From: Planctomycetales bacterium 10988
GTDB taxonomy: Bacteria > Planctomycetota > Planctomycetia > Pirellulales > Pb10988
DNA length: 64,000 nt
Direction of reading: 5' to 3'
Assembly (NCBI GenBank): GCA_009664345.1
Contig: CP043547.1
Coordinates: 1,116,001-1,180,000, forward strand
Below are positions 1 through 64,000 of this stretch, piece after piece (the first letter of the stretch is position 1; each line of letters starts with the position of its first letter). The notes beneath the pieces are model-generated. The model saw only the letters and a program-made list of their open reading frames with translations. It was not told the DNA's origin and did not search any database. The position numbers and the translations under genes were made by a program.

Positions 1-781
1 AGGCTGGCGTTCCCATCATGGAGGCAAATTGAGTATAGATCGTCATATCAGTTAGATTCTGACCGATTGCCTTGAGAATTCCGAAGTCGATCACCTTGGC
101 AAGCGGTTGTCCATCTTGAAGCGTCACCAACACATTCGAGGGTTTTAAATCTCGATGGATAATCCCTTTCTGATGGGCATGATGGACAGCATGGCAAATG
201 GAAAGAAACAACTGGAGTCGTTGTTGCGTCGTAAGCTGCTGTTGATCGCAAAACTTGTTGAGCGGAACGCCACGCACCAATTCCATCACGAAATAAGGCT
301 GGCCCGTCTCGGTGACGCCTGCATCGAAGACCCGAGCGATATTCTCATGATCCATCATCGCGAGGGCCTGCCGTTCCGCTTCAAAGCGGGCAATGACCTC
401 GCGGGATTCCATCCCGGGTTTAATAATCTTCAACGCAACACGACGACGAACCGGCTGAAGTTGATCGGCGACGAAGACTAATCCAAAGCCACCTTCTCCG
501 ATTTGCTCCATGAGTTTATAAGAGTCGACCATCGTTCCGGGAACAAAACTTGTTTGAACTCCCAGGCTTCCGCCTCCTTGAAAAAGAGTCGGCAGATACG
601 AAGAGGCCAGTGGCCGATCGATAGGGTTCTCCAGACGGTCGTGCTCTCTCAACAAGGCGACCACGGCATCGAGTAGGTGATTATCTCCTTCGCAAGCCTG
701 CTGCACAAAGGCGGCTCGCTCGCTCGGCGATTCAAAATCGAGCGACTGGAGAAAGATCGATTTTTCCGAACCGATAGCCAT
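1..781 (-). CDS. Serine/threonine protein kinase, N-terminal part (cut by window edge)
   Basis: Eukaryotic-type Ser/Thr kinase running off the left edge, so only about 260 N-terminal residues are visible. After an ~85-residue leader of the kind seen in planctomycete kinases that travel with ECF sigma factors, the kinase domain starts: glycine loop GEGGFG (95-100), VALKII with the ATP-binding Lys (~118), catalytic loop HRDLKPSN (209-216) and DFG (232-234). All key catalytic residues are present, so it should be active. The ATG at 781 is the only good start. It lies 138 bp downstream of the ECF sigma gene on the same strand, the classical ECF-STK pairing in this phylum, in which the kinase is thought to control the sigma factor. 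The ligand-sensing C-terminal half is outside the window. Confidence 0.93.
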   Translation of the reverse strand, partial: MAIGSEKSIFLQSLDFESPSERAAFVQQACEGDNHLLDAVVALLREHDRLENPIDRPLASSYLPTLFQGGGSLGVQTSFVPGTMVDSYKLMEQIGEGGFGLVFVADQLQPVRRRVALKIIKPGMESREVIARFEAERQALAMMDHENIARVFDAGVTETGQPYFVMELVRGVPLNKFCDQQQLTTQQRLQLFLSICHAVHHAHQKGIIHRDLKPSNVLVTLQDGQPLAKVIDFGILKAIGQNLTDMTIYTQFASMMGTPA

Positions 782-919
782 TGAGTTACGCCGTTCAATC
801 TGAGTAGACGAAGTTCTCGCGACAGTCAAAGCTTGTCGGGAACTTTCAAAGATGCAGAAGATCGTGTCTATTTAGAAATGCGAATTCTTGAGGAAGACCG
901 GGTCAATCAACTTGAAGGA

Positions 920-1480
920 TTATTCGGGATTCAGTTCGCGGCCGAGCCAGGCCCGAGCATAGGCCCAATTTCTTTTCACGGTTCTGGAAGAAATACCCAA
1001 GACCTCCGCGGTTTCCTCGATGGTCAAACCAGCGAAATACCTCAGTTTGACAAGCCGTGCTAACTCTGGTTCGGAATGAGCTAATTTATCAAGGGCAGTA
1101 TCAAGATCGAGCAACTCGTCGATATCTCGATCAGCGACGAGGGCATCCTGATCCGAAATTTCAAAGCGATCACGATCACCACCCCGTTTTAATGTTTTGC
1201 GCCGTCGAGCATTTTCAATGAGAATTCGCCGCATCGATTCCGCGGCCGCTGCAAAGAAATGTCCACGGCTATCCCAACAGTGCTCTTCCCCACTTCCCAA
1301 CAATCGCAAATAGGCTTCATGCACGAGAGCCGTCGGTTGTAGCGTTTGCCCGGAAGGCTCGTTTCGCATCTTGAGCGTTGCCAATTTACGTAGTTCCGCA
1401 TACACCAACGGCAGCAAATCGCTGGCGGCAGCAGGGTCTCCTCCTTCAATCTGATGGAGAATCTGGGTGACTTTCGACAC
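920..1480 (-). CDS. ECF-type RNA polymerase sigma factor (STK-linked family)
   Basis: A 186-residue sigma-70 factor of the extracytoplasmic-function class. The N-terminus (VTQIL...GDPAAASDLLPLVYAELRKLA) and the segment PTALVHEAYLRLL are characteristic of the planctomycete/acidobacterial ECF family encoded beside Ser/Thr kinases. Region 2 covers roughly residues 10-85. Region 4 is the C-terminal helix-turn-helix (LTIEETAEVLGISSRTVKRNW). I choose the GTG at 1480, not the in-frame TTG at 1522, because a good ribosome binding site (AGAGGGG) sits 5-6 bases upstream and the family normally begins a few residues before VTQIL. The kinase gene follows on the same strand. Target promoters cannot be read from the sequence. 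Confidence 0.93.
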   Translation of the reverse strand: MSKVTQILHQIEGGDPAAASDLLPLVYAELRKLATLKMRNEPSGQTLQPTALVHEAYLRLLGSGEEHCWDSRGHFFAAAAESMRRILIENARRRKTLKRGGDRDRFEISDQDALVADRDIDELLDLDTALDKLAHSEPELARLVKLRYFAGLTIEETAEVLGISSRTVKRNWAYARAWLGRELNPE

Positions 1481-1597
1481 AAAGGCCCCTCTGCGAAATT
1501 GGGGAATGAAAAACGCGTTCAATCGCAGTATTTCGATCCTCTGATTTTACTACGCCCGAAAGCGAGTTCCAAGCAGTCCACCCAGGAACACTCTAGA

Positions 1598-2944
1598 CTA
1601 TTCCGAAACTCGATCCTCCTGAGAAACGGATTTGGATATCTCGGCGTTCGCAGGATTCGGAGCTGTCTTCAACATAGACATGAAAAGATAGACAATTGCC
1701 CCCACGGAAAATGTCACCAGGGTGCCGACCATTTGCCAAGGATCGAAGCTGATCATCATTCCTGCGGCTAGCAGGGTGGCGAGGATATAGATGGCCGGGA
1801 CGAGATGACTGAGATGAAGGATCGTTTTTTTGCGAATCGTAGGTAAAAACAGACAGAAGACCGAACACGCCGCCGAGATCGACAAGGTTAAACCAAGATA
1901 AGAGAGGAGCTTCTCTAAAGTAGAATTGAGTACTAAGAAGGTGGCCAACGCGACCTGGATGATCGTCGCCATCAGCGGTCGGCCATCTTGAAGACGAAGC
2001 TGACTCGGTAAGAAACCGTCCTCCGCCATCTTTGCGTACACACGTGGGGCGGCCATCATCATGCTGAAGACCGAAGTCAAAAGACAGAGAGCAATCGTCC
2101 CTCGTACGAAGACTTCGAACCCTTCACCCCCTAGGGCTCTCGCAGCGATGGCGGCCACGTCGGGCTGTCCCTGAATTGCCTTAGCCGGAGGTGCATAGAC
2201 AAAAATGGCATTCAACAAGAGGTAGAGAAACACTACCAATCCGGTCCCTGCTACCAAGGCCCTCGGGACGATCTTCTCCGCGTTATTCACTTCGCCAGCC
2301 ACATAAACAGCAGCATTAAAGCCGGAATAGCTCAGTGAGATCCAAACTAAACTCCCGGCAAAAGCCGTTGCCAAAGCCCACCCGCTCGGGGATTCAGGAG
2401 ATGCCTCGAGACCCTGCCAGACATCTGTCGGCAGCTTGGCAAGGGCAAAGAGTAAGATGGCCGCGAGCAGTCCCAGCTTGAGAAGAACCACGGCGTTTTG
2501 AGCAAAGGCCCCTGTTTGCGTACTTAAACCATGAAAGGCCCCCGCCAGCACGATCGAAGCGATTGCCACGGCCCCCACCGGCAGCCAAGGGGGGCGAATT
2601 TCTTCAGGAATGGAATAACTTTCAAAGGCAGTCGCGGCAAAGGCAATCGCCCCGGAAAACCCGGCAATGAGAGAAACCCAACCAGCGATAAATCCGAGTA
2701 AGGGATGAGCCGCACGCGAGAGAAAGAGATATTCCCCTCCGGATTCCGGCATCGCCTTGACCAGCATCCCATAGCTATAGGCCCCTGCAACCGCGATTCC
2801 TCCCCCGACCAGCCAAGCCATCAACACGACCTCTGGCGACCCAAGGTCCAGCAAAGAAAAGCCGGAAGTTGTAAAGACTCCGGCACCAATCATGTTGGCA
2901 ATGACAAGAAAAGTTAAGGTCCAGAATCCAAATTTTTTGACCAT
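1598..2944 (-). CDS. APC-family amino acid permease
   Basis: A 448-residue inner-membrane transporter with about 12 hydrophobic segments. The first helix carries the APC signature (NMIGAGVFTTSG), where the amino-acid backbone is bound. The segment MPESGGEYLFLSRA after helix 2 is also typical of the amino acid-polyamine-organocation superfamily. I place the start at the ATG at 2944 (MVKKFGF), because the in-frame TTG at 2989 would add a hydrophilic tail not found in the family. Substrate specificity cannot be read from sequence. The gene is followed by the ECF sigma gene in the same direction (about 118 bp gap). Its upstream region contains one copy of the 86-bp repeat that brackets the herA-nurA-methyltransferase cassette. 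Confidence 0.88.
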   Translation of the reverse strand: MVKKFGFWTLTFLVIANMIGAGVFTTSGFSLLDLGSPEVVLMAWLVGGGIAVAGAYSYGMLVKAMPESGGEYLFLSRAAHPLLGFIAGWVSLIAGFSGAIAFAATAFESYSIPEEIRPPWLPVGAVAIASIVLAGAFHGLSTQTGAFAQNAVVLLKLGLLAAILLFALAKLPTDVWQGLEASPESPSGWALATAFAGSLVWISLSYSGFNAAVYVAGEVNNAEKIVPRALVAGTGLVVFLYLLLNAIFVYAPPAKAIQGQPDVAAIAARALGGEGFEVFVRGTIALCLLTSVFSMMMAAPRVYAKMAEDGFLPSQLRLQDGRPLMATIIQVALATFLVLNSTLEKLLSYLGLTLSISAACSVFCLFLPTIRKKTILHLSHLVPAIYILATLLAAGMMISFDPWQMVGTLVTFSVGAIVYLFMSMLKTAPNPANAEISKSVSQEDRVSE

Positions 2945-2987
2945 AAATCTATTTCGCCGGGAGAGCTCTGGGGGGGAAATTCGAAGC

Positions 2988-3073
2988 AAGCCGAAGAGTC
3001 AGTGGTCAAAACCTATAAGAAATAGGTAAACACCTGAAAAAGGGGATTTCCAATTTACTTTTGACCACAAACT
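2988..3073. repeat. 86-bp direct repeat, copy 1 (left border of defence-like cassette)
   Basis: Aligns without gaps to 8653-8738. By hand count 68 of 86 bases match, including uninterrupted blocks GGTCAAAACC at the left and a 22-base block ending in GACCACAAACT at the right. The ends of the core are inverted (GTGGTCAAAA at 3002-3011, TTTTGACCAC at 3059-3068), so it could be a small MITE-like or attachment-type element. It sits just downstream of the methyltransferase end of the cassette. Confidence 0.85.
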
Positions 3074-3357
3074 CCAAAAAAACTCGTTACAATCAACGGA
3101 CCTTTTTAGCTTCAGCAGTAATGCGAAATCCACCCCACCCAAAGGCCAAACTATCTTAGTTTCTATCAAACATCAGAATGGGCGAGAAAGCGTGTCTTGG
3201 GATCATCCGCGGCTCCCAGAGTGAGCGATATCCCTTAGCCCTAGTGTGCAGACATGCGGGCTGGTCCATTCTTCGGTAACTTCTTCGAACCGATGGTTGC
3301 GTTATCGCTCGGTCAATTAAAAGAGAAGCGACCAGCGAAAGTGTATTCAGTGTCAGC

Positions 3358-4470
3358 CTACCGGGGTTTCAAGATAAGATCGGTTTCTCCCCGCTTTGGA
3401 ACCGAGTCAGTAAAGAGGTCCGTTTGCGTTTTCGCAGGCGAGGGCCGATCGTAATCCGAGAATCGCTTCTCCGGGAATAATTCTTGGAGCAGCTCGCAGG
3501 TGACCGACCGCGTAAATTGTCGGCCATCGGTACGAACGTAAACGGTAGCATCTTCGCTCAACAGCCTTTTTGACTTGGAAAAGACCGTCAGGAGTAGGTT
3601 GCGATATTTCTCTCGATCGCTAAATTTTCCCTTCCGAAAGTTTCCATAGGATGTAGGGCTCGCTGGGCCGCCCAGTAGCCAGAGCCTTAGCCACTGATCG
3701 TAGTGATAATTTGTTACCCCGCAGTAAGGAGGAGATGTAAAAAGTAGTTTGGCTTTTCCTGTGCCATAGGATGCCAACGTTTTCTTAAAGCCCGTCAAAC
3801 GTGTTACACTGTCTCCTAAATAGATTTCACTTCTGGAACCTCTAGGAACCCCTTTGGCATATCTCCATTCGATCTTTTTGGTCATGAACTCGATCGGATC
3901 AACTGTGGGAGGATGTTGCTGATGCTCGTCCCACCACCGAATCGCATAAGGGGGCGAGAGCGACTTGGTTTGACGCATTTGATTGGACAGAGAATCGGTC
4001 CGCTTTCCGTGAAGATGGATCAACAACAATGCCATCAGGGTCCAATCAACCTTGCTTCGACGCCAATTAAGACAATCTCTGGCTGCTAAAAGAAAGGCTC
4101 GGACCTCTAGGGTAAAGCAACGTTCAAAGAAAAAAGGTAACTGATTTGCGGATGAGGTATACCGATAGGATTTCTCACCAAGCTCTTTGAGTCTTGCAAG
4201 TAGATCGTTTTTAGGGGAAGGACGCAACTTCGCTCGGGAATAAACCCAACCTACAGGATTGATTTCGATCCCAATCCCATGACGATTATGGATAGAGGCA
4301 CTATAAATTCCCGTCCCTCGACCAGCAAAAGGATCAAGTACGACATCACCTGCTTCTGTATATTCCAAGATTACCGACTCAGCGAACTTCGAGGGAAACA
4401 TCGCATAGTAAGGGCCTACTCCAGACCAACGCCCTTCGGCAGTTCCATAACGATTGACCTCAGCCATCAT
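3358..4470 (-). CDS. DNA methyltransferase (N4-cytosine/N6-adenine type) of the HerA-NurA cassette
   Basis: A 370-residue SAM-dependent DNA methyltransferase. The SAM-binding motif I is DPFAGRGT (46-53), preceded by a motif X-like segment (MFPSKFAESVI, 24-34). The catalytic motif IV is SPPY (246-249, in LLFTSPPYCGVTNY), the form common in N4-cytosine enzymes. Motif I comes before motif IV with about 190 residues between them, the opposite order from the common beta class, so the intervening part probably contains the target-recognition region. The ATG at 4470 overlaps the nurA stop by 4 bases, which implies translational coupling. In this context it most likely marks host DNA so that the HerA-NurA pair ignores it; that role is inference. 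No separate restriction endonuclease or specificity subunit is nearby. Confidence 0.88.
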   Translation of the reverse strand: MMAEVNRYGTAEGRWSGVGPYYAMFPSKFAESVILEYTEAGDVVLDPFAGRGTGIYSASIHNRHGIGIEINPVGWVYSRAKLRPSPKNDLLARLKELGEKSYRYTSSANQLPFFFERCFTLEVRAFLLAARDCLNWRRSKVDWTLMALLLIHLHGKRTDSLSNQMRQTKSLSPPYAIRWWDEHQQHPPTVDPIEFMTKKIEWRYAKGVPRGSRSEIYLGDSVTRLTGFKKTLASYGTGKAKLLFTSPPYCGVTNYHYDQWLRLWLLGGPASPTSYGNFRKGKFSDREKYRNLLLTVFSKSKRLLSEDATVYVRTDGRQFTRSVTCELLQELFPEKRFSDYDRPSPAKTQTDLFTDSVPKRGETDLILKPR

Positions 4471-5816
4471 TGGTTCCCCATCAACGCCTTCGCCAAACGC
4501 GTGAGAACTTTCCCTCCTAAATGGAGCGGAATTGCTGCATGAGAATGGGCCGCAATCAGCGGAGATACGGCATTTTCATAACGTGAAGAGATCATCTTAT
4601 CCAACAATGAACAGATTCTAGGGAATTGGGGGTAGAGCCCGATATCGTCGGAGGCCAAGGTATCCTGCTGCTCGTTTAAAAAGGGCAGACTCGCCACGAT
4701 TCTCGACCCATTGTGTGTTTTATAAAAAAATTTTCGGCCAAAATAGGTATCTTCACCGTAGCGTTTGTCACTTTCCGAGTAAGCGATTCGCTCTTTGATA
4801 TACTTGTCTGTTAATAGCATATACGAACGATTGTTGAAACGGAGTTGGCCTGGCGTCTCGGTCCGATCCAATTCTTCAAAATGCGTGACAAAGTTGCCGG
4901 TTTTTTCGATTCCCAGGATGAGAAGGTCATTGCCGGTCTTCTCATAAACAACTTGATTTAAACGCTTTAATTCTTTGCTGATTGCGGCGCTCAACCATGC
5001 AGGGGGGCCAAAAAGTGCCAACGGTCCATCAAGGAAGAAAGCAATTCGATTCATCCGATCGAGAATCTTCTGCTCTTCAAAACATCGCAGAATGTGAATC
5101 AATAAAATTCGCTCCCAAACTTGCATCACCAACCCAAAAGCTTCTCCATTGGTTCCGACATCTCGAAAGCGTTCATGGATACGAAGGGCATCTGTCGAAA
5201 AGATCACCCTCTTGCATCCAGGACACTGGGAAGTACCAGCCGAGATAGAAAAGTTCTGTTCACAGCCATGTGACTCTTGATAGGGACAGGATTGCAACTT
5301 TGTTGTTGGCTTATGTTGTAGAAGCGTTTCATAGGTCGTTAGCAGTCTGATGTGTTTTTCATCGTCTAAAATGATGTCGTGAAAAGTATCGAAAAGTTCT
5401 TGTCGAAAAGATTCTCTCGCATCGGTTTGACGGATGGTAATCACATTGGAACCCGGCAATGCAGAATCGATCGTACTTGCCTGTTCTGTCCGGCGAAATT
5501 TCCGAGGGTCCACGGGCCTTTGCCGATCAAGCCTGGAGAGTTCTGCCAGATTCAATAATACACTTGCGACGGTGACATAACCTACCTTCGCTCCAGGATA
5601 TCCCGTTTTCACCTCGACTTCTTGATAACTCCCATCAATCGCCAGTACGAACTCAGGTAAGCCATCTGCATAAATAGGAGCATCTTCAATCTTTCCTGGG
5701 GATTTTGATTGCTGACCAGGAAAAAACTTTGAACGGCGTAATAATTTCTTGACTCGTTCGGTATCGACAATGCGTCGTACGGACTGATATCCGGCAAATT
5801 CACCTTCATAGGGCAT
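4467..5816 (-). CDS. nurA: NurA-domain nuclease with inserted zinc-ribbon-like segment
   Basis: A 449-residue protein matching the NurA 5'-3' nuclease family, the partner of HerA in DNA end resection. Visible family features: FVLAIDGSYQ (D61) for the first acidic site, AFFLDGPLALFGPPAWL (D263) for the second, and LLILGIEKTGNF (~298-309), which carries the conserved Lys. Between the first two lies an unusual insert with C177, C185, C198 and C201 (CX7C...CX2C), resembling a zinc ribbon and perhaps used for DNA or partner binding. It starts 15 bp after the herA stop, with a GGAAG ribosome binding site, and overlaps the methyltransferase start by 4 bp. The cassette context suggests the nuclease acts in defence rather than general repair. 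Confidence 0.85.
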   Translation of the reverse strand: MPYEGEFAGYQSVRRIVDTERVKKLLRRSKFFPGQQSKSPGKIEDAPIYADGLPEFVLAIDGSYQEVEVKTGYPGAKVGYVTVASVLLNLAELSRLDRQRPVDPRKFRRTEQASTIDSALPGSNVITIRQTDARESFRQELFDTFHDIILDDEKHIRLLTTYETLLQHKPTTKLQSCPYQESHGCEQNFSISAGTSQCPGCKRVIFSTDALRIHERFRDVGTNGEAFGLVMQVWERILLIHILRCFEEQKILDRMNRIAFFLDGPLALFGPPAWLSAAISKELKRLNQVVYEKTGNDLLILGIEKTGNFVTHFEELDRTETPGQLRFNNRSYMLLTDKYIKERIAYSESDKRYGEDTYFGRKFFYKTHNGSRIVASLPFLNEQQDTLASDDIGLYPQFPRICSLLDKMISSRYENAVSPLIAAHSHAAIPLHLGGKVLTRLAKALMGNQ

Positions 5817-5831
5817 GATTCAGCTTCCGTC

Positions 5832-7961
5832 TCAGGAGACTTCTATCTCAAAGCGTTGCACCTGAACCGGCACGACAAACGGATTCGAAAGTGTTTTTAC
5901 GCGAAGAAATCCTTTGTCCTGAGCACGAAGGATACTCCCTTCGAAGTCAGCAAAGTCATAAAATTTGCGTAGCTCTTTCGTCTCGTCTGTGTTGTTGAGA
6001 TGCCCGATGAACCAATTCGAGGTATTCCGCAAAATGTTTTTTTGGATGGAGCTGACTTCCTGCGTGGCATAGACCAATCCAATATTGTACTTCGCTCCTT
6101 CTTTAGCCGTGCGCACCCACATATCCTTTGTATCCAGGTCGCTAGAAGGCGGTAATATATTGTGAGCTTCTTCCACATAAACCAAAATGTCAGGAGGATG
6201 GTTTCCACTGCGAAACTGCGTTTGATTTTTCTCGAATATTTTCGTGATGACTCGATCGGCAGCGGACTTGTTTAACTCTGGGTTTCCACTTGATTGGTCA
6301 ACAATCACTAATTTTCCATCTTTCAACGCTTCATAAATATCTTCCGCATAATCACTGCTGGTGGTATGGGTGTGTTGTTCTGCAACTCGACCTACCGAGC
6401 GAGAACCGTTCGCATATGCAAACATTTCAAGGATTTTCTTGAGATCATCATCCGCCCAAGAACCAGAAGAACTTTTTTTCACATAGTCTTGATCGAACTG
6501 AGCATATCCCGAATTGTTATCCGAAATAAAATCTCTAAGAATCCCACAAGCTTGTACAACTTCTCCCCAATTTAAATTTCTCTTCCTTAAAATGGTTGCA
6601 CAAGTTTTATATTCGTTCGCCTTCTCTGAATGACTCTGATCCATCGCTTCAAGTAATGCTTTTTTAAACAAGTCTTTTACCTGTGGTTTCATATTTTCCG
6701 GCGGATGAAAACCGGCTTTATAGAGCAAAGCTCGTTGACACAGGAGCCGACGGTTATACCTCGTCATGGCTGAATAGTCATTTTCGTCGGGTTTTTCAAA
6801 GATCACATCCCGATAATTCGAAATATATTTTGTACCATCTCCAGCTAGGGAACTGTCAATGATCGACTTTCCGACCTGAATGTTTTCATCCAAATAGAAA
6901 TTGAGAAGCATTAAGTTCCTATCAGGATCATTGGGATGTCGAGAAATTCCAAAAGTCATGACATCCTTTTTTAGGCGTTGATGCTCGGAAGCAGGGCCGC
7001 AGCGCCAAACATTTTTAATAGCAGAAGGAAGATACTTTTTCGAAGCGTCCTGAACATTTTCGTTGGCATATTCCCCGTTTGGATCGAAGACCAACTGGCC
7101 AATCCGTCGAGGTTCTTCCTTCCAACGTAAAGCAAAAATCGACTTCAACATGATCTTGGTGGTGTTCGATTTACCAGTTCGCGTCATGCCGAAAAGTGCC
7201 GTCTTTTGGCCCAAAAGATCCCGTGGTGTGATCGCAAAAGGGACACTTCCAATCTTTTGAAAAGGGCGATTGGTGGAGGCATACCGGATAGTACCAATAT
7301 CTACAAGTTGAGGTGCCTCGCTTTGACCGCTCAGATTCTCTCGGTAGTTGACGATTTCTTTTAGAACGTCTCCACGCGGTTTAAAAACTTTAAGGCCTTG
7401 ATTGGGATAATAGTTGCTAATGTCAGATCCAAATGCAAGCGTATACTGGCGGTCTGCATTTTCTCCATGATCTATGATGTAAAAGGTGCCAACCACCCGA
7501 CAACGAAGACCTGCATAACTGAGCAAATGCGCGGTTGTGGAGTCCATGACTTCATGATGATCCCAATTTTTATGAACTTCACCACTAACTTGTTGGGCCG
7601 TTTCGACCCGAACTCGAAGTGCCTCGGCTGCGTTGGGCAGCTCCGCATGATCAAGTACCCGCAAGAGTATAATCGACGAGTCTTCTTTCCTCGGATCGAC
7701 CGAGGCAGTTGAGTCCTCTTCCTCACCTGCTGCTGGAACAACACGGGTTGCCAGCAAGAAAGACAATGCAGGTATCCCCCCGACATTCTTGCGTTCGTGA
7801 TCATGGACCTGAACCAAAGCCGTTTCATAACTTAAGGAGTACACTTCTCCCACATAAGCCTTTGCTTCAACTAAATGCGAAAGAATCTTACCTGCGTCAC
7901 CTAGCTCTGGAGGTAAGAACTCTTCTTTCAATTTGAAACCAATGTCACTTACGTTACTCAT
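5832..7961 (-). CDS. herA: HerA-like hexameric DNA translocase ATPase
   Basis: A 709-residue ATPase of the HerA/FtsK superfamily. An N-terminal ~200-residue barrel-like region is followed by a RecA-type core with Walker A GMTRTGKS (258-265), the adjacent [10 protein letters not shown] typical of HerA (DUF87), and a Walker B-like strand (LVYVEEAH, ~592-599) with the HerA sequence [10 protein letters not shown]. The C-terminus has the conserved [15 protein letters not shown] and a sensor/arginine-finger-like region. HerA rings thread DNA to NurA. The start is ATG 7961, with AGAGG about 7 bases upstream; an in-frame TTG at 7994 is rejected. First gene of a tight operon with nurA and a DNA methyltransferase. 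By eye the gene is AT-richer than the flanking chromosomal genes, which fits acquisition by transfer. Confidence 0.9.
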
Positions 7962-8652
7962 CTTAACCTCTGCGGCAATTGCTAACTTCACCAAATCAGA
8001 TAGAGATTGTACTTCCCCACAAGATCGCTGAATACCCTTCTAATAATTCTGTAGCAACTTTCTGAGGTAATATACACGACAGGTTGACAAGAAGCTAAAT
8101 AGTCACTCCTGAAAACGAGTTGAAACTTCACTATTTCCTTGGTTTTATGGCTTTGAAGGCGGTGAATCGCAGGCTAAACTTTGCCAGGATTTTGGACCTT
8201 AACCTTGCAAACGGATGACTACTTGACGACTTAATGACATGTGTTGAGGTTTAGTTTGTCAGGTAACTGCAAGTTTTTTCTAGATTTTTCAGAAAGGTCT
8301 TTCTTATGACTTTCAAAAGGTCCAAAATTAGGATACTAGGTTATTTAGTAGGGCCTTGGAGGATTCTTCCAGCGAAATAAATAATTTAAACCGAGAGGGA
8401 TTTTAATTGCTATTAGCAATTATCTCAAAGAATTAGCAATAAATTATAGATAGTGAGAAATTCTGAAAGATTTACACAATGTGATTCTCGAAGGCCGAGG
8501 CTCAAGCTAGTTAATCCAGCAGGTCGTTTGTTCTGAAGTCGGGCGATAACGCTGGTTGACAAAACATAATATTAGATGCTTTCCTTCGGAGCAGCGATTC
8601 CTTGAAGTAAGTCAATGGATATTATATTGCGATAATTTATCAAAGCTGCTCA
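7962..8652. other. Gene-free upstream region of the herA operon
   Basis: About 690 bp of AT-rich DNA without a convincing open reading frame. It should hold the promoter of the leftward herA operon. The only clear structure I see is a palindrome plus half-site around 8406-8440, listed separately. The right end runs into copy 2 of the 86-bp repeat. Confidence 0.5.
8406..8440. promoter_or_regulatory. Operator-like palindrome with extra half-site
   Basis: ATTGCTATTAGCAAT (8406-8420) is a perfect 7-1-7 inverted repeat. A further half-site TTAGCAAT lies at 8433-8440. The arrangement looks like binding sites for a dimeric regulator, about 450 bp upstream of herA and 390 bp upstream of the small helical protein gene. 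No regulator is known, and AT-rich DNA gives such palindromes by chance more often. Confidence 0.35.
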
Positions 8653-8738
8653 AAGCCTAAGAACCTTTGGTCAAAACCATTCGGAAACAGTTAAATACCT
8701 GGAAACGGTGACTTGTAATTTACTTTTGACCACAAACT
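8653..8738. repeat. 86-bp direct repeat, copy 2 (right border of defence-like cassette)
   Basis: Gapless partner of 2988-3073 in the same orientation, with about 79% identity by hand count. It lies upstream of herA, so the two copies bracket exactly the three-gene cassette plus its promoter region. A shortened third relative, an 18-base core with one mismatch, occurs at 36272-36289. Confidence 0.85.
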
Positions 8739-8822
8739 GTGAGTTTAGACAGATCTTCACTTTCGGGGTGTTGATCGATCACTTTATTTCCGGCCCTAGA
8801 TTTCTTATTTAAAGGACAAGCA

Positions 8823-8951
8823 ATGCCTGACGACAAAGCAAAAAAAGAACTCGAAAAGTTACTTAAAGAAACCGAAGATGTTGAAAAGGAGCTAAATGAT
8901 TTGAAAAAGGGGCTCAAAAAAACCGCTGAGGACATCAAGAAGAAAGGGTAG
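8823..8951 (+). CDS. Small charged helical protein (42 aa)
   Basis: A 42-residue open reading frame rich in Lys and Glu. Leucines and other hydrophobic residues are spaced in heptad-like fashion (ELEKLLKETEDVEKELNDLK), which predicts a single amphipathic helix or short coiled coil. AAAGGA lies 6 bases before the ATG, a good ribosome binding site, so I believe it is translated despite its length. It is the first gene to the right of the repeat-bracketed herA cassette and points away from it. A second Lys-rich helical protein follows 254 bp downstream. No family is recognised. Possible roles such as an antitoxin-like or inhibitor peptide are speculation. Confidence 0.6.
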   Translation: MPDDKAKKELEKLLKETEDVEKELNDLKKGLKKTAEDIKKKG

Positions 8952-9205
8952 AAGCCCGAGTACCGGTGATCAATTGCTGCTGAATAGCAGAGCAATATCT
9001 AGATATAGTGAATATACAGTTAGCTTTTTCACACACTCAAAGTGCTACCTGTTGAAAGAGTTCATATTTATCCAATCACTGGAAATTTCTTGAGATTACA
9101 ATCCACGGGATGAAGGGCCCTTCGAAAGCTCCATTTTGCTATTTAACAACAAGTTTTATTTTTATTTATCGATTTACTGACTATCTATTGAAAGGATGAT
9201 AAAGA

Positions 9206-9817
9206 ATGGGTGGGCCATTGGATATTTTCAAAAAGAAAACGAAAGTTGCTTACAGTAAGTTCTTGGAACGAATTATTAAAGACGAGAAAAAAAGAAATGG
9301 TACCCTTGTCAACGAAGGGGCGATGAAGAAAGTAAGTACTACCCTCAAGAATTTAGATAAAGCCGTAAAGCTTGTAGAAAAAGACCCTAAGTCGACGAAT
9401 CTTGGGAAGCTCCGCGGGTATGCCCAAACCGCGGGAACGGATATCACGACTTATCTCAAGGGTGTAGCTGGTATGGCGAATCCTGAACTTCATTCTTCGA
9501 TGAAAGAATTGAAAAACAATATTGACCAAATGGATGGCTCCGCAAAAGCTCTCGGTGACTTAGCTCAACATGCTCATAATCCTGAAGCAGCGAAGAAAAT
9601 TCTAATTAAACAAAAGAATTTAGATGCAGCGGTCAATATGAATATCAAACGTTTAGCAGACTTCAAATCGGACCTGCAGAACTTATTGAAAGCAGACGAG
9701 GTTGATACGAAAAAAATTGCCGAGCTTGCGAAGAAATTGAAGAAAATTAAATCCGATAGCAAGAAAGCAAATAACGAGTATCTCGCCATTCAAGCGGATG
9801 TCCGTGATCTGTTTTAG
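9206..9817 (+). CDS. Helical, Lys-rich protein of unknown function (203 aa)
   Basis: I do not recognise this 203-residue protein. It has no signal peptide and no membrane segment. It is predicted almost entirely helical, with several heptad-like stretches (VSTTLKNLDKAVKLVEK; SSMKELKNNIDQMDGSAKALGDLA; TKKIAELAKKLKKIKSDSKKAN), so a coiled-coil bundle is likely. Lys is very frequent and the DNA is AT-rich compared with core genes in the window. AAAGGA lies about 10 bases before the ATG. It is followed by a strong rho-independent terminator (9895-9946), which supports a real transcription unit, possibly shared with the 42-residue protein upstream. Its location between a defence-like cassette and insertion-sequence remnants suggests accessory DNA. 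Confidence 0.7.
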   Translation: MGGPLDIFKKKTKVAYSKFLERIIKDEKKRNGTLVNEGAMKKVSTTLKNLDKAVKLVEKDPKSTNLGKLRGYAQTAGTDITTYLKGVAGMANPELHSSMKELKNNIDQMDGSAKALGDLAQHAHNPEAAKKILIKQKNLDAAVNMNIKRLADFKSDLQNLLKADEVDTKKIAELAKKLKKIKSDSKKANNEYLAIQADVRDLF

Positions 9818-9894
9818 CATGGATGATAGTAAGAAATTGATGGCGATCAGTTAATACTTTCTCGAAAAGTCTGACAAGAATCTCAATTAACTAT

Positions 9895-9946
9895 AAAGCT
9901 CAGCTCTCCTTTGTTAATTATGGGGAAAGCTGAGCTTATTTTCTTT
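9895..9946 (+). terminator. Rho-independent terminator after the helical protein gene
   Basis: Perfect 10-bp arms AAGCTCAGCT (9896-9905) and AGCTGAGCTT (9928-9937), extended inward by CTCC/GGGG, followed by ATTTTCTTT. Confidence 0.85.
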
Positions 9947-9975
9947 AAGGACCGCTCTCATTATTTTTAATTGTT

Positions 9976-10509
9976 CTAGAGGCTGTTGTCGACTTATGTG
10001 CTTTTCTGATTCAAGTTAGGGGATGAATATACCAACCGCCAACCTTATCCCAGTGATGTTTCCGACGAGCAGTGGGAGTTTCTTGCCTCCTATCTCTCTC
10101 CTCCGCGGGGATGTTCCGCTGGGAGATTTGCTGGCTTTGAAGGTCACCGAGGCCAACGAGCAGGAGCGGGCTCAGGTGTCGGAACTGGCCGAGCAGATGC
10201 AGCGACGGACTGGCCAAAGCGTCACGCTGGCGTACACCGATCAAGGTTACACCGGCGAGTCCGCCGCCGCTCAAGCCGCCGAGCACGGGATCGAATTGCA
10301 AGTCGTGCGGCACCCCGAAGCCAAACGTGGCTTCCTGCTGTTGCCTCGCCGTTGGGTGGTGGAACGGACGTTTGCTTGGCTGGGTCGTTCTCGTCGTCTC
10401 GCTCGTGACTACGAACGCCTAGCGAGCGCCTTGGCGAGCTGGCACTGGCTAGCCTTCGTGGCAATCCTGCTGGCAAGAATTCTCCCTGGAAGTACATAAC
10501 AGCCTCTAG
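9976..10509 (+). mobile_element. Internally deleted IS5-family element with intact ends
   Basis: About 530 bp bounded by matching inverted ends AGGCTGTT (9980-9987) and AACAGCCT (10498-10505), each flanked by CTAG. That fits the 4-bp YTAR/CTAG target preference of IS5 relatives. A normal element of this group is 800-900 bp, so the middle has been lost (see the transposase remnant). With both ends intact it could still be moved by a transposase supplied elsewhere. Confidence 0.8.
10022..10499 (+). pseudogene. IS5-family DDE transposase remnant
   Basis: Two transposase pieces lie in different frames. From about 10022 one frame reads the typical N-terminus (YPSDVSDEQWEFLASYL). After about 10110 the next frame gives the C-terminal third (LALKVTEANEQERAQV, TDQGYTGE, LLPRRWVVERTFAWLGRSRR). 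Roughly 100 codons between them are missing, including the first catalytic Asp. The second Asp (TDQG) and the Glu (VERTF) remain. The protein cannot be an active transposase. Confidence 0.88.
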
Positions 10510-10510
10510 A

Positions 10511-10962
10511 TGGATGAAGGCGAAGGTATTTCGTTGTAAGGCGCGAAGAGTCTTCCAGCAGTTTCAAAGATGTCTAATTCAACCGTCATTACGCGAGAAT
10601 CTTCAAGTTTTCATGGACGAAACGAACAAGACGTGGAATCGATCCCCCAAAAGGAACGTTTGATAAGATTCATTGCGGTCAGAACGTTGAATTAACCGAC
10701 CTAGCACCTTCGATTTGGGCTGGATATCTTTACGAACGATTTTATAATGATGTATATTTGTATATAACCCACCTTCAGCCGATCTCCAAAGCGAGTAGGG
10801 CGGAAGGGCAAGTCGTTGATCCTGCGGGCCGGAGGTCTTATGAGCAAAACCATGTATGATTGGCCTAAACACCTCCCCATTGAAATCGGAGTGGAAGGGG
10901 TGAAAAGGTAGGGCCTGCCTCTACCGTTTGTTTATGAGAAACAAAAACCAAGAGGTCAGGCC
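10511..10962. other. Gene-free stretch between IS remnants
   Basis: No convincing gene. A 49-codon reading frame starts at 10512 but has no ribosome binding site or recognisable similarity. The end of the stretch (10912-10962) forms a long hairpin (GGCCTGCCTCT pairing with AGAGGTCAGGCC) that finishes immediately before the ATG of the IS630-type remnant. It may be part of that element's left end. Confidence 0.45.
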
Positions 10963-11290
10963 ATGAATCCGATTCTTCAATTTATTCAATTCTCCACCGA
11001 GCAACGCAAGCAACTGTTGAACGTTTATCGCTCCGGGACGGACCCTCGAATGTCTCGGCGAGCCCATGTCTTGCTCCTCTTCGCAGACGGTTGGACATGG
11101 CAACAGATTCGAAAAGCGCTTTTTTGTAGTAACGATCTGATCGGACTCGGCGACGGTTTCACCATGGCGGAATCTCCGCAGTGTTGCAACGCTCGGACGC
11201 TTTGCCCGCTATTATCAAGGCATGAAAAACACCTTCGCCAGAGTTGGATAAACTTCACTTCGCTACCGGGGAGGACTTATTTAGTGATTA
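10963..11290 (+). pseudogene. IS630-family transposase remnant (N-terminal part)
   Basis: The first ~60 codons read like the helix-turn-helix start of IS630-type transposases (FSTEQRKQLLNVYRSGTD, RRAHVLLLFADGWTWQQIRKAL, FCSNDLIG). A frameshift near 11140 moves the match to another frame (RRRFHHGGISAVLQRSD, LPAIIKA). It then meets a TGA where Trp is expected, continues as KTPSPELDKL, and stops at the end of the neighbouring cytochrome/WD40 gene. The DDE catalytic domain is absent. The remnant abuts the 3' end of that gene and may have altered its last codons. Confidence 0.78.
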
Positions 11291-14131
11291 ATTTTTTAAA
11301 GTTGTTTGGTTCTTCGCAATGTTTCGGTTTTCAAATTCCTCTTGTGAAACTACGTGAAGAATGGCGGGTCGCGAAGTGATGCCACCTCCCTCGGAGGCCC
11401 TTAGGTGGAATGAAAATGTCCCCTCTTCCGCAACCTCATCGGCAGTAATAAAAAAGGTTCTTTCAACAGTATTTTCGGGAATGAGAAGTCCATTTAAACC
11501 AATATTATCGATATAAACAGCATGTGGTAAATTTCTCCCGGCATCTAACTTTCCAAACTGAACTCGGTTTTGAAAGTTGATTCGATCCACGGCAACCCTG
11601 GCGGTGATGGTTTCTCCTGGTGTAATATACAGCTCCAACGGGGCATCGACCGACGGCGGAGTCGCATCTTTGTCAGAAGACAAGAGTTGAACTTTCAATT
11701 GGGATTTTGTCAGAAATTCTATTTTTCCAAGATTTCCTAAATCTTTAACAACTTCTTTTCCCAAGATCATCGCTTTCGCTTTAATCGAAATTTGTTTAAT
11801 CTGATCGTTCGTCGGAGCTGTTGCATCATCGGTGGTTACCAAGGCTGCCAATGCTCTGTCTTGACCGGCTTGCACGAAGAGCGGACTACTAACATGAAAA
11901 CCTGGCGGCAAGTGATCAATTTCTATTTGAATAGGTCCAGTGAAATCATCAAACCGCTTAACATCGAAAACAAGCTCACGCCCTGATCCTTGGAGAATCT
12001 TTGGATTTTTACCTTTGATTGCGATACTAAAATCAGGTTTGCGAGGGCGTACTTTTAACTGATAGTGAAAATCTTCACCTTGGAAGCCCCGCACATCTAC
12101 AAGTCGGACATGATAGAGACCATCTTGTGGTGGAACAAAATGTAAAAAACTATCTTTTCCAAGCTTTCGTGTACGCTCATCATCATTTTCATAATAGAGT
12201 GTGAAAGTAGGTAGACCATTGGGAATTAAATTTGTCCCTGGGGGATGGGCTTTCACAACATAACAAGGTGCGTGTAATGCGTGAGCGAGCGGCGTCGTGT
12301 CAAAAAATGTCTGACGCTTTCCGCTTCCAGGATAAACCGTAAATCCAGAATCCGGACCATTCGGAGCCCGCCAAAGTTTAACCACTTCCCCACCCGCATA
12401 GAGAAACTCATTCAATTTCATCTCTTGCCAGTTGTGAATCCGAAAATCATTGGAAACGTCAGAAGTCTTTCCACGGAAAGTGAAATAAGAATCTCGAATG
12501 GCTTCCAGCAAAACCCTTTCGACACGATTCCCTTGTTCGTCAAGGATTTCAATTTTCGAATCTAGTGAAGATTTTTTTCGCTCCGCTTCAACTTCAACAA
12601 TCCAATCTTCTCCTGCTTTTGCATGAAAAGAAAAGAGATCAACGTCTTGATCTTTTCGAGAGTTGATTACCCCGGTGACTTGAAAAGGTGCTGTCAGTTG
12701 ATGTGCGGTCTTGAGGGTATCATTGGGTTCTTGTTCCTCTACTTTAGAAAGATCTTTCATCTGGACGGAAATAGTTTTTTCGTCATCTGAAGTCCGATCA
12801 CTCCTCGAAGTTACTTGTGAGTGAACTTTTGTAGAATGAAGCTTTCCATCATAGGATGCTAAAAGTACTTTTCGCCCGCTCGGATAGAAAGCCCCATCAA
12901 AAATCGATTGTGATAAAGTTCCCTGAACCCCTAACGGATTGAGTGAACTTGCGTCCCACAATTTAACAGTGTTATCTTCCGCCATGGAGAGAATATGCTC
13001 GGTCGGTTGATGATAGAGAATTTTTACAATCGGTTGTTCATGAGCAAAGCGGGTGATGCGAATCGGATTAATTCTAGGTCGATCGAGAGAGATTACTCTC
13101 CATTTACGAATACGATTATCCGCGCCAGCGGAATAAACAAACTTTCCATCCGGCGAAAAGAAAACAGAATATTGTTCAGCTTCTGGTTGGCTGAGAGTAT
13201 CTAGGCGGATGCCTTGATCGATGTGCCAAATTTTGACAGTTTCATCTGCGGAAGCGCTAGCTATTAACGTCCCATTAGGGTGGAATGCCAAGTCAAAAAT
13301 CGAACCATTATGACCTTCCAAGGTCTTTAACTTTTCACCAGAAGTTAAATCCCAGATGATAATTTTTCGATCATATCCGGCGGTTGCCAATCGCTTGTTA
13401 TCAGGACTGATAGTCGCCGCGTAAATAATATCTTGATGATCTCGAAATTCCGCAACGATTTCTTTTGTGTTTACATTCCAAACGATCGCTTGTCCCTCAA
13501 GTCCCGTGATTCCAGAGGCCGCGACGAGAAGTTGGCCATCTTCAGAAAATTCGATTTGATTTACTTTTCCTGACAGGCCCGAAAACTGATGAAGTTGTTT
13601 ACGTTGATGAAGTTTTCGGAGAGTAACTTTTTGAAAACTTCCCGTTGCAAGAAGTGGTTGTTTTGGAGAAAGACTAATCGCGGTAATCGGTTCATGTTTT
13701 ACATCGGCGGCAGCAATCGATGGTGCGGAAAAGGCCGGGGTTTCCGTCGAGGAATTGGTATTCGGTGCCCCGAGGTTAATCCAATTTTTCAGCAGTGCTA
13801 ATTCCTTTTGGTTCGGACCTTCCTGGTCATCCGGCGGCATCTTCGGCTCTTTGGCCCCGGTGATGACTTGAATGAGAAGACTATCTTCTGCATTGTTAGG
13901 ACTAATCGCTTTCCCATGTTCGCCCCCTTTTAAAATACTCTTATAGGTTTCCAGGGATAATTTCCCCTCTGCATAGTCTTCACTATGACAACCTACACAG
14001 TATTTATTTAAGATAGGAGCAATCTGTTCTTGATAAGAAACATTTTCAGCGGAATAGCTCCAATTACTCAAGCAACAAAGTGTCAAAATTGCTATCGTGC
14101 CGAGTAGAAACTTGTGTCGATGAATATTCAT
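11288..14131 (-). CDS. Secreted PSCyt1 cytochrome-type / WD40 / PPC-domain protein
   Basis: A 947-residue exported protein. Signal peptide 1-28, then a planctomycete cytochrome C (PSCyt1) domain with heme-type motif CVGCH (45-49) and the typical continuation KMPPDDQEGPNQKELALLKNWI. WD40 repeats from about 150 to 430 form a beta-propeller (recurrent blade endings such as VKIWHID, IIIWDLT, VKLWDAS). After this comes a PPC-type domain (EQEPNDTLKTAHQL...VDLFSFHAKAGEDW), then Ig-like C-terminal regions. Third gene of an operon with the PSCyt2/PSD1 and DUF1501 proteins. Such trios are expanded in planctomycetes and are suspected to act in envelope carbohydrate or redox processes, but the substrate is unknown. 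The C-terminal end touches an IS630 remnant. Confidence 0.9.
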   Translation of the reverse strand: MNIHRHKFLLGTIAILTLCCLSNWSYSAENVSYQEQIAPILNKYCVGCHSEDYAEGKLSLETYKSILKGGEHGKAISPNNAEDSLLIQVITGAKEPKMPPDDQEGPNQKELALLKNWINLGAPNTNSSTETPAFSAPSIAAADVKHEPITAISLSPKQPLLATGSFQKVTLRKLHQRKQLHQFSGLSGKVNQIEFSEDGQLLVAASGITGLEGQAIVWNVNTKEIVAEFRDHQDIIYAATISPDNKRLATAGYDRKIIIWDLTSGEKLKTLEGHNGSIFDLAFHPNGTLIASASADETVKIWHIDQGIRLDTLSQPEAEQYSVFFSPDGKFVYSAGADNRIRKWRVISLDRPRINPIRITRFAHEQPIVKILYHQPTEHILSMAEDNTVKLWDASSLNPLGVQGTLSQSIFDGAFYPSGRKVLLASYDGKLHSTKVHSQVTSRSDRTSDDEKTISVQMKDLSKVEEQEPNDTLKTAHQLTAPFQVTGVINSRKDQDVDLFSFHAKAGEDWIVEVEAERKKSSLDSKIEILDEQGNRVERVLLEAIRDSYFTFRGKTSDVSNDFRIHNWQEMKLNEFLYAGGEVVKLWRAPNGPDSGFTVYPGSGKRQTFFDTTPLAHALHAPCYVVKAHPPGTNLIPNGLPTFTLYYENDDERTRKLGKDSFLHFVPPQDGLYHVRLVDVRGFQGEDFHYQLKVRPRKPDFSIAIKGKNPKILQGSGRELVFDVKRFDDFTGPIQIEIDHLPPGFHVSSPLFVQAGQDRALAALVTTDDATAPTNDQIKQISIKAKAMILGKEVVKDLGNLGKIEFLTKSQLKVQLLSSDKDATPPSVDAPLELYITPGETITARVAVDRINFQNRVQFGKLDAGRNLPHAVYIDNIGLNGLLIPENTVERTFFITADEVAEEGTFSFHLRASEGGGITSRPAILHVVSQEEFENRNIAKNQTTLKN
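12861..12872. repeat. AAAAGTACTTTT palindrome, copy 1
   Basis: Perfect 12-base palindrome inside the WD40 protein gene, one of five perfect copies in the window (others at 35589, 36291, 52844 and 56306). Confidence 0.7.
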
Positions 14132-14178
14132 AGTAGTGAACCCTATTTGCTTCTCTGTATTGAAATCGCTCTTTGTGT

Positions 14179-16680
14179 TTAGTGATTGAACAAAAACTCT
14201 CGGCTGCTCATCACGGCCCAGAAAAGGTCTTCAATTCCTTCTCTCCGATTCGGAGCGGTTTCAATCAACTTTAAGAGTTGTTTTTCTTCTTGAGGGGTAG
14301 GATAACGGGCAAGTCCAAGAAGAAAGACTTCATCGATGATTTCATCATTTGTATAGTTTTCATTGAGATATTGTTGAACACGGCTTTGCTCTGATTGAAT
14401 CTTTTCATTGATCGTGGTGCCATTGGAAAGATGTAAGACTTGCACCATTGTTGGTTCGTTACTTCGTTCACACTCGCAGGTGATCTGACGGGTATTCCGC
14501 CCGAAAGTTTTTAAGAAGTAAGAATCAACCGCCGAATCATAAAGTTCTAAAGCCTTGGTCCCTTTAGGATAGAAATCGGTTTCCTTGCGGTCGCCACCAG
14601 GCATGAGAATTTCATCGAACGTGTTGGGAATTTCTGTTACCTGACAAATCGCATCCAACAACACTTCCGCCATCAGTCGCTTCGGATAATAATGGCTGTA
14701 GAATCGTTTGTCGCTAATGTTTTCTTCAAGAGGAAGACTACTGCGTTGATAGGTTTCCGATTGAAGAATGGCTTTCATCAAAGCTTTTAAATTAAAGTCT
14801 TTTTCAATTAAATACTCAGAAGCCGCTGTTAATAATTCTTCATTACTCGCCGGATTGGAAAGACGTAAATCATCGACTTGTTCAACTAAGCCGACTCCAA
14901 AATAGTTTGCCCAAATACGATTGGTGATGGCTTTACTGAAGTATGGATTCTCAGGTGAAGTGAGCCAATTCGCTAAATGGATACGGCGATCTTGAGTGGA
15001 ATCAAATGGTAAAGGCTCGCCATCAAGGGGAGTTGGGGGTTGAGGTTTTCCTGTTAGCGGTTGCAATAATTCCCCGGATGGTGCCACATAGAGAGTACGA
15101 ATCCCATCGCCATTTCGGCCATCGCCTCCCCAGCCTTTTGCTCGCACTCGCGAGAACAAATTCGCCATCGCATAATATTGATCGTTCGTCCATTTTTCTA
15201 ATGGATGATTATGACACTTTGCACAAGCAATGGATAAACCTAAAAAAGCTTGTGACACATTTTCTGTCATATTTTCTGGGTCTTGATGAAGGGCGTAAAA
15301 GTTGGTTGCCCCGTTTTCGACACTACTTCCTTGAGCCGTGACGATTTCTCGCACCATCTCATCCCAAGGAGTATTCGCCTTTACATGTCCCCGAATCCAT
15401 TCGTAGTAAATTTTCAATGGTTCTGGACGGAGTAACGTTCCATTGACTAACAACACGTCCGACCAACGATAGGTCCAGTAAGTAACAAACTCCGGAGTGT
15501 TTAAAAGATAATCAATTAACACATCACGTTTATTTGGGTTGGTATCTTCTATAAACTTCTTCACTTCTGCCGGAGTTGGAAGAGTACCAATAGTGTCTAA
15601 ATAAGCACGGCGAATGAAAGTGGTATCATCTGCTCGTCCAGAAGGAGGGATGTTAAGTTCTTCCAGCTTTTGTAGAACAAGCTCATCAATAAAATTTCGA
15701 CGCGGAGATTCTTGATAAACAGATTGATTAATCTTTTGGTCATACGGGGAAGTGACGCGAGTCAGGGCGATCTGACTTGAGAACCAAACAACAATTGCTC
15801 CTTCGCCTGCACCAATTACACTGACTTCTCCAGACTCATTGACCATTGCGACGGATTCATCGGCAGAGCTGAATTTTGCCCAGCGGGTTACATCTTCAAT
15901 CCTCCCATCCGAATAAACGGCTTGCACAAGAATCTGCTGTTCATCCCCTTTTTGAAGTGTCACATTCTTTGGGAAAACTTTTACTTCCACAATATTCGGA
16001 TCAGAATCCGCCGGGGCCGAGGCACCTTGGGAAATCCAATCGGCAATGATTTGATAATCTTGTGAACCTTCCTTTAAACGGAGGCCGCCTTTGTGTGGAA
16101 TGAGGCCGGTTGGTTTTGTTAACAATAGACTTCGACCTGGGTCTGAAAGTTCAATCCGGCGACCACGGGACTGTTGCGTAATGTTGAAGTGATCGGATTT
16201 TGGATCATAGCCACGTAAAGATAAACGAAAGCCTCCCTTGCCCGCCAACGCTCCGTGACACGCTCCCGAATTACAGGCATTTTTTGCCAGGATAGGCAAG
16301 ACATGGTTGCGGAAGTTCCACGAGATCGTTTCTTTCATTCCGGTGACGGTAACTTCAACTTCCGCGGTTTGTGTGCCTTTTGTAATGAGAATGGTGGCCC
16401 GCCCATTGGAAACCGGTTTAATGAGCCCATTTTCTACAGTAACAATACTTTCATCAAGCGATTGCCAAATGACATCTTTTTGTTGTTCCAAGACTTGATT
16501 GTTTTGTGTTCGTTGAACGATTAAACGTTGGGAGGCTGACGGATGGTCCAAGTGGACTGTTTCAGGGAGCACCAGTAAAGAACTGGTCTGCTGATTGTCT
16601 TTATTCACAACTTCCTTTGCATTCACCCCTGAGAGTGATATCAAAAGAAGAAAGATTCCAATGATAGAAAGGGATCGCAT
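14179..16680 (-). CDS. PSCyt2 (DUF1549) / PSD1 (DUF1553) protein with Ig-like domains
   Basis: An 833-residue exported protein (signal peptide ending near NAKEV, ~22). An N-terminal bacterial Ig-like (BIG2) domain is followed by a cytochrome-like segment CNSGACHG with the usual KGGFRLSLRGYDP continuation, and a second Ig-like region (~235-305). DUF1549 follows (RRNFIDELVLQKLEELNIPPS...FIRRAYLDTIGTLPTPAEV, with heme-type motif CAKCH). DUF1553 is C-terminal (RIWANYFGVGLVEQVDDLRLSNPAS). The first site is CX4CH, not classic CXXCH, which appears normal for this subgroup. It lies between the DUF1501 gene (81 bp upstream) and the PSCyt1-WD40 gene (47 bp downstream), so the three should be co-transcribed. 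Confidence 0.92.
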   Translation of the reverse strand: MRSLSIIGIFLLLISLSGVNAKEVVNKDNQQTSSLLVLPETVHLDHPSASQRLIVQRTQNNQVLEQQKDVIWQSLDESIVTVENGLIKPVSNGRATILITKGTQTAEVEVTVTGMKETISWNFRNHVLPILAKNACNSGACHGALAGKGGFRLSLRGYDPKSDHFNITQQSRGRRIELSDPGRSLLLTKPTGLIPHKGGLRLKEGSQDYQIIADWISQGASAPADSDPNIVEVKVFPKNVTLQKGDEQQILVQAVYSDGRIEDVTRWAKFSSADESVAMVNESGEVSVIGAGEGAIVVWFSSQIALTRVTSPYDQKINQSVYQESPRRNFIDELVLQKLEELNIPPSGRADDTTFIRRAYLDTIGTLPTPAEVKKFIEDTNPNKRDVLIDYLLNTPEFVTYWTYRWSDVLLVNGTLLRPEPLKIYYEWIRGHVKANTPWDEMVREIVTAQGSSVENGATNFYALHQDPENMTENVSQAFLGLSIACAKCHNHPLEKWTNDQYYAMANLFSRVRAKGWGGDGRNGDGIRTLYVAPSGELLQPLTGKPQPPTPLDGEPLPFDSTQDRRIHLANWLTSPENPYFSKAITNRIWANYFGVGLVEQVDDLRLSNPASNEELLTAASEYLIEKDFNLKALMKAILQSETYQRSSLPLEENISDKRFYSHYYPKRLMAEVLLDAICQVTEIPNTFDEILMPGGDRKETDFYPKGTKALELYDSAVDSYFLKTFGRNTRQITCECERSNEPTMVQVLHLSNGTTINEKIQSEQSRVQQYLNENYTNDEIIDEVFLLGLARYPTPQEEKQLLKLIETAPNRREGIEDLFWAVMSSREFLFNH

Positions 16681-16761
16681 GGGAGCTTTAAACCTCTTGG
16701 AGCTAAAGTTTTTTTTATATCTTTATATTGATTGTTTTTGCCTATTAAAGTTTTTCTTTTT

Positions 16762-18138
16762 CTAGAAAAGTTCTTGAATGGGATTTTTTCCAAAGTCCAC
16801 AATTGGGAAGGGGCGGCCCGCAGGACCGGGGAGATGGGTTTCAAGGTTCAAGCCGAGACTTTTATAAATCGTGGCGACGACTTGGGCGGGATCGGCTGGG
16901 CGGTCAGCAGGGACACCTCCAATCGGATCGCTCTTTCCAATCGCCCGTCCTCCTTTGACACCACCACCTGCGAAGTAAACCGTGTAGCACTGTGGCCAAT
17001 GGTCCCGGCCCCCTGCCGGATTGACTCGCGGGGTTCGCCCAAACTCGGCTAAGTTACAAACAAGGGTATCATCAAGCAACCCTCGCTCGACCAAGTCTTC
17101 AATCAAAGCGCTATACGCCTTGTCGTACATCGGGGCGACGATTTCTTTCATACCTTCGATGGAAGTAAAAGGCTTGGAGCCATGAATATCCCAGGTGACT
17201 TCATTAAATACCGTGAGAAAAGTATTGATCGTGACGAAGCGAACGCCAGCTTCAATTAAGCGACGCGAGAGTAAACAACATTGCCCGAAACGATTCATGC
17301 CGTAACGCTCTCGGACTTTTTTAGGTTCTTTCGAAAGATCGAAGGCTTCGCGAGCCTGTTTACTGGTCATCAATCGAAAAGCGGCATGGAAATTTTGATC
17401 AAGAAGTTGAGCATTTTCCGAGGCTTCAAAATTCTGCACTGTGCTATCGACCACTTCTCGCATGCGGCGGCGGCGTTCAAGCCGAGCAGTTCCAATTTCA
17501 GGGGGAGGCAACAGATCGGGGACTTTAAAATTCGGCTGGGAAGGGTCCGCCATTAATGCGAAAGGATCATAACCTTTCCCGAGAAAACCGCCGGCCTGTC
17601 CATTAGGGAGATTGCCACCACCACGGCCCATTGTTTCCGGAAGGACGACAAAAGGTGGGAGATCGGTGCGGCGGCCTTGCAAGTAACTTACCGTAGCTCC
17701 GACATGCGGGGTGTTGACGCCACCACTGAAGAGTCGGCCCGTTTGCATCATTTGCCAACCGGCATCGTGAACCGCCGCCCCGGTATGATAACATGACCGA
17801 ACAAGTGAAAATCGATCCGCGATCTTCGCATGCATTGGTAGAATTTCAGAAAGCTGGAAGTCGGCCCCGGGGCAAGAAATCGGCTTGAATGGCCCTCGGA
17901 TTTCTGCCGGTGCTTCCGGTTTCATATCGAAGGTATCGAGGTGGCTGGGTGCCCCAAGATTGAAGATCATAATACAGGAACGCTTATCGTTCTTTGGGCT
18001 AATCCCTACGCTCTCTTTGGCAGCCAAATAATCAGCGAGGGAAAATCCAATCGCTCCCAAGGAACCGACTTGTAGGAAATCGCGTCGGGTAACCCCGTTA
18101 CAGGTTTGGGCCTTTGCATTGCTCTCGAAGTTTAACAT
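16762..18138 (-). CDS. DUF1501 family protein with Tat-type signal
   Basis: A 458-residue DUF1501 protein. The N-terminus has a twin-arginine signal (TRRDFLQ, 17-23, followed by a hydrophobic segment), so it is exported folded by the Tat system. The alkaline-phosphatase/sulfatase-like fold is suggested by CIMIFNLGAPSHLDTFDMKP near the start and FGRTPRVN...GRDHWPQCYTV near the end, both highly characteristic of DUF1501. First gene of the leftward operon with the PSCyt2/PSD1 and PSCyt1-WD40 proteins. Its promoter lies in the 220-bp region shared with the divergent AraC-type regulator. The biochemical activity of the family is not established. Confidence 0.93.
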   Translation of the reverse strand: MLNFESNAKAQTCNGVTRRDFLQVGSLGAIGFSLADYLAAKESVGISPKNDKRSCIMIFNLGAPSHLDTFDMKPEAPAEIRGPFKPISCPGADFQLSEILPMHAKIADRFSLVRSCYHTGAAVHDAGWQMMQTGRLFSGGVNTPHVGATVSYLQGRRTDLPPFVVLPETMGRGGGNLPNGQAGGFLGKGYDPFALMADPSQPNFKVPDLLPPPEIGTARLERRRRMREVVDSTVQNFEASENAQLLDQNFHAAFRLMTSKQAREAFDLSKEPKKVRERYGMNRFGQCCLLSRRLIEAGVRFVTINTFLTVFNEVTWDIHGSKPFTSIEGMKEIVAPMYDKAYSALIEDLVERGLLDDTLVCNLAEFGRTPRVNPAGGRDHWPQCYTVYFAGGGVKGGRAIGKSDPIGGVPADRPADPAQVVATIYKSLGLNLETHLPGPAGRPFPIVDFGKNPIQELF

Positions 18139-18346
18139 CGCCTGATCTTTCGTTTATCTTGCGGGTTTGGCTGGACTTTTTGTCAAAATCTAGAAGAAAG
18201 AGTGTACGCTTTTACATTTTCTGTAGAAGTGACCTGCCCTTTCAGGTATACGTATTTAACCAATGATAGATCGAAGAAAATTTATGTTTTGATTGATTGT
18301 GCTCCTTTTTTTACTCCGCGCCTTGTAGAATCTCCGCAATCTTTGG

Positions 18347-18352
18347 TATTAT
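18347..18352 (+). promoter_or_regulatory. Possible -10 box for a leaderless regulator transcript
   Basis: TATTAT ends 6 bases before the ATG of the regulator at 18359, so transcription would start at or next to the start codon. There is no Shine-Dalgarno sequence there. The -35 region is weak (TTGTAG, 18-base spacer). Confidence 0.35.
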
Positions 18353-18358
18353 TTACGC

Positions 18359-19117
18359 ATGAATGAGATAAAAGCCTTCCAGGAACGCTTCTTCCAATCG
18401 CTTGCTCCAGGGTTTGCGCTGGCATCGCTTTTCGACTATTTGCCTGAAGTTTTCCTGTATGCGAAGGATTGCGATAGCCGTTTTATCAAGATGAATGTGG
18501 CATTGATGCAACTACACGGCTTTGAACGAGAAGAGGAATTTGTCGGAAAGTCGGACTTTGATGTCCATCCCCCGCAGTGGGCAGAGAAGTATGTCCGGGA
18601 AGATCGAGAAGTGATGCAGCTACGCGAGCCGCTCCCTCATCAAGTTTGGTTGGTCCCCAATGATCAGGGAAATTTGCGGTGGCTCCTCTCTAGTAAAATC
18701 CCGCTCTTTGACCACCAGGGAGAAGTCCTTGGTATCGCCGGGGTGATGCAAGACATGGATCATGCGGCAATCACGCAGGAATCCTTTCGCGAACTGGAAG
18801 AAACTCTGATCTATGTTTTGAAGCATTATCGCGAAAAGATTGAAGTGAAAACCCTGGCAAATTTAGCCCATCTCTCGATAAGTCAATTTGATCGTAAATT
18901 TAAACAACTTTTTCAAATGACTCCGCAACAATATATCTTGCGCGTGCGTATTAATGCTGCCTGTCAGGCGTTGATTTCTGGCGGGAAGAGTGTTGCCCAG
19001 ATCGCTCATCAATCTGGCTTCTATGATCAAAGTTATTTTTCAAAGCATTTTAAAAAACAGATGGGGCTTTCCCCGGCGGCATACCGGAGAAAATACCATC
19101 TAGCTGGCAGAAAATAG
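18359..19117 (+). CDS. AraC-family transcription regulator with N-terminal PAS domain
   Basis: A 252-residue regulator. A PAS domain occupies roughly residues 20-125 (YLPEVFLYAKDCDSRFIKMN...WLLSSKIPLFDHQGEVLGIAGVMQDM) and probably senses a small ligand or redox cofactor. The C-terminal 100 residues form the two helix-turn-helix motifs of AraC (LANLAHLSISQFDRKFKQLF and VAQIAHQSGFYDQSYFSKHFKKQMG, followed by PAAYRRKY). It is divergent from the DUF1501 operon across 220 bp, so it is the obvious candidate regulator of that operon. The ATG has no ribosome binding site and lies directly after a -10-like TATTAT, suggesting leaderless translation. Confidence 0.92.
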   Translation: MNEIKAFQERFFQSLAPGFALASLFDYLPEVFLYAKDCDSRFIKMNVALMQLHGFEREEEFVGKSDFDVHPPQWAEKYVREDREVMQLREPLPHQVWLVPNDQGNLRWLLSSKIPLFDHQGEVLGIAGVMQDMDHAAITQESFRELEETLIYVLKHYREKIEVKTLANLAHLSISQFDRKFKQLFQMTPQQYILRVRINAACQALISGGKSVAQIAHQSGFYDQSYFSKHFKKQMGLSPAAYRRKYHLAGRK

Positions 19118-19874
19118 ATTTGGAAATTGAATTGAAATCCTTGCAGGAAAAAGTAGAAACAAGTTTAGGAAATGTATCTATCTTGAGCATTGAAATCCTT
19201 TAAGCCCAGACTTATTTAAATTTGGGATTAAAGAAAATTGGAAGTCACCTTTTCCCCTTGTTATCTTGGTTTTGATTGGTTTGACGACGGCTTCTATACG
19301 CTGACAGAATTCTTTATATCAAAATAATCTGTCATAAACTTTCCTTATCGATGGGTGTATCCTTAAATCTTCCAATTGCGGCAATTCTTAGTAGCAATAG
19401 CTTGTTTTTTAACTTGTTTGGAGGAAATTTTCTAAGTTTTTATTTTTTGCTTTTCGTCTTATTCTGTCCGATTTCGATTTCTCTGCTAAAATAATCACTA
19501 TTGAATTTGGTGGTCGTTGGAATTATTTGACGATGAATAATTCAAGGCAAACCTCATACGAACAGGTCTGTCAGGGTGAAAGTAATTACAGTAAAAGCTT
19601 GTTTTTCAATTTTTGCTTTAAAACTTGTCTGAGTTTAGGCAAAATACTTATATTGTCAGGCTGATTTGAAAGTTCGTGTTTTACTGAATTCGTTCAGGTA
19701 AGGTTGACAGTTAAGAACGACTTACTTTGCGTGAATCATAGCCCATAGAATTGTTACTTTGATCTAGCTGTCAGAGGTTCCGCTCAATCTCGCTATCTAA
19801 CTGATCCTACTTCATGGTTGGCTTCTCGATTCATTCGGCTCGCGACTCTCGATAGATGCTCAAGGAAAGAACGA
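19118..19874. other. Gene-free 757-bp region upstream of phytochrome gene
   Basis: AT-rich, with stops in all frames. A TTGACA hexamer at 19703-19708 could be the -35 of the phytochrome operon but no good -10 follows at the right distance. No structured RNA or repeat stands out. Confidence 0.45.
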
Positions 19875-22178
19875 ATGTTCGACACCAACGACTTCAATTC
19901 GAATGACGAAGTGACCCTCATCAACTGCGATCGAGAGCCCATTCAGTTTGCCGAAGCGATTCAACCCCACGGGCTTCTCTTCTTGCTCGAAGCGGATTCC
20001 TTGGAAATCGTGAGAGCGAGCGAAAATGTAGGCGAAATTTTAGGTCGTCCTCTCGAATTCTTCCTTGGTCGGAGCCTCCCAGAGGTTTTCTCATCCGATC
20101 TAAACGAACAATTCGCAGAATGGTTGAGGGCAAAACAGCCAGGGTTTTTGAATTCTCAATCCGTTTCTTTGGAAACGGCCACAGGACGACTTTGGTTTGA
20201 TCTTCATGCCCATCGGGTGAATGGGCAGATTTGCTTAGAACTCGAAGGACCTCGCGAAAATCCTCGCGAATCCTCCTATACGGAATCTCTACAAGAGTTT
20301 TTTGATTGGATACGTTCCCAAGCCCAAAGCCCTACGCCGATCTCGATCGAGGGGCTATGCCAATCTTTGGTCAAAGAGATTCGGCGATATACCGGTTTTG
20401 ATCGGGTGATGGTTTATCAATTCTTGGATGATCTTTCCGGTAAGGTCATCGCGGAAGAGAAGGAACCTCATTTTGAACCCTTTCTTGGACTTCATTATCC
20501 CTCGACAGACATCCCTGCTCAGGCTCGCCGGATGTATTTGTTGAACTGGCTTCGTTTAATTGCGGACGTTGATTACACGCCTATTCGGATTCTGCCGGGA
20601 GCTGAGAATCCTTTAAACATGACCTATTCCGTCCTGCGAAGTGTCTCTCCGATCCACATCGAATATTTGAAGAACATGGGGGTACAAGCCTCGATGTCAA
20701 TTTCGCTGTTGAAAGGAGATACACTCTGGGGGCTGATTGCCTGCCATCATTACAGTCCGAAATGGGTTCCCTACCTGGTCCGGTCGGCTTGCGAACTCTT
20801 GGGCTCTTTCACTTCGAGCCAAATCACTTCAAAAGAACTGCAATGGAACGCGGTGAAGAAAGCTTCTCTCCAAGAGGCTGCTACGAAAATTATCCGTTCC
20901 ATTTCGCCGGAGACGGAGTTCTCCAAGGCCCTCATCAGCCAAGCGGAACCACTCTGTGAACTCTTTGAGGCGAATGGTTTTGCCCTGGCTTCCCAAGATG
21001 GTTTCTTGACGCATGGAGTGGTTCCCTCTACGGATCAGCTTCGTGACTTGCTTGCTCTTTTAGAAAATAAAGAAGATCAGGAAGTCTTTTCGACGGCGGA
21101 ACTTTCGGAGTTTGCAACTTCTCTCTCGGGAACAAATTGCCCATCGAGCGGAATGTTGGCGATTACCTTAACCAAGAAACCACAACGGGTTCTGTGGTTT
21201 TTTCGACCCGAGCAGGTTCTCGAAGTCCGCTGGGCAGGGAATCCGGAAAAGGTGGTGAAAGAGGTCGCTGTTAAAGAAGATGTCAAAATTGCTCGATTGA
21301 CACCTCGGGGTTCCTTCGAAGAATGGAAGCAGACCGTTCGTGGGAAATCCAAGCCCTGGGATTCCTTCATGATGGATGTCGCCCAGGAAGTGCGAACCAG
21401 TCTTTTTGCGTTTGTGATTCGACAATCGGAGGAACTGGCAGAACTTAACGAAAAATTAGTCGTTGCCAACCAGGAGTTGGATTCCTTTGCCTATGCTGCT
21501 TCTCATGGCTTGAAAGAGCCTTTGCGAGGAATTCATCATCATGCGTCGATGATTGAATCCGAGGCTCTGCCAAATAATGACACCGAAGGTGCAATCAACT
21601 CAGTTCGAAGCATCTTACGCTTGACGGAACGGATGGAAGAACTAATCGAAAGCTTGATGCATTACTCGCAGATGGCTCGGACAACTTTTACTGCCCAAGA
21701 GATTGATCTGAATGAACTACTCGACGAGGCCTTGGAAATGGTCTCCGCCCGAAGGACGGAACGAGGCGGAAAGGTCTCTGTTCCTCGTCCTTTACCAGTA
21801 ATCTATTGCGATCGCTTTCGTATACGTGAAGTGTTTGTTAATCTATTAAGTAACGCTTTGAAGTACTCAGAGAGTGACCCACCTGAGATCGAAGTCGGTT
21901 GGCGTGAAGGCTTTGACGAAGAAGGAGAGCGAGAGCAAATCTTTTATGTGAGTGATAATGGAATCGGAATATCTGAGCGGTATTTGCCGCGTATCTTTAA
22001 GATGTTTAAACGGCTCCATTCGCAAACCGCTTATGGCGGTGGAAATGGAGTTGGTCTCGCAATTGTAAAGAAAATTATTGAACGTCATCGAGGACGCATT
22101 TGGGTTGAATCTGAGTTAGGAAAAGGGTCGACCTTTTGCTTTACTATCCAACTTGAACCTGCTGAGAACCCGAATTAA
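19875..22178 (+). CDS. Bacteriophytochrome sensor histidine kinase
   Basis: A 767-residue red/far-red photoreceptor kinase. The N-terminal PAS domain carries the biliverdin-attachment Cys (C18 in NCDREPIQ, then AIQPHG). The GAF domain has PSTDIPAQAR (~208-217, PASDIP motif) and the conserved His in SPIHIEYLKNMG (~260). The PHY domain has the tongue motif PRGSFE (~476). A HisKA helix (AASHGLKEPLRG, phospho-acceptor His ~544) and a HATPase domain (VSDNGIGIS; GGGNGVGLAIVKKI) complete it. Start: ATG 19875 with AAGGA upstream; the in-frame TTG at 19818 would add an unneeded tail. A small response regulator follows after 15 bp, the usual cognate pairing. No heme oxygenase gene for chromophore synthesis is in the window. 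Confidence 0.94.
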   Translation: MFDTNDFNSNDEVTLINCDREPIQFAEAIQPHGLLFLLEADSLEIVRASENVGEILGRPLEFFLGRSLPEVFSSDLNEQFAEWLRAKQPGFLNSQSVSLETATGRLWFDLHAHRVNGQICLELEGPRENPRESSYTESLQEFFDWIRSQAQSPTPISIEGLCQSLVKEIRRYTGFDRVMVYQFLDDLSGKVIAEEKEPHFEPFLGLHYPSTDIPAQARRMYLLNWLRLIADVDYTPIRILPGAENPLNMTYSVLRSVSPIHIEYLKNMGVQASMSISLLKGDTLWGLIACHHYSPKWVPYLVRSACELLGSFTSSQITSKELQWNAVKKASLQEAATKIIRSISPETEFSKALISQAEPLCELFEANGFALASQDGFLTHGVVPSTDQLRDLLALLENKEDQEVFSTAELSEFATSLSGTNCPSSGMLAITLTKKPQRVLWFFRPEQVLEVRWAGNPEKVVKEVAVKEDVKIARLTPRGSFEEWKQTVRGKSKPWDSFMMDVAQEVRTSLFAFVIRQSEELAELNEKLVVANQELDSFAYAASHGLKEPLRGIHHHASMIESEALPNNDTEGAINSVRSILRLTERMEELIESLMHYSQMARTTFTAQEIDLNELLDEALEMVSARRTERGGKVSVPRPLPVIYCDRFRIREVFVNLLSNALKYSESDPPEIEVGWREGFDEEGEREQIFYVSDNGIGISERYLPRIFKMFKRLHSQTAYGGGNGVGLAIVKKIIERHRGRIWVESELGKGSTFCFTIQLEPAENPN

Positions 22179-22193
22179 AAAAGGGGCTCGTTG

Positions 22194-22610
22194 ATGAAAA
22201 CGGTATTAGTTACCGAAGACAATGACATCGACTATGAGATTATCCATCGTTCTCTCCAAGAAGTCCTTCCTACCTTGAAAGTTGAACGTGCTGAAACGGG
22301 CGAAGATTGTCTAGCTCGGCTGGAAGATGAAACTTCCAATCCTCACATCGTGATTATGGACCTCAACTTGCCTGGCATGACAGGCGATGAAGTCATCCAT
22401 GAATTGAAATCACATATTAAACTCCGGGAACTTCCTATCATTGTCGTCACTTCCAGTAGTAACCCTCGGGATGTGGAGGCTTGCTATTATAAAGGTGCCA
22501 ATAGCTATCACCTTAAACCTTTACAAACTCAGCGGTTTCGCTCCGTGATTCGCGAAGTCGCTAATTATTGGCTTGTGCAGGCTTATCTCCCGGAACTCGG
22601 AGATCGATAG
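22194..22610 (+). CDS. Rcp1-like response regulator
   Basis: A 138-residue single REC domain without an output domain. The acidic pocket is TEDND near the N-terminus, the phospho-acceptor Asp is in IVIMDLNLPG (~54), followed by the conserved Thr/Ser (VVTSS) and Lys (HLKP). Single-domain regulators of this kind follow phytochrome genes in cyanobacteria and other bacteria (Rcp1 family). It starts 15 bp after the phytochrome stop at an ATG preceded by AGGGG, and the next gene starts 2 bases after its stop. Phosphotransfer from the phytochrome kinase is the likely input. Confidence 0.92.
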   Translation: MKTVLVTEDNDIDYEIIHRSLQEVLPTLKVERAETGEDCLARLEDETSNPHIVIMDLNLPGMTGDEVIHELKSHIKLRELPIIVVTSSSNPRDVEACYYKGANSYHLKPLQTQRFRSVIREVANYWLVQAYLPELGDR

Positions 22611-22612
22611 GA

Positions 22613-25441
22613 ATGTCCCAGGAAATCTGGAATGTGATGCTCGTGGAAGACTCGGAAGAGGATCGTGCGCAGATCCGACGGGCTCTGCTGAAGGACTCGG
22701 CTCGACCGATTCACTTCATCGAAGCATTTAGTGGGGATGAAGCAAGTGCTTACATTCGAGAGCGACGAGACCCTTTTCCAGATGTGATGCTCCTGGATTT
22801 GAATTTGCCAGGAAGTGACGGTTTTGAAACTTTAGAACGCTTGAATGATGGAAAGGGTTATCTTCCCCTTCCGACCTTGGTTTTGACAGGACTTGCCCAA
22901 GAGGACGAAGCAGCCAGGGCCTTGGAATTGGGAGCACAAGATTTCATTGAGAAAAGTGCTTTCACAACAAAAGGGTTGACCCGAGCGATTCTCAACGCTT
23001 GCGAGCGATATCGGCTTTCACATCAAGTTCGTCAAAGTGAAAATCAATTCAGAGCGATCTTCAACCAAACCTTTCAGCATGTCTTTTTATTAGGGGTCGA
23101 AGGAACGGTTCTTGATATTAATGATACCCTTTCCGACTACTTGGGTTCCCCGCTGAAGCGATTGAAAGAGACTCCCCTTTGGAAGTGGCCCTGCTGGAAT
23201 AAACGGGATTCCAAACAGGTCGAAAAGTTTTATACCAAAGCTCTCTCCGATGGGGTGACTGCCCGTTTTGAAGCTCGATTACAAGGAACGATCGAGTTAA
23301 GAACGTTTGATTTTTCCATGAAGGCCATTCATGATGAGACAGGGATTTCCATGCTCATCCTGGAAGGTCGAGACATTACGGATCGAAAGCGAGCCGATCA
23401 ACTTCGACATCGGATGGCGACCATCATCGAAGCGACTTCCGACTTCGTTGGGACTGCGACGACGGACGGACAGTTTCTCTCTCTCAATCCTGCCTTTCGA
23501 GAAGTTCTCGGTGTCCGTAAGGAAGAAGTCACTCAGTTACAACTTGCGGATATTTATCCGGACTGGGCTTTGCAGCGGATCTTGCAAGACGCCATTCCAC
23601 AAGCCATTGAAGTCGATGAATGGCGAGGGGAAGCCGCGATTTTTGATCGAGATGGCAATGAAATTCCCGTTTCGCAAGTAATCATCGCTCACCGTTCGGA
23701 ATCCAAGGAGATCCGTTATCTCTCTACCATCATGCGAGAGATTTCGGAAATCAAACAAGTCGAAGAAGCCCTCCGTGAAGCAGATCGTCGTAAGAACGAT
23801 TTCCTTGCGATTCTCGCGCATGAACTTCGAAATCCATTGGCTGCCATCAGTGGGGGGATTCAACTTCTAAGTGAACCGAATGATTCCCTTCCAATGGAAT
23901 CGTTGACAGGAATCCTTAAGCGACAGACTTTGCAACTTACCCGGATTATTGACGATCTTTTGGATGTCTCGCGCATCACTCGGGGGAAAATTGATCTAAG
24001 GAAGGAAAAGATTGCCTTGGCCCCGGTTGTTTCTCAGGCCATCGATGTCACTCGGGAGTTAATGAGAGAACGACAACATTCGGTCCATGTGGAACTACCG
24101 CATGCGCCGTTGTGGCTGGATGCGGACCCAACCCGGATTGAACAAATCCTGGTGAATCTATTAACAAATGCCGCAAAATACACGAATCCTGGCGGAGAAA
24201 TTTGGGTAAGGGCTTCTCAAGTCAATGATCAATTGGCTCTTTGTGTAAAAGACAATGGCCTCGGATTGTCAAAAGAGGCACAGCGTCGCATCTTTGAAAT
24301 GTTTGTTCAAATCGAAGGTGCCCTCACCCATAGCGAAGGGGGACTTGGGCTAGGGCTGACGTTGGTGCGAACCCTCACCGAATTGCATGGTGGTTACGTG
24401 GATGTCGAAAGCGAAGGCGAAGGAAAGGGCTGTTCGTTTTGGATTTATCTTCCTGCCGCTGAAGCACCCGATGATTACTCGATCTTGCCCGATCGACATA
24501 TCCCTTATCTTGATTCGCATGGTCGCAAGGGGAAGATCCTCGTTGTGGATGACAACGAAGACTTGACGATCAGCCTTTGTATTCGCTTAAGGCAAGTAGG
24601 GCATCAAGTAGTCTCCTTCCATTCACCTTTGAAGGCTTTGGAAGAGATTGACCGGATTCAGCCAGAGGTCGTTCTGCTTGATATCGGGATGCCTGAGATG
24701 AATGGCTATCAGCTTGCCCGACGCATTCAGGAGAAGTCCTTAAACCCTGTACTCATCGCTATTTCCGGCTTTGGCCAAAATCGGGACCTTGAGGTTTCGA
24801 AGAAAATTGGCATCAAGCACCATCTGATCAAGCCGGTGGATTTCGAGCAATTGCTTGAGATCGTCGATGAGGAATTGGAAACTCTCCCTGAACCAGAAAC
24901 ACCTTCTCAAAGTATTTTCTCCCAATCCGAACTTTCTAAGGACTTTTCTGAAAGAAAAAGTGTAGAATCTAATGGTGATTCCAATCTCTTTATGGAACCG
25001 AAAACCACCGATTCAGCACATTTTGATCAAGAGGATAGTTCAACGAATACGCTTGGTACCCCTTTAAAAATCCTGGTAGTGGACGATATCCGGTCCATTC
25101 GCGAGATCGTTTCCGCCATTCTCAAAAGGCAAGGGCATGAGGTCCAAACGGCATCCGATGGTCAAGAAGGTCTGAATCTGCTTCAAGAGTTTCACCCCGA
25201 GGTGATTCTCTGCGACCTCGAAATGCCCGGCGATATTTCCGGCATCGAAGTCGCCAAGGCGGTTCGCAACCAAGCCCGGCTTGCCAACACGATTATGATC
25301 GCGGTGACCGGCCATTCGTTGGAAGATTATTCAGAAAGAGCGGAAGCGGCGGGGTTCGATAGTTGCCTCACCAAGCCGCTCGATTATGACGAACTCGACA
25401 CCTGGCTTCGACAAGCTCAACGGCAGGCGACCCAATCCTAA
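22613..25441 (+). CDS. Hybrid sensor histidine kinase: REC-PAS-PAS-HisKA-HATPase-REC-REC
   Basis: A 942-residue multi-domain kinase. REC1 (~8-125, Asp in VMLLDLNLPG, ~61), two PAS domains (~140-265 and ~270-390), HisKA (ILAHELRNPLAA, His ~403), HATPase (VKDNGLGLS; GGLGLGLTLV), REC2 (ILVVDDNEDL, Asp in VVLLDIGMPE) and REC3 (ILVVDDIRSI, Asp in VILCDLEMPG). An N-terminal receiver ahead of PAS and kinase domains suggests its activity is set by another kinase, most simply the phytochrome two genes upstream. Start ATG 22613 with TAGGA directly upstream. The in-frame TTG at 22568 would overlap the previous gene. No DNA-binding output domain is seen in the operon, so downstream targets are unknown. 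Confidence 0.93.
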   Translation: MSQEIWNVMLVEDSEEDRAQIRRALLKDSARPIHFIEAFSGDEASAYIRERRDPFPDVMLLDLNLPGSDGFETLERLNDGKGYLPLPTLVLTGLAQEDEAARALELGAQDFIEKSAFTTKGLTRAILNACERYRLSHQVRQSENQFRAIFNQTFQHVFLLGVEGTVLDINDTLSDYLGSPLKRLKETPLWKWPCWNKRDSKQVEKFYTKALSDGVTARFEARLQGTIELRTFDFSMKAIHDETGISMLILEGRDITDRKRADQLRHRMATIIEATSDFVGTATTDGQFLSLNPAFREVLGVRKEEVTQLQLADIYPDWALQRILQDAIPQAIEVDEWRGEAAIFDRDGNEIPVSQVIIAHRSESKEIRYLSTIMREISEIKQVEEALREADRRKNDFLAILAHELRNPLAAISGGIQLLSEPNDSLPMESLTGILKRQTLQLTRIIDDLLDVSRITRGKIDLRKEKIALAPVVSQAIDVTRELMRERQHSVHVELPHAPLWLDADPTRIEQILVNLLTNAAKYTNPGGEIWVRASQVNDQLALCVKDNGLGLSKEAQRRIFEMFVQIEGALTHSEGGLGLGLTLVRTLTELHGGYVDVESEGEGKGCSFWIYLPAAEAPDDYSILPDRHIPYLDSHGRKGKILVVDDNEDLTISLCIRLRQVGHQVVSFHSPLKALEEIDRIQPEVVLLDIGMPEMNGYQLARRIQEKSLNPVLIAISGFGQNRDLEVSKKIGIKHHLIKPVDFEQLLEIVDEELETLPEPETPSQSIFSQSELSKDFSERKSVESNGDSNLFMEPKTTDSAHFDQEDSSTNTLGTPLKILVVDDIRSIREIVSAILKRQGHEVQTASDGQEGLNLLQEFHPEVILCDLEMPGDISGIEVAKAVRNQARLANTIMIAVTGHSLEDYSERAEAAGFDSCLTKPLDYDELDTWLRQAQRQATQS

Positions 25442-25481
25442 TTGGACGGCCCTCCGTTCACACAACTTTTCGGCTTTCGAT

Positions 25482-25934
25482 CTACTCCTCGATCACCACC
25501 CTTCGTTGACTCGTCGGCGTTTCTGGTGTGGGAAGTTGCTGTGAATGGATTTCAGGGAAATAGAGCTGAGGTTCCGATGGGGCAAAACGGGGATCGTGAT
25601 AAAAAGGTCCTGAAGGCGGAAGCGGCTTGCCAGGCGCACGGACCCAATCAGGATGCCAAGGCGTATAATAATAGCGCCCTGCAAAATCCTTCGGATAGGG
25701 AGTCTTGGTTTTCATTTCCACACTCCCGGCATATTGCCGAAAGACCCAACCTCGGATGGTTCCGACCTGTTGATAAGAACGGGGATGCGGCACGACCGGA
25801 TGACGGACGCGGGGTGGATGCGATGGATGTGAATATCCCATCTCTTGGGCGTTTACTGCCTGCTTTTGCATGGCACAAGGAAGCAGGCAACCTATCATCA
25901 CTACCAGCTTGATCGATCTCTGAATCAGTTTCAT
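25482..25934 (-). CDS. Small exported Pro/His-rich protein of unknown function
   Basis: A 150-residue protein with a clear signal peptide (KLVVMIGCLLPCAM, cleavage near VNAQE, ~30). The mature part is rich in Pro, His, Tyr and Arg (SHPSHPPRVRHPVVPHPRS), then a short conserved-looking segment (GTIRGWVFRQYAGS). I do not recognise a family. ATG 25934 is chosen because AGGAA precedes it and the signal peptide begins there. Longer starts run into the upstream gene. It is the last gene of the leftward secretion/pilus operon, 35 bp after the TPR lipoprotein, so a role in the envelope near that machine is possible. Confidence 0.65.
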   Translation of the reverse strand: MKLIQRSIKLVVMIGCLLPCAMQKQAVNAQEMGYSHPSHPPRVRHPVVPHPRSYQQVGTIRGWVFRQYAGSVEMKTKTPYPKDFAGRYYYTPWHPDWVRAPGKPLPPSGPFYHDPRFAPSEPQLYFPEIHSQQLPTPETPTSQRRVVIEE

Positions 25935-25969
25935 CACGGATTCCTGTTTATCAAGTAATACGCTCGAAT

Positions 25970-27538
25970 TTATAACCGCAGGGTAGTTAACTTGCCTGCC
26001 ACCCATTGCTTGGCTTCCTGGTTTTTCGGCTCGACCTCTTCCAGATATTTCTGCTGATTCCAGAGCGACTTTGCCAAGAGTTCGACTTCCCCTTCCGCCT
26101 CGAAGCGTTGTTGGGAAGCCATCAGCCGTTCTGTTCCTTTTTGCGATTCACCGAGCATCAACAAACCCAAAGCGTAATCGGCTTCGGCCGCGTTTCGTCC
26201 GGGCCAACCAACCGCCGTGTTTTTCTCCAAGGACTTTCGTAAAAGATGAACCCCGGCTTGGGTTGCCCCTGATTGCAACCGAAAAATCCCCAAGTCGCAC
26301 ATGGCGGCGTACATTTCTGGGGAGCCATCTTGCCGAGAAATCATCTGCATCAGCAAGGCAGTTGCCGGACCAGTTTGCCCAATGCCGTTCAAGGCCCGAC
26401 CTTGAGCAATATGGACCCAAGCGACTTGTTGAGGCAGGGCCTTTGTTTCCGCTTTTTTAAGTTCAATCAACGCCTCTTGTGAATTGCCCCGCTCTTGATG
26501 CCAGGAGCCGATGGCGGAATGCACCCAGCATTGGGGGTCCATTCCCGAACCCATCGATGCCGACATCGCAAGTTGCCGGAGAAGATCGGTTCGTAACGGA
26601 TTCGGCTTTCCCAAGGCCAGTTCTTGAAAGCGTTGACCTACACATCCCGGCCATGGCATTCCAACCGGTTTCAGATAAGCAATCCGTTCCCACATCGTCG
26701 GGGTGGCAATCGGCCGGGGGAGGATCAACATATCCGCAGCGGTCTGCACCGCCTGATTCCAACGCTCATTGGCACTTGCCATGTCTCCGGCCCGGCGGAG
26801 TGCTTCGCTTTCAAGCAAGAGCGATTCCACCGTTTGTGGCGTGAGTTGATTGGGGGCAGAGAGGACCGCCTGCCGAAAGGCCGCGGCTGCCTGTTGGGGA
26901 TTCTCCATCAGCAACCATCCAATCCCTCCCTGATGCAAGGCATCTGTTAGCAAAAGTGGTTGGTTCGTTTTTTGTGCCGTCGTAATCAACGGCATTTTTT
27001 CAAGCTCAAGAAACTTCCCTTCGGTCAACGTCGCCATCCACTTGGAACGCATCTGCATGTACTCGACTACAGCGGGCTGAGGTACTTCGTTGTTCAAGAT
27101 GGCCTGCCAACCGTTTTCCGGAGAATAATTGCAGAGCCGGTCATAGGCCGCCGCCAATTGCAACCGATTGGCATCTTCGGTGATTTGAGAAGTTTGCAAG
27201 AGCGGCAAAGCCAAATCGGGATGGCGTGTTACCAGTAACTCAGCGGCTTGCGTTCGACCTTGTTGATTCAATTCAATGAAGCGTTGATCAAAACGAGAGC
27301 GGGCTGCCAAGTCGGCCTCGGGCTGACCGAGTGCGATTGCCGTCCCATCCGCGATCACGGTCGTCGGACCGGAAGGAGGAAGCTCCGGCTTCGACTTTTT
27401 CTTGCTCTCCGAGGAATTCCAGCTTCCGAGTTTGGAGAGATGTGAGGTCGGCGAGGAGCATCCCATCGGTCCAAGTCCCAAGCTGAACAGCACTCCCGAT
27501 ATCAAAAACCAGTTTTTGAATTGGTCTCGCACATCCAT
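25970..27538 (-). CDS. TPR-repeat lipoprotein of the secretion/pilus operon
   Basis: A 522-residue predicted lipoprotein. The N-terminus has a hydrophobic segment ending in the lipobox LGPMGC, so it should be lipid-anchored after signal-peptidase II cleavage. The rest is helical with tetratricopeptide-like units (for example QAAAAFRQAVLSAPNQL; EALIELKKAETKALPQ; GVHLLRKSLEKNTAVG). The start is ATG 27538, preceded by AGAGGGA; the TTG at 27562 lacks support. Located 75 bp after the secretin gene. By analogy with PilF/PilW-type pilotins, TPR lipoproteins beside secretins help secretin assembly in the outer membrane. That role is inferred from position and architecture, as sequence similarity to PilF is not obvious. 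Confidence 0.8.
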   Translation of the reverse strand: MDVRDQFKNWFLISGVLFSLGLGPMGCSSPTSHLSKLGSWNSSESKKKSKPELPPSGPTTVIADGTAIALGQPEADLAARSRFDQRFIELNQQGRTQAAELLVTRHPDLALPLLQTSQITEDANRLQLAAAYDRLCNYSPENGWQAILNNEVPQPAVVEYMQMRSKWMATLTEGKFLELEKMPLITTAQKTNQPLLLTDALHQGGIGWLLMENPQQAAAAFRQAVLSAPNQLTPQTVESLLLESEALRRAGDMASANERWNQAVQTAADMLILPRPIATPTMWERIAYLKPVGMPWPGCVGQRFQELALGKPNPLRTDLLRQLAMSASMGSGMDPQCWVHSAIGSWHQERGNSQEALIELKKAETKALPQQVAWVHIAQGRALNGIGQTGPATALLMQMISRQDGSPEMYAAMCDLGIFRLQSGATQAGVHLLRKSLEKNTAVGWPGRNAAEADYALGLLMLGESQKGTERLMASQQRFEAEGEVELLAKSLWNQQKYLEEVEPKNQEAKQWVAGKLTTLRL

Positions 27539-27613
27539 GTTCGATCCCTCTTTATAAAACAATTGAGTGTATCAATATTTGTTTGCCAACGCGTTGAACT
27601 TCGAAACGTCGAA

Positions 27614-29716
27614 CTAGTAAATCTTTGGCTCGACACTATGGAAGCGGAAGATCGTTTGCAGCGGCGTTCGAGGTGGGTTAGGGCGAACCACTTCATGTGG
27701 TGCGTAAGTACCCAAGGTTCCTCGTGCTTCTGGAGCATTCGGATGAAGGGAAAGTTCTTCCACCAACGCCTCACTCAAACAAGCCGATTCACTAGGCGTG
27801 TTGAAGACATAGGGGCGAATCATGAGAACCAACTCGGTTCGACGCCGGCCGGTGTTTTGATCACGAAAGAGAATCCCAACCACCGGGAGTTTCCCCAGCA
27901 CCGGAACGACATCGCGAAGGTCATTAACGCCTTCGTCGATCAATCCACCCATGGCGACCGTCAAGCCGTCCTTTGCGACGATGGTTCCACTGAAAGTCTT
28001 CGACGCGACGACATCGATCGCTTGCTCGGTAAAACCGCCGTTTTGATCGGGAATTTGAACATTTGCCCCATCGGGAATGATATCCGATCGCTCTTGCAAA
28101 ATTCTGAGCGTGACCGTTCGATCAGCGTTAATACTCGGGGTGACGAACAATGTCGTGCCGACCGGACGAAATTCAATCGCAGTTGTTGCCCCGGTATTCG
28201 TGGCACCCCCGGCGTTATTGACGAAGGTTCCTCCACCGGTGAAACTACGGTTGAGCGGTACTTCACGACCGACGAATAGCCTGCTCACTTCATTGTTTGT
28301 CGTCAGTAGCAATGGCGTGGCCAGCGTCGTCACACGGTTCTTGGATTCCAAAACTTGAAGTCTCATCCGAAAGGAATTGCTGACAACCTGGAAAATGGCA
28401 CTGCTGGAGGCTAGCGGCACTCCTTGGACAAGCGCTCCCGAGATCGGATCAAATGCGACTCCATTGGGCGTCATCGAGGTAAATCGTTGGGCTTGCCCCG
28501 TTGTTAGATCAGACGAAGGGGGAAGGATATCGCCATCGGTGTAGCCCCCTCCGACATCCCCTGCGGCAAACTGATAATCAAACATCGAGGAAAACCCATC
28601 ATCAAGGGTGACTTCCATGATTTTCACTTCGAGCATTACCATGGGTGTCGGAACATCAATCTGTCGAATCAACGCAGCGATCTGCTCCATCGTTTCGGGA
28701 TCGCTTGTGCGAACCAAAAGTTGATTTTGACGCTGGACCACGGTGACAAAGATGGTTGCCTGTTGAATCCGAATCAACTCTTGTAGTTGTTGTTCATCAG
28801 CGATTCCCGCCTGAGCATCGACATAGGCTTGAATTTGTTCGGGGCTTAGTTGAGAAATATCAATGTTTGACAACGGAGATTGGGTCACGCCTTGATTGTT
28901 TTGAAACTGATTGCGATTGGATCGAGTGATATCACTACGTTGGATCCCCCCGAAGCCCTGGGAGCCTCCGCCGCCGCCAAAACCTCCTCGGCCTCCAAAT
29001 CCTCCGGTTCCTCCGCCGCCGAAACCTCCTCCACCAAATCCACCGCCGCCTCCGCCAAATCCGCCCCCTCCGAAACCACCACCCCCGAATCCGCCACCAC
29101 CCCCGAAGAGTCCGAGCCCTTGGCTTCGGCCATCAATCAGGTCAAAGCGGTCGAGTCGGTCGGACAAGTCTTGGAAGACGATCCCCGAATCGGCACCATA
29201 ACTCAGTACCACACGCGTTCCAAAGAGGTCCGCAATGGCTTGAGCGGCATCCACCGCATTGGGGTAAAGCATCGTAAAAACACGAGTTTCTTGATCTCGA
29301 AAGCTTTCCAAGCTTGATTGCAGTTCTTCATTTGTATAGATCGTAATGATCCCTGTTTCGTTATCCTCACGGAAGAACAGGCCGTGCGTCCGGGTCAACG
29401 TCGTCAAGGCACTTCGTGCGGTTACGTTGCGAAGATAGAGTGAGATCGGGACTTCCGACGCTTCCAAAGAGGCCGCTACATTCAGACCGCTCTGCTCTGA
29501 GAAGAGACGAACGACTTCACGAAGAGGAACCTGCTTGAACTCCACCAAGGTCATGCGTTGCTCGGCAACCGGTGGAGTCCGAATTATTTCTTGAGCCGTT
29601 GCGTGCTGTGCGAGAGGAGAAGTGTGCAAGCACAGGCAAACGAGAAAGGGAAAAAGTGCTTTTTGAATCACTCTTCGCGAGAGGTGAGCTATATGGCTCG
29701 GCTGGTTGTGGATCAT
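27614..29716 (-). CDS. gspD: Secretin of type II secretion / type IV pilus-like system, with Gly-rich insert
   Basis: A 700-residue outer-membrane channel protein. Signal peptide to about residue 42 (AQHATAQE). N0/N1-type domains follow (VPLREVVRLFSEQSGLNVAAS; RVFTMLYPNAVDAAQAIADLFG). An N-domain with the usual secretin pattern then appears (NQLLVRTSDPETMEQIAALIRQIDVPTPMVMLEVKIMEV). The C-terminal secretin domain has VGREVPLNRS, VGTTLFVTPSIN, FSGTIVAKDGLTVAMGGLI and GILFRD. Residues ~200-254 are an extreme low-complexity insert, almost only Gly and Phe in GGGFGGGG-like units, between two N-domains. It lies after the PilP/GspC-like gene in the leftward operon. Confidence 0.92.
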   Translation of the reverse strand: MIHNQPSHIAHLSRRVIQKALFPFLVCLCLHTSPLAQHATAQEIIRTPPVAEQRMTLVEFKQVPLREVVRLFSEQSGLNVAASLEASEVPISLYLRNVTARSALTTLTRTHGLFFREDNETGIITIYTNEELQSSLESFRDQETRVFTMLYPNAVDAAQAIADLFGTRVVLSYGADSGIVFQDLSDRLDRFDLIDGRSQGLGLFGGGGGFGGGGFGGGGFGGGGGGFGGGGFGGGGTGGFGGRGGFGGGGGSQGFGGIQRSDITRSNRNQFQNNQGVTQSPLSNIDISQLSPEQIQAYVDAQAGIADEQQLQELIRIQQATIFVTVVQRQNQLLVRTSDPETMEQIAALIRQIDVPTPMVMLEVKIMEVTLDDGFSSMFDYQFAAGDVGGGYTDGDILPPSSDLTTGQAQRFTSMTPNGVAFDPISGALVQGVPLASSSAIFQVVSNSFRMRLQVLESKNRVTTLATPLLLTTNNEVSRLFVGREVPLNRSFTGGGTFVNNAGGATNTGATTAIEFRPVGTTLFVTPSINADRTVTLRILQERSDIIPDGANVQIPDQNGGFTEQAIDVVASKTFSGTIVAKDGLTVAMGGLIDEGVNDLRDVVPVLGKLPVVGILFRDQNTGRRRTELVLMIRPYVFNTPSESACLSEALVEELSLHPNAPEARGTLGTYAPHEVVRPNPPRTPLQTIFRFHSVEPKIY

Positions 29717-29785
29717 CCCTGAGCGCTCCGAAGTGCATCCTGCACAAAGAGGTAAGTTCTATGAAAGGAGGGTTTAATTGTTTCT

Positions 29786-30361
29786 TTACGGTAATCGAAC
29801 GGAACGTCCAAGCTGCTCGAATTCGACTTCGACAAAATTCTCATCGATCGACTTCACGAGGGCGGACTCTCCTCCGCCTAGCAGAAATCGAGTGCCTGGA
29901 GAAGCCAACACATACCGGTCACCGATCAACAGAATCGCCTTGGCACTGCCTCCACTGAGGACCATCCGACCGGCAACGCTCATTGATGGGATCTCCGTTC
30001 CGCGTGCGGCTTGAGCATCCCCTTCCAAGATCCCCCGCAATTCCGGTGGCGAAGTCGTCGGGTCGCCGGGAGGCTCGGGACCTTGGGTTTGCTGCGGTTG
30101 CGGTAACTCTTCGGTCGCCAGAACAGGCTTTGTTTTGTTGTCAGAGGTTGATTCCTCTGCCTCTGATTTTTCTGCAGGAGTTAAAGCCCAAAACTTCGGA
30201 GGCTTGACGACCGGAGAATCCTCCGTTGTTTGAGCCACTGTTTCAGAGAACCCAGCCAAGCTGATCACCGTCAGGATGCCGATCGACAACCCAAGGACAA
30301 AAACCCCGCTTTTACGGGAATAAATCATTGACTTCTTAAAACTGCTTTTTGGTTTTACCAT
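29786..30361 (-). CDS. PilP/GspC-like inner-membrane secretion protein
   Basis: A 191-residue protein. One N-terminal hydrophobic segment (VFVLGLSIGILTVISLAGF, ~20-38) anchors it. A Pro/Glu/Thr-rich linker (~45-110) follows, then a small all-beta C-terminal domain (PPELRGILEGDAQAARGTEIPSMS is the linker end; RMVLSGGSAKAILLIGDRYVLASPGTRFLLGGG the core). Architecture and position just before the secretin gene match GspC/PilP, which couple the inner-membrane platform to the secretin. Direct similarity is weak, so the call rests on layout. Its ATG overlaps the end of the ATPase gene by 7 bp. Confidence 0.65.
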   Translation of the reverse strand: MVKPKSSFKKSMIYSRKSGVFVLGLSIGILTVISLAGFSETVAQTTEDSPVVKPPKFWALTPAEKSEAEESTSDNKTKPVLATEELPQPQQTQGPEPPGDPTTSPPELRGILEGDAQAARGTEIPSMSVAGRMVLSGGSAKAILLIGDRYVLASPGTRFLLGGGESALVKSIDENFVEVEFEQLGRSVRLP

Positions 30362-31827
30362 GAGGAGACCCCTGCGAGCACTTCCTTCACGGAAGTTTTT
30401 CCTTCGAGTAATTTTTGTAAACCATCTTCGGTTAATCGCCGCATGCCCCGTTCGGTTGCCGCTTCGGTCAACGTCGCTTCATCGGCTCCGCTGGAAATCA
30501 TGCGAGATAGCTCCTGGTCGATGACAAGCATTTCAAAGAGCCCCAGCCTTCCGACATAGCCATGATTTGCACAGAAGTGGCAGCCGCCCGCGTCGAAGAC
30601 TTCACTCCCTGCCGCATCGGGATGTCCTAAGGCAATCGCTTCGGCTTCGGTTAAAGGACGAGGCTTGCGGCAGTGACGACATAATTTCCTGACCAATCGC
30701 TGGGCAACCGCCATCCGAATGGTGGCCGCAATCAAAAATCGATCGATCTGCATATCGGCAAGCCGCGTAATCGCACTGGCGGCGGAGTTCGTATGCACCG
30801 TACTCATGACCAAGTGCCCGGTGAGGGCCGACTTGATGGCAACATCCGCCGTCTCGTGATCACGAATTTCCCCAATCATCACGATGTCTGGATCGTGCCG
30901 CAGCACACTTCGCAAAGCCTTCGAGAAACTCACCTTGTCCGAGGAATCCACCTCCACTTGGCCGACCCGCTCCATCTCATATTCGATCGGGTCTTCAATC
31001 GTGATCACGTTGTACGAACCTTGGGAAATCAACCGCCGCAGACCGGCATAGAGTGTCGTCGATTTTCCGCTCCCTGTCGGTCCTGTAATCAAAATCATGC
31101 CATGAGGACGAAGGATGGATTCGTTGAATCGTTCCAGGTCCGAAGCCTCCATACCCAATCGTTCGAGGGTTAGGGACTCTGTTTGCGATGCGAGAAATCG
31201 CAACGTCATTCGCTCGCCATGACGAGTCGGCAACGAGGCAACCCGGATGTCGATGATGCGGTTATCACCTGTTTCGAAACGGAAGCGGCCATCTTGCGGC
31301 GCTCGACGTTCGGCAATATCCATATTCGCCAAGACCTTGAAACGGCTGATCATTCCGGCATGGGCGGCTGCCGGCAGAGGTCGATAGTCGTGCAGGACCC
31401 CATCGACTCGCAGACGAATCAACGTTTCATTCGGTCCCGGATCAAGGTGGAGATCGCTCGCCTGCTGCATCATCGCGGCATTCAACAACTCATCGCAGAG
31501 GGCAACCGCCGTCTCTCCTTCCTCCGTCGTGGAACGAACTTGGGTCGAGGCTTGATTGCTATAGATTCTTTTCAGGGTTTCACGAAGAGAGTCCGGTTCC
31601 GCCTGGAACAATCGCAAAGGTTTTTTCAGATGCTTTTGCAAAGCCCCCATGCAGGCCGAGTCCAGGGGCTTGGCGTGCGCGATACAAACATGTTCATCGA
31701 CGAACGAAAAAGCGATCACCTGGCGGCGAAGCGCGAGCGTCGATGGTACTCGCATGGCCCAAGCAGGATCGATGCGGACTTCGTTCAAATCTAAAAGCGC
31801 TTTTGAAGAGAGATCGGATGGATTCAT
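30355..31827 (-). CDS. gspE: GspE/PilB-type assembly ATPase
   Basis: A 490-residue secretion ATPase. A short N-terminal GspE-N-like domain (~1-120) precedes the ATPase core with Walker A GPTGSGKS (~247-254), Asp box IEDPIEYEME, Walker B VMIGEIRDHETADVA and His box LVMSTVHTN. The tetra-cysteine zinc motif of extension ATPases is present (CRHC ~381, CHFC ~413). It energises pseudopilus or pilus extension. Start ATG 31827 has GGAGG 7 bases upstream and overlaps the stop of the pilT-like gene by 4 bp (ATGA). Longer in-frame starts lie inside that gene. Confidence 0.93.
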   Translation of the reverse strand: MNPSDLSSKALLDLNEVRIDPAWAMRVPSTLALRRQVIAFSFVDEHVCIAHAKPLDSACMGALQKHLKKPLRLFQAEPDSLRETLKRIYSNQASTQVRSTTEEGETAVALCDELLNAAMMQQASDLHLDPGPNETLIRLRVDGVLHDYRPLPAAAHAGMISRFKVLANMDIAERRAPQDGRFRFETGDNRIIDIRVASLPTRHGERMTLRFLASQTESLTLERLGMEASDLERFNESILRPHGMILITGPTGSGKSTTLYAGLRRLISQGSYNVITIEDPIEYEMERVGQVEVDSSDKVSFSKALRSVLRHDPDIVMIGEIRDHETADVAIKSALTGHLVMSTVHTNSAASAITRLADMQIDRFLIAATIRMAVAQRLVRKLCRHCRKPRPLTEAEAIALGHPDAAGSEVFDAGGCHFCANHGYVGRLGLFEMLVIDQELSRMISSGADEATLTEAATERGMRRLTEDGLQKLLEGKTSVKEVLAGVSSW

Positions 31828-33050
31828 CGGCCACCTCCTCGCTTCCCATGAGAAGCAAATCTTCCGCTTGCGGCAGAGTTGAGCATGCCGCCACGGCGAA
31901 TTTTCTCTGCTCTTTCCAGCATGATCTTCGCATTCCGGGCCAGGCGAGAAGCGGATTGCTCCGTCAAATAGCCTTCCACCCATAAGCGAGCCAAGTCGTG
32001 TTCCATCGTCTGCATGCCACGGCCTCCACCTGCTTCCATGGCTGAAACAACTTGGCTACTCTTGGCCGTCGCAATCAAGTTCGCGATCGCATCGGTGGTT
32101 CGCAATACTTCGGAGGCCACCACGCGACGCCGGGAAAGAATGCCGTTTTCATCGACCTTTTCGACTTTCGGCCCATCGGCCACGACGAGTTGTTGAGCGA
32201 TAATCACTCTTAGAATGAGTGCCAATTGCTGGCGAATGCCCGGTTGTTCATCGGCGGGAAAGACGGAAACCAGACGCTCAATCGTCCCGACACAGCTTCC
32301 TGCATGGACTGTGGTGAAGACAAGGTGACCAGTCTCTGCCGCGGTGATGGCGGTTCGGATTGTCGCCAAGTCCCGGATTTCCCCGACAAGAATCACATCC
32401 GGGTCTTGCCGCATCGCGGAGACCAAGGCATCGTTGAAGCTACTTGCATCCGTCCCGATTTGACGTTGATTGACAAGGGCCCTCCGAGGAGGATGCAGAT
32501 ATTCAATCGGGTCTTCAATGGTGATAATGTGGCAAGGACGCGTTTCATTAATGCGATTGAGAAAGGCCGCTAAGGTCGTACTTTTCCCACTCCCGGTCGG
32601 CCCCGCCACCACAATCAAACCGTGCGAGAAATCACACACATCATAAAGCTGGTCGCTCAAACCCAAATCCGCCAGGCTGTGAAGCTGATCTTCCAAACGC
32701 CGCAGGGCAATTGATAGCGATCCTTGACGGCGATAGAGATTGAATCGAAAGCGTGCTCCACATTCAACCGTGATCGCTCCGTCGAGAGAACCCGTCTGAT
32801 TATAAGTGGCGATATTCATGCCTTCCGACAGTCTTTGCCCTAAACTTTCCAAGAGAGAGTCTTCAAGTATCCCTTCGTCTTCTTGAACGACGATGACACC
32901 ATTGGATCGGAGGCAAGGGGCGAGCCCCGCGCAGAGATGAATATCGGAAGCCTCCAACTCGACACAGCGTGTGGTCAAGCGTTGAAGTAGCTGCTCCGCT
33001 TCGGAAGAAGGTTCCCCTTGAAGTTCAAGAGGACGGAAAGATGAATTCAT
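31824..33050 (-). CDS. pilT: PilT-like retraction ATPase
   Basis: A 408-residue hexameric ATPase of the PilT class. It starts with a PilT-like N-domain (LEASDIHLCAGLAPCLRSNG) and has Walker A GPTGSGKS (~145-152), IEDPIEYLH, Walker B VILVGEIRDLATIRTA, LVFTTVHAGS and the PilT-type AIRNLI-like region (VLRTTDAIANLIATAKSSQV). The C-terminal helix MQTMEHDLARLWVEGYLT resembles the PilT end that contacts the platform. No zinc motif, as expected for retraction ATPases. Its presence with a GspE/PilB-type ATPase argues that the machine can retract a fibre, closer to a type IV pilus than a plain type II system. First gene of the leftward operon. Confidence 0.92.
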   Translation of the reverse strand: MNSSFRPLELQGEPSSEAEQLLQRLTTRCVELEASDIHLCAGLAPCLRSNGVIVVQEDEGILEDSLLESLGQRLSEGMNIATYNQTGSLDGAITVECGARFRFNLYRRQGSLSIALRRLEDQLHSLADLGLSDQLYDVCDFSHGLIVVAGPTGSGKSTTLAAFLNRINETRPCHIITIEDPIEYLHPPRRALVNQRQIGTDASSFNDALVSAMRQDPDVILVGEIRDLATIRTAITAAETGHLVFTTVHAGSCVGTIERLVSVFPADEQPGIRQQLALILRVIIAQQLVVADGPKVEKVDENGILSRRRVVASEVLRTTDAIANLIATAKSSQVVSAMEAGGGRGMQTMEHDLARLWVEGYLTEQSASRLARNAKIMLERAEKIRRGGMLNSAASGRFASHGKRGGGR

Positions 33051-33444
33051 GGTTGCTACAAGCCTCCTGGTTGCTGCCGAAGCATGCGAGTCTCTTTTGC
33101 ACCGCTCTCAAGATTGAAATCGAAGGCAAAAGCTAAGTTGGCTTGCAGTTTCATTGGAATTCAAGGACTGAATTCGCCTGAAATTGCTGGCTTGCTGCTC
33201 TAAATGATTGATTAAGTAGGGAGCGTGATGGTGAAGAATTTGCACAGCGTTTACGCCTTCGACCTTGATTTTCATTGTTAAGGAATGAAACAAAGTATCA
33301 AGAAGCAATCACTGTTCGTAACTTTTTAATATCTCTTTAAATAATAAAATTCGTTACGATTCTTACTATCGTCACCAGCCAGTCGGAAGTCCAATGCTTT
33401 TTGCTTTTCCTTCAATTTTCTTACACTTTAAAGAGAAAGGTTAC
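33051..33444. other. Left part of the divergent region between the two secretion operons
   Basis: About 390 bp without a credible gene. It should carry the promoter for the leftward pilT operon; no strong -35/-10 pair was recognised for it. The rightward promoter and leader are listed separately. Confidence 0.45.
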
Positions 33445-33472
33445 TTGACAACTTCATCCTGTTTGTTAATCT
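33445..33472 (+). promoter_or_regulatory. Candidate sigma-70 promoter of the pseudopilin operon
   Basis: TTGACA (33445-33450), 16-base spacer, TAATCT (33467-33472). The predicted start near 33479 coincides with the first base of the first leader hairpin, which supports the placement. Confidence 0.55.
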
Positions 33473-33478
33473 TGATCC

Positions 33479-33641
33479 TGTTGAGACTAAATCTCAACAA
33501 AAGAACAGCGAGCACTTCTGCAAGCCATTCCCATTCGGGTCCTCCTGGAACAGTCATTGTTCCGTTCCTGACCCGCAAGAGACGCCAGGCATCCTCCCCC
33601 CAAGCGTCTCATCAATCAATCGAAAGGCGCGTTTGATTGAT
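33479..33641 (+). ncRNA. Structured 5' leader of the first pseudopilin gene (four hairpins in series)
   Basis: Four perfect or near-perfect stems follow each other between the predicted transcription start and the pseudopilin ATG at 33710. H1: TGTTGAGA/TCTCAACA (33479-33499, 8 bp, 5-base loop). H2: CGGGTC/GACCCG (33536-33575) enclosing GGAACA/TGTTCC. H3: GAGACGC/GCGTCTC (33579-33610). H4: ATCAATCAA/TTGATTGAT (33611-33641, 9 bp). No T-tract follows, so these are not simple terminators. The chain resembles a cis-regulatory or stabilising leader. It does not fit the c-di-GMP riboswitch consensus as far as I can see. Confidence 0.55.
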
Positions 33642-33709
33642 CTTCCCTACCAATTTTCTTTGGCACCTCCGCGCAAGGTCCACCTCATTTAGTTACAGGA
33701 GTTGTGAGA

Positions 33710-34588
33710 ATGGTGAATCGTCAAGATTTACGAGCGACAAAGGTACGTCGTGCCGGCTTTACGCTAGTTGAGCTAATCATTGTATTGTTAGTTTTAGCAG
33801 CCTTGGCATCAATGCTTATCCCAACCTTAGGGTATGTGAAGGATATGTCTGATACTGCGACCAGCGCCGCCGCTGCCCAAGAAATTGTGAATAATCTTGA
33901 AATTTACAAAGCTTCAACAGGTCGATACCCAAATCGCTTAGACAGCCTCGTGAGTGAAGATGGTACATGCTTTTCGAGATTGTACGGAGGCAGTTCGGGA
34001 ACCTTCCAGCTAGGAACAATCGGTGCAGGTGATTACTATGCTTATTATGCCTTCAATAATGGTGCTGGAATGGATGAACTTATGCTTCATACCAATCCTG
34101 AGGATCCTGAGGATCCTGACTTTGATCCAAACTCCGCAGGAGTCCTGGGTGATCTTGGGCCATCAACTCAATTTTGCATTGTAGATTATCAAATCGCTAA
34201 GTCTGGATCGTACGGTTCTTTTGCTAGAAATATCGTAAATATCTGTTTCCCAAATCAGGAAGACCCCTCTGATCCGGTTGTTCCAGAGTACCACACCTTG
34301 GTAGCACTCGGGGTTGGTCCTTACAACAGCGCTGTAGGTGCGACGATGACCAGCGCCCCCCTGGTTCCCGAGAAATCTGGCTCAAATCCACTTCAATATG
34401 ATCGTTATATAGCGATATTCGATGCTGATATTGAAGGAGGTGGTTCCCGTGGCCGAGGTCAAGTTAAATTAAAATGTGTAATAGATTCTGAATTCAATGT
34501 CGTAGGAACGAACTTGAGATATTATAAGCAATCTGCACCAGGTGACTCTTATGGTTTCATTGCTGAAGAAGAAGAGGAAGAAGAGTAG
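33710..34588 (+). CDS. Pseudopilin 1 with poly-Glu C-terminus
   Basis: A 292-residue type IV pilin-like protein. The prepilin-peptidase site is G|FTLVE near residue 18, followed by a hydrophobic helix (LIIVLLVLAALASMLIPTL). The first part of the mature protein (AAAAQEIVNNLEIYKASTGRYPNRLDSL) is GspG-like, where the helix and calcium-binding C-terminal region follow. The final residues are an uninterrupted run of Glu (EEEEEEE), unusual for a pilin. I choose ATG 33710 with AGGAG at 33696-33700; a GTG two codons upstream is possible. It has a structured leader and its own terminator (34638-34690), suggesting it is expressed at a higher level than the pseudopilins that follow. Confidence 0.9.
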   Translation: MVNRQDLRATKVRRAGFTLVELIIVLLVLAALASMLIPTLGYVKDMSDTATSAAAAQEIVNNLEIYKASTGRYPNRLDSLVSEDGTCFSRLYGGSSGTFQLGTIGAGDYYAYYAFNNGAGMDELMLHTNPEDPEDPDFDPNSAGVLGDLGPSTQFCIVDYQIAKSGSYGSFARNIVNICFPNQEDPSDPVVPEYHTLVALGVGPYNSAVGATMTSAPLVPEKSGSNPLQYDRYIAIFDADIEGGGSRGRGQVKLKCVIDSEFNVVGTNLRYYKQSAPGDSYGFIAEEEEEEE

Positions 34589-34637
34589 TCTCCGTCTCTT
34601 TCTCTAGAGGCCTCACAGGCCTTCTGTCATTAATTGG

Positions 34638-34690
34638 GAAGGTCCACTGAAACGTATTCAATGGGGCATCAGTGGGCCTTCTTTCTTTTC
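34638..34690 (+). terminator. Rho-independent terminator after pseudopilin 1
   Basis: GAAGGTCCACTGA (34638-34650) pairs with TCAGTGGGCCTTC (34669-34681) over 13 bp with one G-U pair, followed by TTTCTTTT. It probably attenuates transcription between the first pseudopilin and the rest of the operon. Confidence 0.85.
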
Positions 34691-34750
34691 TCTCCGCAAA
34701 GCTCTTCTTTGCTAAAAGTGTGTATCGCCAAAATTCATAGGAAAACTTTA

Positions 34751-34784
34751 TTGCATTTGCAACTGAGTTGCATTATATTGCAAC
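34751..34784. promoter_or_regulatory. Cluster of TGCAA/TTGCA operator-like half-sites
   Basis: A perfect palindrome TGCAACTGAGTTGCA (34758-34772) is flanked by further TTGCA/TTGCAAC half-sites at 34751 and 34779. It lies 50-80 bp upstream of pseudopilin 2 at 34831, just after the terminator, so it is well placed to control a second promoter. Confidence 0.45.
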
Positions 34785-34830
34785 ATTGTCAATGCGGCAA
34801 GTTTTCCCAACCCTTCGAATCAGAGAACCC

Positions 34831-35577
34831 ATGAATAATCAATCCTTTAGGCGACAGGCGCGTCAGGGGTTAACCCTCCTGGAATTGTTAGTCGTTCTTG
34901 TGATTCTCACTGCTTTGAGCACGCTGCTCATTCCTTCCTTAAGTTGGATGGGTTCGCAATCGCAGCGGATAGCCACTCAAGAGAATCTACGACGCCTTCA
35001 AGAAACGATCGTTAATCAATATATGGTCGATATGGGTGAATTGCCCCGACCGCGAATCGATCGTACGACCGGTACCGATCCTCGGATGGATCACCCTCAA
35101 ATGGTTTATCTCTTCGTCAATCCGGACACCCACGAAGACGGCGACTCTAGCAATGACTGGTCCAATGCAGGTACGTTGCTAAGTGGGCGTCGCTGGCAAG
35201 GCCCTTATGTACAACACAATGGGCTGGAATACTTCGTTACCGATGACGACACCATGGAAGCGACCGGAACGAATTTCACCACTCGTTATGGATTGGGCGA
35301 TGAAACAACCCGCATTGGAGACCCGACCGTGACTGACGCTTGGGGGCAACCGATCGTTATTCAAGAACCGGATGCAGACGATAATGGGGTGATTGATGAT
35401 AACGAGCGGCGGCATACTCGCCTGGTTTCAGCGGGACGCAACGGTCGGATCGATACCCCTGCCGATGAACTTATGCCTGTGGTGACCAAAGATCTAGATC
35501 AACGACAAGACGATCAAATTGTCTTCCTTTTTCGGCATGATGAGTTCAACGATCAGTTCCTTGAAATTCAAGATTGA
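34831..35577 (+). CDS. Pseudopilin 2
   Basis: A 248-residue type II secretion pseudopilin. Prepilin cleavage site G|LTLLE after a short basic leader (FRRQARQG), then the hydrophobic helix LLVVLVILTALSTLLIPSL. The C-terminal part contains Asp-rich stretches (DEDGDSSND-like and EPDADDNGVIDDNERR), which could bind calcium as in other pseudopilins. ATG 34831 is used because the signal begins there; the in-frame TTG at 34768 lies within the operator-like repeats. It overlaps or nearly touches pseudopilin 3, so they should be translated together. Confidence 0.88.
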   Translation: MNNQSFRRQARQGLTLLELLVVLVILTALSTLLIPSLSWMGSQSQRIATQENLRRLQETIVNQYMVDMGELPRPRIDRTTGTDPRMDHPQMVYLFVNPDTHEDGDSSNDWSNAGTLLSGRRWQGPYVQHNGLEYFVTDDDTMEATGTNFTTRYGLGDETTRIGDPTVTDAWGQPIVIQEPDADDNGVIDDNERRHTRLVSAGRNGRIDTPADELMPVVTKDLDQRQDDQIVFLFRHDEFNDQFLEIQD

Positions 35578-35585
35578 GTGAAAGT

Positions 35586-36215
35586 ATGAAAAGTACTTTT
35601 TGGAAGAAGCCTAAGAACGTTGGCTTCACGCTACCTGAGCTGTTGGTTGTTCTTGGGATTATCGCCGGACTGGCGACCGTGGCGATTCCCGCCCTGACCC
35701 AGCGGCTGCAAACTTCCCAAGAAACGGTAACACGCGCAACCCTGACCAATGTGCGAACGGCCATTTTACAGCACTATCGCCCCGAAGTGTTCGATCAGCT
35801 TCCCTATCCTATAGATACTGCCAGAGTGGTGCATCCGCAGTTGGCTTACCTATACGTCAATCCGAGTACCTTCACTTTTCCAGGGGATGTCGGAACGGAC
35901 GCCTGGAGCTATGACCCGATCGCGATGCGAGGATGGGCAGGGCCTTACCTCACAGATTCAGGCACTTACTTGGTCGATTCTTCGCGTGGTTTTTTTGAAG
36001 ATTACGGATTAGATGGCGATCCAAGTCCCGTCGACGGATGGGGAAATCCGATCGTATTGCAACAGCCGGTTCTTCAAGGCGGCTATCCGTCCGCTACGAA
36101 TCTGGAAGCTGCGCGGCTCGTCTCTGCGGGACCTGACGGGGTTCTCGATACGCCCCCCACGGTGATCAATCCCAGCGTTGCCGAGGTGAATGACGACCTG
36201 CTGCTCCCGCTTTAA
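35586..36215 (+). CDS. Pseudopilin 3
   Basis: A 209-residue pseudopilin. The cleavage site is G|FTLPE (residues ~14-19), keeping the Glu at +5, followed by the helix LLVVLGIIAGLATVAIPAL. Repeated features shared with pseudopilin 2 in the C-terminal part (AYLYVNPSTF; GWAGPYLTDSGTYLVD; DGWGNPIVLQQP; AARLVSAGPDG) show that the two arose by duplication. It starts 8 bp after the stop of pseudopilin 2. The first codons of the gene contain one of the AAAAGTACTTTT palindromes. Confidence 0.88.
   Translation: MKSTFWKKPKNVGFTLPELLVVLGIIAGLATVAIPALTQRLQTSQETVTRATLTNVRTAILQHYRPEVFDQLPYPIDTARVVHPQLAYLYVNPSTFTFPGDVGTDAWSYDPIAMRGWAGPYLTDSGTYLVDSSRGFFEDYGLDGDPSPVDGWGNPIVLQQPVLQGGYPSATNLEAARLVSAGPDGVLDTPPTVINPSVAEVNDDLLLPL
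35589..35600. repeat. AAAAGTACTTTT palindrome, copy 2
   Basis: Perfect copy directly after the start codon of pseudopilin 3 (codons 2-5). Confidence 0.7.
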
Positions 36216-36271
36216 ATAGTGGACTCAGCCCAGTCGTGACAGGCAATCACTAGATAGAGTGCCCCTTTAAA

Positions 36272-36289
36272 TACTTTTGACCACAATCT
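36272..36289. repeat. Short core of the 86-bp cassette-border repeat
   Basis: TACTTTTGACCACAATCT matches the right end of both border repeats (3056-3073 and 8721-8738) at 17 of 18 bases. The rest of the element is not recognisable here. It sits in the gap between pseudopilins 3 and 4. Confidence 0.6.
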
Positions 36290-36290
36290 A

Positions 36291-36302
36291 AAAAGTACTT
36301 TT
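36291..36302. repeat. AAAAGTACTTTT palindrome, copy 3
   Basis: Perfect, extended to 14 bases (AAAAAGTACTTTTT, 36290-36303). It lies intergenic, 4 bases before the pseudopilin 4 start codon. The only one of the five outside a gene. Confidence 0.7.
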
Positions 36303-36306
36303 TATA

Positions 36307-37299
36307 ATGATGCAGATCCAATCTATCCATCGAAGAAAAGGACTTACCCTCCTCGAGCTGGTCATCGTTCTGGCGATCCTGGCTTCCGTGACAACGGTTG
36401 CTTCGCTGGCAACCGATCGTTATCTCTCTAAGCGTCGAGTAGAAGTCACTCAACAAACCCTCTCGGCATTCCGCGATGCGGTGTCCGGGCATTATGGCAG
36501 CGTTGCCTCAACAGGCGACCTCAATTCGATCAAGGTTGCCAATGATCTAGAGGGGTTTGTTGCGGATGTCGGCCGATTACCCATCGCGGTAGGGACTGAC
36601 TCGACGCAGCAACTGGCGGAACTTTGGAGCAATCCCAATAATCTTCAGCCCTATGGTCGGAAGGTTGCACCGGGCGATTCAGAGGTTTTTTTAAGTTGTG
36701 GTTGGCGAGGGCCTTACCTAGATTTGCCGGTGGGTTCCAATGTATTACAAGACGGCTGGGGGCGGCCGTTGATTATCCTTTCCGCCGCAGGTGATGGTTC
36801 TGCTCAGGTAGCCTCCGCTGGAGAAATGATTTTTGGAATGACGAGCCTCGGAAGTGATGGAGAATTAGGAGTGAGCACCCCGGACCTTCCTATGGCGGAA
36901 GATACCACGGTGTGGCTTGGCAACGGGGAAGATAGCCCTTTACTCTCGGAGATCACGGCTTCGGTTTATCAAGAAGATGAGACCGGGATGCTGGGTCCAC
37001 CCCTTGGAAATGGTACTTTTATCGTTCGGCTTTACCGCCCTGACCCAGCGACCGGCGGCGTAACCTATAGTCAAAGTAGTCTCTACACCGGCCCCTTTGG
37101 CACTCCCCCGGTCGTGACCTTTAGTGATGTTGCCATCGGTACCAAAGTGCTTCGTGTCTATTGGCAAGACGAAGAAGGAAATTCTCTGTTGAGCCAACCC
37201 ACAGAAATCAAAGTCAAACGCGGGGGGGAATCCCATTGGGAGTTAGTCCTACCCTTCAACCCGTTGGCAAGCGGGTCCAGTCCGGAGGAGGGTGAATAA
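36307..37299 (+). CDS. Pseudopilin 4 (long, with extra C-terminal region)
   Basis: A 330-residue pseudopilin. Basic leader and cleavage site G|LTLLE, then the helix LVIVLAILASVTTVASLA. The pseudopilin core contains the same landmarks as pseudopilins 2 and 3 (WRGPYLDLPVGSNVLQDGWGRPLIIL). About 110 further residues (from ~225) look like an all-beta domain (MLGPPLGNGTFIVRLYRPDP...KVLRVYWQDEEGNSLL), which suggests a tip or minor pseudopilin. The stop codon touches the ATG of the next gene. Confidence 0.86.
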   Translation: MMQIQSIHRRKGLTLLELVIVLAILASVTTVASLATDRYLSKRRVEVTQQTLSAFRDAVSGHYGSVASTGDLNSIKVANDLEGFVADVGRLPIAVGTDSTQQLAELWSNPNNLQPYGRKVAPGDSEVFLSCGWRGPYLDLPVGSNVLQDGWGRPLIILSAAGDGSAQVASAGEMIFGMTSLGSDGELGVSTPDLPMAEDTTVWLGNGEDSPLLSEITASVYQEDETGMLGPPLGNGTFIVRLYRPDPATGGVTYSQSSLYTGPFGTPPVVTFSDVAIGTKVLRVYWQDEEGNSLLSQPTEIKVKRGGESHWELVLPFNPLASGSSPEEGE

Positions 37300-38688
37300 A
37301 TGGCGAATCCTACGATTGTTTTTCTCAGTGATTCGATGAACGCGGTCTATAGTCCTGTGGGCAAAGAGGGCTTTTTCCTCTCGCAACCTCCGCAAGCTAC
37401 TGGCGACATCGGCCTAAACGTCGAGACACTGCTGGCAGCTTTGCCACGAAAGCCACAAACTGTATACGTGGTTTCCACCGAGGTTTGGAGTCAGGCGATT
37501 ACGGTCGAATCAAGGGCGGTCCGAAGAATCGATAAAGATCAAGTCCCTCAAATTCTGGCCTTTGAAGCACAATCGCTTTCCGGCTTAGCTCCGCAACAAG
37601 CACTGACGGCCAGTCTTCCGCTCACTTCCGATCTTATGGAAAGTACTTTTTGGGTCTCCCAGATCGATCTTGCAAAATTTGAACAAACCGCGGAAGCCGT
37701 TCAATTTAGCGGAGGGAAGTTCCAAGGGATGCTCCATCCGGCAGGGCTGGGAGTCTCATTGACTGCCCTTGCCGCAAAATCCGGTTGGTCTCGTTTGGAG
37801 CTTTGGGAAGACTTGAGCCTGGTCGTGACAGGTAATGGTAAAAAAGCACCACGTTACCAGGTGTTGACGGAAAGACCCATTGAGCCGATCAATCCTGAGG
37901 AGCTTGTTCAATTTCTACAACGGTCCTCTCCCTCAGCCGCTTTATCCTTAGCTGAAATTTTATGGGAATCCCCTTTCGGTTCTCCTGTGGCGGATGAAAA
38001 CGAGGATGGCTCGGTCGTTCATCAGCTTCGACTGTTTAACTTACAAACCGAGGAAGCCCTTAAATTTTTATTGGCAGGATGGTCCTCCGCTCTAAGCAGT
38101 AAAAAAAATGTCGTTCCAACGCTACGACCATTACGCCGGGGCGCGTCGAAGGAATCGCGAAGGACACTGGCACTCGGGGCAGTCGCCCTGGCTATTCTGT
38201 TCGTGGCGGGATATGGCAGGATTTCCGGCGCATTGAATGAAGCTTATCTTGAAGAACTTAAACAAGAAGCAACGCGTCTACAGCAACCGATTAAACAATT
38301 TGAAACAAGTCAAAAAAATCTGACAGAAGTTAAAACAGAGCTGGCGAACCTTCAAATTGATAAGGGAAAACTAGAACAACAAATCGAACGCTATAAATCG
38401 AGCGTTGATGTTCATCAGGATAGAATGGTGACACTCCTTCAATTTTTGGCGGATCAATGTCCTTATGATGTTGTGATTCGTCAAGTTGAATGTGATGGTG
38501 ATCATATTCGGATTCAAGGTCGAAGTGTTAGTGTGGAAAGTATTACTACACTCGGTATGGATTTAGAAAAGAAGCTCGCTGAATACAATCTATCCCTTTC
38601 GATTCCTCGTAAAGCAGCCCTTTCCTTTACTTCGGGGGGAAGTCCTTACGCCTTTGAGTATGTTATTCGAGATCGATCCCAACCTTAA
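37300..38688 (+). CDS. GspL-like / PilM-PilN fusion assembly protein
   Basis: A 462-residue protein that combines two assembly parts. Residues 1-255 resemble the actin-like cytoplasmic domain of PilM/GspL (EVWSQAITVESRAVRRIDKDQVPQILAFEAQSLSG). A single transmembrane helix follows (~289-307, LGAVALAILFVAGYGRI), then a coiled coil (~310-370) and a small PilN-like periplasmic domain (VVIRQVECDGDHIRIQGRSVSVESI). This is the GspL layout, which binds the extension ATPase on the inside. The gene begins at the base after the preceding stop codon. Overall sequence identity to known GspL is low, so the call is from architecture and position. Confidence 0.78.
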   Translation: MANPTIVFLSDSMNAVYSPVGKEGFFLSQPPQATGDIGLNVETLLAALPRKPQTVYVVSTEVWSQAITVESRAVRRIDKDQVPQILAFEAQSLSGLAPQQALTASLPLTSDLMESTFWVSQIDLAKFEQTAEAVQFSGGKFQGMLHPAGLGVSLTALAAKSGWSRLELWEDLSLVVTGNGKKAPRYQVLTERPIEPINPEELVQFLQRSSPSAALSLAEILWESPFGSPVADENEDGSVVHQLRLFNLQTEEALKFLLAGWSSALSSKKNVVPTLRPLRRGASKESRRTLALGAVALAILFVAGYGRISGALNEAYLEELKQEATRLQQPIKQFETSQKNLTEVKTELANLQIDKGKLEQQIERYKSSVDVHQDRMVTLLQFLADQCPYDVVIRQVECDGDHIRIQGRSVSVESITTLGMDLEKKLAEYNLSLSIPRKAALSFTSGGSPYAFEYVIRDRSQP

Positions 38689-38774
38689 TTATATTTATTG
38701 GTTAATGCAATAAATATAATTCTGTTTCTTTCCTGCCAAACAAAGTTAAAAAACATTCTAAACATACAACCATC

Positions 38775-39575
38775 ATGAATTCCAAAAAAGCACCATCGAT
38801 TTTGATTTGTTTAATTCCAGCCGCAATGATTCTTGCCGCCTATGCGACGTATCTGTTTATGTCGCCCTCAAAAACGATCAGTGATATTGAAAGGCTTGAA
38901 CGGGAGGTCACTCAGCTACAATCTAGGCAAATTCCGCGTGAAAATATTCTTGAAATGTCAGGTCAATTGACGGATGCCAAAGAACAGCTTTCAGAGGTAA
39001 AAGAAGAAATAAAATTGCTTCAAAGCGAAGCATCGAATCTCCTTCGTGGAAGAATCGCACGATCCGAAGGGATTCAGGCCAGCCGTCATTTTTCACAATT
39101 GATGCAGGTTTGTGGAGTCAAGATTGTTTCAGAGTCAACTGAAATGACAACACGGAATTTACTTGATTCTTTAGATCGTGCCGCGAAAGATTTGTCGAAT
39201 CTCGTTGTCGAGACGGAAGACGATGACGAGAATTCTGTCGGAAACTTACCAGCGGACCTTCCTTCAGATGTCAATCCCTTGGAATTTTTAGAAGAGCAAC
39301 GTCTTAGCCGTCGTGCTCAATCAGAATTGGCCCGGCGAGGTGGCTTTGAATTAATTCTTGTTGGGGATTATTCTTCAATGTTAAAAGGGCTTACTTCGGT
39401 GAATACTTGTTGCCCGGAGATTTTAGTCACCGGGGTCTCTTTTGCTCAGCCCCCTGCTGGAAGTTCCAACAATTTAAGACTTTGGAAAGTTCAAATCTTG
39501 CTACATCCTGCCTTTGAAAGAATCGATCAACCTACCATTCCGAAAAAACCTCAACAATTGGTTAAAAATCTTTAG
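38775..39575 (+). CDS. PilO/GspM-like inner-membrane protein
   Basis: A 266-residue protein with an N-terminal membrane helix (ILICLIPAAMILAAYATYLF, ~9-28), a long coiled coil (ERLEREVTQLQ...QLTDAKEQLSEVKEEIKLLQSEA, ~36-85) and a small alpha/beta periplasmic domain (FELILVGDYSSMLKGLTSVNTC...LWKVQILLHP). That is the PilO/GspM plan. Position between the PilM/N-like and GspF genes matches the usual platform gene order. An 86-bp AT-rich gap precedes it. It probably pairs with the PilN-like part of the upstream protein. Confidence 0.75.
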   Translation: MNSKKAPSILICLIPAAMILAAYATYLFMSPSKTISDIERLEREVTQLQSRQIPRENILEMSGQLTDAKEQLSEVKEEIKLLQSEASNLLRGRIARSEGIQASRHFSQLMQVCGVKIVSESTEMTTRNLLDSLDRAAKDLSNLVVETEDDDENSVGNLPADLPSDVNPLEFLEEQRLSRRAQSELARRGGFELILVGDYSSMLKGLTSVNTCCPEILVTGVSFAQPPAGSSNNLRLWKVQILLHPAFERIDQPTIPKKPQQLVKNL

Positions 39576-39639
39576 ACAGTAGCAAAAAATAAACAAAGTT
39601 TTCTGACACTTCAGTACAAGCGATCTGACAGATAAATTT

Positions 39640-40845
39640 ATGGCCCACTTTCAATTTCAAGCTCGTGATCGCAATGGATCCTTGCAACAAGGAACGATTA
39701 TCCAACCTTCGCTTCAAGCGGCGATCGGTACGCTTCGAGCGAGAAACTGGCTTGTTCTTGAAATTCAAGCGTTGGACGAAACGCGAGAGCTGAGTAAAGG
39801 ACATGGTCTGGGATGGTGGATCCCAGCTCGGGCGATTGATGTCGAAATTACTTTGCGACAAATGTCTGTCATGTTGAAAAGTGGAATGCCACTCCTCGAT
39901 GCCACACGCACCCTCTACGAACAAGCTGAGCGTCGTCAGCTATCGATGATTTGGAGAGACATATCTGAAGAAATTCTCGGGGGAGATTCACTCGCCGATG
40001 CGATGGAGGAACATCCGATCTTTCCACCCGTGGTAATCTATTTAACACGTGTTGGAGAGCAGACCGGGGAACTTGATTCAACACTGCGGCGGGCGTCTGA
40101 CATCGTGCGACAAAGCCGATTGCTTCGTTCAAAGATTCTTTCCGCGATGGCCTATCCTTTCGTGGTGTTTCTGGCCGCGGTGGGTATTTCACTCTTTATG
40201 GTGTTCAATGTCATTCCCAAAATTCAAAACTTCCTCCAGGCATTAGGGCGTGATCTACCTCCGATGACGCAAACCCTGGTTGATGTCACGACCTTTTTAA
40301 ATACGAATGTCTATGCCCTAGGCGGTGGCACGGCACTCTTCCTTGTGCTTGCCATTGCACTCTGGTATTGGGAACCTAGCCGGTACTGGATCGATCGGAT
40401 TTTCTTGAAAGTCCCTGTCTTGGGGAAAGTGTTTCGGGTTGCAGCCGCCGCTTCTTTTTCCAGAAACTTAGAGACGCTCCTGCAAAGTGGTGTCTCGTTG
40501 TTAGATGGCCTGCATTCGATTGAAAAGCTTGTTTCGAACCGACGACTGAGTGAACAGCTAACGAACAGCCGAGAGCTTGTCGTCGAAGGAAGTAGTCTGG
40601 CCGATGCCATTCGGCAACATGCTGACTTCACCGCGATGCTTCCTCGTATTATCGCGATCGGTGAATCTTCTGGGCGATTGGATGAAGTCATGGGCGAAGC
40701 GGCGGACTATTACGAAGAGTTATTGCAAGTCTCGATCAACCGCTTAGCTGCACTTGTCGAACCACTTATGCTTCTCATAGTAGGAGGCATCGTGGGATAT
40801 GTTTATATTTCTTTCTTTATGGCTCTTTTTGCTGCCGCAGGATAA
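39640..40845 (+). CDS. gspF: GspF/PilC inner-membrane platform protein
   Basis: A 401-residue protein with the duplicated GspF domain. Domain 1 (~70-190): ITLRQMSVMLKSGMPLLDATRTL, SLADAMEEHPIFPPVVIYLTRVGEQTGELD. Domain 2 (~270-390): SFSRNLETLLQSGVSLLDGLHSI, SLADAIRQHADFTAMLPRIIAIGESSGRLDEVM. Three hydrophobic segments are near residues 170-195, 222-247 and 368-395. It is the polytopic platform on which the pseudopilus is built. Last gene of the rightward operon, 64 bp after the PilO-like gene. No prepilin peptidase is in the window and it must be encoded elsewhere. Confidence 0.94.
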   Translation: MAHFQFQARDRNGSLQQGTIIQPSLQAAIGTLRARNWLVLEIQALDETRELSKGHGLGWWIPARAIDVEITLRQMSVMLKSGMPLLDATRTLYEQAERRQLSMIWRDISEEILGGDSLADAMEEHPIFPPVVIYLTRVGEQTGELDSTLRRASDIVRQSRLLRSKILSAMAYPFVVFLAAVGISLFMVFNVIPKIQNFLQALGRDLPPMTQTLVDVTTFLNTNVYALGGGTALFLVLAIALWYWEPSRYWIDRIFLKVPVLGKVFRVAAAASFSRNLETLLQSGVSLLDGLHSIEKLVSNRRLSEQLTNSRELVVEGSSLADAIRQHADFTAMLPRIIAIGESSGRLDEVMGEAADYYEELLQVSINRLAALVEPLMLLIVGGIVGYVYISFFMALFAAAG

Positions 40846-40992
40846 GTTAGAATCACAAATATAGTAGGCAGCTCTGTTCGAACTTGTGCCAAAGAGGTCC
40901 GAGGAGCGTCAGGGCCACCCGAGGTAAATCTATTGACAGGCATTCGCCTGTTTGCTCTTCGCTCAATTTAAATTAGATAAGGACCAAGTTCT

Positions 40993-42624
40993 ATGCATTT
41001 GAAACCTCGTTGGATCTGTTTACTACTCTTTGGCGTGCTGGGGCTTTTGCCGGCAGTGGCACAAGCTCACTTTATTTGGTTAGTTCAAGACACCGACGAC
41101 AGCGGCCAAATTCTTCATCTCTATTTTGAAGAAGCAGCCGAACCGAGTGAAGCTTATATCTTGGAACGAGTCGCCGATGCGGAAGTTCAACAAGTAACCG
41201 CCAAGGGAGACACGAAGACTTATACCTTCAGCAAAGGGGAAGATTCTCTGATTGCGAAGATTCCACAAGCACCGAAGCAGTCGATGTTCTTCTTGCAACG
41301 TGATTTGGGTGTGATGACGCGAGGTGAAGATTCTTTCCTCTTGAAATATTATGCAAAGACGGGCCCAGGCGTAGGTTCGAAGGCTTGGGAAAAGAATGAT
41401 TGCAGCGAACACCTTGCCTTTAATCTTGTTCCCAAAGCGAAGGGAAAACAGATTCAAATCACGGCTCTCTATCAAGGGAAGCCGGTCGAGGACGCTCAAG
41501 TGGTTGTCATTGGTCCTGGCATGAATGACTTCGAAGCTCAAACCGACAAGAACGGTCAGGTGACTTTTCCGCGTGCCGGCAATGGTGTCTATTCAATCCG
41601 AGCCCGAATGATTGAAGAAAAAAGTGGGAAAAGTGGGGACGATGAATATAAAACCACCCGCCATTACTCGACCTTGGCCTTGAAGGTTGGGGGAGCAAAA
41701 TCCATGGTGACCCAAGTCAGCTATCCGAAGTTACCGGAAAATGTGACCAGCTTCGGAGCAGCCATTTCCGGGGATGCCCTCTATCTATATGGGGGACATA
41801 CCGGACGGGCGCATCATTATTACAAAGAAGCCCAAGCCCATACCCTGCGACGCTTGAATCTGAAGAAACCTGCCGGCTGGGAATCTCTTGGCCATGGCCC
41901 TGGCTTGCAAGGCTTGGCGATGGTTGCTCACAATGGCAAGCTTTATCGCATTGGGGGTTTTACCGCTAACAATACTGAAGAAGAAGATCGCGACCTTCAT
42001 TCGCAAGCGACCGTTGCCTGCTTCGATCCGCAAACGAAGACTTGGACCGAAATGACCCCGCTTCCGGAACCACGTTCCTCGTTCGATGCCGCAGTGCTAG
42101 GGGATAAAATTTACGTTGTCGGAGGTTGGTCGATGCAAGGGGATGAAGAAGCTCAATGGCACACCACGGCCTATTCTCTCGATCTTTCGCAACCTGATCC
42201 GCAATGGACCGAGTTGGCAACACCTCCTTTTCAGCGTCGTGCCCTTTCGGTCGCTGCCTATCAAGGCAAAATCTACGCGATCGGCGGAATGCAATCCGAA
42301 GGCGGCCCGACCACCCGCGTTGATGTCTATGATCCGAAATCCGATAGCTGGAGTGAAGGACCGAGTTTGCAAGGCGAAGGAATGGAAGGATTTGGAAGTT
42401 CCGCCTTTGCCGTTGGGGACAAACTCTATGTCAGTACTTATGAAGGAAACTTGCAACGTCTGTCCAAAGATGGAAAGTCTTGGGAGATCGCGAAAGAACT
42501 GGAAAACGCCCGGTTCTTCCACCGCATGCTTCCTTTCTCAGACAGTCAATTGCTCACTGTAGGCGGTGCCAATATGAGCATTGGTAAGTTCGAAGAGATC
42601 GAAATTATCGACGTCAAAAAATAG
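40993..42624 (+). CDS. Exported DUF4198-like / Kelch-repeat protein
   Basis: A 543-residue secreted protein. Signal peptide 1-25 (ending AVAQA|HFIW). Residues ~26-230 resemble DUF4198-type periplasmic proteins: HFIWL at the mature N-terminus and a carboxypeptidase-regulatory-like fold (ITALYQGKPVEDAQVVVIGPG...TDKNGQVTFPRAGNGVYSIRA). Residues ~235-540 form a Kelch beta-propeller (LYLYGGHTG, LYRIGGF, IYVVGGWSM, IYAIGGMQS, LLTVGGAN). Proteins with DUF4198 have been linked to metal uptake, but no metal transport gene is nearby. It lies 147 bp after gspF and ends in a strong terminator, so it is probably transcribed separately. Confidence 0.85.
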   Translation: MHLKPRWICLLLFGVLGLLPAVAQAHFIWLVQDTDDSGQILHLYFEEAAEPSEAYILERVADAEVQQVTAKGDTKTYTFSKGEDSLIAKIPQAPKQSMFFLQRDLGVMTRGEDSFLLKYYAKTGPGVGSKAWEKNDCSEHLAFNLVPKAKGKQIQITALYQGKPVEDAQVVVIGPGMNDFEAQTDKNGQVTFPRAGNGVYSIRARMIEEKSGKSGDDEYKTTRHYSTLALKVGGAKSMVTQVSYPKLPENVTSFGAAISGDALYLYGGHTGRAHHYYKEAQAHTLRRLNLKKPAGWESLGHGPGLQGLAMVAHNGKLYRIGGFTANNTEEEDRDLHSQATVACFDPQTKTWTEMTPLPEPRSSFDAAVLGDKIYVVGGWSMQGDEEAQWHTTAYSLDLSQPDPQWTELATPPFQRRALSVAAYQGKIYAIGGMQSEGGPTTRVDVYDPKSDSWSEGPSLQGEGMEGFGSSAFAVGDKLYVSTYEGNLQRLSKDGKSWEIAKELENARFFHRMLPFSDSQLLTVGGANMSIGKFEEIEIIDVKK

Positions 42625-42645
42625 TCATACATTTAATCGCACGCT

Positions 42646-42697
42646 AAAAGCTCTCCCTTCTGTCAAAGAAATTTGAACAGGTGGGAGAGCTTTTTTG
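42646..42697 (+). terminator. Rho-independent terminator after the Kelch gene
   Basis: AAAAGCTCTCCC (42646-42657) pairs with GGGAGAGCTTTT (42683-42694), and the run of T continues to 42696. Confidence 0.9.
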
Positions 42698-42906
42698 GTT
42701 TTGAGAGAAACTTCTGATTTTTAGGATTTTTCGCTGGACGGTAAGTGTAAATATGTATACTATATCAATAGTAAGTCACATGGAAATCAATCTGCTTCAA
42801 AACACCCTCTGAACCCTACAAGCAACCAAAACGCTTTCCTTCGGTGAAGAGAAAACAAGAGAGCGATTTCCTTTCCCCTCGTTTCGTTTTTTTGGGAGTT
42901 TGAACC

Positions 42907-43500
42907 ATGCAAGAATTGCAATTGGCAGAATTAGGAAAACCCTTCGCTCCTCGTAAAGTCCATTGGCGGGTTGGCTCGGTCACGCGAGATCGCAAACGCG
43001 GGATGGCCCTTTGCTACCTTGATGCAAGAGATGTCATGCAACGTTTCGACGATGTGTGTGGTCCGGAGAATTGGCAATGTATCTATTCTCACGCTGGCGA
43101 CAAAACCTGTTGTCAAATCGGAGTTCGTGTGAATGATGTTTGGATTTGGAAGTCGGATGGGGCCGGAGATACGGATTTTGAAGGGAATAAAGGAGCGTTT
43201 TCTACGGCCTTCAAGCGAGCTGCTGTCCGATGGGGTGTCGGTCGATACTTGTACGACCTGGGGAATTGTTGGGTCGAATTACAACAAGATGGTCGTTCCA
43301 TCGCCGATTTCGAATTGGAGAAATTGGAACGAATTCTCTCCTGCCATTTGGCGATTCTCGAAGCTGCCGAGCATGAAGATAAAGAGACGTTGGAAAGCTA
43401 TCGAGAAGTGATTCCCGCCCGAAAGTTCGGTCGAGAGGTCACGCAAAATTTTGTCCAACTCGTCGAAGAACGACTGACCGGCCTTCAGACGGCTGCATAA
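42907..43500 (+). CDS. Rad52/Rad22-family single-strand annealing protein
   Basis: A 197-residue protein with the Rad52/22 core: YLDARDVMQRFDDVCGPENWQCIY, then CCQIGVRVNDVWIWKSDGAGDTDFEGNKGAFSTAF and KRAAVRWGVGRYLYDL. These motifs match bacterial and phage Rad52-like annealing proteins, which coat and anneal complementary single strands. GGGAG lies 9 bases before ATG. It stands alone between the Kelch gene's terminator and a gene-poor stretch, without phage structural, exonuclease or SSB genes nearby. It may be a chromosomal repair gene in this lineage or a relic of phage recombination functions. Confidence 0.88.
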   Translation: MQELQLAELGKPFAPRKVHWRVGSVTRDRKRGMALCYLDARDVMQRFDDVCGPENWQCIYSHAGDKTCCQIGVRVNDVWIWKSDGAGDTDFEGNKGAFSTAFKRAAVRWGVGRYLYDLGNCWVELQQDGRSIADFELEKLERILSCHLAILEAAEHEDKETLESYREVIPARKFGREVTQNFVQLVEERLTGLQTAA

Positions 43501-44289
43501 TTCTTCCTAAAGGCCCTATATCCACTATTTTGAATTGCTAACCTTTTCTCCAGCGAATGAGTCGCTGGAATTCTTTTCCTTCATTTCTCACTTGGTTGGC
43601 TCTCTTTTCTCCCGCTTTTTCTTGCCTTGGCGGTCTTTTTCCACATACTCTACAAAATCCGCAGTAAATCTCTAACGAATTTAGAAACTTTCCAGAGAAA
43701 AAGGGTTTTGCATCTTCCCAGAGCAAACTATTATAAATTTAATTCGTATTTGCTGATGACTCTCCAACTGTGCTTTGAGTTGTGGACGGATCACGAAGGA
43801 CTCGGGAACGAGGATGGTTCTTGTTGTCCATAAGTCGATTTCCAGTTATCTCTTAGCTCTCGCCGAATTTGGAAAAGAATGCTCGCGACTACCAACAGGT
43901 TGCAAAGGGCTGCATTGCAACTCCGTAGCTCGTGTCTCACAAAATTCTTCTCTAATTCATGATCCTTCTGCATCTTTCCTACGTTTGATGTAAGTAGTCC
44001 AACAATCATCGCTTATCCATTGGACGATCTTCAACAGCAAATCTAGCAAAGAGTCATAAGGTCTGCGGGGAGACCTTGAGAACGTTTTGCCAATGCTTGG
44101 CCCGCTCTGTGTCGTAACGCTCTTGGGCGTAGCGATCACTGATTAAAGTGCTTCAAGTTGCGGTAAAAGGTTTGTACTCGAGGCGAACTGACCCAGTCGA
44201 ATTCGACGAGGTGGGTTGGTCTTTGCCTTTCAATTTATCGTTCTCGGCGATGGATGATTTTTATCATTTCATGCTGCATAGGATGCTAT
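43501..44289. other. 790-bp gene-poor region before the giant beta-helix gene
   Basis: No intact gene. On the minus strand, 44170 to about 43800 reads like degraded coding sequence (fragments such as ISDRYAQERYDTERAKHWQN and, in another frame, LEKNFVRHELRSCNAAL) with stops between pieces. I could not assign a family. The region must also contain the promoter for the large downstream gene. Confidence 0.4.
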
Positions 44290-47200
44290 ATGATCCGCCG
44301 TCTGTTCACCCGACTAAAACGGTCAGCCCCACAAGAGAAGTCTTCCACTCATGGGCAAGATTGGTTGCTCGTTGAACCGCTAGAGCCTCGCAATCTGCTT
44401 GCCACTTTTACGGTGAATACGACTAGCGACAGTATTAATCCTCTCGATTTGCAGCTCAGTCTCCGCGAAGCCATGTCGCTTATCAATGCGGATCTTACCC
44501 TGGCACTTCTCAGTCCTACCGAGCTTGCCCAAATCGATTTGCTCAATCCACTGGGCACCGACGATCGGATTGAATTCAATCTGGGAGCGACGGGTTCAAG
44601 CCATACGATCAATCTGCTTACTCCGCTGCCGATATTGGTTGACGATGTCTTCATTGATGGCTTCTCACAAGGTGGGAGCTCCTATACGGGACCTCCGCTG
44701 ATTGAGTTTTTAGGTGGGTCCCTTCTTACGCATGGGATTCAGGTTGATGCCGGTGGTGCCGGAACCGTGATTCAGGGTCTCGGTTTTGGCATGCTGGGCG
44801 ATGCTGTTTTTCTCAATAATACAACGAATGTCACCGTCACTCGCAACTACTTCGGTTATCTTGGTGATGGCTCTGGGCTCAATGAAAATTCCAATGGGAT
44901 TCTAGCCGTCGGGGGGAGTGGGCACCAGATCAATCACAATGTGATTGTAGATAGCACCGTCGCTGGAATTCAGCTCCAAGGGTCTCAAAATAACCAGATT
45001 TTCAGCAATACCATCGGTTTGGAGCCGGATGGAACCACCGCCCGAGGGAATACAAACGGGGTTCTTCTTACGAATGCAAGTTCGAATACCATCGGGGGAA
45101 ACACCCTTGGCAACTTGATCAGTGGAAACGATCAGCATGGGATAGAACTAACTGGAGCAAGCACCCACAATCTCATTCGAGGAAATACAATCGGACTTGC
45201 CGGCGATGGAAACACGTTAGCCGGAAACGGTTCGGCGGGTATCCTGCTTTCGGATACTTCGACTTTAAACACCATCGGGGGAACGACGGCGGCTTTAGGT
45301 AACCTGATCAGTGGGAATCTGGAAGGGATCAAGATTGTTTTCCTCTCCCACCAAAACCATGTGCTCGGCAATACCATTGGGTTGGCTTCCGATGGCATGA
45401 CCGATCGCGGAAATCTCTCTCATGGGATTTATATTCAAGATGCCTTGACCAATACCGTAGGTGGTTTGGGTTCTGCCAACAGGAATCTCATCAGTGGCAA
45501 TGCCGGCCATGGGGTCTATCTCGATGTCGCCAATCAAACGCTCGTGCAAGGGAACTGGATTGGGCTGACTGGCGATGGAAGTTCCACGGTAGCCAACGAT
45601 CTGTCAGGGGTGCGGATCGAAGGGGCCGTGAGCATCACCATTGGTGGAACGAATGCGAACGAAGGCAATCTCATCAGTGGAAATGTTCAGGAAGGCATCT
45701 CTCTTTTTGACTCCTCCCATAATTCCATTCTCAATAATTTTATTGGGACCAATTCCGCAGGAACCAATCCCTTTCACAACGGTAGTTCCGCCGTTCGGAT
45801 CGAGGGAGGAACCTCCAACACTATCGGTCAGGCAAGCCAAGGCAACTTGCTCAGCGCGAATCTGGTTGCCAAAGCATTACTTGTAAATACCACGCATAAC
45901 CAAATTTATGCCAATACCATTGGGCCCAATGCTACCGGAACCGCGGCGTTGACCAACTCGGGCAATGGGATTCAGCTCACCAACTCGCAGAGTAATACGA
46001 TCGGTCAAAGTGGCATCGGCGGGGGTAACCTGATCAGCGGCAATGGCGTCAGCGGTATTTTTCTAGAATCTGGCTCAGATCATAATGTGATTCAGGGCAA
46101 TACGATTGGTTTAGCGAGTGATGGATCGACCGGGCTTGGGAATACCCTCCACGGTATCCACGTGTTAGGCTCGTTCAACACCATTGGGGGTTCGGCCTCT
46201 ACTGACGGAAACGTCATCAGTGGAAATCAACAGGCAGGGATGTTTCTGGACAGCGTTTTGCACAATGTCATTCAAGGAAATACGATCGGCCTCGATGCTA
46301 CTGGAATGGTAGCCGTTCCTAATCAAGTAACCGGAATCGATCTTCTTGCCAGTTCCGACAACACGATCGGGGGCCCCTCGGCGGCTTCTTCAAACTTAAT
46401 CAGCGGCAACGGTATCGCCGGGATTCGAGTGCGGGGGAACTCGACCGGGAATCAAATTCAAAGTAATACGATCGGTCTGAACGTCAGCGGCTCCGCGGTG
46501 GCAAACGATGGTCCGGGCATTCATCTTCTCTCTGGAGCCAATAGTAATACGATTGGGAGCAACTCCACTCGATCCGGGAATCTCATCAGTGGAAACAACA
46601 GCAGCGGGATTCTTCTCTTCGAAGCCTCTTCCAATGTCATCGCATCCAACACGATTGGTTTGGATGCCACAGGGCTGATCGGAATCGGGAACGCTGGAGA
46701 TGGAATTTCGCTCACAGGAAGCTCCCAACTCAATTCCATCGGGGGAACAGGCCCCATCCCGGCGAACCTCATCGGGGCGAATGGGGAGAATGGGATTCAT
46801 CTTGAAGACTCCAGCCTTAACACGATCTCTGGCAATACGATCGGTTTAGGAAGTGATGGAAGTACCAGCTTAGGAAATACTGGCTCGGGAATCCTCCTGG
46901 AAAATTCCCACAGCAACACCATCGGGGGCAGCACCGGAGCAGGCAATCTCATCAGCGGCAACGGCGTGCATGGGATCGATCTCTTCGACTCGATCGGCGT
47001 TCTCATTCTGGCCAATACGATTGGAACGACCGCGAGTGGCCTGGCCATGCGGAGTAATGAAGTCGGGGTCAAAGTTCGTGGAGGAAGTTCCAACACCATC
47101 GGACAGGCGGGCTTCGGGAACTTGATTAGTGGCAATCGATCCAGTGGAATTCACCTTGATTTAGGGACAGACCCGAGCTTCTCGAACGTCATTCAAGCGA

Positions 47201-50200
47201 ACACGATCGGATTGGCCGCCAACGGAACCGACGCAATTTCGAATGGAGATAATGGAATTCTTGTCGTTTCCGGCAGTGGCAATCTCATTGGAGGAGCCTC
47301 GCCAGGATCAGGGAATATCATCGCGGGCAACACCGCCCATGGAATTTATCTAGAGAACACTTCCTTAAACCAAATCACTTCCAACACTATCGGTTTGAAC
47401 GCGACAGGAACCGTGGCTGTCGCGAATGCCAACAACGGACTTTTCCTTTCAAGCAGTCATTCGAACACGATCGGAGGAGCCGGCAGTGGGAATATTCTGA
47501 GTGGAAACACCGAAAATGGCTTGGAACTTTCCGCTTCGGATCAGAATGTCATTATCGGCAATACCATCGGCACCAATGCCACTGGCGATTCTGCTTTGCC
47601 AAACCAAGTCTTCGGCATTTTCCTCGATGAATCGAATCAGAACACCATCGGAGGAACAACCACTGGGGAGCAAAATCTGATTAGTGGCAATACTTCGGAT
47701 GGAATCCACCTTCAGAGTTCGCTTTCCAATTTGATTCAGGGAAATACGATCGGAACCGACTACTCCGGGGTTATGGACCTGGGAAATGGAGGCAATGGTG
47801 TCAGCCTCTACGATAGTGACTCGAATACGATTGGCGGCACCCCGCCGCATGGCAATCTGATTTCCGGCAATACCGGCCATGGAGTTTTCTTGGCAGGATC
47901 GAGAAACAATCTGCTGCTTGGGAATATCATCGGACTGGAACAAGCCGGAACGACCGCGATTGGGAATGATCTCGACGGAGTCCATATCGAAGCCATGGGG
48001 CCAGAATCGTTGGTCTCTTCTTCGAGCAATACCATCGGACAAGCCGGGGCCGGTAATCTCATTTCCGGAAATGGGATGAATGGGATTAAGATTCTCGGTG
48101 CTGCCCATACCGTCATCGCAGCCAATACGATTGGGTTACAGGGCGATGGCGATACCTTGGCAACGAATGGAAGCAATGGCATTTACCTTGCCTCTGGAGC
48201 CAATAGCGTGACCATTGGAGGCAATTCCTCCTCGGAGGGAAATGTTGTCAGTGGCAATGTGGAGCACGGAGTCTATCTAACGGATGCTTCGAACGCTCTG
48301 ATTCTTTCCAATACGATTGGCCTCAGTAGCGACGGACTTACCCAACGCCCCAACCAAGGAAACGGTGTCTTTATCGAACGAGGGGCGACAAACACGATCG
48401 GTCAATCCGGTGCCGGCAATCTGATTAGTGGGAATACTCAGTCAGGAATCGTCCTCTCGACGACTTCCCAAAATCAGATCATGGCGAATACCATCGGAAC
48501 CTTGGTCGGTGGAAACGCAGGGGGAAGTAACGATTTCCATGGCATCCTTCTTTCCAACGCCAGCAGCAACACCATCGGGGGAATGCTCGGTTCCAGCGGA
48601 AATCTCGTGAGTACGAATCTCGGCTATGGAATTTATCTGGAGAACAACTCTCAGCACAACCAAATCCAAGGGAATATTGTGGGGTTGAATGCAGCGGCAT
48701 CCGCCCGACTCCAGAACTTCCAAGGGGGAATCATGGTGGATACCTCCTCCTCTAACACCATCGGCGGAAGTACCACCGGGCAAGGAAATGTCGTCAGTGG
48801 CAACAGCGGGCATGGGATGACGTTTTCCCAAGCGACGCAGAATCTTGTGCTGCAAAACACCATCGGAATGTCCGGCAGTGGAAGTTCTTCGATCTCGAAC
48901 TCCGGGGCAGGAATCTCTCTACAGAACGCAAGCGATTCCAATACCATCGGGCTGAGTTCTGCTGGGACCGGCAATTTGATCAGCGGCAACTCGGGAGAAG
49001 GGATCGCTCTTAATGCTTCAAGCGGCAATCAGATTTTTGGAAACTTCATCGGTCCCAACAGCTCCGGTACGTCGGGGGCCGGAAACGGTTCTCACGGAAT
49101 TTTTCTGAGCACTGAGTCAAATTCAAATACGATCGGCGGGACGACAAGTGACCAAGGGAACTTGATCAGTGGGAACAACGGCAGCGGGGTCCTCATTTTC
49201 GACAGTTCCAATAACGTGCTTCAAAGCAATTATATAGGCGTCACCAGTGACGGGCTGAACGCTCTGGCCAATACCAGTCATGGGGTCTTCGTCTCCTCCG
49301 CTCTTAACAATACCATCGGGGGAAGCGGCGGCACCGGGAATCTGATCAGCGGAAATCAACTCAATGGAATCTTTCTTTCTAATTCCTCTGGCCAATTGAT
49401 TCTCGGGAATACCATTGGGTTGAATGCAAGTGATTCGGCGAGCTTGTCCAACCAAAGCCATGGGATTTCCATCTCAGGAGGAACGAGTAATCGGATCGGC
49501 CAGCTGAGTGGAGGCGTGGGGAATGTCATCAGCGGCAACAACGGTTATGGCATCATGTTGGCCAATACCTCCGCGAATCAAGTCTTTGCCAATAAGATCG
49601 GGACCTCCGGATCGGGAAGCGTGGCGTTTGGAAATGGAAGCGGTGGAATCCATCTTCAAGCTGCTTCTTCCAATCAATTCGGTTCAGCGGTTTCCGGGAC
49701 AGGGAATGTGATCAGTGGCAACAACGGCCACGGGGTCTCGCTTGATGCCGACTCCACGAACAACCAATTCCTGGGAAATCTCGTTGGAACGAACGCCTCT
49801 GGGTCTGCGGCACTTGCCAACTTAGGATTCGGGTTCTCTATCCTCGGTAGTCTTAATTCTATCGGAACCGCATTCGCAGGGAACCTCATTAGCGGCAACC
49901 AATCCGGCGGAGTCTTCCTGCAAGGAACCCAAAATGTACTTTTGAAGAATTCGATCGGCACCACCTTGGATGGCTCCACTGAGTTAGGAAACATGGGAGC
50001 GGGCGTCTTTATCCAAGGGACGTCCAATCACCAGATCGGAAGCACCGGGAATGGCAACCTGATCAGCGGCAATCGTGGGGCGGGAATTCACATTCAAAAT
50101 TCAAGTTCCATCTCGGTCCTAGCCAATACCCTCGGGTTGAATGAAGCAGGAACTGCCGCGATTGCGAATACCGGCTCCGGAGTCCTCGTGGAACAGTCTT

Positions 50201-52020
50201 CCAGCCAAGTCACCATCGGGCAAGCCGGTTCGGGGAACCTGATCGCTGGGAATTCCGGCAGCGGCATTCATGTTCAACAGAGTTTCTTAACGGATATCTT
50301 CGCGAATACGATCGGCATGACCTCCGATGGAAGTAATGCCCTACTTTCCCAAGCGATCGGGATTCATCTCGATGCAGCTTCCCAAGCGACTATCGGAACC
50401 TCAGGGGCAGGCAATTCGATTGCTTCCGCGAATACGGGGATCTTAATCGCAAATACCACCGATGCTCTGGTGCAATCGAATCTGATCGGAACCATCGATG
50501 GTGTGAATCCACTTGGCACCATGCTCTATGGGGTGGAAGCCAGAGGTTCCTTCAACATTCTAATCGGTGGAACGAGTGGTTTAGGAAATATGATCGCCTT
50601 CACGGCAGCGGTGAATGTTCTCGGCGATCCTGGTGCGGGCGTGCTGGTCTCTTCTAGCGGACAAGTGGCGATCCTGGGCAACTCCATTTTTAGCAACGGG
50701 GGGCTCGGCATCGATCATAATGGTGACGGGGTCACTTCCAATGATTCCGGGGATTTGGATTCTGGACCCAATGATCTTTTGAACTCCCCGCTGCTGACCG
50801 AGGCATTTATCTTTGATGGGGAACTTACCATTCGGGGCTCGCTCAACAGCGTCCCGGATACAACCTTCTTGATTGAGTTTTTCACAAATGCCAATGCGGA
50901 CCCCTCCGGTTTTGGAGAAGGGGAGACCTTCCTTGACTCGATTCTGGTAACAACGGATAGCAGTGGAAATGCGACTTTTGAAATCACCGGCATCACCGGG
51001 GTGAGCGAGACTTTATTTCTCACTTCAACTTCGACACAGTTAAACGATGGGATCTCTTCGGCGGCAAGTGCGAAAGTGGCCGCTCTTGGAACCCGTGTAC
51101 CCGTGCAAACTTCTGAATTTGGAAACAACCTCGCGATCGATCTTCGGACGACGCCCGATCCAGACCCTGATCCGATCCCAGACCCCATTCCAGATCCTAC
51201 GCCGGACCCCGACCCAACTCCCAATCCCGATCCTATCCCAACGGATCGCGATCTCGATTTGACCGTTGGGAATCGTGACCCTGAGCGATTCATTGAGGGC
51301 TTGGACGAGCTTCTCGAACGACCGGGCTTCCGATTTATTACCACGACATACCTCTCTTTTGAGGAATACTTCGAAGGAATCCTCACACCATTCTACGAAG
51401 AAGAACCCGAGGTGGATGACACGTTGCAAGAAAGTTCCCGAGGAAATCAAGAGGAAGAATTGGACGAATGGACGTTGCTCATCGACCAGATTGATGAGTT
51501 TGGCGGACGAACCATTCGCCGGATTTTAGTCATCGTGAGCAATCAAGATGGCCTTCCGCCTGAGGGTTATTTGCTCACGCTGCCAACTGGGGTTTATCGA
51601 CTCACGATTATTTCCGACAATCGTTCCATCCAAGAATTCCAAGTGGGCACGACAAACGGACCGACCCCGGAAGAACTTTCCCAAGGGGTCAACAACACCG
51701 ATTTACAGCAAGTCATTCGCCGATTACTCGTGGTTCCCGAGGGAACACGGCCAAAATTAGAGGACCAAACCTCACAGCTCCGCACCCTTCCCGCCATGGA
51801 CCTCCTTGCCAAATCACGCTTAATCGGGTTACCTTCAAGCGATGAACGTTGGTCGGCACAAGAGGTCGAACGATGCTGGGATCGCTGGGAAGGTGAAACA
51901 CGAGGGGCGATGGATAAGGATCAAGAGCCCTTGTCCCGTTACGGTTACCAGTCATGGTTAACGGATTCCGTTACCCAGATCGTTCGACGCGTCCAAGCCG
52001 AACCGAAGCACTCTTCCTAG
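44290..52020 (+). CDS. Giant right-handed parallel beta-helix surface/exported protein (LEPR-XLL type)
   Basis: A 2576-residue protein. The N-terminus is the LEPR-XLL-type segment of planctomycete surface proteins (VEPLEPRNLLATFTVNT), followed by a CSLREA-like start (LQLSLREAMSLIN). Residues ~80-2160 are about 35 imperfect NosD/PbH1-type coils built on the units GNLISGN, GIxL, NxIxxNTIG and SNTIGG, predicted to stack as one very long beta-helix. A closing beta-sandwich-like domain, a Pro-Asp-rich linker (~2286-2318) and a ~250-residue C-terminal domain of unknown function follow. ATG 44290 is preferred over 44254 because family members begin shortly before a basic segment. A long adhesin or cell-wall component is likely. 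Antisense reading frames here are shadows of the repeats. Confidence 0.9.
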   Translation: MIRRLFTRLKRSAPQEKSSTHGQDWLLVEPLEPRNLLATFTVNTTSDSINPLDLQLSLREAMSLINADLTLALLSPTELAQIDLLNPLGTDDRIEFNLGATGSSHTINLLTPLPILVDDVFIDGFSQGGSSYTGPPLIEFLGGSLLTHGIQVDAGGAGTVIQGLGFGMLGDAVFLNNTTNVTVTRNYFGYLGDGSGLNENSNGILAVGGSGHQINHNVIVDSTVAGIQLQGSQNNQIFSNTIGLEPDGTTARGNTNGVLLTNASSNTIGGNTLGNLISGNDQHGIELTGASTHNLIRGNTIGLAGDGNTLAGNGSAGILLSDTSTLNTIGGTTAALGNLISGNLEGIKIVFLSHQNHVLGNTIGLASDGMTDRGNLSHGIYIQDALTNTVGGLGSANRNLISGNAGHGVYLDVANQTLVQGNWIGLTGDGSSTVANDLSGVRIEGAVSITIGGTNANEGNLISGNVQEGISLFDSSHNSILNNFIGTNSAGTNPFHNGSSAVRIEGGTSNTIGQASQGNLLSANLVAKALLVNTTHNQIYANTIGPNATGTAALTNSGNGIQLTNSQSNTIGQSGIGGGNLISGNGVSGIFLESGSDHNVIQGNTIGLASDGSTGLGNTLHGIHVLGSFNTIGGSASTDGNVISGNQQAGMFLDSVLHNVIQGNTIGLDATGMVAVPNQVTGIDLLASSDNTIGGPSAASSNLISGNGIAGIRVRGNSTGNQIQSNTIGLNVSGSAVANDGPGIHLLSGANSNTIGSNSTRSGNLISGNNSSGILLFEASSNVIASNTIGLDATGLIGIGNAGDGISLTGSSQLNSIGGTGPIPANLIGANGENGIHLEDSSLNTISGNTIGLGSDGSTSLGNTGSGILLENSHSNTIGGSTGAGNLISGNGVHGIDLFDSIGVLILANTIGTTASGLAMRSNEVGVKVRGGSSNTIGQAGFGNLISGNRSSGIHLDLGTDPSFSNVIQANTIGLAANGTDAISNGDNGILVVSGSGNLIGGASPGSGNIIAGNTAHGIYLENTSLNQITSNTIGLNATGTVAVANANNGLFLSSSHSNTIGGAGSGNILSGNTENGLELSASDQNVIIGNTIGTNATGDSALPNQVFGIFLDESNQNTIGGTTTGEQNLISGNTSDGIHLQSSLSNLIQGNTIGTDYSGVMDLGNGGNGVSLYDSDSNTIGGTPPHGNLISGNTGHGVFLAGSRNNLLLGNIIGLEQAGTTAIGNDLDGVHIEAMGPESLVSSSSNTIGQAGAGNLISGNGMNGIKILGAAHTVIAANTIGLQGDGDTLATNGSNGIYLASGANSVTIGGNSSSEGNVVSGNVEHGVYLTDASNALILSNTIGLSSDGLTQRPNQGNGVFIERGATNTIGQSGAGNLISGNTQSGIVLSTTSQNQIMANTIGTLVGGNAGGSNDFHGILLSNASSNTIGGMLGSSGNLVSTNLGYGIYLENNSQHNQIQGNIVGLNAAASARLQNFQGGIMVDTSSSNTIGGSTTGQGNVVSGNSGHGMTFSQATQNLVLQNTIGMSGSGSSSISNSGAGISLQNASDSNTIGLSSAGTGNLISGNSGEGIALNASSGNQIFGNFIGPNSSGTSGAGNGSHGIFLSTESNSNTIGGTTSDQGNLISGNNGSGVLIFDSSNNVLQSNYIGVTSDGLNALANTSHGVFVSSALNNTIGGSGGTGNLISGNQLNGIFLSNSSGQLILGNTIGLNASDSASLSNQSHGISISGGTSNRIGQLSGGVGNVISGNNGYGIMLANTSANQVFANKIGTSGSGSVAFGNGSGGIHLQAASSNQFGSAVSGTGNVISGNNGHGVSLDADSTNNQFLGNLVGTNASGSAALANLGFGFSILGSLNSIGTAFAGNLISGNQSGGVFLQGTQNVLLKNSIGTTLDGSTELGNMGAGVFIQGTSNHQIGSTGNGNLISGNRGAGIHIQNSSSISVLANTLGLNEAGTAAIANTGSGVLVEQSSSQVTIGQAGSGNLIAGNSGSGIHVQQSFLTDIFANTIGMTSDGSNALLSQAIGIHLDAASQATIGTSGAGNSIASANTGILIANTTDALVQSNLIGTIDGVNPLGTMLYGVEARGSFNILIGGTSGLGNMIAFTAAVNVLGDPGAGVLVSSSGQVAILGNSIFSNGGLGIDHNGDGVTSNDSGDLDSGPNDLLNSPLLTEAFIFDGELTIRGSLNSVPDTTFLIEFFTNANADPSGFGEGETFLDSILVTTDSSGNATFEITGITGVSETLFLTSTSTQLNDGISSAASAKVAALGTRVPVQTSEFGNNLAIDLRTTPDPDPDPIPDPIPDPTPDPDPTPNPDPIPTDRDLDLTVGNRDPERFIEGLDELLERPGFRFITTTYLSFEEYFEGILTPFYEEEPEVDDTLQESSRGNQEEELDEWTLLIDQIDEFGGRTIRRILVIVSNQDGLPPEGYLLTLPTGVYRLTIISDNRSIQEFQVGTTNGPTPEELSQGVNNTDLQQVIRRLLVVPEGTRPKLEDQTSQLRTLPAMDLLAKSRLIGLPSSDERWSAQEVERCWDRWEGETRGAMDKDQEPLSRYGYQSWLTDSVTQIVRRVQAEPKHSS
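44900..50600 (+). repeat. In-frame beta-helix repeat array
   Basis: About 5.7 kb of degenerate tandem repeats inside the giant gene, mostly 120-190 bp per unit (two or more helix turns). Recurring DNA segments include forms of AACCTGATCAGTGGAAAC and AATACGATCGG. Units differ by third-position changes, which indicates selection on the protein and not recent duplication. Confidence 0.85.
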
Positions 52021-52052
52021 CATGTGCATTGAAGTGAACAGGAGTTCGATTG

Positions 52053-55000
52053 GTGAGCGAGGAACTTTGGAACTCAATCCGAGAGCATCTCGAATCGGGT
52101 GATTTTCAGCAGGCAGAGCAACTTGCCAGGTCTATCTTGGCAACGGCTCCCACCGACCCACTTGGCTCTTGTTATCTGGCGACCGCCCTCTGGAAGCAGG
52201 GAAACCCTTCCGAAGCAATTACAATCCTAAAAGCGATTTTGGATAAGAAACAAGACTTCGCGGATGCTTGGCATTTGCTCGGGTTGGTGGAAGCATCGAA
52301 TGGGGATATCGAGACCGCAGCCACACGCTGGCAGCAGTGTCTTACTCTCGATCCGAATCATTTCGAATCGCATCTGTTCCTCGGGAATTACTTCCAGTCA
52401 CAAAACGATTTTCAACAAGCCGAAACGCATTTTCGCAAGTTGATCCAAATTTCTCCGCAATCCTCTGTTGCCCCGTTCAATCTCGGCAATTCTTACTTTC
52501 ATCAGCGGAAAATCAACGATGCGATTGAAGCGTATCGAGCGTCGCTGCAGCTTGATCCCTCGCATCCCGATGCATGGAATAATCTGGGCAATGCCCTTCA
52601 GGATTCCCAGCGAATCGAGGAAGCCATCGAATCTTTTCAGCAGGCAATTCAAAGCGATCCCTCGCGTCCCGCGTTTCGTTACAATTTGGGAAATGCCCTA
52701 CTCAAGCTCGACCGCTTCGAAGAAGCAAAAAACGCTTTTGACATTTCACTTCACATAGACCCTCAATTTCTACCGGGCTTGCGAGGCTTGGCAGGAGTCT
52801 TGCAAGAACAAGGTTATCCTGAAGAGGCAGAAAGCTACTTTCAAAAAGTACTTTTGATTGATCCGCAGAACATCCATGCTTTGAATGGGATGGGGATGGC
52901 CCGACATCGTCGTGGATTGTTGGACGATGCAGAAGATTTTTATCAAAAGGCACTGGCAATTTCGACTGACTTCCCCGAGGCACACCGGAACTATTCTCTG
53001 CTGTTGCTTGCTCGGGGAAACTACGAACAAGGCTGGGAAGAGTACCGCTGGCGATGGAAATGCACGGACCTGCAACGGCCAAAGCTTCCGGGCAAAGAGT
53101 GGCACGGCGAAGACCTTCAAGACAAGAAGATCCTTGTTCATACGGAGCAAGGCAGCGGCGACATCCTGCAGTTCGCCCGGTTTCTCCCATTGTTAAAGGA
53201 GCAAGGGGCGAGGATTTTTCTGATGGCTCCCCCTGCTCTAGTTCCGCTACTTCGGACCCTTTCAGTAGTTGAAGAGTTCATTCAAATTGATGCTCCGTTG
53301 CCGGAATACGATTACTTCTCTGCCCTGCTTGATCTGCCCGCTGCTTTAAACACCACCCTCCAAAGCATCCCGGCGAGCTTTCCTTACCTCCATGCGGAAG
53401 CTGAGCGAGTCACGCGATGGAAGGAGTGGTTGGAAAGCAACTGGGAGTTGAAAGGTTTTCGCATCGGCATCGCCTGGCGTGGCAGTAAAGGGAATTGGGG
53501 AGATCGGTTTCGTTCTTTACCGCTCGAACTTTTTGCACCGATTGCCGCGATTCCCGGCGTGCGACTTTTGAGTCTTCAGAAGGGAGAAGGGCTCGAACAA
53601 CTGCATCGCTTGGGTGGGAAGTTCCGTGTCAAATCTCTGCATGATCGGCTCGACCCACCTAGCGAAGGGGCCTTCCTTGACACTGCCGCGTTGATGCAGT
53701 CGCTCGATTTGATCGTGACTTGCGATACCTCCATCGTTCACCTTGCCGGAGCGTTGGGCAAACCGGTCTGGCTTCTCCTGCCGACCTTTAGCGATTGGCG
53801 ATGGATGATGGATCGAGAGGATTCGCCGTGGTATCCCCATGCCCGACTCTTCCGACAAAAAAACTTTGGTGATTGGGAGCCGGTGATCTCGCGGGTGGTG
53901 CAAGGCATTCGCAAAGAAGTCGCCAGGCAATACCGTCCTCGAAATCCACTGGGAGAACTTGCCGGTTGGAAGGTCTTGGCGAAACGAACAGCAAACGCAT
54001 CCTCCGGTTCGCAGAAAACTTCTTCTGAAAACCCGTCCCCAGCCGAAAACCAAAACGATGCCCAAAGTTCACCGTGGCAAGGACAGCTTGAATCGGACTG
54101 GCTGATCAAATCGACGCCGGGCGACATCATCGATCGTTTGACGATTCAACTATTGAAATATGAAAACTCGCGGCACGATGGTCAACGAAAAATTCTCTAT
54201 CTGCAAATGCTTCCGCTGTACCGAGTCTTTCAACGGCAAACAAGCGAGATCACCGAGCCGGTATATCAAAACCACTTTTTACGTTGCATTCATGACCTCT
54301 ATATCGTTAATCGTCAGCTTTGGAATACCGAAGATGACATCCGCGAACGCGAGCGTCGGCAGGACTTCGGGGCGGAGTTCATTGCACTGGCCCGTTCCGT
54401 TTATCGAGATAATGATCAGCGAAGCCGCTTGAAGAAAGAGATCGATCAACTTTTTCCCAATGCACTGGCTGAGCAGAAAATCTTTACCTCCGCCGCATCC
54501 AGCTCGATGCCGACCAAGCAAGGCAAAGATTCACCAGAAAATCCCATTCCTCCAGAAGGTTGGCGTCTACACCTGGGTTGTGGTTCCAAGAAGATGTTCG
54601 GCTATGTCAATGTCGATCGAGTCGTAAACGACCCGCTGCATCCTCCCGATCTTCTGTGGGATTTGGAGCAATTCCCGTGGCCGTGGCCTTCCCAAAGTGT
54701 CCAAGAGATCGTGATGAATCATGTCCTCGAACATCTTGGGCAGCGGACTGAAACCTACCTTCAAATCTTTCAAGAGATGTATCGAATCTGTCGGGCCAAT
54801 GCACGGATTGTGATTCGTGTTCCGCATCCACGTCATGATTTCTATTTAAGTGATCCTACGCACGTTCGTCCGATCACTGAATTGGGTTTACAACTTTTTT
54901 CTTTGGAGAAAAATCGCCTCTGGCAACAGCAAGGAGCCAGCAACACACCGCTCGCCATGCAGTTGGGTGTAGATTTTGCCATTGAAGAAACCAAATACAC

Positions 55001-55127
55001 CCCCAGCCAACTCTGGTTTCAACTCCATCCAGAGCAACCCGTTGATCAGTCGAAGCTGCTCTCCGAAAGTCAACTGATGAACAATCTGATCGAACAGATT
55101 GATTTTGTCCTGCGAGTGCGAAAATAG
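52053..55127 (+). CDS. TPR - glycosyltransferase - DUF6165 - SAM methyltransferase fusion protein
   Basis: A 1024-residue protein with four parts. Residues 1-330: about nine TPR units (QAEQLARSILATAPTDP; AWNNLGNALQDSQRIEEAIESFQQAI). Residues ~345-625: GT9/heptosyltransferase-like glycosyltransferase (ILVHTEQGSGDILQFARFLPLL; RIGIAWRGSKGNWGDRFRSLPL; CDTSIVHLAGALGKPVWLLLP). Residues ~680-800: DUF6165-like (STPGDIIDRLTIQLLKYE; RCIHDLYIVNRQLWNTEDDIR). Residues ~835-1000: class I SAM methyltransferase (LHLGCGSKKMFGYVNVD; NHVLEHL). GTG 52053 has AGGAG 8 bases upstream. It follows the giant surface protein by 32 bp, so it may modify that protein or a surface glycan. DUF6165 has no known function. Confidence 0.85.
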   Translation: MSEELWNSIREHLESGDFQQAEQLARSILATAPTDPLGSCYLATALWKQGNPSEAITILKAILDKKQDFADAWHLLGLVEASNGDIETAATRWQQCLTLDPNHFESHLFLGNYFQSQNDFQQAETHFRKLIQISPQSSVAPFNLGNSYFHQRKINDAIEAYRASLQLDPSHPDAWNNLGNALQDSQRIEEAIESFQQAIQSDPSRPAFRYNLGNALLKLDRFEEAKNAFDISLHIDPQFLPGLRGLAGVLQEQGYPEEAESYFQKVLLIDPQNIHALNGMGMARHRRGLLDDAEDFYQKALAISTDFPEAHRNYSLLLLARGNYEQGWEEYRWRWKCTDLQRPKLPGKEWHGEDLQDKKILVHTEQGSGDILQFARFLPLLKEQGARIFLMAPPALVPLLRTLSVVEEFIQIDAPLPEYDYFSALLDLPAALNTTLQSIPASFPYLHAEAERVTRWKEWLESNWELKGFRIGIAWRGSKGNWGDRFRSLPLELFAPIAAIPGVRLLSLQKGEGLEQLHRLGGKFRVKSLHDRLDPPSEGAFLDTAALMQSLDLIVTCDTSIVHLAGALGKPVWLLLPTFSDWRWMMDREDSPWYPHARLFRQKNFGDWEPVISRVVQGIRKEVARQYRPRNPLGELAGWKVLAKRTANASSGSQKTSSENPSPAENQNDAQSSPWQGQLESDWLIKSTPGDIIDRLTIQLLKYENSRHDGQRKILYLQMLPLYRVFQRQTSEITEPVYQNHFLRCIHDLYIVNRQLWNTEDDIRERERRQDFGAEFIALARSVYRDNDQRSRLKKEIDQLFPNALAEQKIFTSAASSSMPTKQGKDSPENPIPPEGWRLHLGCGSKKMFGYVNVDRVVNDPLHPPDLLWDLEQFPWPWPSQSVQEIVMNHVLEHLGQRTETYLQIFQEMYRICRANARIVIRVPHPRHDFYLSDPTHVRPITELGLQLFSLEKNRLWQQQGASNTPLAMQLGVDFAIEETKYTPSQLWFQLHPEQPVDQSKLLSESQLMNNLIEQIDFVLRVRK
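52844..52855. repeat. AAAAGTACTTTT palindrome, copy 4
   Basis: Perfect copy inside the TPR-glycosyltransferase gene (CAAAAAGTACTTTTG context). Confidence 0.7.
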
Positions 55128-55222
55128 CTTGAAAAAAACGCGATCGCCAATCATGATTGCAACTGCGAAGAGATATTAAATATCGAAAGTGTAGGCTTTC
55201 TTACTTTAGCAGAGCATTTGTC

Positions 55223-56077
55223 ATGGGTGAGGCGGTAAGGCTCGATTGGCGTTTGGAGCTATTTTTCCAAGTTGTCATCTTCCTGGGGATTTCACTGTTT
55301 GTTGTAGATTTAGAATTAGAGAATACGCCGCCCTGGGTATCCTGGTGCGAAATCGGTGTCGTATCTATTTTCACCTTAGAGTTTTTTCTTCGACTCTATG
55401 TCGCGAAGAATCGCTGGAGATATTTAACCAGCTTCATGGGACTTATTGATCTATTGGCGATTCTCCCATTCTATCTCCCTTTCTTTATTGATCTTCGATC
55501 GCTGAGAATCTTCAGCCTGCTTCGACTAACGAGGGTCTTGAAGCTACAAAGATTGAACGCCTCGATCGTGCAGTTTCTGATCTGTTTCGGCAAAATCAAA
55601 AATGAGCTAAAGATCATTGGAACCATCCTTTTCCTTTTTCTCTTGGTTAGCTCGACGATGGTTTATCAGTTTGAACGCCAAGCTCAACCCGAGGTCTTTT
55701 CAGATATCTGGAGTTCAATCTGGTGGAGTGTGATCACGATCACAACCGTGGGCTATGGCGATATGTATCCTGTAACGCCTGCTGGTCGGTTCATCGCCAG
55801 TATTATGGTGGTGTTTGGGCTCGCGGTTTTTGGAACCTTTACCAGTGTTGTTGGAACAGCTTTTCTAACCACCATTCAAAGAAATACCGTTGAAATCACC
55901 ATGGCTTCTCGTGAGAAGGTGGATAAATTATCGGCCATCATCGGGTTAGATGAACAGGGTGTTGTGGAAGAGGCACTGGGGTATCTTGAAATTATCTATG
56001 ATGTCCAACGCTTAGGTGGGGAGATTCCTCATAGCGAAATTGATACATTGGACCCTGTTGTCCATCGAAAATTTTAA
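55223..56077 (+). CDS. Voltage-gated-type potassium channel (ion transporter)
   Basis: A 284-residue six-helix channel. S1-S3 are hydrophobic. S4 carries Arg every third residue (LRSLRIFSLLRLTRVLKLQRL), a voltage-sensor feature. The pore loop has the K+ selectivity filter TTVGYGD (TITTVGYGDMYPVTPAGR), followed by S6. The short cytoplasmic tail (VEITMASREKVDKLSAIIGLDEQ) has no recognisable cyclic-nucleotide or RCK domain. ATG 55223 is chosen; the in-frame TTG at 55157 has no ribosome binding site and adds a hydrophilic tail. It sits 95 bp after the TPR fusion gene. Confidence 0.9.
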   Translation: MGEAVRLDWRLELFFQVVIFLGISLFVVDLELENTPPWVSWCEIGVVSIFTLEFFLRLYVAKNRWRYLTSFMGLIDLLAILPFYLPFFIDLRSLRIFSLLRLTRVLKLQRLNASIVQFLICFGKIKNELKIIGTILFLFLLVSSTMVYQFERQAQPEVFSDIWSSIWWSVITITTVGYGDMYPVTPAGRFIASIMVVFGLAVFGTFTSVVGTAFLTTIQRNTVEITMASREKVDKLSAIIGLDEQGVVEEALGYLEIIYDVQRLGGEIPHSEIDTLDPVVHRKF

Positions 56078-56291
56078 CGCTTTGTAGTATGAACATATTC
56101 CTCTTAACATGACGGTTCTCAGTCACTTCTACTATTCATCTATTCAGAGTTCGAAGAATCCTGGAAAGATTCCGTTGTGAACATCTAGCAGACTCAGACT
56201 GCTGATCTACAATAGGGAAGGTGAGAAGGTATTCCATCAATCTTGGTGAAAATCATCAACCGAACCGCGAATCGCCTCTGAGAGAGTTCAC

Positions 56292-56741
56292 ATGGCAGAA
56301 AAAACAAAAGTACTTTTTCTTTGTACGGGCAATTCCTGCCGAAGCCAGATGGCGGAAGGTTGGGCACATGCGTTGAAATCGGACTTGATCGAACCGTACT
56401 CGGCGGGGATTGTGGCCAAAGGGTTGAATCCTTCTGCTGTGCAAGTGATGCAAGAAGTCGGGGTCGATATCACCAGTCAGACTTCAAAAACCGTCGAGGA
56501 AATCCTCGATGTGCCTTTCGATTATGTCGTCACGGTTTGCGGACATGCCGACGAAACCTGCCCCCATTTTCCCGGCTCCGTCACCAAGGTGCATGTTGGC
56601 TTTGATGATCCTCCGGAGCTTGCCGAAACGGCGAGCAGTGAAGAGGAGGCACTCGGCCATTACCGTCGGGTTCGCGACGAGATTCGATCCTTCATCGAAA
56701 GTTTGCCGGCTTCGCTTGAGTTGAAAGCCTCAACCCCTTAA
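56292..56741 (+). CDS. arsC: Arsenate reductase, thioredoxin-coupled LMW-phosphatase type
   Basis: A 149-residue ArsC of the low-molecular-weight protein tyrosine phosphatase class. The P-loop is CTGNSCRSQMAEGW (CX5R, Cys near residue 12) and the two resolving cysteines are in VCGHADETCPHF. These enzymes reduce arsenate to arsenite with thioredoxin. The usual partners (arsenite pump, ArsR regulator, ACR3) are not adjacent. Two AlsS-independent neighbours suggest it is a single-gene unit. One AAAAGTACTTTT palindrome overlaps codons 5-9. Confidence 0.93.
   Translation: MAEKTKVLFLCTGNSCRSQMAEGWAHALKSDLIEPYSAGIVAKGLNPSAVQVMQEVGVDITSQTSKTVEEILDVPFDYVVTVCGHADETCPHFPGSVTKVHVGFDDPPELAETASSEEEALGHYRRVRDEIRSFIESLPASLELKASTP
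56306..56317. repeat. AAAAGTACTTTT palindrome, copy 5
   Basis: Perfect copy in the first codons of arsC (near Lys-Val-Leu). A near-copy GAAAGTACTTTTT also occurs at 37639-37651 in the GspL-like gene. Confidence 0.7.
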
Positions 56742-56789
56742 ATCGCCCCTTCCAACGTCCCTTCGAAAAATCCTGAGACAGGAATAGTT

Positions 56790-58448
56790 ATGAAAGCGTC
56801 CGATCTGTTTATCCGCTGCTTGGAAACAGAAGAGATCGAATATGTCTTCGGTGTCCCTGGTGAAGAGAACGCCGACTTTTTGATGTCCTTGGAGAAATCT
56901 TCTTCCATTAAGTTCATCCTTTGCAGGCACGAACAAGCGGCCGCCTTCATGGCAGAAGTCTATGGCCGGCTGACGGGAAATCCCGCGGTCTGTCTGGGAA
57001 CGCTGGGGCCGGGAGCCACGAATCTTATTACCGGAGTGGCAGATGGCAATATGGATCGGGCTCCGTTGTTGGTCATCACCGGACAAGGCGATACCAAGCG
57101 ACTTCATAAGGAATCGCATCAGGTGATGGATGTCGTTTCGATGTATCGACCTGTGACGAAATTTTCTTACTCTGTCCGAAATGCTGAAAATATTCCCGAG
57201 ATCGTTCGCAAGGCGGTGCGTCTTGCCCGCACGGAAAAACCAGGGGCCTGCCTGATCGAACTGCCTGAGGATATTGCCAAAAAGGAGAGCGACGGCGAGC
57301 CGATCCCAGTGCGGAAATTTCGTCGGCCTGTTCCAGATGACAAAATCATCGACCGGGCTTGGGATGCGATTCAAAAGGCAAAACGCCCAATTATTTTGGC
57401 GGGTAATGGCTGTATTCGAAAACGGGCGAGTTCCCAACTTCGAGAGTTTGTGGAACAAACCGGCATCGGCGTTGTGTGTACCTTCATGGGCAAAGGCTGC
57501 GTCGATCTCGATGATGAAACTTGCTGTTTTACGATCGGTTTGCAAGATCGCGATTTCACCGCCCAGGCTGTGGAAGAGTCTGACTTAGTGATCACGTTGG
57601 GTTATGACATGGTGGAGTATCCACCTCGTCTGTGGAATCCGCATGGCGAACGGAAGATCATTCACTGTGATTTTATTCCTGCTGAGATCGATGCGGATTA
57701 TCCCATCGCCGTGGAGGTCGTCGGGGACTTGGCACATACCCTTTGGATGTTGAATGAACGTGTCAAAGCCCACGGGGGCGATCGGCTTGACTTCGATCAT
57801 TCGCATACGCGACGAGCCAGAGTGAAGATGCAGGAAGAGTTTGAACTACACGCCAAGGACGATGCCGTGGGGGCGATTAAACCCCAAAAGGCTTTGTGGG
57901 ATACACGACAGGCTCTTGGCCCGCATGATATTTTGCTCTCCGATGTCGGTGCTCATAAGCTCTGGGTTGCGCGACATTATCAATGCCATGAACCGAACAC
58001 CTGTTTGATTTCCAACGGCTTTTGCTCGATGGGCTTCGCCCTCCCTGGAGCGATGGCGGCTTCCCTTGTCTATCCCGATCGGAAGGTCGTTGCAATCTGT
58101 GGAGACGGGGCCGTCTTGATGAATAGTCAAGACATGGAAACCGCCAAGCGTTTGAATTTGTCGTTCGTCGTTCAGGTGTGGTGCGATGAAGAATATGGGC
58201 TGATCTCTTGGAAACAGGATAATGAATTCGGTCGTCATACCGAGCTTGGTTTTACGAACCCCGACTTTGTCAAACTGGCGGAAGCCTTTGGGTGGGGTGG
58301 ACACTATTGCGATGACAGCCAAAAATTCCAACAGGTGTTGCAAACAGCGCTTGATGAGCCTGGTCCAAGTTTGATTGCCATGCCGATCGATTATCGAGAA
58401 AATCGCAAACTCACCGATCGCCTCGGCGAAATTTCCATGACGGTGTAA
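56790..58448 (+). CDS. alsS: Acetolactate synthase-like ThDP enzyme (AlsS type)
   Basis: A 552-residue thiamine-diphosphate enzyme. VFGVPGEENADF and the catalytic Glu in HEQAAAFMAE lie at the N-terminus. The middle domain is typical (ILAGNGCIRKRASSQLREF). The ThDP/Mg motif is GDGAVLMNSQDMETAKRLNLSFVVQVWCDEEYG, where the usual Asn before the Mg-ligand Asp is Cys. The ending (IDYRENRKLTDRL) is characteristic of catabolic AlsS, not the anabolic IlvB, and no ilvN subunit follows. It condenses two pyruvate to acetolactate. Other ThDP enzymes of the same superfamily (glyoxylate carboligase, sulfoacetaldehyde acetyltransferase) are possible but fit less well. It is 48 bp after arsC. Confidence 0.82.
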   Translation: MKASDLFIRCLETEEIEYVFGVPGEENADFLMSLEKSSSIKFILCRHEQAAAFMAEVYGRLTGNPAVCLGTLGPGATNLITGVADGNMDRAPLLVITGQGDTKRLHKESHQVMDVVSMYRPVTKFSYSVRNAENIPEIVRKAVRLARTEKPGACLIELPEDIAKKESDGEPIPVRKFRRPVPDDKIIDRAWDAIQKAKRPIILAGNGCIRKRASSQLREFVEQTGIGVVCTFMGKGCVDLDDETCCFTIGLQDRDFTAQAVEESDLVITLGYDMVEYPPRLWNPHGERKIIHCDFIPAEIDADYPIAVEVVGDLAHTLWMLNERVKAHGGDRLDFDHSHTRRARVKMQEEFELHAKDDAVGAIKPQKALWDTRQALGPHDILLSDVGAHKLWVARHYQCHEPNTCLISNGFCSMGFALPGAMAASLVYPDRKVVAICGDGAVLMNSQDMETAKRLNLSFVVQVWCDEEYGLISWKQDNEFGRHTELGFTNPDFVKLAEAFGWGGHYCDDSQKFQQVLQTALDEPGPSLIAMPIDYRENRKLTDRLGEISMTV

Positions 58449-58473
58449 AACCTACACATTTCCAAGTCGGAGT

Positions 58474-58499
58474 GTGTACCCCCAAGGCGGGGCTTTTTT
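58474..58499 (+). terminator. Possible terminator after alsS
   Basis: Short G/C hairpin (CCCC at 58479-58482 with GGGG at 58489-58492) followed by CTTTTTT. A second hairpin TACACA/TGTGTA lies just upstream (58453-58478). Confidence 0.55.
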
Positions 58500-58525
58500 A
58501 GCGAGAGGGTATTAAAATTTCCGAA

Positions 58526-59152
58526 ATGTCTGATGCATATGGCCGATTAGCACGGCTCGATAAGGGATTATCTGTCCTTGAAAAGATTTGTCGAGAAGAG
58601 CGGGAAGTGAATCCCCAAACGCTCGAACAAGTACTGTATCTTGCGGTGGAACTCGCCCGCGAAGGTCGCGAGGGTCGCAAGGTCGGGACGATCTTTGTCC
58701 TGGCGGATTCCGAAAAGGTGTTGGCTCGATCAAGGCCTTTGATTCTTGATCCGCTCCGTGGTCACCCTCCAGAGAGCAAGCGGCTGGCGAACGCAGATGT
58801 TCGCGAAACGGTCAAAGAGCTTGCACAACTCGATGGCGGTTTTATTGTCTCTGATGATGGCGTCGTCATTTCTGGGGCACGCTACTTCGATACTTCCGCC
58901 GAAGGCTTGCAAGTTCCGCTCGGTTTAGGGAGTCGGCACATGGCGGCGGCCTCCATCACGAAACATACGCGAGCTGTCGCGGTGGTCGTTTCGGAAAGCT
59001 CCGTCGTTCGCCTGTTCGATAATGGGGAATTGATCTCCGAAATCATCCCGGAGTTGTGGCTCCTTCGCAGGCACGAGCTTCATCTCGCTCACGATCATGC
59101 CGAGGAAATCAAATCCGGCGATGTCACGGTTTTGCAGAAGAAAGAAGAGTAG
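58526..59152 (+). CDS. Diadenylate cyclase-domain protein with altered signature
   Basis: A 208-residue protein with a DAC (DisA_N) domain that would make c-di-AMP from two ATP. The N-terminal ~60 residues are helical (LAVELAREGREGRK), then VGTIFVLAD starts the fold. In classical enzymes the active site carries DGA and RHR; here the corresponding segments are LDGGFIVSDDGVVI and GSRHMAAASITKHT, so Ala is Gly and the second Arg is Met. There is no membrane helix as in CdaA and no DisA DNA-binding domain. The ATG has no strong ribosome binding site. It may be a catalytically weak variant, or a sub-family with tolerated changes. It converges with lnt, with only 6 bp between. Confidence 0.82.
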   Translation: MSDAYGRLARLDKGLSVLEKICREEREVNPQTLEQVLYLAVELAREGREGRKVGTIFVLADSEKVLARSRPLILDPLRGHPPESKRLANADVRETVKELAQLDGGFIVSDDGVVISGARYFDTSAEGLQVPLGLGSRHMAAASITKHTRAVAVVVSESSVVRLFDNGELISEIIPELWLLRRHELHLAHDHAEEIKSGDVTVLQKKEE

Positions 59153-59158
59153 GCTGGT

Positions 59159-60991
59159 TTACTCGGCGTTCGTTTTTCTTGAATGCCAAAAACTTTCGCC
59201 GCAGCCTCCAAGTGCCGCAAGGAGACTGAACAAAAAGCATCCAAAGGCGGGCCAATCACCATAGTTCAGATAAAAGCTGCCTCGACCATCGAACGCAACG
59301 TCGGCGATCGACCACGTTGACGTCTCGCGGGGGGCGACCCATTCCTTGATCCCATTCGCATTGATCGAGGCCGAAAGCCCGGTGTTCGCGGCAATCACAT
59401 ACGGCTTGCGATACTCGACCGCTCGGAACACGGCACAGGCAAGGTGCTGATCAAGTTCACAAGAACCATGGAACCAGCCATCGTTCGTTTGATTGATCAA
59501 GAGATCGACCGTGCCTTCTTCGGCCTCTTGATAAAGCAATTGCTCACGAATCAGATGCGGCACCGTGCTTTCGAAACAAATATTGACCGAAAACCGCGTA
59601 ACTCCCTCAGGAGTGCCTTCGATAGTCGATCGTTTCAAGGGAAAAGATGGCTGCCTGACCGAACCCACGGATATTCCACTTGACAGAATGCCCAATTCAT
59701 AGAGCACGGGGAAGGTCTCGCCGAATGGTAGGTATTCTCCGATCATGACTCCGTGAATCTTATCATAGCTTGCCAGAAAACCTTCCTCCGGATCGATCAA
59801 GACCGCAGTGTTATAACGTTTCCATTTTGGAGTCCAGCCACGGTGGCGATCAAGCCCGATCAGCAGCGGCGTCCGCAAAACCCTTGCTAATCGCAAGAGA
59901 CTCGCCTCTGCCTCTTCGGCACGTTCCTGCATCTCCTCGGCGGTGATCGGGCTTGGCTCCCAAGTTTTCATTGCTTCGGCATTCGGCCTTTCAAGTTGAT
60001 ACCAACCGAAGCGGTACATCGTCTCCGGCCAGACGATCAAATCAGGACGCTCGAAAGCGGCTTGCTGGGAGAGGGCAAAGTACTCGTTGAACACCTCTTG
60101 CGAAGTGTCTTCTTGCAATTTCACCCGTTGAGGGATGTTCCCCTGAATGAGCGCTACTTCCAGCGATGGGCTGGCCATCTCTTTGCTAAGTTGAAAACTT
60201 CCATAACTCAGGCAAGCAGCCAAGACGACGATCGTCACCGGCAAAGGCCACCACTGCCACAGCGAATGCGACGAAGACTCTTCTCGATCAAGGTCCAAGG
60301 GGTCGAGGCTGAACCATGCTTCCCGAGGATCGAAGACAAGAATCCCTACCCTTGTGATCGTCGCAGCGACGAGCATGATGACGAAGCTCACGCCATAGGC
60401 CCCGGTGACGTCGGAAATTTGGATCACCCAAGGCCAATCTGCTTGCGTGTGCGAAAGCATCAGCATCGCAAAACCTGTCAATGCATGAGCGCGGAGCCAT
60501 TCAAGCCCCACCCACACGATCGGCGCGGACAGCACGATGGGCACGTTGCCTCGCCGCTTCATATAACGACACAGGATGATCCAGATCGGAAGGTAAAGAC
60601 CGAGATACGCCGCCATCATCACCCAACCAACGGAAGTGGCAGGATGCGGGTAACGCAACCAATGCAACGACGCGAACCAGAACAGCCCTCCCGCGAACCA
60701 AATCCAAAGCAGCGGTCGGCGGCTGTCCCAACTCCGCATGGACATGACTAGCAACCACGGCACCGGCGCGAGCCACGCCAGCAGCCCCCAGTTCAGCGGC
60801 GGAAAAGACATCCAAAAGAGGAGCGTTCCCAAAATGCAAAGCAACGGCAGACGCCATCGAACCAGCTTGGCAAGCGGACGACGATCCTTCGTTGGAGATA
60901 CAGCCTCGTCAGGTGTATCGTCGCGCGTGTCGAGGGTTGGGGGATCGGTTGGATTGCTCGATCGTGGTTGCGAGTCTGGCATGGTGTCCAT
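59159..60991 (-). CDS. lnt: Apolipoprotein N-acyltransferase
   Basis: A 610-residue inner-membrane enzyme that adds the third acyl chain to lipoproteins. A polar N-terminal ~45 residues precede about seven transmembrane helices (~47-265). The periplasmic nitrilase domain has the catalytic Glu (LIVWPETMYRFGW), Lys (ASYDKIHGVMIGEYLPFGE) and Cys (SVNICFESTVPHLI). The final helix is at the C-terminus. Length is a little above the E. coli enzyme (512 residues) because of the polar N-terminal extension. The start at 60991 is an ATG with two further ATG/M nearby. It fits the outer-membrane-containing cell plan of planctomycetes and the lipoproteins in this window. Confidence 0.93.
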   Translation of the reverse strand: MDTMPDSQPRSSNPTDPPTLDTRDDTPDEAVSPTKDRRPLAKLVRWRLPLLCILGTLLFWMSFPPLNWGLLAWLAPVPWLLVMSMRSWDSRRPLLWIWFAGGLFWFASLHWLRYPHPATSVGWVMMAAYLGLYLPIWIILCRYMKRRGNVPIVLSAPIVWVGLEWLRAHALTGFAMLMLSHTQADWPWVIQISDVTGAYGVSFVIMLVAATITRVGILVFDPREAWFSLDPLDLDREESSSHSLWQWWPLPVTIVVLAACLSYGSFQLSKEMASPSLEVALIQGNIPQRVKLQEDTSQEVFNEYFALSQQAAFERPDLIVWPETMYRFGWYQLERPNAEAMKTWEPSPITAEEMQERAEEAEASLLRLARVLRTPLLIGLDRHRGWTPKWKRYNTAVLIDPEEGFLASYDKIHGVMIGEYLPFGETFPVLYELGILSSGISVGSVRQPSFPLKRSTIEGTPEGVTRFSVNICFESTVPHLIREQLLYQEAEEGTVDLLINQTNDGWFHGSCELDQHLACAVFRAVEYRKPYVIAANTGLSASINANGIKEWVAPRETSTWSIADVAFDGRGSFYLNYGDWPAFGCFLFSLLAALGGCGESFWHSRKTNAE

Positions 60992-61253
60992 TGGTAGGTA
61001 ACCCGAAGTAAATTGAGCGTTGATACTTTCTAGATAAGATATGTCGATTCAACATAGTAGAGTAGCCGCCCCGGCTGTAATTTCCCAGAGCGGTTTGACA
61101 CAACCGGGGAGAACGCCTCTTCGAAAAAGCTGACATTGACCCATCGACCGGCATGGGCTAGAGTCCTCCACACACACCAACACATCATCTCATGAGGCAC
61201 TTCTAACGGCGGAACAGGATGTTCGTAGCCGTTCCTCACACAGGAGAAAAATC

Positions 61254-61457
61254 ATGAAGGAACATGAAACGATCGACGCTGCCTACGATCCCGATTGGTG
61301 GATGGACCTCTTCTTGCTTGAAGAATCCACCGACGATCAGGAGAGTGAGAGTGAGGAGATGGTCGAGATCCTCTCGATGCTTCGCGACGATGCCGAACGA
61401 CGGTTACAGCGAAAACAAGAAGACCCCGCGCTGTCGTTCATTCGCCGCGCAGCCTAG
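61254..61457 (+). CDS. Small acidic protein (67 aa)
   Basis: A 67-residue reading frame preceded by AGGAGA about 8 bases upstream of ATG, so translation is likely. It is acidic with a cluster DDQESESEEMVEIL in the middle and a basic C-terminus (ERRLQRKQEDPALSFIRRAA). The start, HETIDAAYDPDWWMDLFLLEE, is aromatic-rich. I recognise no family. It is divergent from lnt across 262 bp, and a GC-rich repeat-laden stretch follows. It may be a planctomycete-restricted small protein. Confidence 0.6.
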   Translation: MKEHETIDAAYDPDWWMDLFLLEESTDDQESESEEMVEILSMLRDDAERRLQRKQEDPALSFIRRAA

Positions 61458-61866
61458 GACGACGGTCACCGCGCGCTGCCCATCACTGTGCGCTCGACGG
61501 TGCGCGGCATCGAGTCCGCGCTATGCGCCGTGAGGCTTTCACCCGAGAAACTCTATCAAAGCGGGGAAAAACCCCATCTTTACGCTGCGAAGTCATCGGC
61601 ATGCACCTCGCGACGCGCGCTCATGATCGCGCGCGACAAACGCTTGCGCGCTGTGACTCATCGACGCGCGAGCGCGCGATGCCGACGGTTTAAATTCGCA
61701 ACAATCATCAAATCTCGACAAAAACCGAGGAAAAATTGAAAAGCTAGGAGAAAAACTAGCGCAAAGTAATTGACAAAAGGGTGTCGCCGATAGCATAACG
61801 TGATAGCACGATCGTGTGCTGCAACGAACCCCTTGTCTTTTTTTCCTCTGTAATGGAGAGCCTGAG
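61458..61866. other. GC-palindrome-rich gap with promoter for the 62-aa gene
   Basis: Positions 61470-61690 are dense in GCGC/CGCG. They contain an imperfect long inverted repeat, in which TCGGCAT and GCGCGCTC around 61595-61621 pair with GAGCGCGCGATGCCGA around 61670-61685. A basic 83-codon frame lies here but its composition is dictated by the repeats. TTGACA at 61770-61775 followed 15 bases later by TAGCAT is a plausible promoter for the gene at 61867. Confidence 0.45.
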
Positions 61867-62055
61867 ATGAAAATTAGTGACTTCTACAATGCCGTCGCCG
61901 GTAAGGTCGACACCGACAAAACCCAAATCAATGTTGCTGAAACCAAGCGAGTTTTAGCGGTCGCTTTCGATGTCCTCAACGAACTCGATACCTTCGAAGC
62001 GATCGACGTTGTTGCCAAGGGCCTCGCTCAAGCAGATCGTCGAGCCAAGAAATAA
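61867..62055 (+). CDS. Small conserved-looking protein (62 aa)
   Basis: A 62-residue protein, MKISDFYNAVAGKVDTDKT... with two predicted helices (ETKRVLAVAFDVLNEL and FEAIDVVAKGLAQADRRAKK). GGAGA lies about 10 bases before the ATG. It has its own promoter-like -35 (61770) and a strong terminator downstream (62237), so it is a free-standing transcription unit with a ~180-base 3' region. No family is recognised with confidence. The start resembles small proteins found repeatedly in planctomycete genomes, from memory and not checked. Confidence 0.65.
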   Translation: MKISDFYNAVAGKVDTDKTQINVAETKRVLAVAFDVLNELDTFEAIDVVAKGLAQADRRAKK

Positions 62056-62236
62056 CGTTCCTACTCAGGTGAGGGCATTTGCCAAAATGCTAGGACCTAC
62101 CCTTGGCTGCCAGGCCGTGCTAAGGGAGAGCGTCGTTGATCGATGGCCGACACTTCCATCTTCGTGAACCAACAACCGCGCGGATGAAGGCCACGTGCAG
62201 CATCACCCTGGGTAGAAACTTGGAGCTCGTTGCACT
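62056..62236 (+). ncRNA. Structured 3' region or small RNA downstream of the 62-aa gene
   Basis: About 180 bases between the small gene and a terminator contain two clear hairpins: GCATTT/AAATGC (62075-62090, 4-base loop) and CCCTTGGC/GCTAAGGG (62100-62126, one G-U pair). The combination of hairpins plus terminator could be a processed small RNA. It is not recognised as SRP RNA, tmRNA, RNase P RNA or a tRNA. Confidence 0.35.
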
Positions 62237-62267
62237 AGCGGGGAGATCATTCTTCCCCGCTTTTTTT
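62237..62267 (+). terminator. Rho-independent terminator
   Basis: AGCGGGGA (62237-62244) pairs with TCCCCGCT (62254-62261), followed by seven T. Confidence 0.92.
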
Positions 62268-62593
62268 ATGCGCGTTGTGCTTGAACGGTTCATATCACAA
62301 ACATCGCTTCTACGACAACGCGAATAGAAATCGTCGTGAAGAACTTCTCGAAAGCAGGTTCGCTTCCTATAAAGAAGAAAGCCCCGTGTAGCGGACTTTC
62401 TCACCATCTCACCTCGGAGCGGGGAACCGATCTTGCTACAATTCAGTAGACAACTTCCAGGTCAGATGTTTGCAGTGAGCTAGCAGTGTTCCACACGGGG
62501 AATGACCGCTTCCATCAACCATCGAATGTATTGGCTTCGACGGCGGGCTACCTAGACACGTTGCTCGCAACGACACCGATTAAAGAGACGCTT
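62268..62593. other. Intergenic region before the MFS transporter gene
   Basis: No gene seen. A hairpin GAAAGCCCC/GGACTTTC (62377-62400), read leftwards and followed by TTCTTTAT, looks like a minus-strand terminator. No minus-strand gene to its right is visible, so an antisense or small transcript is conceivable. Confidence 0.35.
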
Positions 62594-64000
62594 ATGAGTT
62601 CAGAGAACCGAAACGATGAACGCTTTACCAAGCAAGAGCGATGGACCGTCCTGACAACGGTACTCGGCTCGGGGCTTGCTTTTATCGAAGGCTCAGCGGT
62701 CAACCTCGCCGTGCCTGCCTTACAGGAGACCTTCGGGGGAGACGTGCTTGGCCCGCAATGGGTCATCGAGAGCTACGCCCTGGTATTGGCAGCTTGCATG
62801 CTCCTCGGTGGTGCGCTCTGCGATCGCTGGGGAACAAGGCGAGTCTTTGGCTGGGGCGTTGCCATCTTCGCCGCGGCATCGTTATGGTGTGGCATTGCCG
62901 GCTCGTTAACGAACCTTGTCATCGCGCGGGCGCTGCAAGGACTCGGCGGGGCGCTGCTCATGCCGGGAAGTCTTGCCCTGCTAGGCAATGTGATTGCCAG
63001 AGAGCGAAGAGGCAAGGCGATCGGTATTTGGTCCGCGTTCTCTGCGGTGAGTCTCGGCCTTGGACTAGTCGCCGGAGGATGGCTGATCGACAATGCCGGC
63101 TGGAGGGCGATCTTCCTCATCAATGTCCCTCCGGCACTCTTCATCTTATGGATCTTACGAAGCTCGGTGCCCGCGGACAAAATCGATCCGGATCATGATA
63201 AGGTTGACTGGATCGGGGCCATTACCGCGACCCTCGCTTTGACCTTGCTCACGTATGGCATCATCGAAAGCTCGCGGCTCGGTTGGAAGGACCCACAAGT
63301 GATTTTCTCTTTGCTGGGTTGCCTTCCTCTCTTTGTTTTCTTCTTTTTCTGGGAGAGCCGAACCCGTGATCCGATGCTACCGCTTGCATTATTTCAAGAT
63401 CGAAATTTCACCGGGGCGAACTTGCTCACACTGTTGATCTATAGTTCGCTTGGGGCGAGTCTGCTCTTCATGCCGATGAACTTTCTTCAGATACAGCACT
63501 ACACGGCGACCCAAGCCGGATTGGCTATTCTTCCTTTTGTCTTCATTATGGCCTTCGTTTCTCAATATATTGGGAAGATCGTCGACAAGGTCGGTGCGAG
63601 GATTCTCTTGACAGTCGGGCCGACGATTGCGGGGCTAGGTTATTTCCTCCTTGTAATTCCCGGCACCGACGCGCACTACTGGCGTGATCTCTTTCCGGCG
63701 ATTTTTCTGCAAGGGATTGGCATGTCGATGACCGTGACTCCGCTGGTGACAACGGTTCTCTCGGCAGCTCCCACCTCGGAGCTAGGGATTGCTTCGGGGA
63801 TCAACAACGCTGCCAGCCGTCTGGCGATGGTCCTTTCGGTCGCGATTGCTGGACCGATCGCGATTGCGGTCTTCGGCATGGACTTACAAAAAGACCTGGA
63901 AAAGATCGGGGTTTCCGAAACCATCAAGCAAGAAATTTTAGAGAAGCAAACCGATCTAGCCGCCATTGAACTTCCGACGGACCTTCCCGAGTCGCAGGCA
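62594..64000 (+). CDS. DHA2-family MFS drug/efflux transporter (cut by window edge)
   Basis: First 469 residues of an EmrB/QacA-type (DHA2, 14-helix) transporter. It begins MSSENRNDERFTKQERW, then TM1 with LGSGLAFIEGSAVNLAVPALQ. Motif A-like sequence GGALCDRWGTRRVFGWG follows TM2, and motif C-like ALQGLGGALLMPGSLALL is in a later helix. A second long loop after helix 12-13 (KDLEKIGVSETIKQEIL) is typical of the family. The drug or metabolite exported cannot be read from sequence. The C-terminal end is outside the window. Confidence 0.92.
   Translation, partial: MSSENRNDERFTKQERWTVLTTVLGSGLAFIEGSAVNLAVPALQETFGGDVLGPQWVIESYALVLAACMLLGGALCDRWGTRRVFGWGVAIFAAASLWCGIAGSLTNLVIARALQGLGGALLMPGSLALLGNVIARERRGKAIGIWSAFSAVSLGLGLVAGGWLIDNAGWRAIFLINVPPALFILWILRSSVPADKIDPDHDKVDWIGAITATLALTLLTYGIIESSRLGWKDPQVIFSLLGCLPLFVFFFFWESRTRDPMLPLALFQDRNFTGANLLTLLIYSSLGASLLFMPMNFLQIQHYTATQAGLAILPFVFIMAFVSQYIGKIVDKVGARILLTVGPTIAGLGYFLLVIPGTDAHYWRDLFPAIFLQGIGMSMTVTPLVTTVLSAAPTSELGIASGINNAASRLAMVLSVAIAGPIAIAVFGMDLQKDLEKIGVSETIKQEILEKQTDLAAIELPTDLPESQA

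Follow-up and report, generated by a model that had tools for sequence, protein, structure and literature searches.

Three genes lie in close succession on the minus strand of a stretch of DNA from Planctomycetales bacterium 10988 (CP043547.1, 1,116,001-1,180,000, forward strand), and the whole stretch, which is 64,000 nt long, is referred to here as the window. Together spanning 3358-7994 (-), they encode a HerA-type ATPase (5832-7994 (-); 720 aa as an ORF from TTG; Pfam DUF87, E 1.1e-10), a NurA-type nuclease (4467-5816 (-); 449 aa; Pfam NurA, E 1.8e-12), and a DNA methyltransferase (3358-4470 (-); 370 aa; Pfam N6_N4_Mtase, E 9.3e-17), and all three Pfam matches exceed the gathering score. 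HerA and NurA are separated by a 15-bp gap, while NurA and the methyltransferase overlap by 4 bp. The original prediction of tightly coupled genes for HerA, NurA, and an SPPY methyltransferase is thus confirmed in its ORFs, spacing, and gene identities. As homologs align from about residue 12-15, HerA more likely starts at ATG 7961 than at TTG 7994.

The trio is accompanied by genes for an APC permease and an ECF sigma factor, a small unknown ORF, and an IS5 fragment. The latter, an IS5-type transposase fragment of 158 aa (10023-10499), bears out the claim that an IS remnant is present; it lies within a 21-bp inverted-repeat pair (9975-10510) and represents a short, internally deleted IS copy. 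Two 86-bp repeats (2988-3073 and 8653-8738, 79% identical to each other) had been described as flanking exactly this cassette. The repeats do exist, but a search of the organism's own genome (6.65 Mb) found about 41 copies, scattered and on both strands, which rules them out as attachment or transposition ends and as a cassette boundary. The aligned copies have common 10-bp inverted ends (GTGGTCAAAA/TTTTGACCAC), and the inner palindrome is AGGTAAACACCT; the element is a small palindromic or MITE-like dispersed repeat of this genome. Neighboring copies less than 6 kb apart occur four times, against 1.5 expected at random, so it is unremarkable for one pair to bracket something.

Conserved motifs of the three proteins

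Across 65 homologs, the Walker A/B residues of HerA and the TSPPY motif of the methyltransferase are invariant, and the DPF-GR motif of the latter is invariant or nearly so. In NurA, D61, G62, and G264 are invariant and D263 is nearly so; the NurA motifs D61-G62 and DGP as a whole are likewise invariant or nearly so. A zinc ribbon was considered as a further family feature of NurA and was ruled out, as the cysteines at about 177-201 are missing in many members. A methyltransferase with intact catalytic motifs is linked to a nuclease, as in restriction-modification systems generally.

In the window methyltransferase, motif I (DPFAGR) precedes motif IV (TSPPY), and the SPPY motif suggests methylation of cytosine at N4. 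Enzymes with this order of motifs are expected to have their target-recognition domain between motifs I and IV. It is here that the strongly conserved stretch LSNQMRQTK is found, and its conservation suggests that a single recognition motif is probably common to the whole methyltransferase family. The structure model of the methyltransferase (pLDDT 90.3) retrieved only general methyltransferases and Dam in Foldseek, with no clue to specificity.

Distribution and co-inheritance

Scanning GTDB genomes with the window HerA yielded 108 relatives, and the analysis covers the best 80. These 80 loci show 48-70% identity and represent about 20 or more phyla, including archaea. According to the record titles, the carriers belong to Planctomycetota, Poribacteria, Pseudomonadota, Verrucomicrobiota, Gemmatimonadota, Fermentibacterota, Nitrospirota, Omnitrophota, Armatimonadota, Cyanobacteriota, Bacteroidota, Chloroflexota, Spirochaetota, Bacillota, Deinococcota, Campylobacterota, Acidobacteriota, Lokiarchaeota, Methanoperedens, and others; because MAGs predominate, individual taxon assignments may be wrong, and cultured carriers are also present, such as Bacteroides fragilis Q1F2, Sediminibacterium roseum, Chryseobacterium oleae, and Calothrix elsteri. 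Among the best 80 of the 108 relatives, HerA is accompanied by NurA and a methyltransferase of the same kind at every locus with enough contig. The gene order is HerA-NurA-methyltransferase throughout, except at one locus where the methyltransferase comes first (L065), and at another (L041) extra sequence separates HerA from NurA. Each of the 30 carrier genomes searched has a single copy, and one locus was found on viral contigs.

No orthologue occurs in any of 96 genomes from the order to which the window genome belongs (best match 30 bits vs 1640), and the relatives include no genome closer than that. Of 392 Planctomycetota genomes, 2 matched the NurA profile (the window genome and one other), as did 15/291, 4/369, and 8/395 genomes in three other classes. 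Absence from the same order together with patchy carriers across phyla is typical of an accessory unit that moves horizontally, and judged from these sequences the trio is discrete, patchy, and horizontally spreading. Its sporadic recurrence across bacteria and archaea, with no fixed syntenic position in the 96 same-order genomes, is in keeping with the original prediction. Pairwise distances of HerA, NurA, and the methyltransferase are correlated across 65 loci (r 0.83-0.89; none of 2000 permutations above 0.25), which indicates that the three genes travel together and is not by itself proof of function.

For the genes around the trio, up to four genes per side were surveyed in 17 carriers (135 proteins), with 136 genes taken from random host-genome regions as controls. 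At E 1e-15, the flanks matched 95 PADLOC families vs 22 for the controls, a count of redundant families rather than of proteins, and the excess of defense genes is modest and qualitative. The flank matches include type III methylases, PDC-M62, and Mko proteins, as well as PIN_8 and AAA_21 domains by Pfam. The suggested co-occurrence with defense islands holds to this extent in the carriers, but not for the window copy itself: no further defense system was found among the other window genes, and the kinase-type PADLOC matches there are due to an ordinary protein kinase. A PADLOC 2.0 search with the window NurA gave no match, so defense scans may overlook the trio.

Kinship with TdpAB of Thermus

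In a profile search with HerA, TdpA ranked first (E 8.9e-22; next match 1.4e-10). In hhalign the two were matched at 99.6% over 441 columns; HerA is about 25% identical to TdpA. NurA retrieved no solved relative when the PDB was searched by sequence, and its kinship is visible only by fold: with the AlphaFold model of NurA (pLDDT 86.5), Foldseek ranked TdpB first, as did VIA-align (Z 19.9, 310 residues, 4.2 Å), in which Sulfolobus NurA reached Z 14.1. An hhalign alignment of NurA with TdpB extends end-to-end and takes in the MPYxGE, DG, and C-terminal motifs, yet it is weak (E 0.004, probability 8%). The closest solved relatives are thus TdpA for HerA, by sequence, and TdpB for NurA, by modeled structure.

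The PDB entries for TdpAB of Thermus are 8wet and 8wfd. An et al. (Nat Chem Biol 2025, cited in PMC13251355) reportedly described TdpAB as the restriction component of an antiphage system based on phosphorothioation. In Thermus-type genomes we found the order PAPS-reductase-domain (TdpC-like) gene, TdpB, TdpA, with the TdpB and TdpA genes confirmed against the PDB sequences. The window trio is similar in having an ATPase homologous to TdpA and a nuclease with the TdpB fold (though with a weak sequence profile), both encoded beside a DNA-modification gene. It differs in that the modification gene is a methyltransferase (N6_N4_Mtase), no PAPS-reductase-domain phosphorothioation gene adjoins the trio, and the genes are in another order. 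As TdpC is absent, the trio is not a member of TdpC-TdpAB as that system is defined.

HerA also partners an effector in another defense system, SIR2-HerA / DUF4297-HerA (PMC11291478). There, too, a HerA-type ATPase adjoins the effector, whereas in the window the effector is NurA rather than SIR2 or DUF4297, and a methyltransferase is added. NCBIfam models of anti-phage HerA gave 28-42 bits with the window HerA, against cut-offs of 800-850.

Modification genes beside more distant pairs

Searches with the NurA and HerA profiles reached HerA-NurA pairs more distant than the trio family, and their neighbor genes were identified with Pfam or from their resemblance to members that Pfam had named. 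At eight loci (L202-L205, L212-L215), a beta-order PF01555-type methylase lies immediately upstream of HerA. A D12 adenine methylase stands beside the pair at others (L169, L170, L201, L206, L208-L211), and methylases matching the trio-family profile occur on a haloarchaeal plasmid (L127) and at two further loci (L168, L207). In two Vibrio phages, PQ189353 (L126, 1-5751) and PQ189371 (L128, 1-5750), HerA-NurA and a D12 methylase adjoin an integrase, and the three genes are likely prophage-borne defense cargo. The two phages are near-identical and temperate, and one of the records has HerA divided between two ORFs. Partner types group by clade on the HerA tree, with six changes among five states, the exact number being uncertain because several branches are long.

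Three cyanobacterial plasmids (L125, L217, L218) carry an operon of an HTH regulator, HerA, and NurA with no adjacent methylase. For the Tolypothrix plasmid, no methylase is listed in the first 44 kb, for which the gene table is incomplete. Either the methylase is encoded elsewhere or the pair is controlled otherwise, and these pairs weigh most heavily against a restriction-modification model in the strict sense.

Proposed function and alternatives

The trio is real, widespread, and coherent, and its function is putative. In our assessment, it is probably a three-gene defense unit of the restriction-modification type, like TdpAB but with methylation as the mark. The methyltransferase would mark host DNA at a short motif, and a HerA hexamer would serve as a DNA pump carrying a NurA dimer. 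This complex would load on DNA that lacks the mark and thread it into NurA for degradation, while the methyl mark would spare host DNA. The trio would thus act as TdpAB and TdpC do, with base methylation replacing phosphorothioation. In Thermococcus, the HerA-NurA nuclease degrades both strands, and an antiviral role has been proposed for it (PMC12977600). We infer the methylated base and its motif, the formation of the complex, discrimination by the mark, and the restriction of phages; in hand are the gene identities, the conserved catalytic motifs, co-inheritance, the sporadic spread across phyla, TdpAB as nearest solved kin, and the differing modification genes beside related pairs. The restriction-modification logic of the original prediction is retained on the strength of the conserved, sporadic trio, the TdpA/TdpB kinship, and the unrelated, interchangeable modification genes of relatives, with its functional part as a proposal. 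The open literature searched describes no HerA-NurA-methyltransferase defense system, although a mention in Iyer 2004, Makarova 2011, or An 2025 is possible.

HerA-NurA has long been treated as a repair pair. We tentatively suggest, as something that could well turn out either way, that it is a general restriction chassis repeatedly paired with unrelated modification enzymes (SPPY, beta-order, and D12 adenine methylases, and phosphorothioation), in which one motor-nuclease design reads chemically different self-marks and the window trio represents the widespread methylation branch. If so, HerA-NurA would supply the restriction function in a widespread class of modification-guided defense, with TdpAB as one branch, and by comparing the methyl and phosphorothioate branches one could test how a chemical mark is sensed by a DNA pump.

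The main rival is that the trio serves a mobile element by processing and moving DNA, since an operon with the same kinds of protein is needed for DNA donation in Thermus. In ICETh1 of T. thermophilus HB27, the tdtA operon joins a NurA-like nuclease, the HerA-like ATPase TdtA, and a PF01555 methylase, and the first two are required for donation (PMC5365140). Similarly, at a Deinococcota locus, a TdpA-like HerA adjoins a methylase 28% identical to that of the window. However, ICETh1 is an integrative element with a reported role in DNA donation and carries the type IIG enzyme Tth111II, whereas no integrase, transfer genes, or type IIG enzyme were found around the window trio, and most trio homologs are on chromosomal contigs of unrelated phyla. 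We regard DNA transfer as unlikely, and the two remaining alternatives as less likely than that.

One of these is a selfish addiction module, in which HerA-NurA would be a latent toxin restrained by the methyl mark and would persist by post-segregational killing rather than through defense. Such a module would have the same anatomy as is expected of restriction-modification; the tight linkage and overlap of the genes, their sporadic distribution, and the relatives on plasmids and temperate phages all agree with it, but the cyanobacterial plasmids that carry HerA-NurA with no methylase beside it do not. Addiction and defense are inseparable by sequence and both may hold; as the explanation for the trio we find addiction improbable. 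Very improbable is end resection by a DNA-repair pair with the methylase incidental: HerA-NurA repair pairs with the same two folds are established in archaea and Deinococcus (PMC9960219), but they are described without a methyltransferase, to which the trio is strictly linked, and give a weaker fold match (NurA Z 11-14 vs 19.9 for TdpB), the trio is accessory in distribution, the window HerA and NurA are nearer to TdpA/TdpB (repair-HerA models give 33-38 bits against cut-offs of 800-970), and the Thermococcus complex is itself argued not to perform resection (PMC12977600).

Additional observations on related loci

In two Bacteroidia loci, L213 (8361-11489) and L214 (8472-11600), NurA is directly followed by a common gene for an AAA/SMC-like ATPase of about 743 aa and a 297-aa gene, and it is possible that these belong to an extended version of the system. 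On the Deferribacter megaplasmid pDF308 (L219, 5950-9748), a methyltransferase-HerA-NurA trio is present in which HerA is interrupted by an IS200/IS605 tnpA-tnpB element.
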